Origin: an uncultured Rhodospirillaceae bacterium
GTDB lineage: Bacteria; Pseudomonadota; Alphaproteobacteria; UBA8366; GCA-2717185
Direction: 5' to 3'
DNA length: 41,251 nt
NCBI GenBank assembly: GCA_913044215.1
Contig: CAJWOT010000008.1
Location: forward strand, 1 to 41,251
The position numbers and the translations under genes are program-made. Shown piece after piece: positions 1-41,251 of the stretch. Each line of letters opens with the position of its first letter. Position 1 is the first letter of the stretch. The notes below the pieces were generated by a model that searched no databases, was not told the DNA's origin, and worked only from the letters and a program-made list of their open reading frames with translations.

Positions 1-929
1 GCCGCGATATAGGTGTCCGTTTCCAGATCGTCGTCCACCGCGCCGGTCAGATCGGCAATACGGGCGATACCGCGGCGATCGCACCATTCTTCCAGATCTT
101 CCAGGATCGAGATCATCGCCGTCGGGTTGCGGAAGGAGGCGTAGCCGACCTGCACCGCGCTGGCGCCCGCCAGCATGTATTCGATCACATCCTCCGCCTT
201 GACGACGCCGCCGCAGCCGATGATCGGGATCGAGACCGCCTTGGCAACGTGATAGACCATCCGCATGATGATCGGCTTGACCGCCGGGCCCGACATGCCG
301 CCGGTCTTGAAGCCGAGCGACGGGCGGAAGCTTTCCGTGTCGATGCGCATCGCCAGGATCGTGTTGGCCACGGTCAGCGCATCGGCGCCGGCCTCTTCCG
401 CGGCGCGGGCGATGCCGACCACGTCGCCCGCATTCGGCGACAGCTTGACGATCACCGGCAGATCCGTCGCGGCTCGGATGGCGCGCACGGTCTCGCCCGT
501 ATGATCCGCATGCAGGGCGAAATTGCCCCCACCGGGATCGCGGGTCGGGCAGGAGATGTTGATCTCCAGCGCGTCCACATCCGGCACGGTGACATCGCGG
601 GCCATCTCGGCGAAATCCTCCACCGTGGTCGAGGTGATGCTGACGACGGTCGGCGGGCTGTACTGGGTGTATTGCGGCAGCAGCTCGTTCAGGAAGTAGT
701 CGAGCCCTTTGCCGGGCAGGCCGATGCAGTTGATCATGCCGCATTCGACTTCGGCGACGCGGGGCGGCGGGTTGCCGTCGCGCAGGTCGCGGCTGACCGT
801 CTTGGTCAGGGTCGCGCCCAGCCGGTTGATGTCGATGACCTGTGCCATCTCGTGCGAAAAGGTGCCCGACGCCGGCATCACCGGGTTGGGCATCTCGAAG
901 CTGCCGAGTTTGACCGAAAGATCTACCAT
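1..929 (-). CDS. Dihydroorotate dehydrogenase-like flavoprotein (class 1B catalytic subunit type), 3' end cut by window
   Basis: An FMN TIM-barrel enzyme of the PyrD class 1 family, which oxidises dihydroorotate or a related cyclic amide in the cytoplasm. I translated it from ATG at 929; 309 codons are visible and the family is about 305-315 residues, so only the last few residues are missing. The loop TKTVS (42-46) matches the flavin-contacting lysine loop, NISCP (124-128) carries the class 1B catalytic Cys127, and KLSPN and IIGCGG match FMN/phosphate-binding segments. Its start overlaps the stop of the electron-transfer subunit by 7 nt (ATGGTAG), so the two should be translationally coupled and form the heterotetramer typical of class 1B. 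Two substrate-side asparagines differ: CPT replaces CPN, and GLPGKG replaces the usual GLQNPG. The substrate may therefore not be dihydroorotate; a dihydropyrimidine or other lactam is possible. The family call is firm; the substrate is open. Confidence 0.9.
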   Translation of the reverse strand, partial: MVDLSVKLGSFEMPNPVMPASGTFSHEMAQVIDINRLGATLTKTVSRDLRDGNPPPRVAEVECGMINCIGLPGKGLDYFLNELLPQYTQYSPPTVVSITSTTVEDFAEMARDVTVPDVDALEINISCPTRDPGGGNFALHADHTGETVRAIRAATDLPVIVKLSPNAGDVVGIARAAEEAGADALTVANTILAMRIDTESFRPSLGFKTGGMSGPAVKPIIMRMVYHVAKAVSIPIIGCGGVVKAEDVIEYMLAGASAVQVGYASFRNPTAMISILEDLEEWCDRRGIARIADLTGAVDDDLETDTYIA

Positions 930-1801
930 CCCATCGCCTCCTTGATGTCGAAGACAGGTCCGTCGATGCAGACCCGCTTGAGGGTTTTGACGCCGTCGAT
1001 TTCGAACGTGCGCACGCAGACGTAACAGGGGCCGAGGCCGCAGGCCATGATCTGCTCCATCGCCACCTGGCCCGGAATATCGTGCTTCTCGCCCAGCCGC
1101 TTCATCAGCATGAACAGCCGGTTCGAGCCGCAGGTGTAGAACGCGTCGGCGCGGCCCTGCGCGATGCGGTCCTCGATGATGGCTTCGACATTGGCGATGT
1201 CGCTGCTGCCGTCCGTGTCGGTGACGGTGACGATTTCCGCGCCCGCCTTCTCGAACAGATCGCCGGACATGGCGAGTTCGGGGCTGCGCGCGCTCAGGAT
1301 CACCGTCGCGCCGACACTATTATCCGCGATCATCTGCGAGATCGGCGCCAGGGTCGCGAGACCGACGCCGCGGCCCAGCACGACCACATGTTTCCAGTCC
1401 GGCTGGATCGTGAAGCCGACGCCGAGCGGGCCGACCATGTTGAACTGGTCGCCGGGTTCCAGCATCGCCGTGCCCTTGGTGCCGCGGCCGACGGTTTTGT
1501 ATAGGAATTCCAGCCGCTGGTTCTCCTTGTCGACCAAATAGACGCTTTGTGGCCGGCGCAGCCACAGATCGCCCTCGTCCGGCGACGGGCAAAGCCAATG
1601 GAAGAACTGCCCGGGCTTGGCGGTCAGGGATTTCGGCGAGGCGGTGACGATCAGATGCTTGTATTCGTCGTTGATCCAATCGTTCGACAGCACGGTCGTG
1701 ACGGCTTCCTCGACCGGGGCCTTCGGCGAATGGTCGACGAAATCGGCATCGCCGACGACGCGCGGCTTGGTCGAAAAAACGGTGGTTTGCGGTTCGGTCA
1801 T
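923..1801 (-). CDS. PyrK-like electron-transfer subunit (FAD, 2Fe-2S)
   Basis: A ferredoxin-reductase-fold protein that passes electrons from the partner flavoprotein to NAD. From the ATG at 1801 it is 292 residues. An N-terminal beta-barrel has the FAD motif RRPQSVY, the middle is an NAD-binding domain, and the C-terminus carries the PyrK-type cluster cysteines C254, C259, C262 and C278 (CGLGPCYVC, then KRVC followed by DGPVF). The reading frame extends upstream to a TTG at 1849, but the ATG at 1801 fits the start of the conserved region better; neither has a strong ribosome binding site. The last codons overlap the start of the catalytic subunit by 7 nt. It is about 30-40 residues longer than typical PyrK because of an N-terminal extension before the barrel. 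The pairing supports a class 1B-type complex; Alphaproteobacteria normally use the quinone-linked class 2 enzyme for pyrimidine synthesis, so this pair may have a catabolic role (inference). Confidence 0.87.
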   Translation of the reverse strand: MTEPQTTVFSTKPRVVGDADFVDHSPKAPVEEAVTTVLSNDWINDEYKHLIVTASPKSLTAKPGQFFHWLCPSPDEGDLWLRRPQSVYLVDKENQRLEFLYKTVGRGTKGTAMLEPGDQFNMVGPLGVGFTIQPDWKHVVVLGRGVGLATLAPISQMIADNSVGATVILSARSPELAMSGDLFEKAGAEIVTVTDTDGSSDIANVEAIIEDRIAQGRADAFYTCGSNRLFMLMKRLGEKHDIPGQVAMEQIMACGLGPCYVCVRTFEIDGVKTLKRVCIDGPVFDIKEAMGW

Positions 1802-1867
1802 GCGGGGGTCCAGATGCTGGAATCGTTCAGAAAGTGATAATAGTCCCAAAAATGTTACAAATCCAGA

Positions 1868-2752
1868 TCAATCCGTGTGTTTGGCGATTAAACCGCGCAT
1901 AAAGTCCGCCGCCGCGGTCCCTTTCAGCGCCCGGCGCCACATGTCGGCGACGGTCTTCTCGTGCAGGGCCAGCGCTTCGGGTGCCGAGGTGATCATGGCG
2001 ACGCCGACACGGACATTGGGCTGCGCGCCGAGCCTGAAGGGGCTGACGGTCAGCATCTTGCGGTCTGGCTGCCGGAAGATCTGAAAGCCGGTATGGGGCA
2101 GCGTGTCCGGCACGATGCCAATCTGCACGCCGATCGGCTGGTCCGCCATCATGTCGGAGAGATTGCGTGCCTCGGCCATCGCCAGGTTGCGGCGTTCGGC
2201 ACGTTCGGCCTCGCTCAGTTCGAGAGTGCCGACCAGCCCGTTGCGCAGGAATCCATCCATCTCGATCGCCGACAGTAGGTTGACGACGCCCGGGCTGCGG
2301 TTGCGGAAGGTCGCCTTGCGGGCGGCCAGCACCGCCATGATGTCGGCGGCCTGCTGCAGGGCGGCGTCCCGGTCCGGCAAATCCGCCGGGATGTTCTCGC
2401 GCAGGATCGCCGCCAAGATATCGTCGAAGGCATCGGAGGCGAGCAGGTAGGAGATCGGGCCGGCGAGGACGACGATATGTTCTGCCGTCTCCTCGATCTG
2501 GCGGATGCGCTCGAAATAGCTCACCGCCGAGGCGACATATTCGACCCCAACGCCGAGCAGGGTCGGGATCGACACCTCCAGCAGATCGGCGAGCTTCTCC
2601 AAGGTGTCGATCTTGGCCAGCTCGCCCTTTTCGAACCGGTAGAGAGCGGTGCGCGAAATACCGATCCGTTTGGCGACCTCGTCGGCGCTGAGGCCGGAGC
2701 CGAGCCGGAAGGCGCGCAGCCGGTTGCCGATATCGTCGAAGCGGATCGCCAT
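1868..2752 (-). CDS. XRE-family transcriptional regulator with C-terminal sensing domain
   Basis: A 294-residue DNA-binding regulator. Residues about 8-62 form a Cro/CI-type helix-turn-helix: LSADEVAKRIGISRTALYRF contains the turn and recognition helix, followed by DTLEKLADLLEVSIPTLLGV. The remaining 230 residues are alpha/beta and probably bind an effector; they resemble the C-terminal domain of XRE regulators found next to catabolic genes, but I cannot name the ligand. It begins 9 nt after the stop of the molybdenum-hydroxylase large subunit and ends 66 nt before the electron-transfer gene, all on the same strand, so it sits inside that transcription unit and probably regulates it. No transmembrane segment is visible. 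The ATG at 2752 starts exactly at the conserved N-terminus of the HTH domain. Confidence 0.88.
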   Translation of the reverse strand: MAIRFDDIGNRLRAFRLGSGLSADEVAKRIGISRTALYRFEKGELAKIDTLEKLADLLEVSIPTLLGVGVEYVASAVSYFERIRQIEETAEHIVVLAGPISYLLASDAFDDILAAILRENIPADLPDRDAALQQAADIMAVLAARKATFRNRSPGVVNLLSAIEMDGFLRNGLVGTLELSEAERAERRNLAMAEARNLSDMMADQPIGVQIGIVPDTLPHTGFQIFRQPDRKMLTVSPFRLGAQPNVRVGVAMITSAPEALALHEKTVADMWRRALKGTAAADFMRGLIAKHTD

Positions 2753-2761
2753 CAGGCGCCG

Positions 2762-5104
2762 TCAGCCGCCATCAATCGCGGCGAGAATCTCGGCCGGGCC
2801 GAGCGGCGATTTGGTGAGCCGCACCTCGAATGGGGACAGCGCGTCCTCGATGGCAGCGATGATCGCGGCCGGGCCCGGGAAGACGCCGCATTCTCCCACG
2901 CCTTTGACGCCGATCGGGTTCAAATGGGTCGGCGATTCGTGGTGGATCACCTCGATGGCCGGCACTTCCGGCGCGGTGATCAGCAGATAGTCGGCCAGAT
3001 TGGTGGTCTGCGGCTGCCCGTACTCGTCGAAGCCCATCCATTCGTACAGCGCGTTGCCGATGCCGTGCGCGGCGGCGCCGATGATTTGACCGTCGACAAT
3101 CTGCGGATGGATGACGGCGCCGCAATCGTGCCCCAGCACGAAATTGCGGATCGCGACATGGCCGGTCTCGGGATCGACTTCCACCTCCACCGCGGCGGAC
3201 CCGTTGGCGTAGGTCAGATCGTCGATGACCACATGTTCGGTCGCTTCCAGCCCGGGCGCGACACCGCCCGGCAAATTGTAGCCGGGCACGCCCGCGACCG
3301 ACCGGGCGACTTCGCCCAGCCCGACCTTCATATCGGCGACGCCGGCGACGCGGATTTCGCGCCCGACGATCTCCAGATCCGCCTCCGACGCCTCCAAAAG
3401 GTGGGCGGCGATGGTCAGGGCCTTCTGGCGGACCGCAATCGCGGCGACATGGGCCGAGGAGCCAGCGGTGACCGCCTGGCGGCTGTTGAAGCCGCCGATG
3501 CCGAGCGCCGCGGCGGCGCTGTCACCCGCGGAAACCTTGACGTTCGACAGGTCGCCGCCGAGCTGCGTGGCAACGATCTGCGCCATCATCGTCTCGGTCG
3601 ATTGGCCCATCGCGGTGGCGCCGGTCGCGACCTGGATCGTGCCGGAGGGGGCGATGCGCACGGTGGCCGATTCGAAGGGGCCGCGCCCCGTGCCTTTGAC
3701 GAAATTCGCCATACCGATGCCGAGATAGCGGCCTTCCGCGCGGGCTGCCTGCTGCCGGGCCGGAAACTCATCCCAGCCGGCGCGGGCCAGCACGTCGGCC
3801 TGGCATTTCGGGTAGTCGCCGCTGTCCAGTATGACCGGGCCGCCGCCGCGGTTCTGCAGCGGCTTGGTCTTCGGCATGTCGGCGCCGGACACCAGGTTGC
3901 GGCGGCGAATTTCCGCCCGGTCGAGGCCGAGCGCCTGCGCCGCCCGGTCGAGCAGCCGCTCCATCACGAACACGCCCTGCGGCTGACCGGCGCCGCGCAC
4001 CGGGGTCACCGGCACCTTGTTGGTGAGCGCCAGCTTGACCGACATCGCATAGGCGGGAATCTCGTAGGGCAGGGTGACGGTGATCGCCGATTCATAGGGC
4101 AGGTTCACGCCGCGTGCGGTGAAGGCGCCGTGATCGTGGATCAGGCTGCCGCGCAGGCCGAGGATTTTGCCCTCGCCGTCGGTTGCGATCTCCGCCTCCC
4201 AGAACTGATCGCGCTCCTGGGTCGTGCCGATGAAATGTTCGCGCCGGTCCTCGATCCATTTGACCGGGCGGCGCAGGATCAGCGCGGCGACGGCCAGGGT
4301 GATGTCCTCTGGGTAGAAGATCAGTTTCGGGCCGAAGCCGCCGCCTAGCTCGGGCGCGACGACGCGGACGCCGGTCTCGTGCCGGCCCAGCATGTCGCAG
4401 AGCAGCTGGCGGGCGGTGTGCGGGGTCTGGGTGGAGCTCCACAGGGTGAGCAAATCTTCCAGCGGGTCGTAGGTGGCGACATTGCCGCGGCACTCGATGG
4501 AATGACCGCCACCGCGATGCTGATGGAAGTTTTCGCGAAACACGTGCGGGGCAGTGGCAAAGGCAGCGTCGGTGTCGCCGAACGCCATGTCGAATTCGGC
4601 CAGCAGATTATGCTCCGCGCCGTCATGCACCGGGGCGGCATCTTCGGCAAGCGCTGCGCGGGCGTCGGCGACCGCGGGTAGCGGGTCGTAATCCACATCG
4701 ACCAGGGCGGCCGCGTCCTCGGCGATGTAGCGGTCATCGGCGACGACGAGGGCGATGGGCTCGCCGACATGGACCGTCTCCGCGCCGGCGAGCGCGATGC
4801 GGTTGCGGTCCTGGCGGTAGCTCGGGCTCGGCAGGCCGACGACCAGCCGGTCGGTCTCCAGGTGCGGCTGCAGATCGTCGAGGGTCAGGACAGCGTGGAC
4901 GCCGGGTATGGCGAGGGCGGTGCTCTTGTCGATCTCCCGGATATGGGCGTGGGCGTGGGCGCTGCGGACGAAGGCCGCTTCGAGCATACCGGGCAGGGCG
5001 ATATCGTCGACGAAGCGCGCCTCACCGCGCAGCAGCCTCTCATCCTCGAGCCGGGGCACGCTCGCCCCGAATACCGCGTCGTTCACCCTACCCTCGCGCA
5101 CCAT
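2762..5104 (-). CDS. Xanthine dehydrogenase-family molybdopterin-binding (large) subunit, orphan
   Basis: A 780-residue molybdenum hydroxylase large subunit (CoxL/XdhB superfamily) that hydroxylates a carbon using water. The N-terminal a/b hammerhead domain begins with RLEDERLLRGEARFVDDIAL. Molybdopterin contacts include GGGFGPK and PVRGAGQPQG. The C-terminal GVGECG carries the catalytic glutamate, E738. The active-site loop of true form I CO dehydrogenase (AYRCSFR) is absent, so it is not a CO dehydrogenase. No FAD or 2Fe-2S subunit is adjacent; a complete set lies 22 kb away at 27216-30906. The XRE regulator follows after 9 nt. ATG 5104 has a weak ribosome binding site; a GTG at 5086 is preceded by GAGGGTAGG and could be the true start, removing six residues. 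The substrate is unknown; N-heterocycles and aldehydes are the usual family substrates. Confidence 0.92.
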   Translation of the reverse strand: MVREGRVNDAVFGASVPRLEDERLLRGEARFVDDIALPGMLEAAFVRSAHAHAHIREIDKSTALAIPGVHAVLTLDDLQPHLETDRLVVGLPSPSYRQDRNRIALAGAETVHVGEPIALVVADDRYIAEDAAALVDVDYDPLPAVADARAALAEDAAPVHDGAEHNLLAEFDMAFGDTDAAFATAPHVFRENFHQHRGGGHSIECRGNVATYDPLEDLLTLWSSTQTPHTARQLLCDMLGRHETGVRVVAPELGGGFGPKLIFYPEDITLAVAALILRRPVKWIEDRREHFIGTTQERDQFWEAEIATDGEGKILGLRGSLIHDHGAFTARGVNLPYESAITVTLPYEIPAYAMSVKLALTNKVPVTPVRGAGQPQGVFVMERLLDRAAQALGLDRAEIRRRNLVSGADMPKTKPLQNRGGGPVILDSGDYPKCQADVLARAGWDEFPARQQAARAEGRYLGIGMANFVKGTGRGPFESATVRIAPSGTIQVATGATAMGQSTETMMAQIVATQLGGDLSNVKVSAGDSAAAALGIGGFNSRQAVTAGSSAHVAAIAVRQKALTIAAHLLEASEADLEIVGREIRVAGVADMKVGLGEVARSVAGVPGYNLPGGVAPGLEATEHVVIDDLTYANGSAAVEVEVDPETGHVAIRNFVLGHDCGAVIHPQIVDGQIIGAAAHGIGNALYEWMGFDEYGQPQTTNLADYLLITAPEVPAIEVIHHESPTHLNPIGVKGVGECGVFPGPAAIIAAIEDALSPFEVRLTKSPLGPAEILAAIDGG

Positions 5105-5221
5105 GCCGCCGCTTCACGGCCGTTCCGGCCATTAGAGGCGCCGGTCGTGCAATAATCAACACAAATCCCAAAAATGGGACAGATGCATCACGAATTTCGA
5201 ATCACCCGACACAACCCCGCC

Positions 5222-6202
5222 TTACATATCGAGGACCGACGGCGTGAACAGTTCCGCTGGGTCGAGCTTGCGGTCGGTCATGCCCTGCTCGAAGGCGTAG
5301 CGGGTCATCGCCTCGATTTCCTTCATGTTGTCGGCCATGCCGTAGCGCCAATAGTCGTCCCCCATCAGCGCCTGCGCCCGCGCGAACTCGTCCACCGGCC
5401 AGGGCAGCATCGTGTAGAGATGCCCGACCTCGCCCAGCCGCTGGTAGCAGATCGCGCGGGCTTCCAGATAGGCGCGGTACACATGCACCGGCAGCCAGGG
5501 ATGCTGCTCGAACAGGCTGCGCCGGATCGCGACCAGATGCATGATCGGGAACATGCCGGTCTTGGCGAAATAGGCTTCCTCGTCGGCGCGGTAGTTCGGG
5601 AACAGCCGGACAACCTTGTCATTGGTCTCCAGGCAGGACGGTGCGCGGGCCGACATCATCGCGTCGAGTTCGCCGCTGTCGAGCATGGCGTTGAGGGTCG
5701 CGTCGCCCGCGATCCGCTGAACTTCGATCGACGGCGGCAGCGCAATGGCGATGCGCGGCTTGCTGATCGGCTCTTCCTGTCCGCCGACCCGCCAGGACAT
5801 GTCGCTCGCCGCGACGCCGTACTCATCCTGCAGGATGCCGCGGATCCACAGGGCCGCCGTCATCGGATATTCCGGCACCCCCATGATCTTGCCCTTGAGA
5901 TCCTCCGGCCGATCGATGCCCTTGTCGGTGCGGATGTAGATCCCGGAATGGCGGAACATCCGCGAGACGAAGGCCGGCACGCCGACATAGGGATTCTCGC
6001 CACGAGCCGTGAGGGTCATGAAGTTCGACATCGACAGTTCGGTGATGTCGAACTCCTGATGGCTGAGCGCGCGAGTAAACGCTTCCTCCGGCGTCATCGG
6101 ATGGGCGATGACCTCGCAGCCATCGATCCGCACGCTGCCGTCGAAAATCGCCCGCGTGCGGTCGTAGGAGACCCCCGCCAGGCTGACCGTGACCTTCGAC
6201 AT
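5222..6202 (-). CDS. 4,5-dihydroxyphthalate decarboxylase-like / periplasmic-binding-fold protein
   Basis: A 326-residue protein with the type 2 periplasmic-binding fold. The N-terminus (KVTVSLAGVSYDRTRAIFDG), an HQEFDITELSMSNFM segment and GIDRPEDLKGKIMGVPEYPM resemble proteins annotated as 4,5-dihydroxyphthalate decarboxylase (Pht5 type) and as ABC-transporter substrate-binding proteins. There is no signal peptide or lipobox and no permease or ATPase gene in the window, so a cytoplasmic enzyme or sensor is more likely than a transporter component. The gene stops 3 nt upstream of nothing on its strand; the isomerase gene ends 3 nt before its start, and the LLM oxidoreductase precedes that, giving a three-gene operon. 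The Rieske oxygenase at 36180-37481 resembles phthalate dioxygenases, which makes an aromatic-acid role plausible but unproven. Confidence 0.75.
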   Translation of the reverse strand: MSKVTVSLAGVSYDRTRAIFDGSVRIDGCEVIAHPMTPEEAFTRALSHQEFDITELSMSNFMTLTARGENPYVGVPAFVSRMFRHSGIYIRTDKGIDRPEDLKGKIMGVPEYPMTAALWIRGILQDEYGVAASDMSWRVGGQEEPISKPRIAIALPPSIEVQRIAGDATLNAMLDSGELDAMMSARAPSCLETNDKVVRLFPNYRADEEAYFAKTGMFPIMHLVAIRRSLFEQHPWLPVHVYRAYLEARAICYQRLGEVGHLYTMLPWPVDEFARAQALMGDDYWRYGMADNMKEIEAMTRYAFEQGMTDRKLDPAELFTPSVLDM

Positions 6203-6204
6203 GC

Positions 6205-6816
6205 CTAGGCCGCTTTGCTGCGGTCGATCGCCGCCTTGATCAGTTCCAGCCGGTCGTTGCCGAAATACATGTCGGATCCATTGACGAAGAAGGTCGGCGA
6301 GCCGAAGCCGCCGCGTTCGATGATCTCATCCGTGGTCTCGAACAGTTTGCGTTTGATCGTATCGTCGCCGATCTGCGCGAAGAAATCGTCCGCATCCATG
6401 CCGGCCTTGCCGACGATCTCGCGCAGCACGTCTTCCTGTGAGATGTCCTTGTCGTCGCACCAATAGGCTTCGAACATGGCGCGGGAATAGGGCGAGATGG
6501 TGCCCTGCTCGATGGCCACGAAAGCGCCGCGCAGCGCTTTGACGCTGTTCACCGGAAAGACGCTGGGCTTGATCATGCTGATGCCCTGATAGGCGCTCCA
6601 GTCCGCCATATCCTTCTTATAGTAATTGTCCTTCGGCGGCACCGGATTCTCGCGGCGCTGATAGACGCTGGGATTGACCTTGTTGAACACCCCGCCGACG
6701 AGGAAGGGTTTCCAGACCAAATCCGCACCGTTGTCGGCGCAGAAACTTTCGATCCGATCGTAGGCGAGGAAGGTCCAGGGGCTGGAATAGTCGAAGAAGA
6801 ACTCGATGGTGGCCAT
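6205..6816 (-). CDS. 2-hydroxychromene-2-carboxylate isomerase-like DsbA-family protein
   Basis: A 203-residue thioredoxin-fold protein of the GST-kappa/HCCA isomerase group. In naphthalene catabolism this family isomerises 2-hydroxychromene-2-carboxylate with glutathione. Visible features are EFFFDYSSPWTFLA at the N-terminus, with serines 11-12 where the family has its glutathione-activating serine; WKPFLVGGVFN in the second strand-loop; and the cis-proline motif GSPTFFVNG near the C-terminus followed by FGNDRLELI. The frame is open much further upstream, but ATG 6816 is preceded by CAGGGA and begins exactly at the conserved strand, so I use it. It lies in an operon between the LLM oxidoreductase and the decarboxylase-like gene. 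It could act on a different glutathione-dependent isomerisation substrate; the family call is strong. Confidence 0.88.
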   Translation of the reverse strand: MATIEFFFDYSSPWTFLAYDRIESFCADNGADLVWKPFLVGGVFNKVNPSVYQRRENPVPPKDNYYKKDMADWSAYQGISMIKPSVFPVNSVKALRGAFVAIEQGTISPYSRAMFEAYWCDDKDISQEDVLREIVGKAGMDADDFFAQIGDDTIKRKLFETTDEIIERGGFGSPTFFVNGSDMYFGNDRLELIKAAIDRSKAA

Positions 6817-6850
6817 GTCTCTGTTTCCCTGTGAATGTGAGTTGGCGGGA

Positions 6851-7678
6851 TTATAACCGTTGAGCCCACGCGTCCAACTGGGGCAGGACTGCGTCGGATT
6901 GCTCGGACTCCATGCTGAGCACGATGCGTTCGACACCCGCATCCTCGTAAGCGGCCCATTGGTGCGGGTCGTGCGAGACGCCGAAGACAGAAATCGGCAC
7001 GCTGCGCCCGGCTTCCTTTTCCATTTCGCGGAATTCCGGCAGACGGTCGAGAAGATCGTAGTTCGGCCGGTGCGCGTGCGGCAGCCAGCCATCGCCATAG
7101 TCGAGCGCACGCTGCGCCGCCCACGGAATGGCGCCGCCCACGATCACCGGCGGGTGCGGGTTCTGAACCGGTTTCGGCCAGGTCATCATCGGGTCGAAAT
7201 CGACGAATTCGCCATGAAATTCGGGTTTGGTCTCGGTCCAGATGGCGCGCATCGCGGCGACCTGCTCGCGCATCTTCTTGTTGCGTGTTTTGAAGTCGGT
7301 GCCGTGATTCTGCATTTCGTCCGCGTTCCATCCGGACCCGATGCCGAACAGGAACCGCCCGTTCGAAATCTGGTCGATCGAGGCCACCGACTTGGCCGTC
7401 TGGATCGTATCGCGCTGCGGCACCAGACAGATGCCGCTGGCGATCTTCAGCTTGATCGTCACCGCGGCGGCAGCGCCCATGACCACGAACGGGTCCATCA
7501 CGTCGTAATATTTCTTCGGTAGCTCGCCGCCTTTTGGGAAGTCGGATTCGCGCGACAGCGGAATGTGGCTGTGCTCCGGAAACCAGTAGGATTCGAAGCC
7601 CCGTTCCTCCAACGCGACCGCGAGCTCTGCCGGGTGCATGGAATAATCGGTGGCGAACATGGCGATGCCGACATGCAT
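6851..7678 (-). CDS. LLM-class (luciferase-like, F420/FMN-dependent) oxidoreductase
   Basis: A 275-residue TIM-barrel flavin enzyme of the bacterial luciferase family (TIGR03619-type). Supporting motifs are the N-terminal MHVGIAMFATDYSMHPAELA, GFESYWFPEHSHIP, the segment ISNGRFLFGIGSGW and PPVIVGGAIPWAAQRAL. These enzymes use reduced FMN or F420 to oxidise diverse organics. It is the first gene of a three-gene minus-strand operon and is divergent from the amidohydrolase at 7789. A good ribosome binding site (AGGGGGAGA) lies 10 nt upstream of ATG 7678. A second, only distantly similar LLM gene is present at 35104-36003. No flavin reductase is adjacent to this copy. The cofactor cannot be decided from the sequence. 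Confidence 0.9.
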   Translation of the reverse strand: MHVGIAMFATDYSMHPAELAVALEERGFESYWFPEHSHIPLSRESDFPKGGELPKKYYDVMDPFVVMGAAAAVTIKLKIASGICLVPQRDTIQTAKSVASIDQISNGRFLFGIGSGWNADEMQNHGTDFKTRNKKMREQVAAMRAIWTETKPEFHGEFVDFDPMMTWPKPVQNPHPPVIVGGAIPWAAQRALDYGDGWLPHAHRPNYDLLDRLPEFREMEKEAGRSVPISVFGVSHDPHQWAAYEDAGVERIVLSMESEQSDAVLPQLDAWAQRL

Positions 7679-7701
7679 GATGTGTATCTCCCCCTAAATA
7701 A

Positions 7702-7731
7702 TCGGCGACACTCAAGCGTGTTGTCCGCCGA
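7702..7731. promoter_or_regulatory. Dyad in divergent promoter region
   Basis: The 110-nt gap between the divergent LLM and amidohydrolase genes contains TCGGCG at 7702-7707 and its exact complement CGCCGA at 7726-7731, with partly matching inner sequence (ACAC against GTGTTGT). The position midway between two starts suits an operator for a shared regulator, but the arms are short and I cannot name a factor. Clear -35/-10 boxes are not obvious. Confidence 0.3.
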
Positions 7732-7788
7732 TGCGTCAATCGATAACGTGCCGGCGCACCGAATAAAGTCTGCGAAGGAGACCGCGCC

Positions 7789-8793
7789 GTGATCGTCGAC
7801 GTCCATGCGCATTTCGTTCCCCAGAAGATGCTTGACGCCCTGGCGAGTGGCCGGGCGTCATTCCCGAATGTCGAACTGCTGCATGAGGGCGATACGTTCA
7901 AGCTGGGTTTTGCCGGCGGCCCGCTGACCCGGCCGGTCAATCCGAAACTGCGCGAAACCGAGGGGCGCCACGCCTGGATGACGGAAGTGGGTATCGACTG
8001 CCAGGTGACGGGTGGCTGGCTGGATGCGTTCGGCTATGAACTGCCGCCGGATGAAGGGGCGGCCTGGAGCCGGTTCCTGAACGAACATCTGAAAGAGGCG
8101 ACCGACGACAATAGGTTCCTTGCGCCGCTCGGCAGCGTGCCGCTGCAGGACGGCGCGCTGGCCGCAGAAGTGCTGCGTGAGCTGATCGCGGATGGCCACA
8201 AGGGCGCGATGATCGGGACGCAGCCCTACGGCAGCTCGGGAAATCTCGACGACCTGATGCTGGATCCTTTCTGGGAAGCGGCGTCCGAACTGGAAGCCGT
8301 CCTCTATATCCATCCGATGTTCGGCTGCGGTGATCCGCGGCTGGCGGATTTCGCCATGATCAATGCGGTCGGGCGCGGCCTCGACACGACCACGGCGGTG
8401 GCACGCCTGCTCTTCTCGGGCCACTTCCTGAAATATCCCGGCATGAAGGTGGTGTTGTCCCATGGCGGCGGCGCACTGCCCTTCATGTTGGGACGCCTGA
8501 AGCACAACGCCACCATCCATCCCGGCCAGTTCGCGGATCCCGCGGAAGGGTTCGCGCGGCTGTATCACGATACGGTGTTGCTCGATCCGGATGCGTTGCA
8601 GTTCGTCTGCGGCAAGACGGGCCCGGGACAGCTCATGATGGGGTCCGACTACCCGTTCCCGATCGGCGACATGAAGCCCTGCGACATCGTGCATCAGGCC
8701 GGTTTCAGCGAGATCGACACCAGTGCTATCCTGGGTGAGACGGCGGCGAAGCTGTTTCAACTCGACGGTGGATGCGATGGCGCTCACGGATGA
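7789..8793 (+). CDS. Amidohydrolase-family protein (ACMSD-like decarboxylase/hydrolase)
   Basis: A 334-residue metal-dependent TIM-barrel enzyme of the amidohydrolase-2 / aminocarboxymuconate-semialdehyde decarboxylase group, which cleaves or decarboxylates ring-fission products. The metal ligands appear in order: H6 and H8 (DVHAHF), H175 (YIHPMFG), H225 (LSHGGG) and D287 (GSDYPFP). Translation starts at GTG 7789, preceded at optimal spacing by GAAGGAGA. It heads a plus-strand operon and overlaps the next gene by 17 nt. The relatives with this N-terminal HxH and the C-terminal SDYPFP usually decarboxylate or hydrolyse aromatic-pathway intermediates; which substrate applies is unknown. Confidence 0.9.
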   Translation: MIVDVHAHFVPQKMLDALASGRASFPNVELLHEGDTFKLGFAGGPLTRPVNPKLRETEGRHAWMTEVGIDCQVTGGWLDAFGYELPPDEGAAWSRFLNEHLKEATDDNRFLAPLGSVPLQDGALAAEVLRELIADGHKGAMIGTQPYGSSGNLDDLMLDPFWEAASELEAVLYIHPMFGCGDPRLADFAMINAVGRGLDTTTAVARLLFSGHFLKYPGMKVVLSHGGGALPFMLGRLKHNATIHPGQFADPAEGFARLYHDTVLLDPDALQFVCGKTGPGQLMMGSDYPFPIGDMKPCDIVHQAGFSEIDTSAILGETAAKLFQLDGGCDGAHG

Positions 8794-9877
8794 GCAGGTA
8801 ACGGACCCGTTTGGCAACCGCCGGCAGCCGGCGGTCCCTTTCGAACCGGTCGTCGATCCTGCGGGATGGACGGCGGCGGAGATGGCGGCCAGCGAGGAGT
8901 GGCTCTATCAATTCGGTACGGCGGAGATTGCCGAGTTGCAGGCGGCAATCGCCCCCTACGACCGCGACGATATCGATCTGATGTCCTTGGACGCGCCCGA
9001 TTTTCCGTTACCGCGTCTGGCGGCGTCCCTGCGGGATATTCGCCAGGAACTGTTGTACGGGCGGGGCTTTGTCCTGTTTCGCGGACTGCCCGTTGAGGAA
9101 ATGGGCAAGCGCGCCACGGCGGTCGCCTTCTGGGCGGTCAGCCGGCATCTCAGTGACGGCGTTTTTTCGCAGAACAAACGCGGTCACGTGCTGGGTCATG
9201 TGACCGATCTGGGTGAGAGCCGCTCCAATCCCAGCCAACGGGGACCCTATTCGCGGGAGGAAATCCCCTTCCATGTCGACTGTTGCGATATCGTCGGATT
9301 GCTCTGTCTGGAGACCCCGGTTTCCGGCGGTGAAAGTAGCATCGTGAGTTCTGTAACGCTGCATAACGAGATGCTGAAGCGGCGGCCTGATCTGGTGCGT
9401 GTGGCGGCGGCGCCGTACTACCGCGACCGCCGCGACGAGGTCCCGCCGGGGATGGCGCCCTACTACAAGGTTCCGATTTTCAATTATCACCAAGGCTATT
9501 TCAGCGCGAATGTGGAACCGACCTATATCGGTTCGGCGCATCGATTCGAAGCCTGCGGCGAGATGACATCGGAACAAAAGGAAGCCCTGGCGCTGTCACA
9601 AGAGCTGGCGCGGGAGATGCGCTTTGATCAGGGTTTCAGCCGAGGCGATATGCAGTTCGTCAACAACCACGTTATCTTCCACTCGCGGCGCGGCTATGTC
9701 GATCGGCCTGACCCGGACCGTAAGCGGCATCTGCTGCGGATCTGGCTGAAGGTGATGGATGGACGGCCGCTGCCGGACGCCTTTTACGAACGGCACGGCA
9801 CGCGGCACACGGTTGACCGCCCCGGTGGCATCGTCGGGCCGGACACGGTCCTCAACGCACCAATCTACCGCGAGTAG
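8777..9877 (+). CDS. TauD/TfdA-family Fe(II)/2-oxoglutarate dioxygenase
   Basis: A 366-residue non-heme iron oxygenase. The facial triad is visible: H166 and D168 in FHVDCC, and H302 in NNHVIFHSRRG, followed by RKRHLLRIWLKV carrying the 2-oxoglutarate-binding arginine. The RGFVLFRGLP strand typical of TauD-like enzymes is at 95-105. ATG 8777 has a GGTGGA ribosome binding site and lies inside the end of the amidohydrolase gene, so the pair is likely co-translated; the frame extends upstream but only into the previous gene. TauD/TfdA enzymes hydroxylate sulfonates, aryloxyacids, carnitine-like or other acids. The downstream enolase-family gene is 12 nt away, so the three enzymes probably act in one pathway. 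Confidence 0.9.
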   Translation: MALTDEQVTDPFGNRRQPAVPFEPVVDPAGWTAAEMAASEEWLYQFGTAEIAELQAAIAPYDRDDIDLMSLDAPDFPLPRLAASLRDIRQELLYGRGFVLFRGLPVEEMGKRATAVAFWAVSRHLSDGVFSQNKRGHVLGHVTDLGESRSNPSQRGPYSREEIPFHVDCCDIVGLLCLETPVSGGESSIVSSVTLHNEMLKRRPDLVRVAAAPYYRDRRDEVPPGMAPYYKVPIFNYHQGYFSANVEPTYIGSAHRFEACGEMTSEQKEALALSQELAREMRFDQGFSRGDMQFVNNHVIFHSRRGYVDRPDPDRKRHLLRIWLKVMDGRPLPDAFYERHGTRHTVDRPGGIVGPDTVLNAPIYRE

Positions 9878-9889
9878 ACGGAGACACTC

Positions 9890-11095
9890 ATGAAAATCAC
9901 GGGCTGCGAGACGCTGCATTGCGGTGCGGGCTGGCGCAATTTTTCCTTCCTCAAACTGCAGACCGACGAAGGTCTGACCGGCATCGCGGAGTACAATGAA
10001 AGCTATGGCAGCAAGGGGCTGACCGGCGTTATCGAAGCCTTGGTGTCGTCGATCATCGGGCTCGATCCGCGCGCGCATGAGCAGATCAGCCAACAGCTCT
10101 ACCAAATGACCCGGCAGGCGCCGGGCGGCATCAACCAGCAGGCCATCGCAGCCATCGAGAACGCGATGATGGATATCGCCGGCAAGGCGCTGGATGTGCC
10201 CGTCCATCAGCTATTGGGCGGCGCCGTGCGCGACAAGATGAAGCTCTATTGGTCGCATTGCGGCACCTATCTGATGAACGACAGCGCGTCGGAGGCGATG
10301 GGCCTGGAGCGCATGCGCTCGCTCGACGATGTCGTGGCGTTGGGCCGCCGGGTGCAGGAAAGCGGGTACAAGGCGCTGAAGACCAACATTTTTCTGTGGG
10401 ACCGCAATCCCGGTCTCTACATGCCGGGCTTTGCGCGCGGCGGGGGCGGACCGGAACTTAATGTCGAGAAGAACATCATCGACGGGCTGCGCGAACAGCT
10501 CGAGGCCTTTCGCGAGGGTGCGGGGCCGGATATGGGGATCCATCTCGACCTGAACTTCAACTGCAAGACCGAAGGATACCTTCAGATCACGCGGGCGCTC
10601 GATGATCTGGGCCTGACTTGGTTTGAGATCGACATGTACGACCCCGCGGGTCTGCGGCACATCCGGAACTCGATCCGCACGCCTGTCGCCTCTTGCGAGT
10701 CGCTCTACGGTCTACGCGAGTTCCGGCCCTTCTTCGAGCACCATTCTATGGATGTCGCGATCATCGATCTGCCCTGGAACGGCGCGTGGCAAAGCCTGAA
10801 GATCGCCGCCATGGCGGAGGCGTACGAGATCAACTGTGCGCCCCATAACTTCTATGGGCATCTGTCGACGATCATGAGCGCGCATCTCTGCGCCGCGCTG
10901 CCGAATTTCCGGATCATGGAAATCGATGTGGACGACGTCCCCTGGAAGGACGACATCGTGACCTATGTTCCGGAGATTGAGGATGGATACCTTAAGCTGC
11001 CGCAGGGACCCGGTTGGGGCGTTGAGTTGAACGAAGACGCGATCGCCGAGCATCCACCGATCGGTATTCAGAATTCAGCGGCGGGAAACCGCTAA
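9890..11095 (+). CDS. Mandelate racemase/muconate lactonizing enzyme-family protein (enolase superfamily)
   Basis: A 401-residue enolase-superfamily enzyme that abstracts the proton alpha to a carboxylate, doing racemisation, cycloisomerisation or acid-sugar dehydration. The N-terminal capping domain is residues 1-115 and the barrel follows. Metal ligands are D220 (HLDLNFN), E246 (FEIDMYD) and E270 (SCESLYG); H319 in CAPHNFYGH is a probable acid/base. The usual KxK pair is KALKTN here, with K164 present and N166 in place of the second lysine, so single-base chemistry (dehydratase-like) is more likely than racemisation (inference). It starts 12 nt after the dioxygenase. Its 3' end is overlapped by the opposing MFS remnant. 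Confidence 0.9.
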   Translation: MKITGCETLHCGAGWRNFSFLKLQTDEGLTGIAEYNESYGSKGLTGVIEALVSSIIGLDPRAHEQISQQLYQMTRQAPGGINQQAIAAIENAMMDIAGKALDVPVHQLLGGAVRDKMKLYWSHCGTYLMNDSASEAMGLERMRSLDDVVALGRRVQESGYKALKTNIFLWDRNPGLYMPGFARGGGGPELNVEKNIIDGLREQLEAFREGAGPDMGIHLDLNFNCKTEGYLQITRALDDLGLTWFEIDMYDPAGLRHIRNSIRTPVASCESLYGLREFRPFFEHHSMDVAIIDLPWNGAWQSLKIAAMAEAYEINCAPHNFYGHLSTIMSAHLCAALPNFRIMEIDVDDVPWKDDIVTYVPEIEDGYLKLPQGPGWGVELNEDAIAEHPPIGIQNSAAGNR

Positions 11096-11480
11096 TTTTG
11101 GCGCCGGCCGGCGCGCACCCACCAGCATTAGAAGGATCGCAAGCGCCTGCACCGTGCCAGCCGTGGCGAAGAAGCTGACAGAGGACACCTCGATGTGCGC
11201 CGCCGACAGGGCATGCACGTATGCGAAGCAGACCGGTGCGAAGGCGCAGGCCGCCTGGGCCCCGGCGACGATCAGCGAGACCACGCGTTGCACCTCGGCT
11301 TTTGGAAATTCCTGCTGCGCGATCAAAGGCGGCATGGAAGTCGCGTTGCCGATACCGAATCCGAACAGAAATACGCCGGTGATCAGGAGTGGAGCACTTG
11401 TTCCGGCGGACAGGATGAGCAGCACGGCGCTGCATTCCTGGCTGCACGCGGGATCGATCTTGCTGGCAAACGCAAATCTT
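11075..11480 (-). pseudogene. 3' remnant of an MFS transporter
   Basis: The minus strand encodes only the C-terminal part of a major facilitator transporter. Hydrophobic segments include SAVLLILSAGTSAPLLITGV, VSLIVAGAQAACAFAPV and FFATAGTVQALAILLMLVG, with the loop PPLIAQQEFPKAEVQRVV that is typical of late MFS helices. About 130 residues survive of a normal 400. Reading upstream past about 11455-11500 the frame stops resembling a transporter, because the same DNA encodes an ArsR fragment on the other strand. There is no plausible start or promoter. It is a non-functional scar. The left limit is the stop codon; the right limit is my estimate. Confidence 0.7.
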
Positions 11481-11490
11481 CCCGGCCTGT

Positions 11491-11677
11491 CTGCCGGCCA
11501 TGCCTCGATTGGAGCGATCGCAGACACCATATCGCCGGCAAGCTGGGCGCCGCGATCTTCAGCCACTATTTCGAGAAGGGAAATGTGCGCCGCCGCAACA
11601 ACACGCGCGCGTTGGAAATTACACCGACCGGTCAGCGCGCCCTGCGCGACATGTTCGGGATCGCGGGACTAGACTAG
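11491..11677 (+). pseudogene. 3' remnant of an ArsR-family regulator
   Basis: The plus strand encodes the last 58-62 residues of an ArsR-type helix-turn-helix regulator: CLDWSDRRHHIAGKLGAA from 11501, followed by a short wing-like RRRNNTRALEITPTG and the ending LRDMFGI. In intact relatives this segment is the C-terminal quarter; the N-terminal DNA-binding domain is missing. The frame is open upstream only through sequence that is antisense to the MFS remnant, so no intact gene is possible. Its TAG overlaps the stop of the opposing agmatine deiminase (CTAG at 11674-11677). Confidence 0.65.
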
Positions 11678-12740
11678 GCGGGAACCTGCTGCGTGATGCA
11701 GTGGACGCCCCCGCCGCCGCCCGCGATGACACTACCGGTTACGCCGACCACCTGGCGGTCGGGAAATATTTCGCGCAGAATCGCCATTGGCGCGTCGTCT
11801 TGACGCGGATCATCCGCCGTCGGCACGATGACCCCGCCATTGCAGATGTACAAATTGATGTGCAGCACGTCGTCCTGCAGCGGCAGTTCGATGATTTCCA
11901 GGGACCGGCCTTTGGCATCCCTCTCGCCGCGCAATCGGCGTTTCGCATCCCGGGTGATCGCGTAATTCTCGTCGTTTCGATCTTCGGTGGTTTGTAACAG
12001 CACCGTACCCGCTGCAACGAAGACGCAGAGTCCATCGACATGACCGTTGGTAATCGGATCCGGTGAAATCCCCTTGCCAAGCCAGATAATTTTCTCGACG
12101 CCAAGCTTCCGTTTGAGCAGCGTTTCCTGCGCCGCCTTGCCGAAGCCCGGATTGCGTGTCGGATGCAGCAGACACTCTTCGGTCATCAGCAGTGTCCCTT
12201 CGCCATCGACCGAAATCGCGCCACCTTCGAGGACGAATTTATTGGATCGATCGGCCAGCCGAACCGATCGGCAAATCGCCATTTCACCTTCGCGTCGTCG
12301 TCGTACGGGGGAAACTTTTCGCCCCACCCGTTGAACGTGAAGCCGCGGATTCGCCGCTCGCCCCGCCCATCGTGCACGAAGATTGGACCGCTGTCCCGGC
12401 TCCGCCCCTCATTGAGCGGCATCTCGACGATATCGATCGCGCGGCTGAGCAAGCGTCCGGCGAGGGTGCGGTCCTGCGGACGGACGGCGATCGAGACGGG
12501 CTCAAATCCCGCAACGGCGTTGGCAACTGCCGCCCATTCCCGTGCGGCATCGGGGTAGTCGCGCGCGGGCCAGTTCTGCGGCGGGGCGAACTGCATCAAG
12601 GTCCACTCGTGCGGTTCCCACTCGGCCGGCATCCAGTGTTCGGACGGTCGTTTATCTTCGCTCATGGCCTGATCCGCGTAGAAGGCGGCACCCATCGTCG
12701 CGGTTACGCCTCTCATGAACTGGCGGCGCGACATTCGCAT
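11674..12740 (-). pseudogene. aguA: Tat-exported agmatine deiminase (peptidylarginine deiminase family), frameshifted
   Basis: Agmatine deiminase converts agmatine to N-carbamoylputrescine and ammonia. The first frame from ATG 12740 carries a twin-arginine signal (MSRRQFMRG), then WMPAEWEPHEWTLMQF, SRDSGPIFV and FNGWGEKFPPYDDD. The second frame continues with KFVLEGGAISVDGEGTLL, NGHVDG and the catalytic-cysteine motif GGVHCITQQ. The break is at 12243/12244: adding one base after the proline codon start restores the expected join (D165, Pro, then NKFVLEGG), giving about 355 residues, the normal length plus a signal. All catalytic motifs survive, so the lesion is recent or a sequencing error. 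Without repair the first frame ends at 12186 and lacks the nucleophile. Export to the periplasm is unusual for this family, although Tat-bearing members exist. Confidence 0.85.
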
Positions 12741-12822
12741 GGTTTTCAACTCTTCGCTTGCGTCAAGAAGCGGCAACACCATAGCTTGCCGCACTGGAAA
12801 AACGAGCAACAACTGTCCCACC

Positions 12823-13965
12823 ATGGCTTCCTACGACAACGCTTTCGATGCCGAAGAGATCGCCGCCGGTATCGCCGAATGGGCTTCGGTCGAGAGTCCG
12901 AGTTTCGACGCGGCCGCGGTCAACCGCATGATGGATCTGGCACAGGAAACCATGACACGTCTCGGCGCGTGGGTGGAACGCGTGCCCGGGGCGGCCGGTT
13001 ATGGCGATGCGGTGCGCGCCCGTTTCACCTGGGGAGAGGGGCCGGGAATTCTCGTCCTGGGCCATCTCGATACGGTGCATCTTGTCGGCACCTTGGTGGA
13101 AACATTGGCGGTACGCCGAGACGGCGACCGGCTTTACGGTCCCGGTGTGCTCGATATGAAAGGCGGCATGTATCTCGCCGTGCATGCCATTGAGAAAATT
13201 ATTGAAGCGCGCGCCCGTCTTTCCCTCCCGGTTACCTTCTTGTTCATCCCGGACGAGGAGATCGGCAGCCCCTCGACCCGCGCCTTGATCGAGGCGGAGG
13301 CACGTGCCCATCGCTACGTGCTGGTGCCCGAGCCGGGCAAGCCGGACAAGTTCGTCACCGGGCGGCACGCCTTCCTGCGTTACAAGCTGCATACGCATGG
13401 CAAGCCGGCGCATGCCGGAGTCGCAAAGGGTATTGGTCGCAGTGCGATCAGTGTGATGGCGCAGTTGATCGGCCAGATCGAGGGATTCAGCAACGTCGAG
13501 CGCGAGGTGACCTATCGGGTCGGCAATGTGCAGGGCGGTAATTTCGTCAATGTGATCCCGACAGAATGCGACGCCGAGGTGCTGTGCGTTGCCCCCACGC
13601 CGGAAGATTTCGAAGTGGTTCAGGCGCGTATGGCATCACTGGTCTCGCCCGATCCGGAAGTGCGGCTGGTGGTCGAGCCTGGCCCGATCCGGCCGCTCTT
13701 CACGATGTATGAGGCGACCCGCGACTTGTTCGAGGTCGCTCAGCGGGTGGCGCGCGAAGTCGGTCTCGACCTCGGCCAGGGACAGTTCGGTGGCGGCAGT
13801 GACGGTAACTTTACCGGCGCGCTCGGCATCCCGACTTTGGATGGGCTGGGCGTTTGCGGCGACGGGGTCCACACCAAGCAGGAACATCTGCTGGTGTCGT
13901 CCCTCGTACCCCGCGCACGTCTCCTCGCCGGCCTGTTTGAGGCGCTGTCGGAACGGAATCGTTAA
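12823..13965 (+). CDS. M20-family metallopeptidase (carboxypeptidase G2 / ArgE-DapE type)
   Basis: A 380-residue di-zinc amidohydrolase that removes an acyl or amino-acid group. Ligands fit the family: H81 and D83 (GHLDTVH), D111 (VLDMKGG), catalytic E145 with E146 (PDEEIGS), E170 (VPEPGK) and a C-terminal histidine in GDGVHTKQEH. The dimerisation domain starts near FVTGRHAFLRYKLHTHG. I choose ATG 12823 because conserved sequence begins there; the frame is open further upstream into the divergent promoter. No signal peptide is present, so it is cytoplasmic. It is divergent from the agmatine deiminase with an 82-nt shared promoter region, and it converges on the aminotransferase with overlapping stop codons (TTAA at 13962-13965). 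Glutamate-releasing or acyl-amino-acid substrates are typical of the carboxypeptidase G2 branch. Confidence 0.9.
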   Translation: MASYDNAFDAEEIAAGIAEWASVESPSFDAAAVNRMMDLAQETMTRLGAWVERVPGAAGYGDAVRARFTWGEGPGILVLGHLDTVHLVGTLVETLAVRRDGDRLYGPGVLDMKGGMYLAVHAIEKIIEARARLSLPVTFLFIPDEEIGSPSTRALIEAEARAHRYVLVPEPGKPDKFVTGRHAFLRYKLHTHGKPAHAGVAKGIGRSAISVMAQLIGQIEGFSNVEREVTYRVGNVQGGNFVNVIPTECDAEVLCVAPTPEDFEVVQARMASLVSPDPEVRLVVEPGPIRPLFTMYEATRDLFEVAQRVAREVGLDLGQGQFGGGSDGNFTGALGIPTLDGLGVCGDGVHTKQEHLLVSSLVPRARLLAGLFEALSERNR

Positions 13966-15323
13966 CCCAGCACAGCCTTGGTCGATTCGGCGATGGTCTC
14001 GACGATCTGGTCGATGGTCGATTCCTTGCTCACGATCGGTGGTGCCAGGCAATAGACGTCGCCCCGTACGCGGCTGAACAGGCCGCGCTGCATGCCTTCG
14101 GCGTGAATACGCGGGCCGACATTTTCCGACGCGTCGAAGACTTCCTTGGTCGAGCGGTCTTTGACGTATTCGACGCCGACCATCAAGCCGAGGCCCCGGA
14201 TATCGCCGACATTCGGATGGTCGCCCAAGACGTCCTTCAGCCCGTTCAGCAGGCGCTTGCCCTTGGCCGCCGCCATGCCCGGGAAATCTTCCTTGTTGAT
14301 GACGTCGAGCATCGCGTTGGCGATGGCACAACCGACCGGATGGGCGCTATAGGTATAGGCGTGCATGAAGGGCTTGCCGCTTTCATCCATGGTCTTGGCG
14401 ATCTCGTCGCTGACGCCGATACCGCCCAGCGGGAAATAGCCCGAGGTGATCGCCTTGGCGAACTGAATCAGGTCGGGTTTGACGCCCCAATGCTCCAGCC
14501 CGAACATCGTGCCGGTGCGGCCGAAGCCGGTGATGACTTCATCGGAGACCAGCAAGACGTCGTATTTGTCGCAAATCTCGCGGATGCGCGGGAAATAGTC
14601 ATCCTGCGGCACGATCACGCCGCCGGCGCCCTGCACCGGTTCGGCGATAAACATGGCGACTGTGTCGGGACCGGCTTCCAGGATCGCCTTTTCCAATTCG
14701 TTCGCTGCAGCAACACCCTGGCTGACGCCCTCCGGCGCTTCGTAGAAATAGGGATACGGGCCGGGAATATGGATGAAGCCCGGCACGCGTGGCTCGAACA
14801 TGGGCCAGTAGGCGTCGATTCCGGTCGCGCTCATCGCGGCCAGGGTGACGCCGTGATAACCCCAGATGCGCGAGATGACCTTTGTCTTCTCCGGTTTGCC
14901 TTTCAGTTTCCAGTAGTAACGCGCCAGCTTGATGTTGCTGTCGGTCGATTCGCCACCGCCCGAGGTGAAGTAGAAATGATTGATGTTTGAATAAGTGATG
15001 TCGGCCATGCGCTCGGCCAGTTCGATGGCGCGCGGGTTGGAACTGCCCGCATAGCCCGAGGCGTAGCCCATCTCGGCCAGCTGTTTCGCACCGGCATCGG
15101 CCAATTCCTGGCGACCGTTGCCCGCCGTGTTGTTCCATAGGCCGGCGAGACCGTCGATATAACGGTCGCCGTTGGCGTCGACCAGAAACTCGCCTTCGCC
15201 ACCGACCCAGACCTTGCCGCCGGCGTGCGCCGCCTTGTTGTGCAGCGGGTGGATCAGATGCGCCATATCCCGATCGAGCAGGGCGGCTTCGGCATTGTTC
15301 GATGCTTCGGCGGTATTCGACAT
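13962..15323 (-). CDS. Class III aminotransferase (omega-amino acid/amine:pyruvate type)
   Basis: A 453-residue PLP enzyme of fold type I that transfers an amino group from an omega-amino acid or amine to a keto acid. Features in order are GLAGLWNNTAGNGRQEL, the PLP-phosphate loop TSGGGESTDSN (120-130), GYHGVTLAAMSATG, the acceptor motif AEPVQGAGGV, DEVITGFGRTG with D261 contacting the pyridine nitrogen, and the Schiff-base lysine K290 in QFAKAITSGY. Length matches beta-alanine:pyruvate or putrescine-type transaminases. Agmatine deiminase nearby would generate a putrescine precursor, so a polyamine link is possible but only contextual. It is divergent from the carboxymuconolactone-decarboxylase-family gene across 142 nt and converges on the M20 peptidase. 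Confidence 0.93.
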   Translation of the reverse strand: MSNTAEASNNAEAALLDRDMAHLIHPLHNKAAHAGGKVWVGGEGEFLVDANGDRYIDGLAGLWNNTAGNGRQELADAGAKQLAEMGYASGYAGSSNPRAIELAERMADITYSNINHFYFTSGGGESTDSNIKLARYYWKLKGKPEKTKVISRIWGYHGVTLAAMSATGIDAYWPMFEPRVPGFIHIPGPYPYFYEAPEGVSQGVAAANELEKAILEAGPDTVAMFIAEPVQGAGGVIVPQDDYFPRIREICDKYDVLLVSDEVITGFGRTGTMFGLEHWGVKPDLIQFAKAITSGYFPLGGIGVSDEIAKTMDESGKPFMHAYTYSAHPVGCAIANAMLDVINKEDFPGMAAAKGKRLLNGLKDVLGDHPNVGDIRGLGLMVGVEYVKDRSTKEVFDASENVGPRIHAEGMQRGLFSRVRGDVYCLAPPIVSKESTIDQIVETIAESTKAVLG

Positions 15324-15465
15324 GTCAGGTTCCTCATCTAGGCGGACAGCAAAAGCGGAGTGTGCGTGTGCGCGGACGGTTGGATCAAGCGGAATCTGAG
15401 TCCGTTTGGATCGCGTGCGATCGAGGTCTAGGGTGAGTCACTGAACAAACCGAGGAGCAGTGAAG

Positions 15466-15867
15466 ATGTCGAGAAGCGAAGCCTACGAAAAAGGCATGGA
15501 AATCCGTCAACAGCTGATGGGCGATGCCATGGCCAACCAGATGGCGAAGACGGTCTATGACGACCCGATCATGGAGAAGTTCGGCGAATATACCCGCGAG
15601 GCGGTATTCGGTCTGCTGTGGTCGCGCCCGGGCCTCGACATGAAGACGCGAGCACTGATCTGCTGCATCACCGATACGGCGACCGGTCGCTGGCCCGAGC
15701 TGGAAATCCATCTCCAAATGGCGCGTCGCCAGGGCTGGACCGAGGACGAGCTGGCTGAGGCGCTGCTGCACACCGGCGGCTATATCGGTGTCCCGGCCGT
15801 GCGCGAGGCGATGCTGATCGCGAAGGAAGTGTTCGCCAAGATGCGAGACGAGGGCGGGGACGATTAG
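15466..15867 (+). CDS. Carboxymuconolactone decarboxylase-family protein
   Basis: A 133-residue all-helical protein of the CMD/AhpD family. RPGLDMKTRALICCITDTAT, WPELEIHLQMARRQGWTEDE and LLHTGGYIGVPAVREAM match the 4-carboxymuconolactone decarboxylase branch, where the second and third segments line the active site. ATG 15466 is eight bases from GAGGAG; a GTG at 15460 is in frame but too close to that site. The CxxC pair of AhpD peroxidases is absent (the CC dipeptide lies elsewhere), which argues for a decarboxylase or lactonase-type role. It is monocistronic, with a palindromic repeat directly downstream. Confidence 0.88.
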   Translation: MSRSEAYEKGMEIRQQLMGDAMANQMAKTVYDDPIMEKFGEYTREAVFGLLWSRPGLDMKTRALICCITDTATGRWPELEIHLQMARRQGWTEDELAEALLHTGGYIGVPAVREAMLIAKEVFAKMRDEGGDD

Positions 15868-15883
15868 AGGCGAGAGCGGTCAT

Positions 15884-15945
15884 CCCTCACCCTCCCGCTA
15901 CGCGGGTCCCTCTCTCTCCCCGGGGGAGAGGGCTGGGGTGAGGGG
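15884..15945. repeat. REP-like palindromic element
   Basis: CCCTCAC at 15884-15890 is complemented by GTGAGGG ending at 15945, with inner arms CTCTCTCCCC and GGGGGAGAG and a small internal hairpin (CCCGCTACGCGGG). The whole unit is 62 nt, lies between two genes, and matches the style of interspersed palindromes common in Alphaproteobacteria. It may also act as a transcription terminator for the upstream gene. Confidence 0.75.
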
Positions 15946-15970
15946 ATAAACGGGCGTATCATTTGTCATC

Positions 15971-16306
15971 ATGATCTACAAAATCTGCACCGAAAGCGAA
16001 TGGGCGGGCGCGGAGACGCAGGGCGCGTTCACCGGCAGTCCGGTCGATCTCGCCGACGGTTTCATCCATTTCTCCACCGCCGAACAGGTCGAGGAGACGG
16101 CGCGGCGCCACTTTGCCGGCCAGACCGATCTGGTGCTGGTCACCGTCGACTCGGATAAGCTCGGAGATGCGCTGAAATGGGAGCCGTCCCGCGGCGGCGC
16201 CCTGTTTCCGCATCTCTACGGCGCGTTACCGACCGACGCAGTGGTTTCGGTGTCACCCTTGCCCTTAGACGAGGGGGGCGGGCACCGGTTTCCAGAAACG
16301 CTCTAA
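15971..16306 (+). CDS. DUF952-family protein
   Basis: A 111-residue protein of the DUF952 family, function unknown. Family hallmarks are the N-terminal MIYKICTESEW, GFIHFSTAEQVEETA with the conserved HxS, and WEPSRGGALFPHLYG near the C-terminus. Relatives are small single-domain cytoplasmic proteins, some found fused to phosphatases or other enzymes. No strong ribosome binding site precedes ATG 15971, which follows the palindromic element by 25 nt. Its TAA overlaps the stop of the convergent cupin gene (CTAA at 16303-16306). It gives no clue about the neighbouring pathways and is probably housekeeping. Confidence 0.85.
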   Translation: MIYKICTESEWAGAETQGAFTGSPVDLADGFIHFSTAEQVEETARRHFAGQTDLVLVTVDSDKLGDALKWEPSRGGALFPHLYGALPTDAVVSVSPLPLDEGGGHRFPETL

Positions 16307-16893
16307 CCGCCGACCCACAGGCTCCACACCGCCAGAAGGGGCGTATCGTAGGACCGCATGCCGTGCAGGATGTTGGGCACGTTGTGCACCGTGCCGCCCA
16401 GTCCCGGCTTGCGCCAGGCGCCTTCGTTCTGCCGCCAGGCACCGTCGGACAGGACGGCGTAGATTTCCTCCGGCGGGTGCGTGTGGTCGGGGTAGTGTGT
16501 GTTGGGGGCGACCAGGCTGACGCCGATGCGCACATCGTTGCGCTGCTCGATGCCGTCGACACCGACGACCACCGCATTGGCGTGGTTGGCGCGGAAATGC
16601 TCGTCACCGACCGGTTTTATAATCCAGGTGAGCTGTGGTTCGACGGCGGCGAACGCTGCTCCGAGCTGCACCGTGCGGTCGGGGCCGGCCTTGGCGTTCT
16701 CGAACGCGGCCGGCAGGTGATCGCAGACCGGCAGCCGTTTCGCGGTCGGCGGTTCCTGCCTGCCGTCCTCGGCGGCCAGCGCGTCGAAGATGCGCGTCGC
16801 CGCCGGTTTGGCGGCGTCGGGAAGGTCACCTTCGAAGACGGCTTGCTGCAGCGAGTCGATGAAGTGCTGCAGTGCCGGTGATCGTTTCGTCAT
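16303..16893 (-). CDS. Cupin of the dimethylsulfoniopropionate (DMSP) lyase family (DddQ/DddL type)
   Basis: A 196-residue protein: an alpha-helical N-terminal half and a C-terminal cupin barrel. DddQ enzymes cleave DMSP to dimethyl sulfide and acrylate with a metal held by two histidines, a glutamate and a nearby tyrosine. The motif here is HYPDHTHPPEEIY, giving Y134, H137, H139, E143 and Y145, and a late H177 in NILHGM. The spacing of these residues equals that of DddQ as I remember it (120/123/125/129/131/163), a constant offset of 14. It is the last gene of a six-gene operon; its ATG overlaps the PhyH stop (ATGA). The neighbours are not known DMSP-pathway genes, so the real substrate could be another beta-elimination substrate. 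Family membership is strong; DMSP activity is inference. Confidence 0.82.
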   Translation of the reverse strand: MTKRSPALQHFIDSLQQAVFEGDLPDAAKPAATRIFDALAAEDGRQEPPTAKRLPVCDHLPAAFENAKAGPDRTVQLGAAFAAVEPQLTWIIKPVGDEHFRANHANAVVVGVDGIEQRNDVRIGVSLVAPNTHYPDHTHPPEEIYAVLSDGAWRQNEGAWRKPGLGGTVHNVPNILHGMRSYDTPLLAVWSLWVGG

Positions 16894-17744
16894 GCCGGTC
16901 CAAGCTCCTTGTCGCTGTAAATACCGTTCGGCTTGAGGGGGCTGTTCGCGAAGACGTTCTGGCCGGTCTTGCGTGACGTGTTGCGCCAGGCCGCCAATTC
17001 GTTTTCCCCGAATTCTTCCTGCGGTGACGGATCGATATCGACGCGGCCATAGGTATCGACGCCGCGCACCAGCATGCCGGAATCGCGGTGCGCCCGAACC
17101 TCCACATGGGTTGGCATCATTTCGACCAGCAGGACGATGCGCCGGTTTTCTGCGGTGTTGACACCCGAACTGTGGATGGCCTGTGCGTTGAACAGGCCGA
17201 TTTCGCCGGCCTTCAGCGGCATTTCGACGGCTTGAGATTCGTCGAAACCCTCCGGGATGTATTGGCCTCGGGTCAGGATGCTCTCCGGATTGCCGGTGTC
17301 GATATGGTCCAAGGTGCCGGTCTTGTGCGACCCGGGAATGACCTTGAGGCAGCCATGATCGAGCGTGCAATCGGCCAATGCCAGCGCGCCGATTACGAGG
17401 ATCGGCCGGATCGGGTTGTGCGCGCCGTCCTGATGCCAACCCGCATGGGTCTTGCCGTCCGGCTCCTTGATGCGGAAGGCCATGCTGTAACACAGGATGT
17501 TCGGGCCGATCAGGTCCTCGTAGACGTCGAGGATTCCATCATGCCGCGCGATTTCCTCGACCCAAGGGCAGAGCAGGTGCGATTTGCTCTTCAGCTTCAA
17601 CCGGTCGTCTGGAAACTTCGCCTCGAAGGCTTCCAGACGAGCTCGGAAATAGGCGATTTCGTCCGGCGACAAGGCTGGGACGGGTGACAGGTATCCCTGT
17701 TCGTGAAAATGGTCGATCTGCGTTTGGGTGAGCGCTTTTGGCAT
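16890..17744 (-). CDS. Phytanoyl-CoA dioxygenase (PhyH)-family protein
   Basis: A 284-residue Fe(II)/2-oxoglutarate oxygenase. Iron ligands are H104 and D106 in AGWHQDGAHN and H191 in AIHSSG; R201/R202 in ENRR is placed to hold 2-oxoglutarate. GCLKVIPGSHKTG is a typical PhyH segment. PhyH members hydroxylate the alpha carbon of acyl-CoAs or small molecules such as ectoine. ATG 17744 shares one base with the stop of the SDR (TGATG), and the gene end overlaps the cupin start by 4 nt, so translation is coupled at both ends. The frame is open upstream but only through the SDR gene. A CoA-ester substrate would fit the thiolase-like gene of the same operon. Confidence 0.9.
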   Translation of the reverse strand: MPKALTQTQIDHFHEQGYLSPVPALSPDEIAYFRARLEAFEAKFPDDRLKLKSKSHLLCPWVEEIARHDGILDVYEDLIGPNILCYSMAFRIKEPDGKTHAGWHQDGAHNPIRPILVIGALALADCTLDHGCLKVIPGSHKTGTLDHIDTGNPESILTRGQYIPEGFDESQAVEMPLKAGEIGLFNAQAIHSSGVNTAENRRIVLLVEMMPTHVEVRAHRDSGMLVRGVDTYGRVDIDPSPQEEFGENELAAWRNTSRKTGQNVFANSPLKPNGIYSDKELGPA

Positions 17745-18511
17745 CACCGCAGGGCCCCGCCGCCATCGACGGAGAAGACGACGCCGTTGACCCAGCTCGC
17801 CTTGTCTGAGGCGAGGAAGGCGACGACATTGGCGCATTCTTCCGAGGTCCCGACCCGGCCGCCGGGGCCGGTCATCAATTCACGCCAACGGTTTTCGTCG
17901 CCGAACTGTTTCTTTGCATGAACCTTTTGCAGTGTGACCAGCCGCTCGGTCTCGATCGGTCCCGGATGGATACCGACGACACGGACACCATGGTCATAAC
18001 TCTCTCGCCCAAGCGCCCTTGTGAAGCCGGTCAGGCTGGAATTGCCCGCCGCGCCGGCGATGTAGTTGGGGCTCGGGCGCACCGCGGCGTTTCCCAGTAC
18101 GTTGACGATCACGCCGCTGCCACGCTTGCACATGGCGGGATAGATGATGCGGCTGATATTGATGTAGCCGAACACTTTCAGGTCCCAGGCCTCGCGCCAG
18201 GTCGCCTCGTCGATCATCTCGATATCGCCGGCTGGAATGGCGCCGGCATTGTTCACCAGGATATCGACATCCTTGCAGGCCTCGGCGAGCGCAGTCGCCG
18301 TGGCGCTATCGGCTAGGCTGCCGGCATGGACCGTGACCTGCGCACCGTACTTCGCATTGATGTCGTCGCGCGCCGCATTTAAATCGGCTTTGGTGCGCGA
18401 CGCGATGTGCAGCGAGCAGCCTTCCGCCGCGAGGACATGCGCGACGGCGAGACCGATGCCCTTCGAGGCACCGGTGACGAGGGCGGTCTTACCTGCGAGA
18501 CCGAGGTCCAT
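17744..18511 (-). CDS. Short-chain dehydrogenase/reductase, atypical active site
   Basis: A 255-residue Rossmann-fold protein. The cofactor motif TGASKGIG (13-20) and NNAG (87-90) are standard, and the C-terminus VNGVVFSVDGGGALR is typical. The catalytic motif is not: Y150 is present in NYIAGAAGN, but position 154 is Ala instead of Lys, and the serine region reads NVLGNAA. This looks like a recognised divergent SDR branch with YIAGxAGN rather than a damaged gene, since the rest is intact. It may use other residues or a different reaction. ATG 18511 follows GAAAGGAA at a good distance. It sits between the amidohydrolase (15-nt gap) and PhyH (1-nt overlap). Confidence 0.9.
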   Translation of the reverse strand: MDLGLAGKTALVTGASKGIGLAVAHVLAAEGCSLHIASRTKADLNAARDDINAKYGAQVTVHAGSLADSATATALAEACKDVDILVNNAGAIPAGDIEMIDEATWREAWDLKVFGYINISRIIYPAMCKRGSGVIVNVLGNAAVRPSPNYIAGAAGNSSLTGFTRALGRESYDHGVRVVGIHPGPIETERLVTLQKVHAKKQFGDENRWRELMTGPGGRVGTSEECANVVAFLASDKASWVNGVVFSVDGGGALR

Positions 18512-18526
18512 ACCGGTTCCTTTCGG

Positions 18527-19753
18527 TTAGTCTGCGGTGCCGCTCTGCCGGTTGGGATAGTCGGGCAGGTCGAACTTGAAAATCCGTTTGGCGTTGAGGC
18601 CGAGGATTTTCGCCCGCTGCTCGTCGTTCATGTGGCTCATCGTCCGCTCGATCGCGGCGGCCGAATGCGGCCAGGTGCCCTCATGATGCGGGTAGTCGTT
18701 CGCCCACAGGAAGTTGTTCCACAGATCGTACTTCTCCGCCAACAGCAGGCCGGCTTCGTCTTCCTGGAAGCTGGCCGCGCCGTTCGAGCGGAAATAGTCG
18801 CTCGGCAGTCCCTGCAGCTTCGGCCTGACCCAGAAATGGTGCTTCTTGTAGGCCTCGTCCATTGCGTCGAGCACCCAGGGCACCCAGCCGATGCCGGCCT
18901 CGATCAGCGCGAAATGGATCTTCGGAAAACGCTCCAGCACGCCGGAGGAACAGAGGTTTGCCAACGGTTCGATAGTCGGTGAGAGCGAGTGGGTGACATA
19001 GTTGATCACCGCCCCGCCATTGCCCTTCGACGCGCGCGGATCGCGGCCCGTGGAAACGTGGAAGGTGATCGGCAGGCCCGTTTCCTCGATCAGCGCCCAC
19101 ATCGGGTCGAATACCGGCAAATTGTAGTTGTCGTGTTCGACGTCATGGGCGCCCCAGATCGGCTTGCACGGCAGGGTAAGCCCACGGAAACCCAGCGCGG
19201 CGACCCGCTCGATTTCCTTCATCGCGCCTTCCAGGTCGCCGGTCGCGATCGCGGCCATCGGCGAAACCGTGTTGTTATGGCTGCCGAACTCCTCCCAGGC
19301 CCATTCGTTCCAGACCTTGCACTGCGCCATTGCGAAGACCGGATCGGGCGTCGCCCACATGGCGAGTCCCTTGTTGGGGAACATGATCTCGGCATCGATG
19401 CCGTCATAGCGGTTGTCTTTGAGGCGATCTTCCAGCTTGGCGCCAGCCTTGCCGCGCACGCCGTCCTCGCCAAGCATGCGGAATTCCATCAGGCGCGCCT
19501 TGCGGTGACCTTCGGAGACGCGCCACTGCTTGCCGTCCTCGTCGGTAACGACACGGGGCAGGCGGTCGACATACTTCTTGTCGATGCGTTTCGCCCACAG
19601 ATCGTGCGGCTCGTTGGCGTGCGTGTCGGCGGAGATCATCAGATACTTTTCCGGGTCGTCCCGGTGCGCCGTGCGTATCCAGCCTTCGGGCCCCGGCGTC
19701 TCCGCCCGCCACAGATTTTCTTCGTTGGTTTCGTAGGCAACCTGTTCAGACAT
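18527..19753 (-). CDS. Amidohydrolase-2-family protein
   Basis: A 408-residue metal-dependent hydrolase or decarboxylase of the COG2159 group. It has the variant N-terminal motif SADTHANEP (D43, H45) in place of HxH, then ITFHVSTGRD for the barrel histidine and WANDYPHHEGTWPHS containing the conserved aspartate and histidines. PNKGLAMW and GLTLPCKPIWGAHD are typical of this long amidohydrolase branch. ATG 19753 has GGGAGAG upstream; a TTG further out is unlikely. Such proteins often hydrolyse or decarboxylate the product of a preceding oxygenase or retro-aldol step. It is the third gene of the operon, 15 nt from both neighbours. Confidence 0.9.
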   Translation of the reverse strand: MSEQVAYETNEENLWRAETPGPEGWIRTAHRDDPEKYLMISADTHANEPHDLWAKRIDKKYVDRLPRVVTDEDGKQWRVSEGHRKARLMEFRMLGEDGVRGKAGAKLEDRLKDNRYDGIDAEIMFPNKGLAMWATPDPVFAMAQCKVWNEWAWEEFGSHNNTVSPMAAIATGDLEGAMKEIERVAALGFRGLTLPCKPIWGAHDVEHDNYNLPVFDPMWALIEETGLPITFHVSTGRDPRASKGNGGAVINYVTHSLSPTIEPLANLCSSGVLERFPKIHFALIEAGIGWVPWVLDAMDEAYKKHHFWVRPKLQGLPSDYFRSNGAASFQEDEAGLLLAEKYDLWNNFLWANDYPHHEGTWPHSAAAIERTMSHMNDEQRAKILGLNAKRIFKFDLPDYPNRQSGTAD

Positions 19754-19768
19754 CTCGTTCTCTCCCAA

Positions 19769-20209
19769 TCAATCCGCAACTTGCCATTGGACCAGCGCGT
19801 AAGGCTGGTCGCCGTCATGCCGCTCTATTACCGCTTTCACTTTGGCGCCGATCGTAACCTCCTGCGCAGGATCGCCCAGCAGATTGCCGATCATGCGCAC
19901 ATTGCCCGCATCGGGCAGTTCGACGAGGACGACAATGTAGGGGCCATGATCCTTCAGCGCGCCATGCACCGGGTGCCAGGGGCGTTCCCAGCTATAGATC
20001 GTGCCTTCGCCTGTGACTTCGGTCCATTCCATGTTGAAGGAGTTGCAGTTGTGGCAGATCCATTCCGGTCCCCATTGCCAGGTTCCGCAATCGGCACAGC
20101 GCTGGACCATGATCTTGCCGTCCAGAAGCGCGTCCCAATAGGGCTTGTCGAGCCCGTCATTCATCGGAACGGGCGCGGGCAGGCCTTCCGGCAGATAGGT
20201 CTCGCTCAT
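19769..20209 (-). CDS. DUF35/OB-fold zinc-ribbon protein (thiolase partner)
   Basis: A 146-residue protein with an N-terminal rubredoxin-like zinc ribbon, CADCGTWQWGPEWICHNC, and a C-terminal OB-fold (GTIYSWERPWHPVHG and IGAKVKAVIERHD). DUF35 proteins bind thiolase-like enzymes; in steroid side-chain degradation the pair Ltp2-ChsH2 forms a retro-aldolase acting on CoA esters. The start ATG overlaps the thiolase stop by 4 nt (ATGA), which favours stoichiometric production of a complex. No other partner thiolase occurs in the window, so the assignment to the adjacent gene is natural. Confidence 0.88.
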   Translation of the reverse strand: MSETYLPEGLPAPVPMNDGLDKPYWDALLDGKIMVQRCADCGTWQWGPEWICHNCNSFNMEWTEVTGEGTIYSWERPWHPVHGALKDHGPYIVVLVELPDAGNVRMIGNLLGDPAQEVTIGAKVKAVIERHDGDQPYALVQWQVAD

Positions 20210-21387
20210 AAGGTGGCCTCCGATCCCAGAATATCCGTGCTGACGTGATGGACCATCGGGCCCGCGATGCTGAGCGCGACGTCGGCCCCAGGCACCTGGT
20301 TCGGCGAGTCGCCGCGAATCTGGCGTACCGCTTCGATCTGCAGGCCGAGCCCGTGCATGTAACATTCCGCCAGATTGCCGCCGCTGGTGTTGAGCGGCAT
20401 CTTGCCGCCCGGCGCGGTCAGGTTCTCCAATTGGAAGAACTCGTTGCACTCCTCCGGTTCGCAGAAACCATGCTCGACCACCGCCATCATCACGCCGATA
20501 GTGAAGTTTTCGTAGCTTTGCACCACATCGACATCTTTCGGGCCGACGCCGGCCATCTCATAGAGGCGCGGTGCCAGGCTGGCGAAACTGGAGGATGGGA
20601 AATTGCTGGCGTTCATGACCGGCGCACCGCACCGATGGTCGGATCCTTGCGCCGCCCCCAGGATGTATGCGGGCTTCTGCTTCATATCCTTCGCTTTTTC
20701 GGCCGAGACGATAATGACTGCCGCCGCGCCGTCATTCTCCTGACAGCAGTCGAATAGCCGGCAAGGCTCGGCGATCCAGCGGGAGTCGTCGTATTTCTCT
20801 TCGGACAAGGGTCGGCCGTACATGACGGCGCGAGGGTTGTTCTGCGCATGGGTGTAGGACGCCATGGAGATGGCCCGAAGCACGCTGTGGTCGACCTTGT
20901 TCTCATGCATGAAGCGCATCGCGCGCATCGCATATTTCTGCAAGGGCGACATGACACCATAAGGCGACATGTAGGCCGGGTCGCCGCTCACTGCAGTGAC
21001 GGGCGGGGCCTTGCCGAAGCGTTGGAACTGGCCCTGCGCCAGCCCGCGAAAGGCGACGACGCAATCCGCCAGACCGACGGCGACCGCTGCCGCCGCGTTG
21101 CCGACGGCTGCCGCGACACCGCCGCCGCCGCCACCCCAATTCATGTTGGAATAGCGCAAATCGTTGATGCCGAGGGCCGCGGCAATCCGCGTCGGTTCGT
21201 TGCGGTCGTTGCTGTAAGACGCGAACCCGTCGATTTCCTTAGCGTCGATCCCCGCATCCTCGCAGGCGGCGAGGATTGCCTTGAGAACCAGGACGAATTC
21301 CGGGTCGGGCGATTGCCCATGCTTGTAATAGGTCGTTTCGCCGACCCCGACGATGGCGGTCTTGCCACGTAACGTTCGATCACTCAT
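20206..21387 (-). CDS. Thiolase-family protein (lipid-transfer/Ltp2-like acetyl-CoA acetyltransferase fold)
   Basis: A 393-residue thiolase-fold protein, first gene of the six-gene operon. TAIVGVGETTYYKHG and FVLVLKAILAACEDAGID at the N-terminus and GGNLAECYMHGLGLQIEAVR at the C-terminus match the non-condensing lipid-transfer-type thiolases. The region that holds the acyl-accepting cysteine in true thiolases reads YSNMNWGGGGGG and has no cysteine, so C-acyl transfer is unlikely; retro-aldol or CoA-binding chemistry with the DUF35 partner fits better. The conserved histidine in the GGN...H segment is present. An SD-like AAGGGAG lies 12 nt upstream of ATG 21387. The substrate is probably a hydroxylated acyl-CoA, an inference from the PhyH and SDR genes downstream. 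Confidence 0.88.
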   Translation of the reverse strand: MSDRTLRGKTAIVGVGETTYYKHGQSPDPEFVLVLKAILAACEDAGIDAKEIDGFASYSNDRNEPTRIAAALGINDLRYSNMNWGGGGGGVAAAVGNAAAAVAVGLADCVVAFRGLAQGQFQRFGKAPPVTAVSGDPAYMSPYGVMSPLQKYAMRAMRFMHENKVDHSVLRAISMASYTHAQNNPRAVMYGRPLSEEKYDDSRWIAEPCRLFDCCQENDGAAAVIIVSAEKAKDMKQKPAYILGAAQGSDHRCGAPVMNASNFPSSSFASLAPRLYEMAGVGPKDVDVVQSYENFTIGVMMAVVEHGFCEPEECNEFFQLENLTAPGGKMPLNTSGGNLAECYMHGLGLQIEAVRQIRGDSPNQVPGADVALSIAGPMVHHVSTDILGSEATL

Positions 21388-21432
21388 GCCGTTGGCTGCT
21401 CCCTTCGATTAGCAGCCAAACTAGCAACCGGA

Positions 21433-21458
21433 CCCCTTGCGCCACAAGGCGCGAGGGG
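21433..21458 (-). terminator. Hairpin after the phosphate transporter gene
   Basis: CCCCTTGCGCC (21433-21443) pairs with GGCGCGAGGGG (21448-21458) around an ACAA loop, an 11-bp stem with one G-T pair. It begins 7 nt beyond the transporter's stop on the minus strand and separates it from the thiolase operon. There is no long U-tract, so efficiency is uncertain. Confidence 0.5.
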
Positions 21459-21464
21459 TGGGGC

Positions 21465-22994
21465 TTAACGGGCAGCGTTGATCGCGAAGAAGATCAACGC
21501 TGCGATAATGGCGGAGGCCGGCACGGTGATCAGCCAGGCCGCGACGATGGTCATCAGGTGGCTACGGCGCACCAGCTTGCGTTTCCTGGCTTTGGCCCAA
21601 CGCCGGATCTCGCGATCGGTGGGGTTTGCAGGGTCACTGGTGGGTTTCGATCCACTGCCTGCGGTAACGTCCACCCGCCGATTGGTGATGGCCTCACGCA
21701 GGAAGCCGACGCCGAACACCGCCCCGACGGCGATATGGGTCGAACTGACCGGCAGGCCCAAGGTCGAGGCGATAATGACCGTTATCGACGCCGACAAGGC
21801 GACACAGAAGGCGCGGACCCGATTCAGTTTGGTGATTTTCTCGCCAACGATCTCGATGATTTTCGGTCCGAATAGCAAAAGCCCGACGGCGATACCGATC
21901 GCACCGATCGCCAGGACCCAGAAGGGCAGCGTGACCTTGGCCGCGACTTCACCTTCCGTGACGGCATTGACGATGGCGGCAAGCGGTCCGACCGCATTGG
22001 CCACATCGTTCGACCCGTGCGCGAAAGAGAGCAGCGCCGCAGCACAGATGAGCGGGATCGTGAACAGCGTACCAACCGACCGGCGTCGGTTTTCCAGCGT
22101 GTCCGCAACCCGTGCGACAGCCGTACGCACAATGAAGTAGGCGATCGCGAACGCAACGACACCGACAATCGTCAGCACCGTGGCATCCGGTTTCCAAATC
22201 CGTTTCAGCCCCTTCATGCAAAGATAGACCGAAAAGGCGGATGCCATGATGGCGACGAGCACGGGCACCCAGCGTTTCGCGGCGGAAATCTTGTCGTCGC
22301 GGTAGAGGATCGCGAATTTGATGAAGGCGAGGAACGCCGCTGCGATAACGCCGCCAAGTACCGGTGAGATGACCCAACTGGCGGCGATCTTCATCATCAC
22401 GAACCAGTCGACCGCCGCGAAACCGGCGGCGGCGATGCCCGCGCCGATGACCCCGCCGACGATGGAATGCGTTGTCGAGACGGGGGCCCCTACATAGGTG
22501 GCCAGATTGACCCACACCGCTGCCGACAACAGCGCCGCCATCATGGCCCAGATGAAGATCGTCTTATCGGCGAAGGAGTCGGGGCTGACGATGCTCTTCG
22601 AGATCGTACTAATGACTTCCCCACCGGCGATCATGGCGCCGGCGGCCTCGAATACCGCGGCGATGCACAAGGCGCCGACCAGGGTGAGCGCTTTCGACCC
22701 GACCGCCGGTCCGACATTGTTGGCGACGTCGTTCGCGCCAATATTCATCGCCATGTAGGCGCCGATCAGGGCCGCGACGGTAACGATCGAATACACCTCG
22801 ACACCGCCGGTTTGAAAGTAGGCGAACACCCAGACGGCCAACAGAAAGAGAAAGCCGAACCCCATATTCAGGTAGCGTTGGCTGACCCGCGAGGACGCTT
22901 TTTCGAGTTGGACAATCCGCTTCAGGTCTTTATCGACCGTCGTTTTCTTGCTACCCCCGCGAGGGCGTTCCGGTGAGCCTTTGAGAATCGACAT
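21465..22994 (-). CDS. PiT-family inorganic phosphate transporter
   Basis: A 509-residue inner-membrane symporter that imports phosphate (probably as metal-phosphate) with protons or sodium. The two inverted PiT signatures are clear: GANDVANNVGPAVG at 86-99 and GSNDVANAVGPLAAI in the second half. PVSTTHSIVGG and LPVSSTHIAVGAVFG are the paired re-entrant loop motifs. About ten hydrophobic segments are present, with a basic cytoplasmic N-terminal extension of 40 residues and a central hydrophilic loop. The usual companion gene of the DUF47/PhoU-like family is not adjacent. It is monocistronic, with a terminator-like hairpin downstream and a 230-nt divergent gap upstream in which I recognise no clear pho box. 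Confidence 0.95.
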   Translation of the reverse strand: MSILKGSPERPRGGSKKTTVDKDLKRIVQLEKASSRVSQRYLNMGFGFLFLLAVWVFAYFQTGGVEVYSIVTVAALIGAYMAMNIGANDVANNVGPAVGSKALTLVGALCIAAVFEAAGAMIAGGEVISTISKSIVSPDSFADKTIFIWAMMAALLSAAVWVNLATYVGAPVSTTHSIVGGVIGAGIAAAGFAAVDWFVMMKIAASWVISPVLGGVIAAAFLAFIKFAILYRDDKISAAKRWVPVLVAIMASAFSVYLCMKGLKRIWKPDATVLTIVGVVAFAIAYFIVRTAVARVADTLENRRRSVGTLFTIPLICAAALLSFAHGSNDVANAVGPLAAIVNAVTEGEVAAKVTLPFWVLAIGAIGIAVGLLLFGPKIIEIVGEKITKLNRVRAFCVALSASITVIIASTLGLPVSSTHIAVGAVFGVGFLREAITNRRVDVTAGSGSKPTSDPANPTDREIRRWAKARKRKLVRRSHLMTIVAAWLITVPASAIIAALIFFAINAAR

Positions 22995-23224
22995 CCGCGC
23001 TATTCCCTAACAGTCGCAGTGTTGGCCACTATCCCATCTGCGTAGCGTTCGGCACCGACTTAGTCCACAGGGGACGGCAGAATTCTGCAGCTCGTCCGCT
23101 ATACGTTGAGATAAAAGAGAAATACTCTGAGGTTAACTTCGACATAGCGACCGGTGCTGGTAGTTGAGCCTCGAAACTTGGCGAATCTCCTGGGCTTAAG
23201 GACTTTCTCCGGATTGAATGACGC
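22995..23224. other. 230-nt divergent gap with no recognised feature
   Basis: Lies between the starts of the PiT transporter and the Nudix gene. It should hold promoters for both. I see no clear regulatory box, hairpin or small gene. Confidence 0.4.
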
Positions 23225-23659
23225 ATGGTTCGATTGGCAGCAATCCAGCAATCGGCGGTCCTTCCCTACCGGTTCCGAAAGGACCGGTTGGAATTGCTGT
23301 TGGTGACGTCGACGGGTACGAAACGGTGGATCCTGCCGAAAGGGCACATCGAGCCCGGCCTGTCGGCTCGGGAATCGGCTGAATTCGAGGCATTGGAAGA
23401 GGCCGGAGTCGTCGGCACGACCGGCCCGCGCAGCATTGGCACCTATCACTATCAAAAACGTCCGGAGAAAGGCGGCGAGCGATGCCGGGTCCGGGTCTTT
23501 GCGATGGCCGTCACCCGTCTACTGAAAAGCTATCCGGAGAAGTCGAAGCGAAAGCGAAAATGGATGACGTGTAAGAAAGCCTTGCAGGAGATTCAGGAAC
23601 CCGAATTGCGCGCCTTGATCGAGCAGTTTGCAAGTTCGGTGACCATACCTTTGAGTTAG
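23225..23659 (+). CDS. Nudix-fold hydrolase with altered Nudix box
   Basis: A 144-residue protein of the Nudix family. The N-terminus (AIQQSAVLPYRF) and RWILPKGHIEPG are typical of the fold. The Nudix consensus is G-x5-E-x7-R-E-U-x-E-E-x-G-U; here the segment runs GHIEPGLSARESAEFEALEE then AGV, so the first Glu is Leu and the Arg is Phe, while the metal-binding EALEE glutamates remain. Relatives of this subgroup (annotated NUDIX hydrolase, DIPP-like) hydrolyse diphosphoinositol or dinucleoside polyphosphates. Activity may be reduced or changed. ATG 23225 has no clear ribosome binding site. It converges on the CNB-SDR gene with a 9-nt gap. Confidence 0.85.
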   Translation: MVRLAAIQQSAVLPYRFRKDRLELLLVTSTGTKRWILPKGHIEPGLSARESAEFEALEEAGVVGTTGPRSIGTYHYQKRPEKGGERCRVRVFAMAVTRLLKSYPEKSKRKRKWMTCKKALQEIQEPELRALIEQFASSVTIPLS

Positions 23660-23668
23660 GTCTGTTTC

Positions 23669-24430
23669 TTAGAATTGCACTCGCGTTGTCGATGCGCCGT
23701 CGACGATCAGGTTCGCACCGCTGATATAGCTTGCTGCCGGGCTGGCGAGGAAGACCACGGCGTTCGCGACTTCCTCCGGCGTACCCAACCTACCAAAGGG
23801 ATTGCGCGACACGGCGGCCTCGTAAGCCTCCGGCGCTTCGCGTTTGCGCACGTCCCAGACACCGCCTTCGAAGAAGATTGCACCGGGTGACACGGTGTTG
23901 GCGCGGATGCCTTTGGCGCCGAGATTTGTGCTCAGCCCGGACAGGTAGTTGATCAATGCCGCTTTTACGCCGCTATAGGCACGGACGCCACCCGACGTGT
24001 TCACTGCCGCAGTGCTGGCGATAGCGGTAATCGACGCGTCATCGGACTTTTCCAGGAACGGCACGGCGGCATCGACGGCCCGAACCGTGCCCAGAATGTC
24101 CACTTCCATGCCGACCCGCCAGGCATCCATGCTCGCCTGGCCGGCCAGCGCACTGGCGTTGGCGACGAGGATATCGAGACCGCCAAACGCGTCCGCCGTC
24201 TCACCGATCCAGTTCTGCAGACCGCTGTCGTCCGTTACATCGACGGCAGCCCCTTGCACGGTTGCGGCAGACCCGGACAGCGCGGCCACGCAGTCCTCTA
24301 CCTGGGCTTTGTCGCGGGCGCAGAAACCGACATGGCAGCCTTCCGCGGCAAGCAGATCGACGATCTTACGCCCGATACCCCGCGTGCCGCCGGTTACGAT
24401 CGCGCGTTTTCCCCCTAACCCCAGGTCCAT
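23669..24430 (-). CDS. Short-chain dehydrogenase, internal in-frame start within the fusion
   Basis: A 253-residue SDR nested at the 3' end of the longer frame. It has the nucleotide motif TGGTRGIG, VANASALAG, the serine IASTAAV, the YSGVK Tyr-Lys pair and SPAASYISGANLIVDGA at the end, so it should be an active NAD(P)-dependent oxidoreductase. AAAGGGAGGCAAGA directly precedes ATG 24430. Standard length for the family and the strong start signal suggest this is the true extent of an independent gene, whether or not the upstream protein reads into it. Confidence 0.75.
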   Translation of the reverse strand: MDLGLGGKRAIVTGGTRGIGRKIVDLLAAEGCHVGFCARDKAQVEDCVAALSGSAATVQGAAVDVTDDSGLQNWIGETADAFGGLDILVANASALAGQASMDAWRVGMEVDILGTVRAVDAAVPFLEKSDDASITAIASTAAVNTSGGVRAYSGVKAALINYLSGLSTNLGAKGIRANTVSPGAIFFEGGVWDVRKREAPEAYEAAVSRNPFGRLGTPEEVANAVVFLASPAASYISGANLIVDGASTTRVQF

Positions 24431-26305
24431 TCTTGCCTCCCTTTGCTGCTGTTTTTGTCTGCCGTTAAATTGGCCACGCAAACGGCTGACGAGCGTTGTG
24501 ATGACGTGACTGATCAGGCGATCTTCTTCCGCCAGCCAGGACAGCCGATTCTTGAAGACTTCCTGCGGCACGACATAAAGCGTCGTGTCCTGCTTTGCCG
24601 TTGCCGTGGCCATGCGCGGTTCGTCGTCCACCAGGGCCATCTCGCCGAATACCTCTCCCCGGCCGAGCGTCGCGATGATCGTTCGCGCGTCCGCGTCGCC
24701 AACGGCGATATCGACTTCCCCTGACACGATGACGAACGCCTCGTCTCCAGGTTCAGATTCCCGGAAGATGGTCTCGCCTGCTTTGAACGCCCGGCTATTC
24801 TGGTCTTGCTTTGGTTTCTTGCGTTTCGGGGTCGGTTTCAGTGATGCCTTCTGCTCTTGCGACGGCACCTTTCGGTCGAGAAACCCGTCGAGCTTTTTGG
24901 TGATGAGCGCGCTGATCTCCTGACCGAGCTCATCTTCGCCGACGCGGAGGCGCAGATCGTCCACGGTGGCGGCCAACGCCTCGCGGGGGCTGTTCGGCGG
25001 CAAAAGGTCCGACAAGACGGTCAGCGACTCGACGATATCGAGAAGGCGCGTCAGGACCGGCGCCTGATACTTCACGCCGAACTCCGAATGGCTGAGGTCG
25101 AGCAGATAACCGATTTTGACGGCGTTTGTCGGCAACAGATTGAAAATGAATGCGATACCGTCATCCGCCGACAGGTCGCCATTCGCATCGCCCATGACAA
25201 TTCGGGCGCGGCGCGTCACCGCCTCGCAAATCTCCGGCCCGCCATGCAGTCCAGCGTGAGAGAGCAAGTCCTTGACGAGTTTGGGGAATGCCGTCCGGTC
25301 GGACGTTTCGTTCTCGCGCGTTAACGGGTTCGTGCCGGAGGTTTCCTTTGCGACCCGTTCGAGCAAGGTGCGCCGCGTCTCGACCATAGGAAATTTCTGC
25401 ATGGCCGCGTTGAGCCGGACGAGGTGGGTGTCGCGGCGGTGCTTGCCTTCGAAACGGCCGCCGGTGAGATTCGCCATGATACGAAGGGCGGTGGCCAAAT
25501 CCGGCTGTGGGCCAAGTATCTCCATGATCGCGCCCGAGCCGTCCAGGATTTCGGCGCAGAGCTCGTCGAGATAGCTGAGGGCCGTCGCGTCAGGGCGCTT
25601 GTTCATGAGATCGAGGACAAGCGTGAGTTTGCTCTCCCAGTCCCGCGCCTGCCCGAGAAACGCGGCCAGCGTCGCGCAGATATAGAATGGGCGCGCCTCT
25701 TCCGAAAAGGATGTGCCGATTACCCGCAGCGCCGGGGTAAGTCCGTCGCCGTTCGTGATCGACAGAAAACGGTCGGTTTCCCGCATCTCTCGCGTCTCAT
25801 CAAAGAGCTGCGTCGCCAGACGGTAAAGCAAGTCGATGCGCGTTTGCGCTGTCTCGCCCAGCGCCCGTGCTTGCACGGAGCCGACCTTGTGAATGGCCTG
25901 GTCGTAGAGTTTCTCGGTGCGGCGCAGTTCGCGGAAGTGATTGTGATCGTGCAGCACCTCAAGCGCCGTGAGATTGTACTCGTCGAGATATTTCCGCAGG
26001 ACCCGGCCCGCTGTTTTGCGGGCCTCGAAACCGGTCAGGTTTGACAGGGTGACGCAGATTGCGGCGTGGTCGATCGCGGATGCCGTGATAGGTCGATCGG
26101 GACGCGCTGCGCATTCCTGCTGGAAGATGACCTCTTCCTTGCGGTTGCCAGTCTCACGCGTGACCCGCACCGCATCATGCGGACCACCGGACAGCAGAGC
26201 CTGTGCCCGGGACATCGCAACCGTCTGCGCGATATGGATCGAATCGATCGTCCAGCGGCCGCCCGACTCGGTCTGCACCTCGTAACTGATCTCGGGCTGG
26301 TTCAT
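23669..26305 (-). CDS. Cyclic-nucleotide-binding protein fused in frame to a short-chain dehydrogenase
   Basis: One uninterrupted frame of 878 residues. Residues 1-505 are mostly helical and unassigned, ending in a basic stretch (KPTPKRKKPKQ). Residues about 507-600 form a cyclic-nucleotide-binding domain: FKAGETIFRESEPGDEAF and the phosphate cassette GEVFGEMALVDDEPR with G554, E555 and R564. From M626 a complete 253-residue SDR begins: GGTRGIGRKI, the YSGVK catalytic pair and a normal C-terminus. The SDR methionine, ATG 24430, is preceded by GGGAGG at 6-nt spacing, an ideal ribosome binding site, so it is probably also made alone. Near the junction CAATTTAAC would become a TAA stop with one additional T, so a single-base loss may have fused two genes. 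I know no standard CNB-SDR architecture. Confidence 0.8.
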   Translation of the reverse strand: MNQPEISYEVQTESGGRWTIDSIHIAQTVAMSRAQALLSGGPHDAVRVTRETGNRKEEVIFQQECAARPDRPITASAIDHAAICVTLSNLTGFEARKTAGRVLRKYLDEYNLTALEVLHDHNHFRELRRTEKLYDQAIHKVGSVQARALGETAQTRIDLLYRLATQLFDETREMRETDRFLSITNGDGLTPALRVIGTSFSEEARPFYICATLAAFLGQARDWESKLTLVLDLMNKRPDATALSYLDELCAEILDGSGAIMEILGPQPDLATALRIMANLTGGRFEGKHRRDTHLVRLNAAMQKFPMVETRRTLLERVAKETSGTNPLTRENETSDRTAFPKLVKDLLSHAGLHGGPEICEAVTRRARIVMGDANGDLSADDGIAFIFNLLPTNAVKIGYLLDLSHSEFGVKYQAPVLTRLLDIVESLTVLSDLLPPNSPREALAATVDDLRLRVGEDELGQEISALITKKLDGFLDRKVPSQEQKASLKPTPKRKKPKQDQNSRAFKAGETIFRESEPGDEAFVIVSGEVDIAVGDADARTIIATLGRGEVFGEMALVDDEPRMATATAKQDTTLYVVPQEVFKNRLSWLAEEDRLISHVITTLVSRLRGQFNGRQKQQQREARMDLGLGGKRAIVTGGTRGIGRKIVDLLAAEGCHVGFCARDKAQVEDCVAALSGSAATVQGAAVDVTDDSGLQNWIGETADAFGGLDILVANASALAGQASMDAWRVGMEVDILGTVRAVDAAVPFLEKSDDASITAIASTAAVNTSGGVRAYSGVKAALINYLSGLSTNLGAKGIRANTVSPGAIFFEGGVWDVRKREAPEAYEAAVSRNPFGRLGTPEEVANAVVFLASPAASYISGANLIVDGASTTRVQF

Positions 26306-26428
26306 CGACCCTCTACGTCCAAGCTACAGACACTATAGGTGAATCGCCCCACCTGGGTAAGCCGACCGCATCCATCTTGACGGCGCCGGTGTGATCGGGG
26401 CCAACTGCGGCTTTGCAGGGGGGAGGAC

Positions 26429-27208
26429 ATGGCTGGCGATCCAACGGTACCCGATTTTCGGCTCGACGGGCGCACCGCGCTGGTCAGCGGTGCTGGGCGC
26501 GGCCTCGGTGTCGGAATGGCGCACGGGCTGTCGCGCGCCGGGGCGCATGTCGTCTTGATGAGCCGGACTCGCGCAGAGCTGGACAATGTTGCGGCTGAGA
26601 TCATCGCCGAGGGCGGAACGGCGGACGTGTTGGTCTGCGACGCGACGGACGATGCGGCGGTGCAGGCGGCGATCGGCGGATTGCCCGCGCTCGATATCCT
26701 GGTGAACAACGCCGGAACGAATATCCCGCAACCCTTCGTGAAGGTCGAAGCGGCAGCGCTGGATACCATGCTCAATCTGAATGTCCGCGCCGCCTTCATC
26801 GTCGCCCAGGCGGCGGTCAACCGGATGCTGCGGGACGAAGACCGGAGCGAACGAGGCGGCGCCGTCGTCAATATCTCTTCGCAGCTTGGCCGCGTCGCGC
26901 TGCGTGACCGTAGCGTCTACACCCTGACCAAGCACGCGCTGGAGGGGCTGACAAAATCGATGGCGATCGAGTTGGCGCCGCAGCGCATCCGCGTCAACGC
27001 GGTCGGGCCGACCTGGGTCGAGACGCCGATGACTGGCCCGGCGCTGGCCGATCCCGAATTCCGGGCCGAGATCATTGGCAGTATTCCCATGGGCCATTTG
27101 GCGCAGATCGACGATATCGTCGGTGCGGTCGTCTTTCTGGCCTCGCCCGCCGCGGCGATGATCACGGGCGCGAGCCTGGTCGTCGATGGCGGCTGGACCG
27201 CGCGGTGA
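26429..27208 (+). CDS. Short-chain dehydrogenase/reductase
   Basis: A 259-residue classical SDR oxidoreductase with SGAGRGLG for NAD(P), NNAG, ISSQLG for the serine, and YTLTK for the catalytic Tyr-Lys. The C-terminus ITGASLVVDGGWTAR is canonical. ATG 26429 follows GGGGGGAGGAC. It opens the plus-strand operon that continues into the molybdenum hydroxylase; the next gene starts 7 nt after its stop. It is divergent from the CNB-SDR gene across about 120 nt. It probably oxidises or reduces a substrate or product of the molybdenum enzyme (inference from context). Confidence 0.93.
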   Translation: MAGDPTVPDFRLDGRTALVSGAGRGLGVGMAHGLSRAGAHVVLMSRTRAELDNVAAEIIAEGGTADVLVCDATDDAAVQAAIGGLPALDILVNNAGTNIPQPFVKVEAAALDTMLNLNVRAAFIVAQAAVNRMLRDEDRSERGGAVVNISSQLGRVALRDRSVYTLTKHALEGLTKSMAIELAPQRIRVNAVGPTWVETPMTGPALADPEFRAEIIGSIPMGHLAQIDDIVGAVVFLASPAAAMITGASLVVDGGWTAR

Positions 27209-27215
27209 GGCGAAG

Positions 27216-28079
27216 GTGAAAGCGCCCGACTTCGCCTATATGCGGCCGGATTCGCTCGACGGTGTCTTTGCCGCGCTGGCGCAATATGGCGACGATGCGC
27301 GGATCCTTGCGGGCGGGCAGACCCTGATGGCACTGCAGAATATGCGGTTGGCGGCGGCGGACGTGCTGGTCGATATCAACCGGGTGCCGGACCTGCCCGA
27401 CATCGTTGAGGAACCGGGTCACTTGTTGATCGGCGCGCTGGTTCGCTATGCCGCGCTGGCCGAGTCTCCGCTGGTGCAACAGCATGTGCCGCTGCTGGCC
27501 GATGCGGTCCCCTTTGTCGCCCACGCGGCCATCCGCAACCGCGGCACCGTCGGCGGCAGTCTCGCGCTTGGCGATCCGGCGGCAGAGATACCGGCCTGCA
27601 TGCTGGCGCTGGGCGCGGAGGTGATTCTGTCGAGCGCGGCCGGCACGCGCACGATCCCGATGAGGGAATTCTACCTCGGTCTCTATGAGACCGCGCTCAG
27701 GCCGGATGAAGTGCTGACAGCGGTTCGGGTGCCGAAACGGCGTCCCGGCCAGTTTCACGCGATCGACGAGATCGTCCGGCGGCGCGGCGATTTCGCCCTG
27801 GCCGGTCTTGCGGTCTCGGGCGTGGCGGAGAAAGGTGCAGTTGAGGCCATCTCGCTTGCCCTGTTCGGAGTCGCCGATCGGCCCGTCCTTGCTACCGATG
27901 CAGCGGACCTGCTCATTGGTAAAGCGCTCGATCCGGCGCAGATCGAAACGGCAAAGGATGCAGTCATCGCGTCGCTCGATCCGCCGGACGACCCGATAAC
28001 GCCACCGGCCTATCGTCGCCATATCGGCGGCGTGTTGGTGCAGCGTCTGCTCGGCCAAATTCGGGAGAAGCTGGCGTGA
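27216..28079 (+). CDS. Molybdenum hydroxylase FAD-binding (medium) subunit
   Basis: A 287-residue CoxM/XdhA-C-like flavoprotein that takes electrons from the iron-sulfur subunit. The FAD motifs are AGGQTLMALQNMRLA near the N-terminus and RNRGTVGGSLALGDPAAEIP at about 100-120. I place the start at GTG 27216, preceded by GAGG at 6-nt spacing just after the SDR stop; an ATG at 27186 lies inside the SDR gene. The stop overlaps the GTG of the small subunit by 4 nt (GTGA). Order medium-small-large is the one seen for CO-dehydrogenase-type enzymes. Confidence 0.92.
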   Translation: MKAPDFAYMRPDSLDGVFAALAQYGDDARILAGGQTLMALQNMRLAAADVLVDINRVPDLPDIVEEPGHLLIGALVRYAALAESPLVQQHVPLLADAVPFVAHAAIRNRGTVGGSLALGDPAAEIPACMLALGAEVILSSAAGTRTIPMREFYLGLYETALRPDEVLTAVRVPKRRPGQFHAIDEIVRRRGDFALAGLAVSGVAEKGAVEAISLALFGVADRPVLATDAADLLIGKALDPAQIETAKDAVIASLDPPDDPITPPAYRRHIGGVLVQRLLGQIREKLA

Positions 28080-28558
28080 CGCGGGCGGTGAAATCGGTCG
28101 CCATCGCCCTGAAGGTGAATGGCGAAAATGTCAACGAGACGGTGCCGGTGCGCCGCAATCTGGTCGATTTCCTGCGGGCCGACCTTGGCCTGACGGGCAG
28201 CCATGTCGGTTGCGAACATGGGGTTTGCGGCGCCTGTACGATCCTGGTCGATGGCGTGATCGTGCGCGGTTGCCTGATGCTGGCGGCGCAGGCCGATGGC
28301 TGCGAGGTCGAGACGGTCGAAGGGGCGGATGCGACGGGCCGCATTGCCAAACTGCAGGCGGCATTCCACCAACGGAACGCGCTGCAATGCGGTTTTTGCA
28401 CCCCGGCCATGCTGCTCACCGCGGCGGCATTGCTTGAGGCGAACCCGGCGCCGACCCGGGAGGAGATCCGCGACCAACTGTCCGGAAATTTCTGCCGTTG
28501 CACGGGCTATCAGGCGATCATCGACGCGGTGGCGGATGCTGCGGAGGCGGGCGAATGA
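28076..28558 (+). CDS. Molybdenum hydroxylase 2Fe-2S (small) subunit
   Basis: A 160-residue protein with two [2Fe-2S] domains. The plant-ferredoxin-like cluster is ligated by C46, C51, C54 and C66 (GCEHGVCGAC and RGC), and the helical-domain cluster by C105, C108, C140 and C142 (QCGFCTPAM and NFCRCTGYQ). It relays electrons from the Mo centre to FAD. Translation begins at a GTG overlapping the medium-subunit stop, and the end overlaps the large-subunit ATG (ATGA), so all three subunits are translationally coupled. The length and both motifs are complete. Confidence 0.95.
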   Translation: MTRAVKSVAIALKVNGENVNETVPVRRNLVDFLRADLGLTGSHVGCEHGVCGACTILVDGVIVRGCLMLAAQADGCEVETVEGADATGRIAKLQAAFHQRNALQCGFCTPAMLLTAAALLEANPAPTREEIRDQLSGNFCRCTGYQAIIDAVADAAEAGE

Positions 28559-30906
28559 CGTTCCAGGCCCCCATAGGGTCGTCTCTGCCACGCGACCGCG
28601 CCAAGCGGCTGCTGGCCGGCCGTGGCCGCTACATCGACGACATCGCGCTGCCGCGCATGCTGCATCTGGCCTTCGTACGCTCACCTTACCCGTATGCGCG
28701 GATCGTGGCGATCAATATAGCGCAGGCGGCGGCGATGCCCGGTGTGATTCGCGTCGTCACGGCTGCGGATTTGGAGGGCGTCGTGGAACCCTGGCGCGGC
28801 ACGCACAATCTGTTCCCCGACATGAAGGTGCCCGTGCAGACGGCGCTCGCCACGGACACGGCACGCTGGCAAGGGGAAGCGGTGGTTGCGGTCGCCGCGC
28901 GTAGCCGCGCTGAGGCAGAAGACGCGGCGGAACACATCGTCGTCGAATGGGCGGAGCTTCCGGCGGTTAGCGATGCGGCGGTGGCGCTCGATCCGGCGGC
29001 CCCGGTCATTCACCAGGATTACGATGGCAATCAAGCCTTTACGGCGGCGGTCTCGCAGGGCGATCCCGCGGCGGCCTTCGCCGATGCACCGCACGTCGTC
29101 GAGCGCGAATTTCGGTTCAACCGGCACACGGGCGTTAGCCTTGAAACGCGCGGGCTGGTCGCTGATTACGATCCGACCTCGGACCGCTTGACCGTGCATC
29201 AGTCGCACCAGACGCCACATCAGCAGCAGGACCTCTACGCTCGGCTGTTGAGCATACCGGAGCAGAATGTCCGGGTGATCTGCGATGATGTCGGCGGTGC
29301 TTTTGGGTTGAAGCATCATCTCTATCCGGACGAGCTTGCGGCTTGCGCAATCGCGAAGCTCCTGGGGCGCCCGTTAAAGTATGTCGCCGACCGGTTGGAA
29401 TCCTTCCTTTCCGATATCCATTGCCGTGACCACACGGTCACGGCGCGCATGGCATTCGACGCGGAGGGCCGGATCATTGCGATGGAGCTCGACGATCTGT
29501 TCCATGCGGGAGCCTATTCGCAATACCCGCGCTCCAGCGTAGCGGAAGGAAATCAGATCATCCGGGTCAGCGGTATCCCGTACCGCCATGACCATTATCG
29601 GGCCGAAACGCGAATGGCCTATCTGAACAAGCCCGTCCTCGGCCATATCCGCTCCGTCGGCCATCCGATCGCCTGCGCGGTGACAGAGCAACTCGTCGAT
29701 CTGGGTGCGCGCGCGTTGGGCATTGACCCGGTCACGATGCGCCAATGGAACTATCTGGATGACACGGATTTCCCGCTCACTTCGATGGGCGGCATCGCGT
29801 TGGAAAAACTGTCTTTCCAGGCCTGTCTGGACCGGGCCTTGGAGCGTGTCGATGTTGACGCGTTTCGCGCCGAGCAGAAAACGTTACGTGACGCCGGCGT
29901 CTATCGCGGCATCGGATTCGCGACCTTCGTCGATCTGACCTCGATCGGACCGGAATATTACGGAGAGGGGGGGCAGCATATCAGCGCCCAGGAAACCTGT
30001 TTGCTCCGGCTCGAAGCCTCCGGTGGCATTCGCTGCTACACCGGTGCAACGGATCAGGGACAGGGGATCGATAGCGGTATCCAACAGGTGGTCGCCGGTG
30101 TCGTCGGCGTGCCCGTGAGTGATGTGAAGGTGAACAGCGGCGACAGCGAGCTGTGCCCGGTCGGCGGAGGATCTTGGGGCTCGCGTGGCGCGGCGCTCGG
30201 CGGTGAGGCCGCACTGAGGGCAGGCCGTGAATTGCGCGGCAACATACTTAACATCGCAGGTGTGCTGCTGCAGAAAGCCGCAGACTCGCTCGACATTCGC
30301 GACGGCGAGATCGTCGATGCGGAAAGCGGTGCCGCGCATATGACCTTGGATGAGGTCGCCGCGGTCGGCCACTTCAAACCTTACATGATACCGGACGACG
30401 TCGATGCCGACCTGACGGTCACCGCCCGCTACGCCAGCCGCGGCCGCATGTTCCTGCCGGCCAATGGTCTTCATGTCGCGATCGTTGAGGTCGACACCGA
30501 CACTGGGCTGATTGCGTTTCATCGCTATCTGGTGGTGCATGATTGCGGTCGGCTGCTCAATCCGATGCTCGTCGCCGAACAGGTCCGTGGCGGCGTGGTG
30601 CAGGGAATTGGCGGCGCGCTGTACGAGGAATTCGTCTATGACGGTGCAGGCGCGCTGTGCAACGGAACCATGGCCGACTATTTGGTCCCCATGGCGGTGG
30701 AGATGCCGGATATCGAAGTCGAGCACTTGGAGACACCGACGGGGACGTCGGAATTGGGAGCCAAGGGCGCCGGCGAGGCGGGCACGACCGGCGCGTTTGG
30801 CGCGATCCTGAACGCCGTCAATGATGCGCTGGCGCCGTTCGATGTTACTCTGAGCGAAACACCGCTAACGCCAACGCGTATTTTGCAGGCGTTGGGCAAG
30901 ATATAG
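28555..30906 (+). CDS. Molybdenum hydroxylase molybdopterin-binding (large) subunit
   Basis: A 783-residue large subunit of the xanthine dehydrogenase/aldehyde oxidase superfamily. The hammerhead domain starts with RAKRLLAGRGRYIDDIALPR. GGAFGLKHHLYPDE and GSWGSRGAALGGEAAL contact the pterin, and GAGEAGTTGAFG carries the catalytic E741. The loop reads GHIRSVGHPIAC, lacking the CO-dehydrogenase AYRCSFR sequence, so it hydroxylates an organic molecule. Its start overlaps the small-subunit stop by 4 nt. Compared with the orphan large subunit at 2762-5104 it has the same domain order but clearly different active-site loops, so the two probably have different substrates. Confidence 0.93.
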   Translation: MTFQAPIGSSLPRDRAKRLLAGRGRYIDDIALPRMLHLAFVRSPYPYARIVAINIAQAAAMPGVIRVVTAADLEGVVEPWRGTHNLFPDMKVPVQTALATDTARWQGEAVVAVAARSRAEAEDAAEHIVVEWAELPAVSDAAVALDPAAPVIHQDYDGNQAFTAAVSQGDPAAAFADAPHVVEREFRFNRHTGVSLETRGLVADYDPTSDRLTVHQSHQTPHQQQDLYARLLSIPEQNVRVICDDVGGAFGLKHHLYPDELAACAIAKLLGRPLKYVADRLESFLSDIHCRDHTVTARMAFDAEGRIIAMELDDLFHAGAYSQYPRSSVAEGNQIIRVSGIPYRHDHYRAETRMAYLNKPVLGHIRSVGHPIACAVTEQLVDLGARALGIDPVTMRQWNYLDDTDFPLTSMGGIALEKLSFQACLDRALERVDVDAFRAEQKTLRDAGVYRGIGFATFVDLTSIGPEYYGEGGQHISAQETCLLRLEASGGIRCYTGATDQGQGIDSGIQQVVAGVVGVPVSDVKVNSGDSELCPVGGGSWGSRGAALGGEAALRAGRELRGNILNIAGVLLQKAADSLDIRDGEIVDAESGAAHMTLDEVAAVGHFKPYMIPDDVDADLTVTARYASRGRMFLPANGLHVAIVEVDTDTGLIAFHRYLVVHDCGRLLNPMLVAEQVRGGVVQGIGGALYEEFVYDGAGALCNGTMADYLVPMAVEMPDIEVEHLETPTGTSELGAKGAGEAGTTGAFGAILNAVNDALAPFDVTLSETPLTPTRILQALGKI

Positions 30907-30932
30907 GCTGAAAAAGCCGGGGGAGAGACTGA

Positions 30933-31856
30933 ATGAAAATTGCCGTACCCGATCTGATTTCCAATTCCTATTTCCCGGCGGTCGCCGCAGTGGAGCTGGG
31001 CTTCTTCAAAGAAGAAGGCCTCGATATGGAGCTGGTGCATTATTTCCCGGTGAACAAATGCTGCGAACTGATGCGCGACGGCGAATTCGATCTGGTTGCC
31101 GGCTCGGCCCATAGTGCGCTGGCCGCCTATCCGAATTGGGAGGGCGCGAAGCTCATGGCGACCCTGGCGCAGGGCATGTATTGGCTGCTGGTGGTCCGCA
31201 CGGATTTGGACTGCGAACGCGGCGATATCGATGCGGTGAAGGGGCTCTATATCGCGGCTGCGCCCTTCGTCGAGCTGGGCCTGAAGCGGATGCTGGCGGA
31301 AGCCGGGCTCGATTTGGAACGCGACAAGATCAAGGTTGCGCCGGCTCCGGGCGAGATCAAGCCGGGCGTCTCCTTCGGCGTCGCCGCGGCGAATTCGCTT
31401 GCCAAGGGCGATGTCGACGCCTTTTGGGCGAACGGTATGGGGGCGGAAACGGCGGTGCGCGCCGGCGCCGGCAAGGTCCTGGTCGATATCCGCCGGGGCG
31501 ACGAGCCGACGAAAGCGTTCAACTACACCTGTCCGGCCCTGATCGGCAGCGACGCCTTCATCCAACGCGATCCCGAAGCGGCCGCTGCCGCGGTGCGGGC
31601 CATCGTGAAGACGCAGAAGGCGATCAAGGAAGATCTCTCCCTGGTGACGAAGGTCGGCGAGAAACTCTTCCCGGCGGACGATGCCAAGATGATCGCTGAT
31701 GTCGTTGAACGGGATTTGCCCTATTACGATGCGTCGATCTCCGAGGAATTCGTGTTGGGCATGAACGAATTCATGACCGACCTCGGCTGGCTCGACGGCC
31801 CGGTCGCGTATGAGAAGGTTGTGGCGACGCAGTACGCCGACCTGTGGAAGGCCTGA
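30933..31856 (+). CDS. ABC substrate-binding-fold protein (NMT1/TauA-like), no signal peptide
   Basis: A 307-residue type 2 periplasmic-binding-fold protein. MKIAVPDLISNSYFPAVAAV, GFFKEEGLDMELVHYFP and DAFWANGMGAE follow the pattern of SsuA/THI5-type binding proteins. It starts directly with the first beta strand: no signal peptide, lipobox or Tat motif, and no permease or ATPase gene is nearby. It follows the large subunit by 26 nt with a GGGGGAGAG ribosome binding site. A cytoplasmic ligand-binding or enzymatic role linked to the molybdenum hydroxylase is therefore likely. It shares this oddity with the protein at 5222-6202. Confidence 0.78.
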   Translation: MKIAVPDLISNSYFPAVAAVELGFFKEEGLDMELVHYFPVNKCCELMRDGEFDLVAGSAHSALAAYPNWEGAKLMATLAQGMYWLLVVRTDLDCERGDIDAVKGLYIAAAPFVELGLKRMLAEAGLDLERDKIKVAPAPGEIKPGVSFGVAAANSLAKGDVDAFWANGMGAETAVRAGAGKVLVDIRRGDEPTKAFNYTCPALIGSDAFIQRDPEAAAAAVRAIVKTQKAIKEDLSLVTKVGEKLFPADDAKMIADVVERDLPYYDASISEEFVLGMNEFMTDLGWLDGPVAYEKVVATQYADLWKA

Positions 31857-31857
31857 C

Positions 31858-32550
31858 ATGACCCATATGGTGGAATTGACGTTTCTTTCCGACGACATGC
31901 GCTGGACGGAACCGGTAGCGATCAACGACCTGATCATTGGCGGCTGGACAGGCCGGGATAAGGCCAAGCTGGAAGAACATATCGTCGAGCTTGAAGCGCT
32001 CGGTGTTGCGCGACCGGTTTCGACTCCTTGTTTCTACCGGGTCGGCGCCAATTTGCTGACGACGGCGTCGACCATACAGACCGTTGGTACGGGCAGCAGC
32101 GGCGAGGCCGAGTATTTTTTGCTGAAGCGCGATGACGGATTTTGGGTCGGGCTGGGATCTGACCATACCGACCGCGAGGTCGAGGCCTATAACGTTACCG
32201 TCTCCAAGCAATGTTGTCCGAAACCAATCGCGCCCCGACTTTGGCGTCATGACGATGTCCGGACGCATTGGGACGAGTTGATCTTGCGGTCCTTCAGGGT
32301 CGAATCCGGTGAGCGGATCCTCTACCAGGAGGGAACCGTCGCCTCGATGATCGACCCGATCGATCTCGCCGCGCAATATGCCGACGATGTCGCACCGCTC
32401 GAGACAGGCCAGGCGATGTTCGGCGGCACCTTGCCCGTCATCGGCGGCATTCAAAGCGCGCCGCGCTTCGAACTTGAGCTGGAAGACCCGGTGTTGAACC
32501 GTAAGATCACCCACACCTACGACATGGCCAATTTGCCGAACATCGGATAG
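31858..32550 (+). CDS. DUF2848-family protein
   Basis: A 230-residue protein matching DUF2848, of unknown function, possibly with a fumarylacetoacetate-hydrolase-like fold. The family signature GSDHTDREVEAYNVTVSKQC followed by CPKPIA is clear. The central VGTGSSGEAEYFLL and FGGTLPVIGGI segments also fit. I chose ATG 31858, one base past the stop of the preceding gene; the frame is open upstream only inside that gene. Because relatives are often near catabolic enzymes, a hydrolase acting after ring hydroxylation is a reasonable guess, but no activity is established to my knowledge. Confidence 0.8.
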   Translation: MTHMVELTFLSDDMRWTEPVAINDLIIGGWTGRDKAKLEEHIVELEALGVARPVSTPCFYRVGANLLTTASTIQTVGTGSSGEAEYFLLKRDDGFWVGLGSDHTDREVEAYNVTVSKQCCPKPIAPRLWRHDDVRTHWDELILRSFRVESGERILYQEGTVASMIDPIDLAAQYADDVAPLETGQAMFGGTLPVIGGIQSAPRFELELEDPVLNRKITHTYDMANLPNIG

Positions 32551-32560
32551 GGACCACACG

Positions 32561-32944
32561 ATGCCAAAACCGCATATCGAATTCACCGCGCTGAACATGG
32601 ATGAAGGCTGGGAAGTGCCACCCGGCTATCCCGAGGGCATCAAGCAAAAGGTCCTGACCTCGGACCTGGACGAAACGAACAAGACTGGAAGCCGATCGCG
32701 CCTGTTGCGCTTCGACCCGGGCGCCTTTTCGACGGAGCCGTTCGTGCATGACCATTGGGAAGAGGTCTATCTGGTTCAGGGTACCTTGACCGTAGGCAAT
32801 GACGCGCAAGGCAATGGCGGCGAGCCATTCGCCGCCCCTACCTACGCCTGCCGGCCGCCAGGGGCGTATCACGGGCCGTTCAAATCAGAGGGCGGCTGTA
32901 TGCTCTTCGAACTGCACTATTACGCACCGGTGGACGGCGAGTAG
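32561..32944 (+). CDS. Cupin-domain protein (ChrR-like)
   Basis: A 127-residue single cupin. Metal motif 1 is HDHWEEVYLVQGTL (two histidines and a glutamate) and motif 2 is PPGAYHGPF with the final histidine. Small cupins of this kind are dioxygenases, isomerases or binding proteins. It has GGGACC upstream of ATG 32561 and lies 10 nt after the DUF2848 gene, closing the operon that begins at 26429. It ends 3 nt before the stop of the convergent flavin reductase gene. The specific function is unknown. Confidence 0.85.
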   Translation: MPKPHIEFTALNMDEGWEVPPGYPEGIKQKVLTSDLDETNKTGSRSRLLRFDPGAFSTEPFVHDHWEEVYLVQGTLTVGNDAQGNGGEPFAAPTYACRPPGAYHGPFKSEGGCMLFELHYYAPVDGE

Positions 32945-32947
32945 ACC

Positions 32948-33442
32948 TTACGAAAGCTGGCGGTACTTCCCGCGGTAGAAAATCAGTGGCGGTTCGTCGC
33001 CGCCATTGACCAGCTCATTGACACGCGCGACGACGATGTAGTGGTCGCCGCATTCATATTGGGCATGTTTCGTACACAGCAGAACGCCGTGATTGGGCTC
33101 GATGATGGGGGCGGCGTTGGACGCTTCGCGGTAGGACACGCCCTTCCATTTGCCCGGTCCGGTTTTTGCGAACTGATTCGACAGTTCCTGTTGGTCTTCG
33201 CGCAGCATGTTCAACGCGAAATGCTCGGTTTCCAGCAGAGTTTCGAATTCCGTCAGTGATTCCGCGATGCAGAAAGAGACCAATGGCGGATCGAGCGACA
33301 CCGAAGAGAAGGAATTCATCGTCACGCCGATCAATCCTTCCGCACCGCCCTTGCAGGTCATGACCATCACGCCGGTGGCAAAGCAGCCGACCGCGTCTCG
33401 AAATGCCCTTGGGTCGAGCGTTGAATTATCGGTGCTGGCCAT
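32948..33442 (-). CDS. Flavin reductase (HpaC-like, FMN/FAD:NAD(P)H)
   Basis: A 164-residue split-barrel flavin reductase that supplies reduced flavin to a separate oxygenase. FRDAVGCFATGVMVMT, GVTMNSFSSVSLDPPLVSFC and FALNMLREDQ are the family's classic segments, and GDHYIVVARV gives the conserved GDH motif near the C-terminus. It is divergent from the FADH2-dependent monooxygenase at 33549, separated by 106 nt, so the two are almost certainly the components of one system and share a promoter region. It converges on the cupin gene. Confidence 0.93.
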   Translation of the reverse strand: MASTDNSTLDPRAFRDAVGCFATGVMVMTCKGGAEGLIGVTMNSFSSVSLDPPLVSFCIAESLTEFETLLETEHFALNMLREDQQELSNQFAKTGPGKWKGVSYREASNAAPIIEPNHGVLLCTKHAQYECGDHYIVVARVNELVNGGDEPPLIFYRGKYRQLS

Positions 33443-33548
33443 GGATTGCCGGAGTCCCTGTCGCTGTTGTTGGCTGCTACTATAGCCATCGGCCCCTCAT
33501 TGCCAAACCCGCCGTACCGGCATCACCCACCCGCAGGAAAGGGAAATC

Positions 33549-35090
33549 ATGGCGATCTCATCAAAGCTCCAATCGAAGGGAGCGCCCTTGAAAGACGACC
33601 GGTTTCCAGGCGGTCTGCGTACCGGCGCGCAGTATCTCGACGCTTTGCGCAATGACGGCCGGCGGGTCTTCGTCGATGGCGAAGAGGTGAGCGATGTCAC
33701 GTCCCATCCTGCGTTCGCCGAGCCGGCCAAGACAATCGCAGGGCTGTTCGATATCGCCAGCGATCCGGCGAATGCCGAGCTGATGACCTACACCTCGCCG
33801 ACCTCGGGCGCGCCGGTCAACCGCATCTGGCAGCTGCCGGACTCGATCGAGGCGCTGACTGAGCGCAGGGCGGCGATCGAGCGGTGGTCGGAAGAGAGCC
33901 TTGGATTCATGGGGCGGACGCCGGACCATGTCGCCGGCTTCTTTGCCGGGTTCGCAGCGGCCCCGCAGGTGCTGGCGCGGGATGGCAATGAGCAATTCGC
34001 CGACAATGCGCTCAGAATCTATGAGTTTCTACGCGACAATGACGTGTACATCACCTACACGATCGTGCCACCGCAGATCGACCGCTCCAAGCCGGCACAT
34101 CAGCAGGAGCCGCCCGACCTGTATTGCGGCGTCGTCAAGGAGCGCGACGACGGCATCGTGATCAAGGGTGCACAGATGCTCGGCACCGGGTCGGTGTTCT
34201 CCGACTATGTCCACCAGAGCACGATCCATCCGATGCGGCCGGGCGACGAGAACCACGCGATCTCGCTGATCGTGCCGTGCAATGCGCCAGGGCTGAAAAT
34301 CCATTCGCGCCGCTCCTACGCCCGCGCGGCGTCAAGCATGTACGACTACCCGCTGGCCACACGCTTCGACGAGACGGATTCACTAGTCGTCTACGACAAC
34401 GTCTTCGTGCCGTGGGAGCATGTGTTCGTTTACAAGAATTTGGGCATTTGCGGTGCGCAATGGTTTGAGACGCCGGCGCATATCCTGGGCAACAATCAGG
34501 CACAGATCCGCTTTGTCACCAAGCTTCGCTTCCTGACCGGGTTGGCCCAGCGCATCACCCAGATGAACGGCATCAACAAGATGCCGCCGGTGCAAGGTCA
34601 GATCGCCGACATCGCGGTGCAGGCGGCCATGTATGAGGGGCTGCTTGATGGCCAGATCGCCAAGGCGCAACCGAACGAGAACGGCGTCTACGTGCCCAAT
34701 CCGCAGACCCACTATGCGGCGATGGTGCTGCAGTCGCGGCTTTACCCGGAAATTCTCGAAGTACTGCGCGAATTGACCGGCGGCGGCATGATCCAGCTGC
34801 CGTCCAACGTGAAGGATTTCGATACGCCCGAGGCGGGCGATGACATCCGCCGCTACGTGCAGTCGCCGGACTGGCCGGCAGAGGAGCGGGTGAAGCTGCT
34901 CAAGCTGGCCTGGGACGCGGTCGGTTCCGAATTCGCCAGCCGCCACGCCCAGTACGAAAAGTTCTACGCCGGCGCGCCCTTCATCGTGAAAAACCGCTTC
35001 ATGTGGAACTACGATTTTGAAACGAGCGAGGCGCTCGTGGACAAGGCGCTCGCCGGATACGACATGAAGGGGCGAGTGGAAGAGGAATGA
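33549..35090 (+). CDS. FADH2-dependent monooxygenase (4-hydroxyphenylacetate 3-hydroxylase HpaB family)
   Basis: A 513-residue oxygenase of the HpaB/acyl-CoA-dehydrogenase-like fold that hydroxylates a phenol or related aromatic using FADH2 from a reductase. The N-terminal RTGAQYLDALRNDGRRVFVDGE, the central YVHQSTIHPM and the flavin-contacting SMYDYPLATRFDE, and FVPWEHVFVY match the family; the C-terminal TGGGMIQLPSN is also typical. ATG 33549 follows GGAAAGGGAAAT. The likely partner reductase is the divergent gene at 32948. An LLM oxidoreductase follows 13 nt downstream. Whether it acts on 4-hydroxyphenylacetate or another phenolic is undetermined; the length agrees with HpaB (about 500-520). 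Confidence 0.92.
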   Translation: MAISSKLQSKGAPLKDDRFPGGLRTGAQYLDALRNDGRRVFVDGEEVSDVTSHPAFAEPAKTIAGLFDIASDPANAELMTYTSPTSGAPVNRIWQLPDSIEALTERRAAIERWSEESLGFMGRTPDHVAGFFAGFAAAPQVLARDGNEQFADNALRIYEFLRDNDVYITYTIVPPQIDRSKPAHQQEPPDLYCGVVKERDDGIVIKGAQMLGTGSVFSDYVHQSTIHPMRPGDENHAISLIVPCNAPGLKIHSRRSYARAASSMYDYPLATRFDETDSLVVYDNVFVPWEHVFVYKNLGICGAQWFETPAHILGNNQAQIRFVTKLRFLTGLAQRITQMNGINKMPPVQGQIADIAVQAAMYEGLLDGQIAKAQPNENGVYVPNPQTHYAAMVLQSRLYPEILEVLRELTGGGMIQLPSNVKDFDTPEAGDDIRRYVQSPDWPAEERVKLLKLAWDAVGSEFASRHAQYEKFYAGAPFIVKNRFMWNYDFETSEALVDKALAGYDMKGRVEEE

Positions 35091-35103
35091 AGGGGAGGTA
35101 GGA

Positions 35104-36003
35104 ATGAAAGCGGGCTGGGGAATACCGAATAACTGGGGCGGCGACGACCCAAAAGAACTGATCGATATCGCAGTTAAAGCCGAAGCGCTGGGCTTCGGCA
35201 GTGTCTGGGTGCGCGAACATCTGTTCCACGCGTCCTACGTGGCGGACCGGCTGCACGACCGGCCTTATTACGACGCGCTGACGGTCCTGATCGCGATCGG
35301 GCAGGCGACGGAAGCGATCCGGCTGGGCACGTCGGTCCTGGTGCTGCCGTGGCACGACCCGCCCCGGCTCGGCAAGATGATCGCGACCTTGGACCAACTG
35401 TCCGGCGGCCGGGTCGATATGGGCATTGGTGTCGCGATGACCGAGGACGAGTTCGAGAATCTCGGCGTTGATTTCAAGACGCGCGGCAAGCGGACGGATG
35501 ATTTCCTCGGCGCGCTGCAGGCGCTGTGGACGCAGGATATTCCGGACTATGCCGGTGACTTCTATCGCTACAGCGGGCAGCGTTTTTCGCCCAAACCGAA
35601 GCAGCAGCCCTATCCGCCGATCCTGGTGGGCGGCTACAGCAAGGCGGCGTTCCGGCGCATCGCCCGGTTCGGCGACGGTTGGCACACCTTGCGGCAATCG
35701 CCGAAACAAGTCGCGGCGGGCGTGGCGGAAATCGTCCGGCTGACGGAAGACGCTGGCCGCGGCGCGTCCGGACTGCGCCATTCGATCACCCTGCCGCTCG
35801 ACTACTCCGGCAAGAAGGACCCGGACCCGTCGGTCGTGGATCGCACCATCCTGCGCGGCAGCGATGACGACATGGCGGAAACGATCAACGCCTACCGCGA
35901 CGCAGGATTGGACGAGATCATCGTCAGCGTCAATACGGCGGATCTGACGGAGAACACCGAGACGATGACCCGTTTCATGGAAGGGGCCTGGGCGAAGATA
36001 TAG
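35104..36003 (+). CDS. LLM-class flavin-dependent oxidoreductase
   Basis: A 299-residue luciferase-like TIM-barrel enzyme. MKAGWGIPNNWGG, GFGSVWVREHLFHA, the barrel loop LSGGRVDMGIGV and PPILVGGYSKAAFRRIARFG are characteristic. It is most similar to F420-dependent members, although FMNH2 from the nearby reductase is equally possible. A strong GGGGAGG ribosome binding site precedes ATG 35104. It forms an operon with the monooxygenase. A second, different LLM enzyme is at 6851-7678. Confidence 0.92.
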   Translation: MKAGWGIPNNWGGDDPKELIDIAVKAEALGFGSVWVREHLFHASYVADRLHDRPYYDALTVLIAIGQATEAIRLGTSVLVLPWHDPPRLGKMIATLDQLSGGRVDMGIGVAMTEDEFENLGVDFKTRGKRTDDFLGALQALWTQDIPDYAGDFYRYSGQRFSPKPKQQPYPPILVGGYSKAAFRRIARFGDGWHTLRQSPKQVAAGVAEIVRLTEDAGRGASGLRHSITLPLDYSGKKDPDPSVVDRTILRGSDDDMAETINAYRDAGLDEIIVSVNTADLTENTETMTRFMEGAWAKI

Positions 36004-36053
36004 AGGAACTTGCCTCGAAAGAAACTATTCGCACCTTTCGCGGCACCCGCATC

Positions 36054-36153
36054 AGCTGTCATCCCGCACTTGATGCGGGATGACAGCTGCGTTCCGGTTG
36101 ATTTAAGACAGGCCGCTCGCGGTCGCTGGACCGGGTCCCGGATCAAGTCCGGG
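36054..36153. repeat. Two palindromic repeats between convergent genes
   Basis: A perfect 15-bp inverted repeat (AGCTGTCATCCCGCA, loop CTTGA) spans 36054-36088. A second stem, CCCGGA-TCAAG-TCCGGG, is at 36137-36153. The TCATCCCG and CCCGGATCAAGTCCGGG cores are widespread interspersed palindromes of Alphaproteobacteria. Lying between the ends of convergent genes (36003 and 36180), they may also act as a bidirectional terminator. Confidence 0.75.
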
Positions 36154-36179
36154 CCGACACAACGTGGGGTTCGTTCCGT

Positions 36180-37481
36180 CTACCCCGGCACCCGGCCCCT
36201 TGGATGGCCGAACCGTTCGGTCAGAACCGCTTCCAGTTCCTTATCACTGGTCGCAACCCAGGCGCCAGGTCTCGTGCAGAAGGCCGCAGCATTACGGGCC
36301 GCGGCCGGTTCCTCGCCCTTTTCCGCCAGCGCTTTCGCCTGACCGATAATCAGCCGGCGGAAATGCACGACGGCGGCGTCCGTCGCCGTCAAATTCTCCC
36401 GCGTACGGTCGGCGATCCAGCCTTGGCTTTGCTGGATCATGATGTCCTGCTCGGCGGTGCCCTTCACGCCAGTGTAGGTTTGGTGTTTCTGGACTTCGCG
36501 GTCGATATCGTAATCGTTCGACCGGTTGCGCATCGGCATATAGTCGGCACCGACTTCAGCGAAGATGCCGTGGCCTTCCTTGATCTTCGCCAGTTCCGCG
36601 TCATGCAAGTCGCGTTCCGGGTTCCAGGCGTAGCAATACATCCAGCAGCCGGTATCGGTGGTCGGCACCAGGGTGAAGCCGTAATAGGTCTCGCCCGGCA
36701 CGGTTGCCGGGCCGGTGCCGTGCGAGGGCAGCATAAACTGGGTCATGCGCCAATAGAGTTCGCCCTCGTCGTCGGTCGCCCGCGCGCCGCCGGCGACGAA
36801 CCCCACATCATGATCCAGCAAATCGAATTTCGGCCGCCCATCGCGGCGCATCCACTCCAGGTGCCGGTTCGGCGAGTTGGCGTCGCGGTTCTCGGTTGTT
36901 TGAAGGCTGGGCGCCGGCATGTGCAGGAACGAGAAATGCGAGGTGTCGAGATCACCTTCCATGATCTGCACCCAGTTGCACTCGATCCTCTGCTTCATGA
37001 CGTAGCGCTTGCTGTCGGAGACCAGCCCGAACTCGAGCTGCGGGATTTCCGGCAGCTCGTCGGTCTGCGGGCCCAGATAGGCCCAAACGAAATCGCCATA
37101 CTCGCGCGTCGGATAGGCCTTAACCCGCATCGTATCGTGCATGCGCACGCCGGGTGGGACGTTGGGAAGGTCTGCGGCCTTGCCTTCACGGTCGAATTTC
37201 CAGCCGTGATAGACGCAGCGCAGACCGCATTCCTCGTTGCGTCCATAATAGAGATCGGCACCGCGGTGCGGACAGTAGCGGTCGATCAGGCCAACCACGC
37301 CGTCGCTGTCGCGGAACGCCACCAATTCCTCGCCAAGCACGGTGACGCGAACCGGTGCCCCATCCGGTTCCGGTAACTCCTCCGTCAATGCGACCGGTTG
37401 CCAGAACCGGCGGAAGTACTGGCCCATCGGCGTGTCGGCGCCGGACAGAGTCAACAGTTCGTTTTCTTCGACAGTCAGCAT
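36180..37481 (-). CDS. Rieske aromatic ring-hydroxylating oxygenase, alpha subunit (phthalate dioxygenase-like)
   Basis: A 433-residue oxygenase subunit. The Rieske cluster is ligated by C70 and H72 (CPHRG) and C89 and H92 (CVYHGW). The mononuclear iron site shows D179 with H182 and H187 (GDLDTSHFSFLH). These single-component-alpha proteins resemble phthalate 4,5-dioxygenase and related O-demethylases, which need a separate FMN/2Fe-2S reductase; none is in the window. ATG 37481 has an A/T-rich upstream region but only a weak ribosome binding site. It follows the small secreted protein gene with a terminator hairpin between them, so it is probably transcribed on its own. Confidence 0.93.
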   Translation of the reverse strand: MLTVEENELLTLSGADTPMGQYFRRFWQPVALTEELPEPDGAPVRVTVLGEELVAFRDSDGVVGLIDRYCPHRGADLYYGRNEECGLRCVYHGWKFDREGKAADLPNVPPGVRMHDTMRVKAYPTREYGDFVWAYLGPQTDELPEIPQLEFGLVSDSKRYVMKQRIECNWVQIMEGDLDTSHFSFLHMPAPSLQTTENRDANSPNRHLEWMRRDGRPKFDLLDHDVGFVAGGARATDDEGELYWRMTQFMLPSHGTGPATVPGETYYGFTLVPTTDTGCWMYCYAWNPERDLHDAELAKIKEGHGIFAEVGADYMPMRNRSNDYDIDREVQKHQTYTGVKGTAEQDIMIQQSQGWIADRTRENLTATDAAVVHFRRLIIGQAKALAEKGEEPAAARNAAAFCTRPGAWVATSDKELEAVLTERFGHPRGRVPG

Positions 37482-37520
37482 GGTGTTAATCTTTTATTCC
37501 AGTTCGGTTCACCATAGCAA

Positions 37521-37546
37521 AAGGGCGCGGCCAATGCCGCGCCCTT
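37521..37546 (-). terminator. Rho-independent terminator of the small secreted protein gene
   Basis: AAGGGCGCGGC (37521-37531) pairs perfectly with GCCGCGCCCTT (37536-37546) around a four-base loop. Read on the minus strand the stem is followed by TTTTGC, a short U-tract. It starts 26 nt beyond the stop of the gene at 37573 and lies before the Rieske gene start. Confidence 0.8.
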
Positions 37547-37572
37547 CCGCAAACTTCATATCGCCATGGGCG

Positions 37573-37980
37573 TTATTTGCACTTGAACGTCATCTTCTTT
37601 TTCTTGCCGTTCAGATAGGCGGTGTAGGACTTCTTCTCGCCTTCGACCTTGACCAGCTTGTAATTCTGCGGCTCACCGACCACGCCGAACTGCAGCGATA
37701 GCGTATCGCCCGATATACTCCATTTGCCCTGCATGGTCGTGGATTTGCCGATATTACGGTCGGCGCTTCCGGATGTGGCGGATGCGTCCTTGAAATAGAA
37801 GTCGGTACCCTTATCCCGACCCTTCTTGCCGGCCTTCCAGTCGCAGGTGATGCTGCCCTTCGCGAAAGCCTTTTTCACCTCGTCCGCCGACATGAACTTT
37901 TTGTCGCCGGCCTGCGCCGTGACACCGCTTGCCAGGAGCGCGACGGATGCGGTGGCGATGAAGGTTTTGATCGATTTCAT
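37573..37980 (-). CDS. Small secreted protein of unknown function
   Basis: A 135-residue protein I do not recognise. The N-terminus MKSIKTFIATASVALLASG followed by VTAQA is a clear Sec signal with likely cleavage after AQA, leaving about 110 residues. The mature part is lysine-rich and has two cysteines, one in SITCDW and one at the penultimate residue of TFKCK, able to form a disulfide. GKWSISGDTLSLQFG and ENYKLVKVEG-like strands suggest a small beta-barrel. ATG 37980 is used because the signal begins there and AGGGGGACCCCC lies upstream; the frame extends upstream without conserved features. It is flanked by a terminator downstream. No partner is apparent. Confidence 0.85.
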   Translation of the reverse strand: MKSIKTFIATASVALLASGVTAQAGDKKFMSADEVKKAFAKGSITCDWKAGKKGRDKGTDFYFKDASATSGSADRNIGKSTTMQGKWSISGDTLSLQFGVVGEPQNYKLVKVEGEKKSYTAYLNGKKKKMTFKCK

Positions 37981-38071
37981 GGGGGTCCCCCTGTCGTTTC
38001 GTTCCCTGATTGCCGTGTATTCTGCAAAAACAGACCGACGCCGTCCATAGACGGGTCGAAATGCAGTTCGA

Positions 38072-38908
38072 TCAGTTCGGGTCACCAAGTTGGGCGCAGA
38101 GTTCGTCCATGCGCAGCTCGCCTTCCCGGGTCTGACCGCCAATATCCAAGAAGCGTTGCATATTGCGCCGCGCTTCATCGGTTCGGAGCAGTTGCTCGAA
38201 CAGATACGCCTCTTCGATAAGACCTTCTGTCCAGGGGCGTTCGGCTTGATTGACCGCCAGTTTTGCCTGCCGCACCGCCTGTGGCGAGAAGGACGCGATC
38301 CGCTGCGCGAGCTTGTCGACGAACGGGCCTATTTCGTCCGGCTCGAAGATGCGGTTGAGATATCCCCAGCGTTCGGCCGTCTCCGCATCCAAATCGTCAC
38401 CGCTCAGGATGAGCTCCAGCGCCCGGCCCCGGCCCAGCAATCGGGGCATCCTCTGCGTGCCCGTGCCGCCGGGGATGATACCCAACGGTACCTCCATCTG
38501 GTTCACTTTGGTCTTGCCGCGCACGCCGAAGCGCATGTCGAAGGACGCCGACAGTTCGCTGCCGCCGCCACCGACCCGGCCTTCGATACGGGCGATGATG
38601 ATTTTGTTCATGGTGCGGAAGCGCTCGCACAGCACGTGAAATGGTTTCAGTTGGGCATCGCGTTGCGGCTCGAAGCCGATAGGCCGGTCGAGGATGGCCG
38701 CGACGTCGAAATGGGCGAGGAAGAATTCCGGGTCGGCGCTGCGTATGATGACGACGGTCAAACCTGTATCGGCTTTCAACTGCGACGATAGCGCGTTCAA
38801 CTCGCCCAGCAGTTCCATGGTGATGACATTGGCCGGCGGGTTGTCGATGGTCACGGTCGCGACGCGGCCGCTGGTTTCGACGGTCAGAAATTCGAATTCG
38901 TAGGCCAT
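38072..38908 (-). CDS. Enoyl-CoA hydratase/isomerase-family protein
   Basis: A 278-residue crotonase-fold enzyme that hydrates or otherwise modifies enoyl-CoA thioesters. GRVATVTIDNPPANVIT starts the domain. The oxyanion hole region GRVGGGGSELSAS carries E118 and QMEVPLGIIPGGTG carries E139, the two catalytic glutamates of hydratases. ATG 38908 has a perfect AGGAGG eight bases upstream; the frame is open further but the start is clear. It is the last of the PxpA-like / CoA-transferase group (20-nt gap from the PxpA-like gene). It could be a hydratase or a ring-opening/elimination member of the family. Confidence 0.92.
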   Translation of the reverse strand: MAYEFEFLTVETSGRVATVTIDNPPANVITMELLGELNALSSQLKADTGLTVVIIRSADPEFFLAHFDVAAILDRPIGFEPQRDAQLKPFHVLCERFRTMNKIIIARIEGRVGGGGSELSASFDMRFGVRGKTKVNQMEVPLGIIPGGTGTQRMPRLLGRGRALELILSGDDLDAETAERWGYLNRIFEPDEIGPFVDKLAQRIASFSPQAVRQAKLAVNQAERPWTEGLIEEAYLFEQLLRTDEARRNMQRFLDIGGQTREGELRMDELCAQLGDPN

Positions 38909-38927
38909 ACGATCCTCCTGGACAGAT

Positions 38928-39782
38928 TCAAAAAAGTCCTGTCGTCGGTTTGATCTCAATTCCTTCGCCATTCAGTGCAGCGGCGACCGCCTTTCCCATT
39001 GCGTCAGCACCGGGGGTGTCGCTGTGCAGGCAGAAGGTGTCGGCAGCCATTGGGATCATTGTGCCATCTACCGTTTCGACCGTACCGTCGCGCACGACGC
39101 CGAGGACCTGGGCGACCGCTCTCTCGGCACTTTCCAGCGTTGCGCGCGGATGGCTGCGGTCGACGATGCGGCCGTTCGCGCCGTAGCGGCGGTCGACGTA
39201 GCATTCCGCCGTGACCCGCAGACCGGAAGCCTTCACCTGGTCGAGGGTCCCCGATACGGCGGGCGCGATGACGATGACCTCCGGATCGAAGGCGAGGATC
39301 GCTTGAATCATCGCCGCACAGGCCCACTCTTTTTCCGTGACGTCGAAATACAGTGTGCCATGGCATTTGACCGTACGGATGCGCTGGCCGAATTCGCGCA
39401 GCACACCGTCGAGCGCGCCGAATTGGTATAGGAAGACGCTGACCAGTTCTTCCTGGCTCATCTCGATACGATCCTGCCCGAAATTGAAGAGACCGGGATA
39501 GGACGGGTGCGCACCGATCTGGATTTCGTTTTCCAGGAGTGTCGGGATCAGCCGACGCAGCACCAGCGGGTCGCCGGAATGCAGGCCGCAGGCAAGATAG
39601 GCCGAGGTGATGATCGGTAGCAGTACATCGTCGGCCCGATCCATGGTATGGCGCGGGTGAAAGCCAACGCCCGTCTCCGGAATGACGGTTTGCTGCAGAA
39701 CCTCGGTCGGAATGCCGGCGGGTGGCAGCACGAAGCCCTCCGCCAACTCGGTCGACAGGTCGACTGTGACTTTCTTGTTCAT
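38928..39782 (-). CDS. LamB/YcsF-family protein (5-oxoprolinase subunit A, PxpA-like), divergent
   Basis: A 284-residue member of the family in which PxpA, with PxpB and PxpC, hydrolyses 5-oxoproline to glutamate using ATP. Conserved segments are ACGLHSGDP, GAHPSYPG, VKCHGTLYF, AECYVDRRYG and CLHSDTPGADAMG. Differences are marked: the N-terminal DLNCDLGE of PxpA reads DLSTELAEGF and the GFGRR segment reads FNFGQDRIEM. No PxpB or PxpC is adjacent. It begins 4 nt after the CoA-transferase gene. A different lactam or amide substrate is likely. Confidence 0.82.
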   Translation of the reverse strand: MNKKVTVDLSTELAEGFVLPPAGIPTEVLQQTVIPETGVGFHPRHTMDRADDVLLPIITSAYLACGLHSGDPLVLRRLIPTLLENEIQIGAHPSYPGLFNFGQDRIEMSQEELVSVFLYQFGALDGVLREFGQRIRTVKCHGTLYFDVTEKEWACAAMIQAILAFDPEVIVIAPAVSGTLDQVKASGLRVTAECYVDRRYGANGRIVDRSHPRATLESAERAVAQVLGVVRDGTVETVDGTMIPMAADTFCLHSDTPGADAMGKAVAAALNGEGIEIKPTTGLF

Positions 39783-39786
39783 GGAA

Positions 39787-40986
39787 TCACTCCGTTCCGT
39801 CTAGGACTGCGCCTTCATTGAGGAGCCGCGCGATTTCGTCTGCATCATAGCCATGCTCCGCGAGGATGGCGCTGGTGTGCTCGCCGAAACGCGGCGGATC
39901 GCGCCGGATCGTGGGCGGCGACTTGCTGAGACTGTAGGGAGGCTTCATCAGGCGGACCCGCCCTTCGGAGGGATGATCCATCTCTTGCCAGAACCCGACA
40001 TCGGCGAGATGGCCGTCCGCGACAACCTCCTCCAGGCTCGAAATCGGCATGCAGGGAACGCCCGCCTCGGCCAGAAGTTTGGTCCATTCCGCGGTGGTGC
40101 GCTCCAGCATCAACTCGCCGATCAGCGCGTTGACCGCATCGATGTTCGCCGTGCGGGATTTTCGGTCTTTCAAGATCGGGTTTTCCCACAGATCTTCGCG
40201 ATCGATCGCTTTCAGGAAGCCGCGCCAGTGCTTGTCGCTGCCGGGCAAGGCGCAGATATGGCCGTCCTTGGTCTTGTAGGGCCAGCGCATGGGTTTGGCG
40301 TGCCGGATCGACCCCGGCGGGCCGATCGGCGGTAAAAAGCTCTCGCCGCAGAGATGCTCCGGAAAGATGAAACTGACCATGCTCTCGAACATGGGCACCT
40401 CGATCTCTTGCCCTTCGCCGGTGGCGAGCTTGTGGTACAGCGCCGCCGACATGGCGTAGGCGGCAAACAGGCCGGTTGTTTTGTCGGCAATCAGGGACGG
40501 TACGTAGCGCGCCTCCTTGCCGCCGAACCCCTCCAGGGCAACGAAGCCGGATGCGCCTTGGATGACATCGTCATAGGCGGCTTGCCCCGCATAGCGGCCC
40601 TCGCGTCCGAAGCCCCAGATGTTGCAATAGATTATGTTCGGGTTGATCTCGCGCACGCGGTCGTAATCGAAGCCGAGCCGCTCGAGCGGTTCTGGCCGCA
40701 TGTTGTGTACAAACAAATCGGTTTCGCGCAGCAAGGCCCGGAACGCTTCCGCACCGCCTTCCGTCTTCAGGTTCAACGCGATAGCTCGTTTGTTGCGGTT
40801 CAGCTGCAGGAAACTGGCCGCCATGCCGGTGTTCTGCGCCGGTCCGCTGCCGCGGGTCAGGTCGCCGTCTGGCGCTTCGACCTTGATCACTTCCGCCCCC
40901 ATGTCGCCCAGCAATTGGCTGGAATAGGGGCCGACGAACACCGTCGTCATGTCCACCACACGGATTCCGTCGAACGGTCCTGGCAT
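39787..40986 (-). CDS. CaiB/BaiF-family (class III) CoA-transferase
   Basis: A 399-residue CoA-transferase that moves CoA from a donor thioester to a carboxylic acid. PFDGIRVVDMTTVFVGPYSS and LGDMGAEVIKVEAPDGDLTR form the CoA-binding Rossmann-like start, LNRNKRAIALNLKTEGG is the second signature and AAYDDVIQGASGF holds the catalytic Asp (139 or 140). ATG 40986 lies just downstream of the cyclodeaminase-family gene. The PxpA-like gene follows by 4 nt and the hydratase after that, so a CoA-activated acid is a probable substrate for the group. Confidence 0.94.
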   Translation of the reverse strand: MPGPFDGIRVVDMTTVFVGPYSSQLLGDMGAEVIKVEAPDGDLTRGSGPAQNTGMAASFLQLNRNKRAIALNLKTEGGAEAFRALLRETDLFVHNMRPEPLERLGFDYDRVREINPNIIYCNIWGFGREGRYAGQAAYDDVIQGASGFVALEGFGGKEARYVPSLIADKTTGLFAAYAMSAALYHKLATGEGQEIEVPMFESMVSFIFPEHLCGESFLPPIGPPGSIRHAKPMRWPYKTKDGHICALPGSDKHWRGFLKAIDREDLWENPILKDRKSRTANIDAVNALIGELMLERTTAEWTKLLAEAGVPCMPISSLEEVVADGHLADVGFWQEMDHPSEGRVRLMKPPYSLSKSPPTIRRDPPRFGEHTSAILAEHGYDADEIARLLNEGAVLDGTE

Positions 40987-41011
40987 GCTTTCCGTTTCCT
41001 TTTCTTTTTGT

Positions 41012-41251
41012 TCAGTTTGCCGTCAGCAGGTCGTAAGCGAGTTTCGCCGCGGCGACGTCCATGATCGCGATACCGATGGAATTGTAGATCACTGTGGCCC
41101 CTGCCGGGACCGTCTTGGTCCCCGCGTAGATTTCACCGACTTCTGCGAAGATATCGCATCCCGAGGCGCGGATATCGCCCGCCTGGTCACGCGCCGGGTC
41201 AACCGATTCGACCAACACGCAGTTGGCCATGGCGGCATCGTCCAATTCACA
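41012..41251 (-). CDS. Ornithine cyclodeaminase / mu-crystallin-family protein, 5' part outside window
   Basis: Only the last 79 residues are present; the frame is open at the right edge. ELDDAAMANC, the segment around RDQAGDI, EVGEIYAGTKTVP and the ending YNSIGIAIMDVAAAKLAYDL match the C-terminus of ornithine cyclodeaminase-like NAD(P)-dependent dehydrogenases, which include alanine dehydrogenase and imine reductases as well as ornithine cyclodeaminase. It is followed at 25 nt by the CoA-transferase on the same strand, so they probably share an operon. The substrate cannot be given. Confidence 0.85.
   Translation of the reverse strand, partial: CELDDAAMANCVLVESVDPARDQAGDIRASGCDIFAEVGEIYAGTKTVPAGATVIYNSIGIAIMDVAAAKLAYDLLTAN

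Follow-up and report, generated by a model that had tools for sequence, protein, structure and literature searches.

A CNB-SDR reading frame in one Rhodospirillaceae genome, probably joined by stop-codon loss

When a cyclic-nucleotide-binding (CNB) protein runs in frame into a complete short-chain dehydrogenase (SDR), has a new kind of regulated enzyme been found, or have two neighbouring genes merely been joined? The question is raised by a locus on a 41,251-nucleotide contig sequence of an uncultured Rhodospirillaceae bacterium, referred to below as the window. Between 26305 and 23669 on the minus strand, a frame of 878 codons holds no internal stop, and Pfam places a cNMP_binding domain at residues 505-586 (E 4.9e-23) and a complete SDR domain at residues 633-870 (E about 1e-43). 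The initial annotation had described a stop-free frame leading from a CNB protein into a complete SDR, and the open reading frame scan and the Pfam matches both agree with it. The features of the locus are as follows.

23669..26305, minus strand: merged open reading frame of CNB protein, 10-residue linker and SDR, 878 aa
24461..26305, minus strand: CNB-protein part, residues 1-615 (Pfam; separate homologues; AlphaFold2 model of low confidence)
24458..24460, minus strand: codon AGA, corresponding to TGA in the nearest relative; putative lost stop codon (alignment)
24431..24457, minus strand: putative former intergenic spacer, now linker, 27 nt (9 codons), containing GGGAGG (alignment with the nearest relative)
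24436..24441, minus strand: Shine-Dalgarno-like GGGAGG, 5 nt before the SDR ATG, present also in the nearest relative
23669..24430, minus strand: SDR gene, 253 aa, with its own conserved ATG (Pfam; orthologue starts; motifs)
23225..23659, plus strand: NUDIX-domain gene, convergent, a conserved neighbour (Pfam; gene order)
26429..27208, plus strand: second SDR gene (SDR2), divergent, a conserved neighbour (Pfam; gene order)

Comparison with related genomes suggests that adjacent, co-directional CNB and SDR genes were very probably joined in frame, in this lineage alone, by loss of a stop codon. Four congeners (G001-G004) were compared with the source genome, itself an assembly of 525 contigs; G002 was left out of the junction comparison because the junction lies outside its two gene-bearing contigs. 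The nearest relative, G001, shares about 97% protein identity over the CNB part and 96% over the SDR part. Its junction reads CAA TTT ATC GGC TGA CGA ... AGGGAGGTAGGA ATG, where the window reads CAA TTT AAC GGC AGA CAA ... AGGGAGGCAAGA ATG. No gap interrupts the alignment of the two sequences near the junction, and the TGA of G001 falls on the AGA at 24460-24458, followed in the window by an in-frame spacer of 27 nt. Since the alignment is gapless and G001 carries TGA where the window carries AGA, the difference points to a substitution rather than to a one-base deletion. The initial annotation had proposed that a one-base loss merged two genes; the two merged genes stand, while the one-base loss does not.

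The more distant congeners G003 and G004, at 63-68% identity overall, have their CNB and SDR genes arranged as in the window, with TAG closing the CNB gene in each. A stop between the two domains, which the initial annotation had suggested looking for in related genomes, is therefore found in G001 (TGA) and in G003 and G004 (TAG); the extra, stop-restoring base that it had also envisaged is not what separates the window from its relatives, which differ by a substituted base and not by an added one. In G001, G003, G004 and G008, the stop comes within a few codons past a conserved LVxRLRxQ segment or its equivalent, and the CNB-protein part of the merged frame ends at the position where relatives carry their stop. 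Each of the CNB homologues of G008, G018, G030 and G043 occupies an open frame of its own (about 616-669 aa), with a match that finishes within query residues 610-618. Wherever the junction of a relative is contained in a single contig, the CNB and SDR frames are separate. This is most simply read as an ancestral stop that disappeared on the branch leading to the window. The CNB gene of G001 is split over contigs C517 and C394, both of which end inside the gene (break at residues 463-472), so that residues 464-471 are covered by neither; despite this split, the G001 junction itself lies within one contig.

Additional evidence that the SDR is a gene in its own right comes from its start. The SDR methionine is residue 626 of the merged frame, at 24430, and the sequence leading into it reads AAAGGGAGGCAAGA-ATG. 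The initial annotation had pointed to this methionine and to a GGGAGG placed 6 nt upstream; both are present, at a spacing of 5 nt. All 26 of the SDR orthologues compared share the same ATG start, beginning MDLxL or MELxL, and most of them have a purine-rich stretch just upstream of it. This conserved start is seen at loci with and without a CNB neighbour, and stand-alone SDR orthologues of about 60-80% identity occur in many genomes of the order. The protein carries both motifs of a classical SDR, TGxxxGxG (TGGTRGIG, residues 638-645) and YxxxK (YSGVK, residues 777-781), and is like other members of that family (PF13561/PF00106) in having a complete domain with these motifs; it differs from them in being in frame with an upstream gene. 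None of the best 25 NCBIfam subfamily matches reached its cut-off, the best being PRK07231 at 163 bits against a required 215. A scan for consensus promoters found no sigma-70-like site, so an internal promoter is unsupported, and RNA folding of the junction gave nothing unusual (z about 0).

These observations suggest a simple route to the merged frame. A T to A change on the coding strand would have turned the upstream TGA into AGA. By chance, the length of the spacer (27 nt) is divisible by three and no further stop lies within it, so a single substitution would have sufficed. Ribosomes starting at 26305 would then read through the linker, predicted to be RQKQQQREAR (10 residues), and make an 878-aa fusion in place of the free CNB protein, and the retained GGGAGG and the ATG at 24430 would still allow some free SDR of 253 aa to be made, so that fused and free SDR are probably both produced. 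The locus is like known fusions of operon genes by stop-codon loss in that the genes are adjacent on the same strand, with an in-frame spacer and a substituted stop codon; it differs in being known from the sequence of one genome alone. The best reading is a stop-loss fusion within a two-gene operon, recent and confined to a single lineage.

The divergence between the window and G001 is informative about how selection may have acted on the junction. Over the 30 nt of the lost stop and the spacer there are 5 differences (16.7%); the adjacent CNB part differs at 4.7% and the SDR at 3.9%, with changes mostly at third positions. For the CNB and SDR genes, dS is 0.13-0.20 and dN about 0.011-0.015. 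Spacer divergence appears to be close to the synonymous rate, as expected of non-coding DNA, for what is a small sample of 30 nt; at this rate there is no sign of coding constraint on the linker, and the fusion itself may be about neutral. In contrast to the linker, the proteins on either side of the junction have dN/dS values of about 0.06-0.08, which indicates that both partners are under purifying selection, a pattern compatible with a useful fusion and with two separate functions. One in-frame difference lies outside the junction: G001 lacks 6 nt of the window (24837-24842) in a low-complexity linker before the CNB domain.

The initial annotation had raised the possibility of a new cNMP-regulated dehydrogenase, in which the CNB domain, on binding cNMP, controls the fused SDR, and free SDR is made from the internal start. 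Each part could work, judging from the intact phosphate-binding motif FGEMALVDDEPRMATATA of the CNB domain and the intact SDR motifs, and the adjoining of the CNB and SDR genes in G001, G003 and G004 makes a functional link between them possible. However, among the genomes of the order compared, the fusion was seen in one only, its linker shows no constraint, and elsewhere SDR orthologues occur without a CNB neighbour. All junctions contained in one contig in relatives are unfused, and a literature search found no published CNB-SDR fusion. With unfused relatives, a linker diverging at a near-neutral rate and a conserved stand-alone SDR start, the proposal is left without comparative support, and we consider it highly unlikely. 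Were there a real, expressed cNMP-responsive dehydrogenase together with free SDR, it would be a very young enzyme, arisen by one base change between genes that were already adjacent; this, too, would be a considerable surprise. A different origin had been suggested by the sequence CAATTTAAC, near which a single-base deletion could have merged the genes, since adding a T there creates an in-frame TAA. That arithmetic is correct, with the site lying slightly away from where it had been placed (24472-24464 on the minus strand, as opposed to 24468-24475). G001 is of equal length at the junction and has its stop two codons downstream, and for this reason the TAA is a coincidence. The deletion was rejected on the basis of the gapless alignment with G001 and the stop at another codon; it would require that G001 carry a compensating change, and is exceedingly improbable.

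Another explanation is that the organism retains the stop, the base at 24460 being either miscalled or drawn from a minority strain, in what is a fragmented metagenome-assembled genome. The 525 contigs and about 5% contamination of the source genome are consistent with this, as is the fact that no other genome shows an open junction. Against it, the change is a substitution and not a homopolymer indel, and it is one of five differences in 30 nt, which is about the expected neutral rate. Moreover, the other differences in the gene favour third codon positions, the pattern of true divergence, and neighbouring genes seem intact. An error is rather unlikely. Loss of the stop codon by substitution is the reading that we prefer, and the locus appears to be an ordinary gene pair joined in this way in one genome; since the closest relatives keep the genes separate, there is little reason to posit a new kind of regulated enzyme. 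The case calls for caution, in that a long two-domain open reading frame in one metagenome-assembled genome should not be equated with a fused enzyme until relatives have been compared. Should the substitution be genuine, the locus offers a clean, recent case in which a single stop-codon change gave rise to a multidomain protein without costing the downstream gene its start.

The CNB protein consists, from N- to C-terminus, of an N-terminal segment, an alpha-helical region and the cNMP-binding domain at 505-586. It significantly matches CNB domain proteins (PF00027), with a phosphate-binding cassette at residues 553-570 that includes the conserved Glu and Arg, and the best PDB matches of the domain are to domains of cGMP-dependent kinase and of PKA regulatory subunits. 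It differs from known CNB domain proteins in that the roughly 480 residues ahead of its CNB domain, N-terminal and alpha-helical, have no significant Pfam match, and in being without a kinase, channel or DNA-binding part. A low-confidence AlphaFold2 model of the CNB part, built from four sequences and with a mean pLDDT of 48.8, has helices at about 83-477 and a mostly helical middle. Two genomes from another family of the order carry a tandem pair of CNB-protein homologues, 29-33% identical to that of the window (G030:C3, about 495406-499263; G043:C34, about 194-3952).

Contig ends aside, G001, G003 and G004 share the order divergent SDR2, CNB, SDR, convergent NUDIX and PiT transporter. The fetched flanks of the SDR in the remaining genomes examined contain no CNB neighbour, and no relatives were found among the viral contigs scanned. 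The NUDIX gene has a dS of 0.04 with respect to G001, compared with 0.13-0.20 in the adjacent CNB and SDR genes, a difference for which recombination, selection or, the gene being short, chance may be responsible. In G004 (G004:C78, about 4795-6456), the CNB gene is separated from the divergent SDR2 by about 1.6 kb, compared with about 120 nt in the window.
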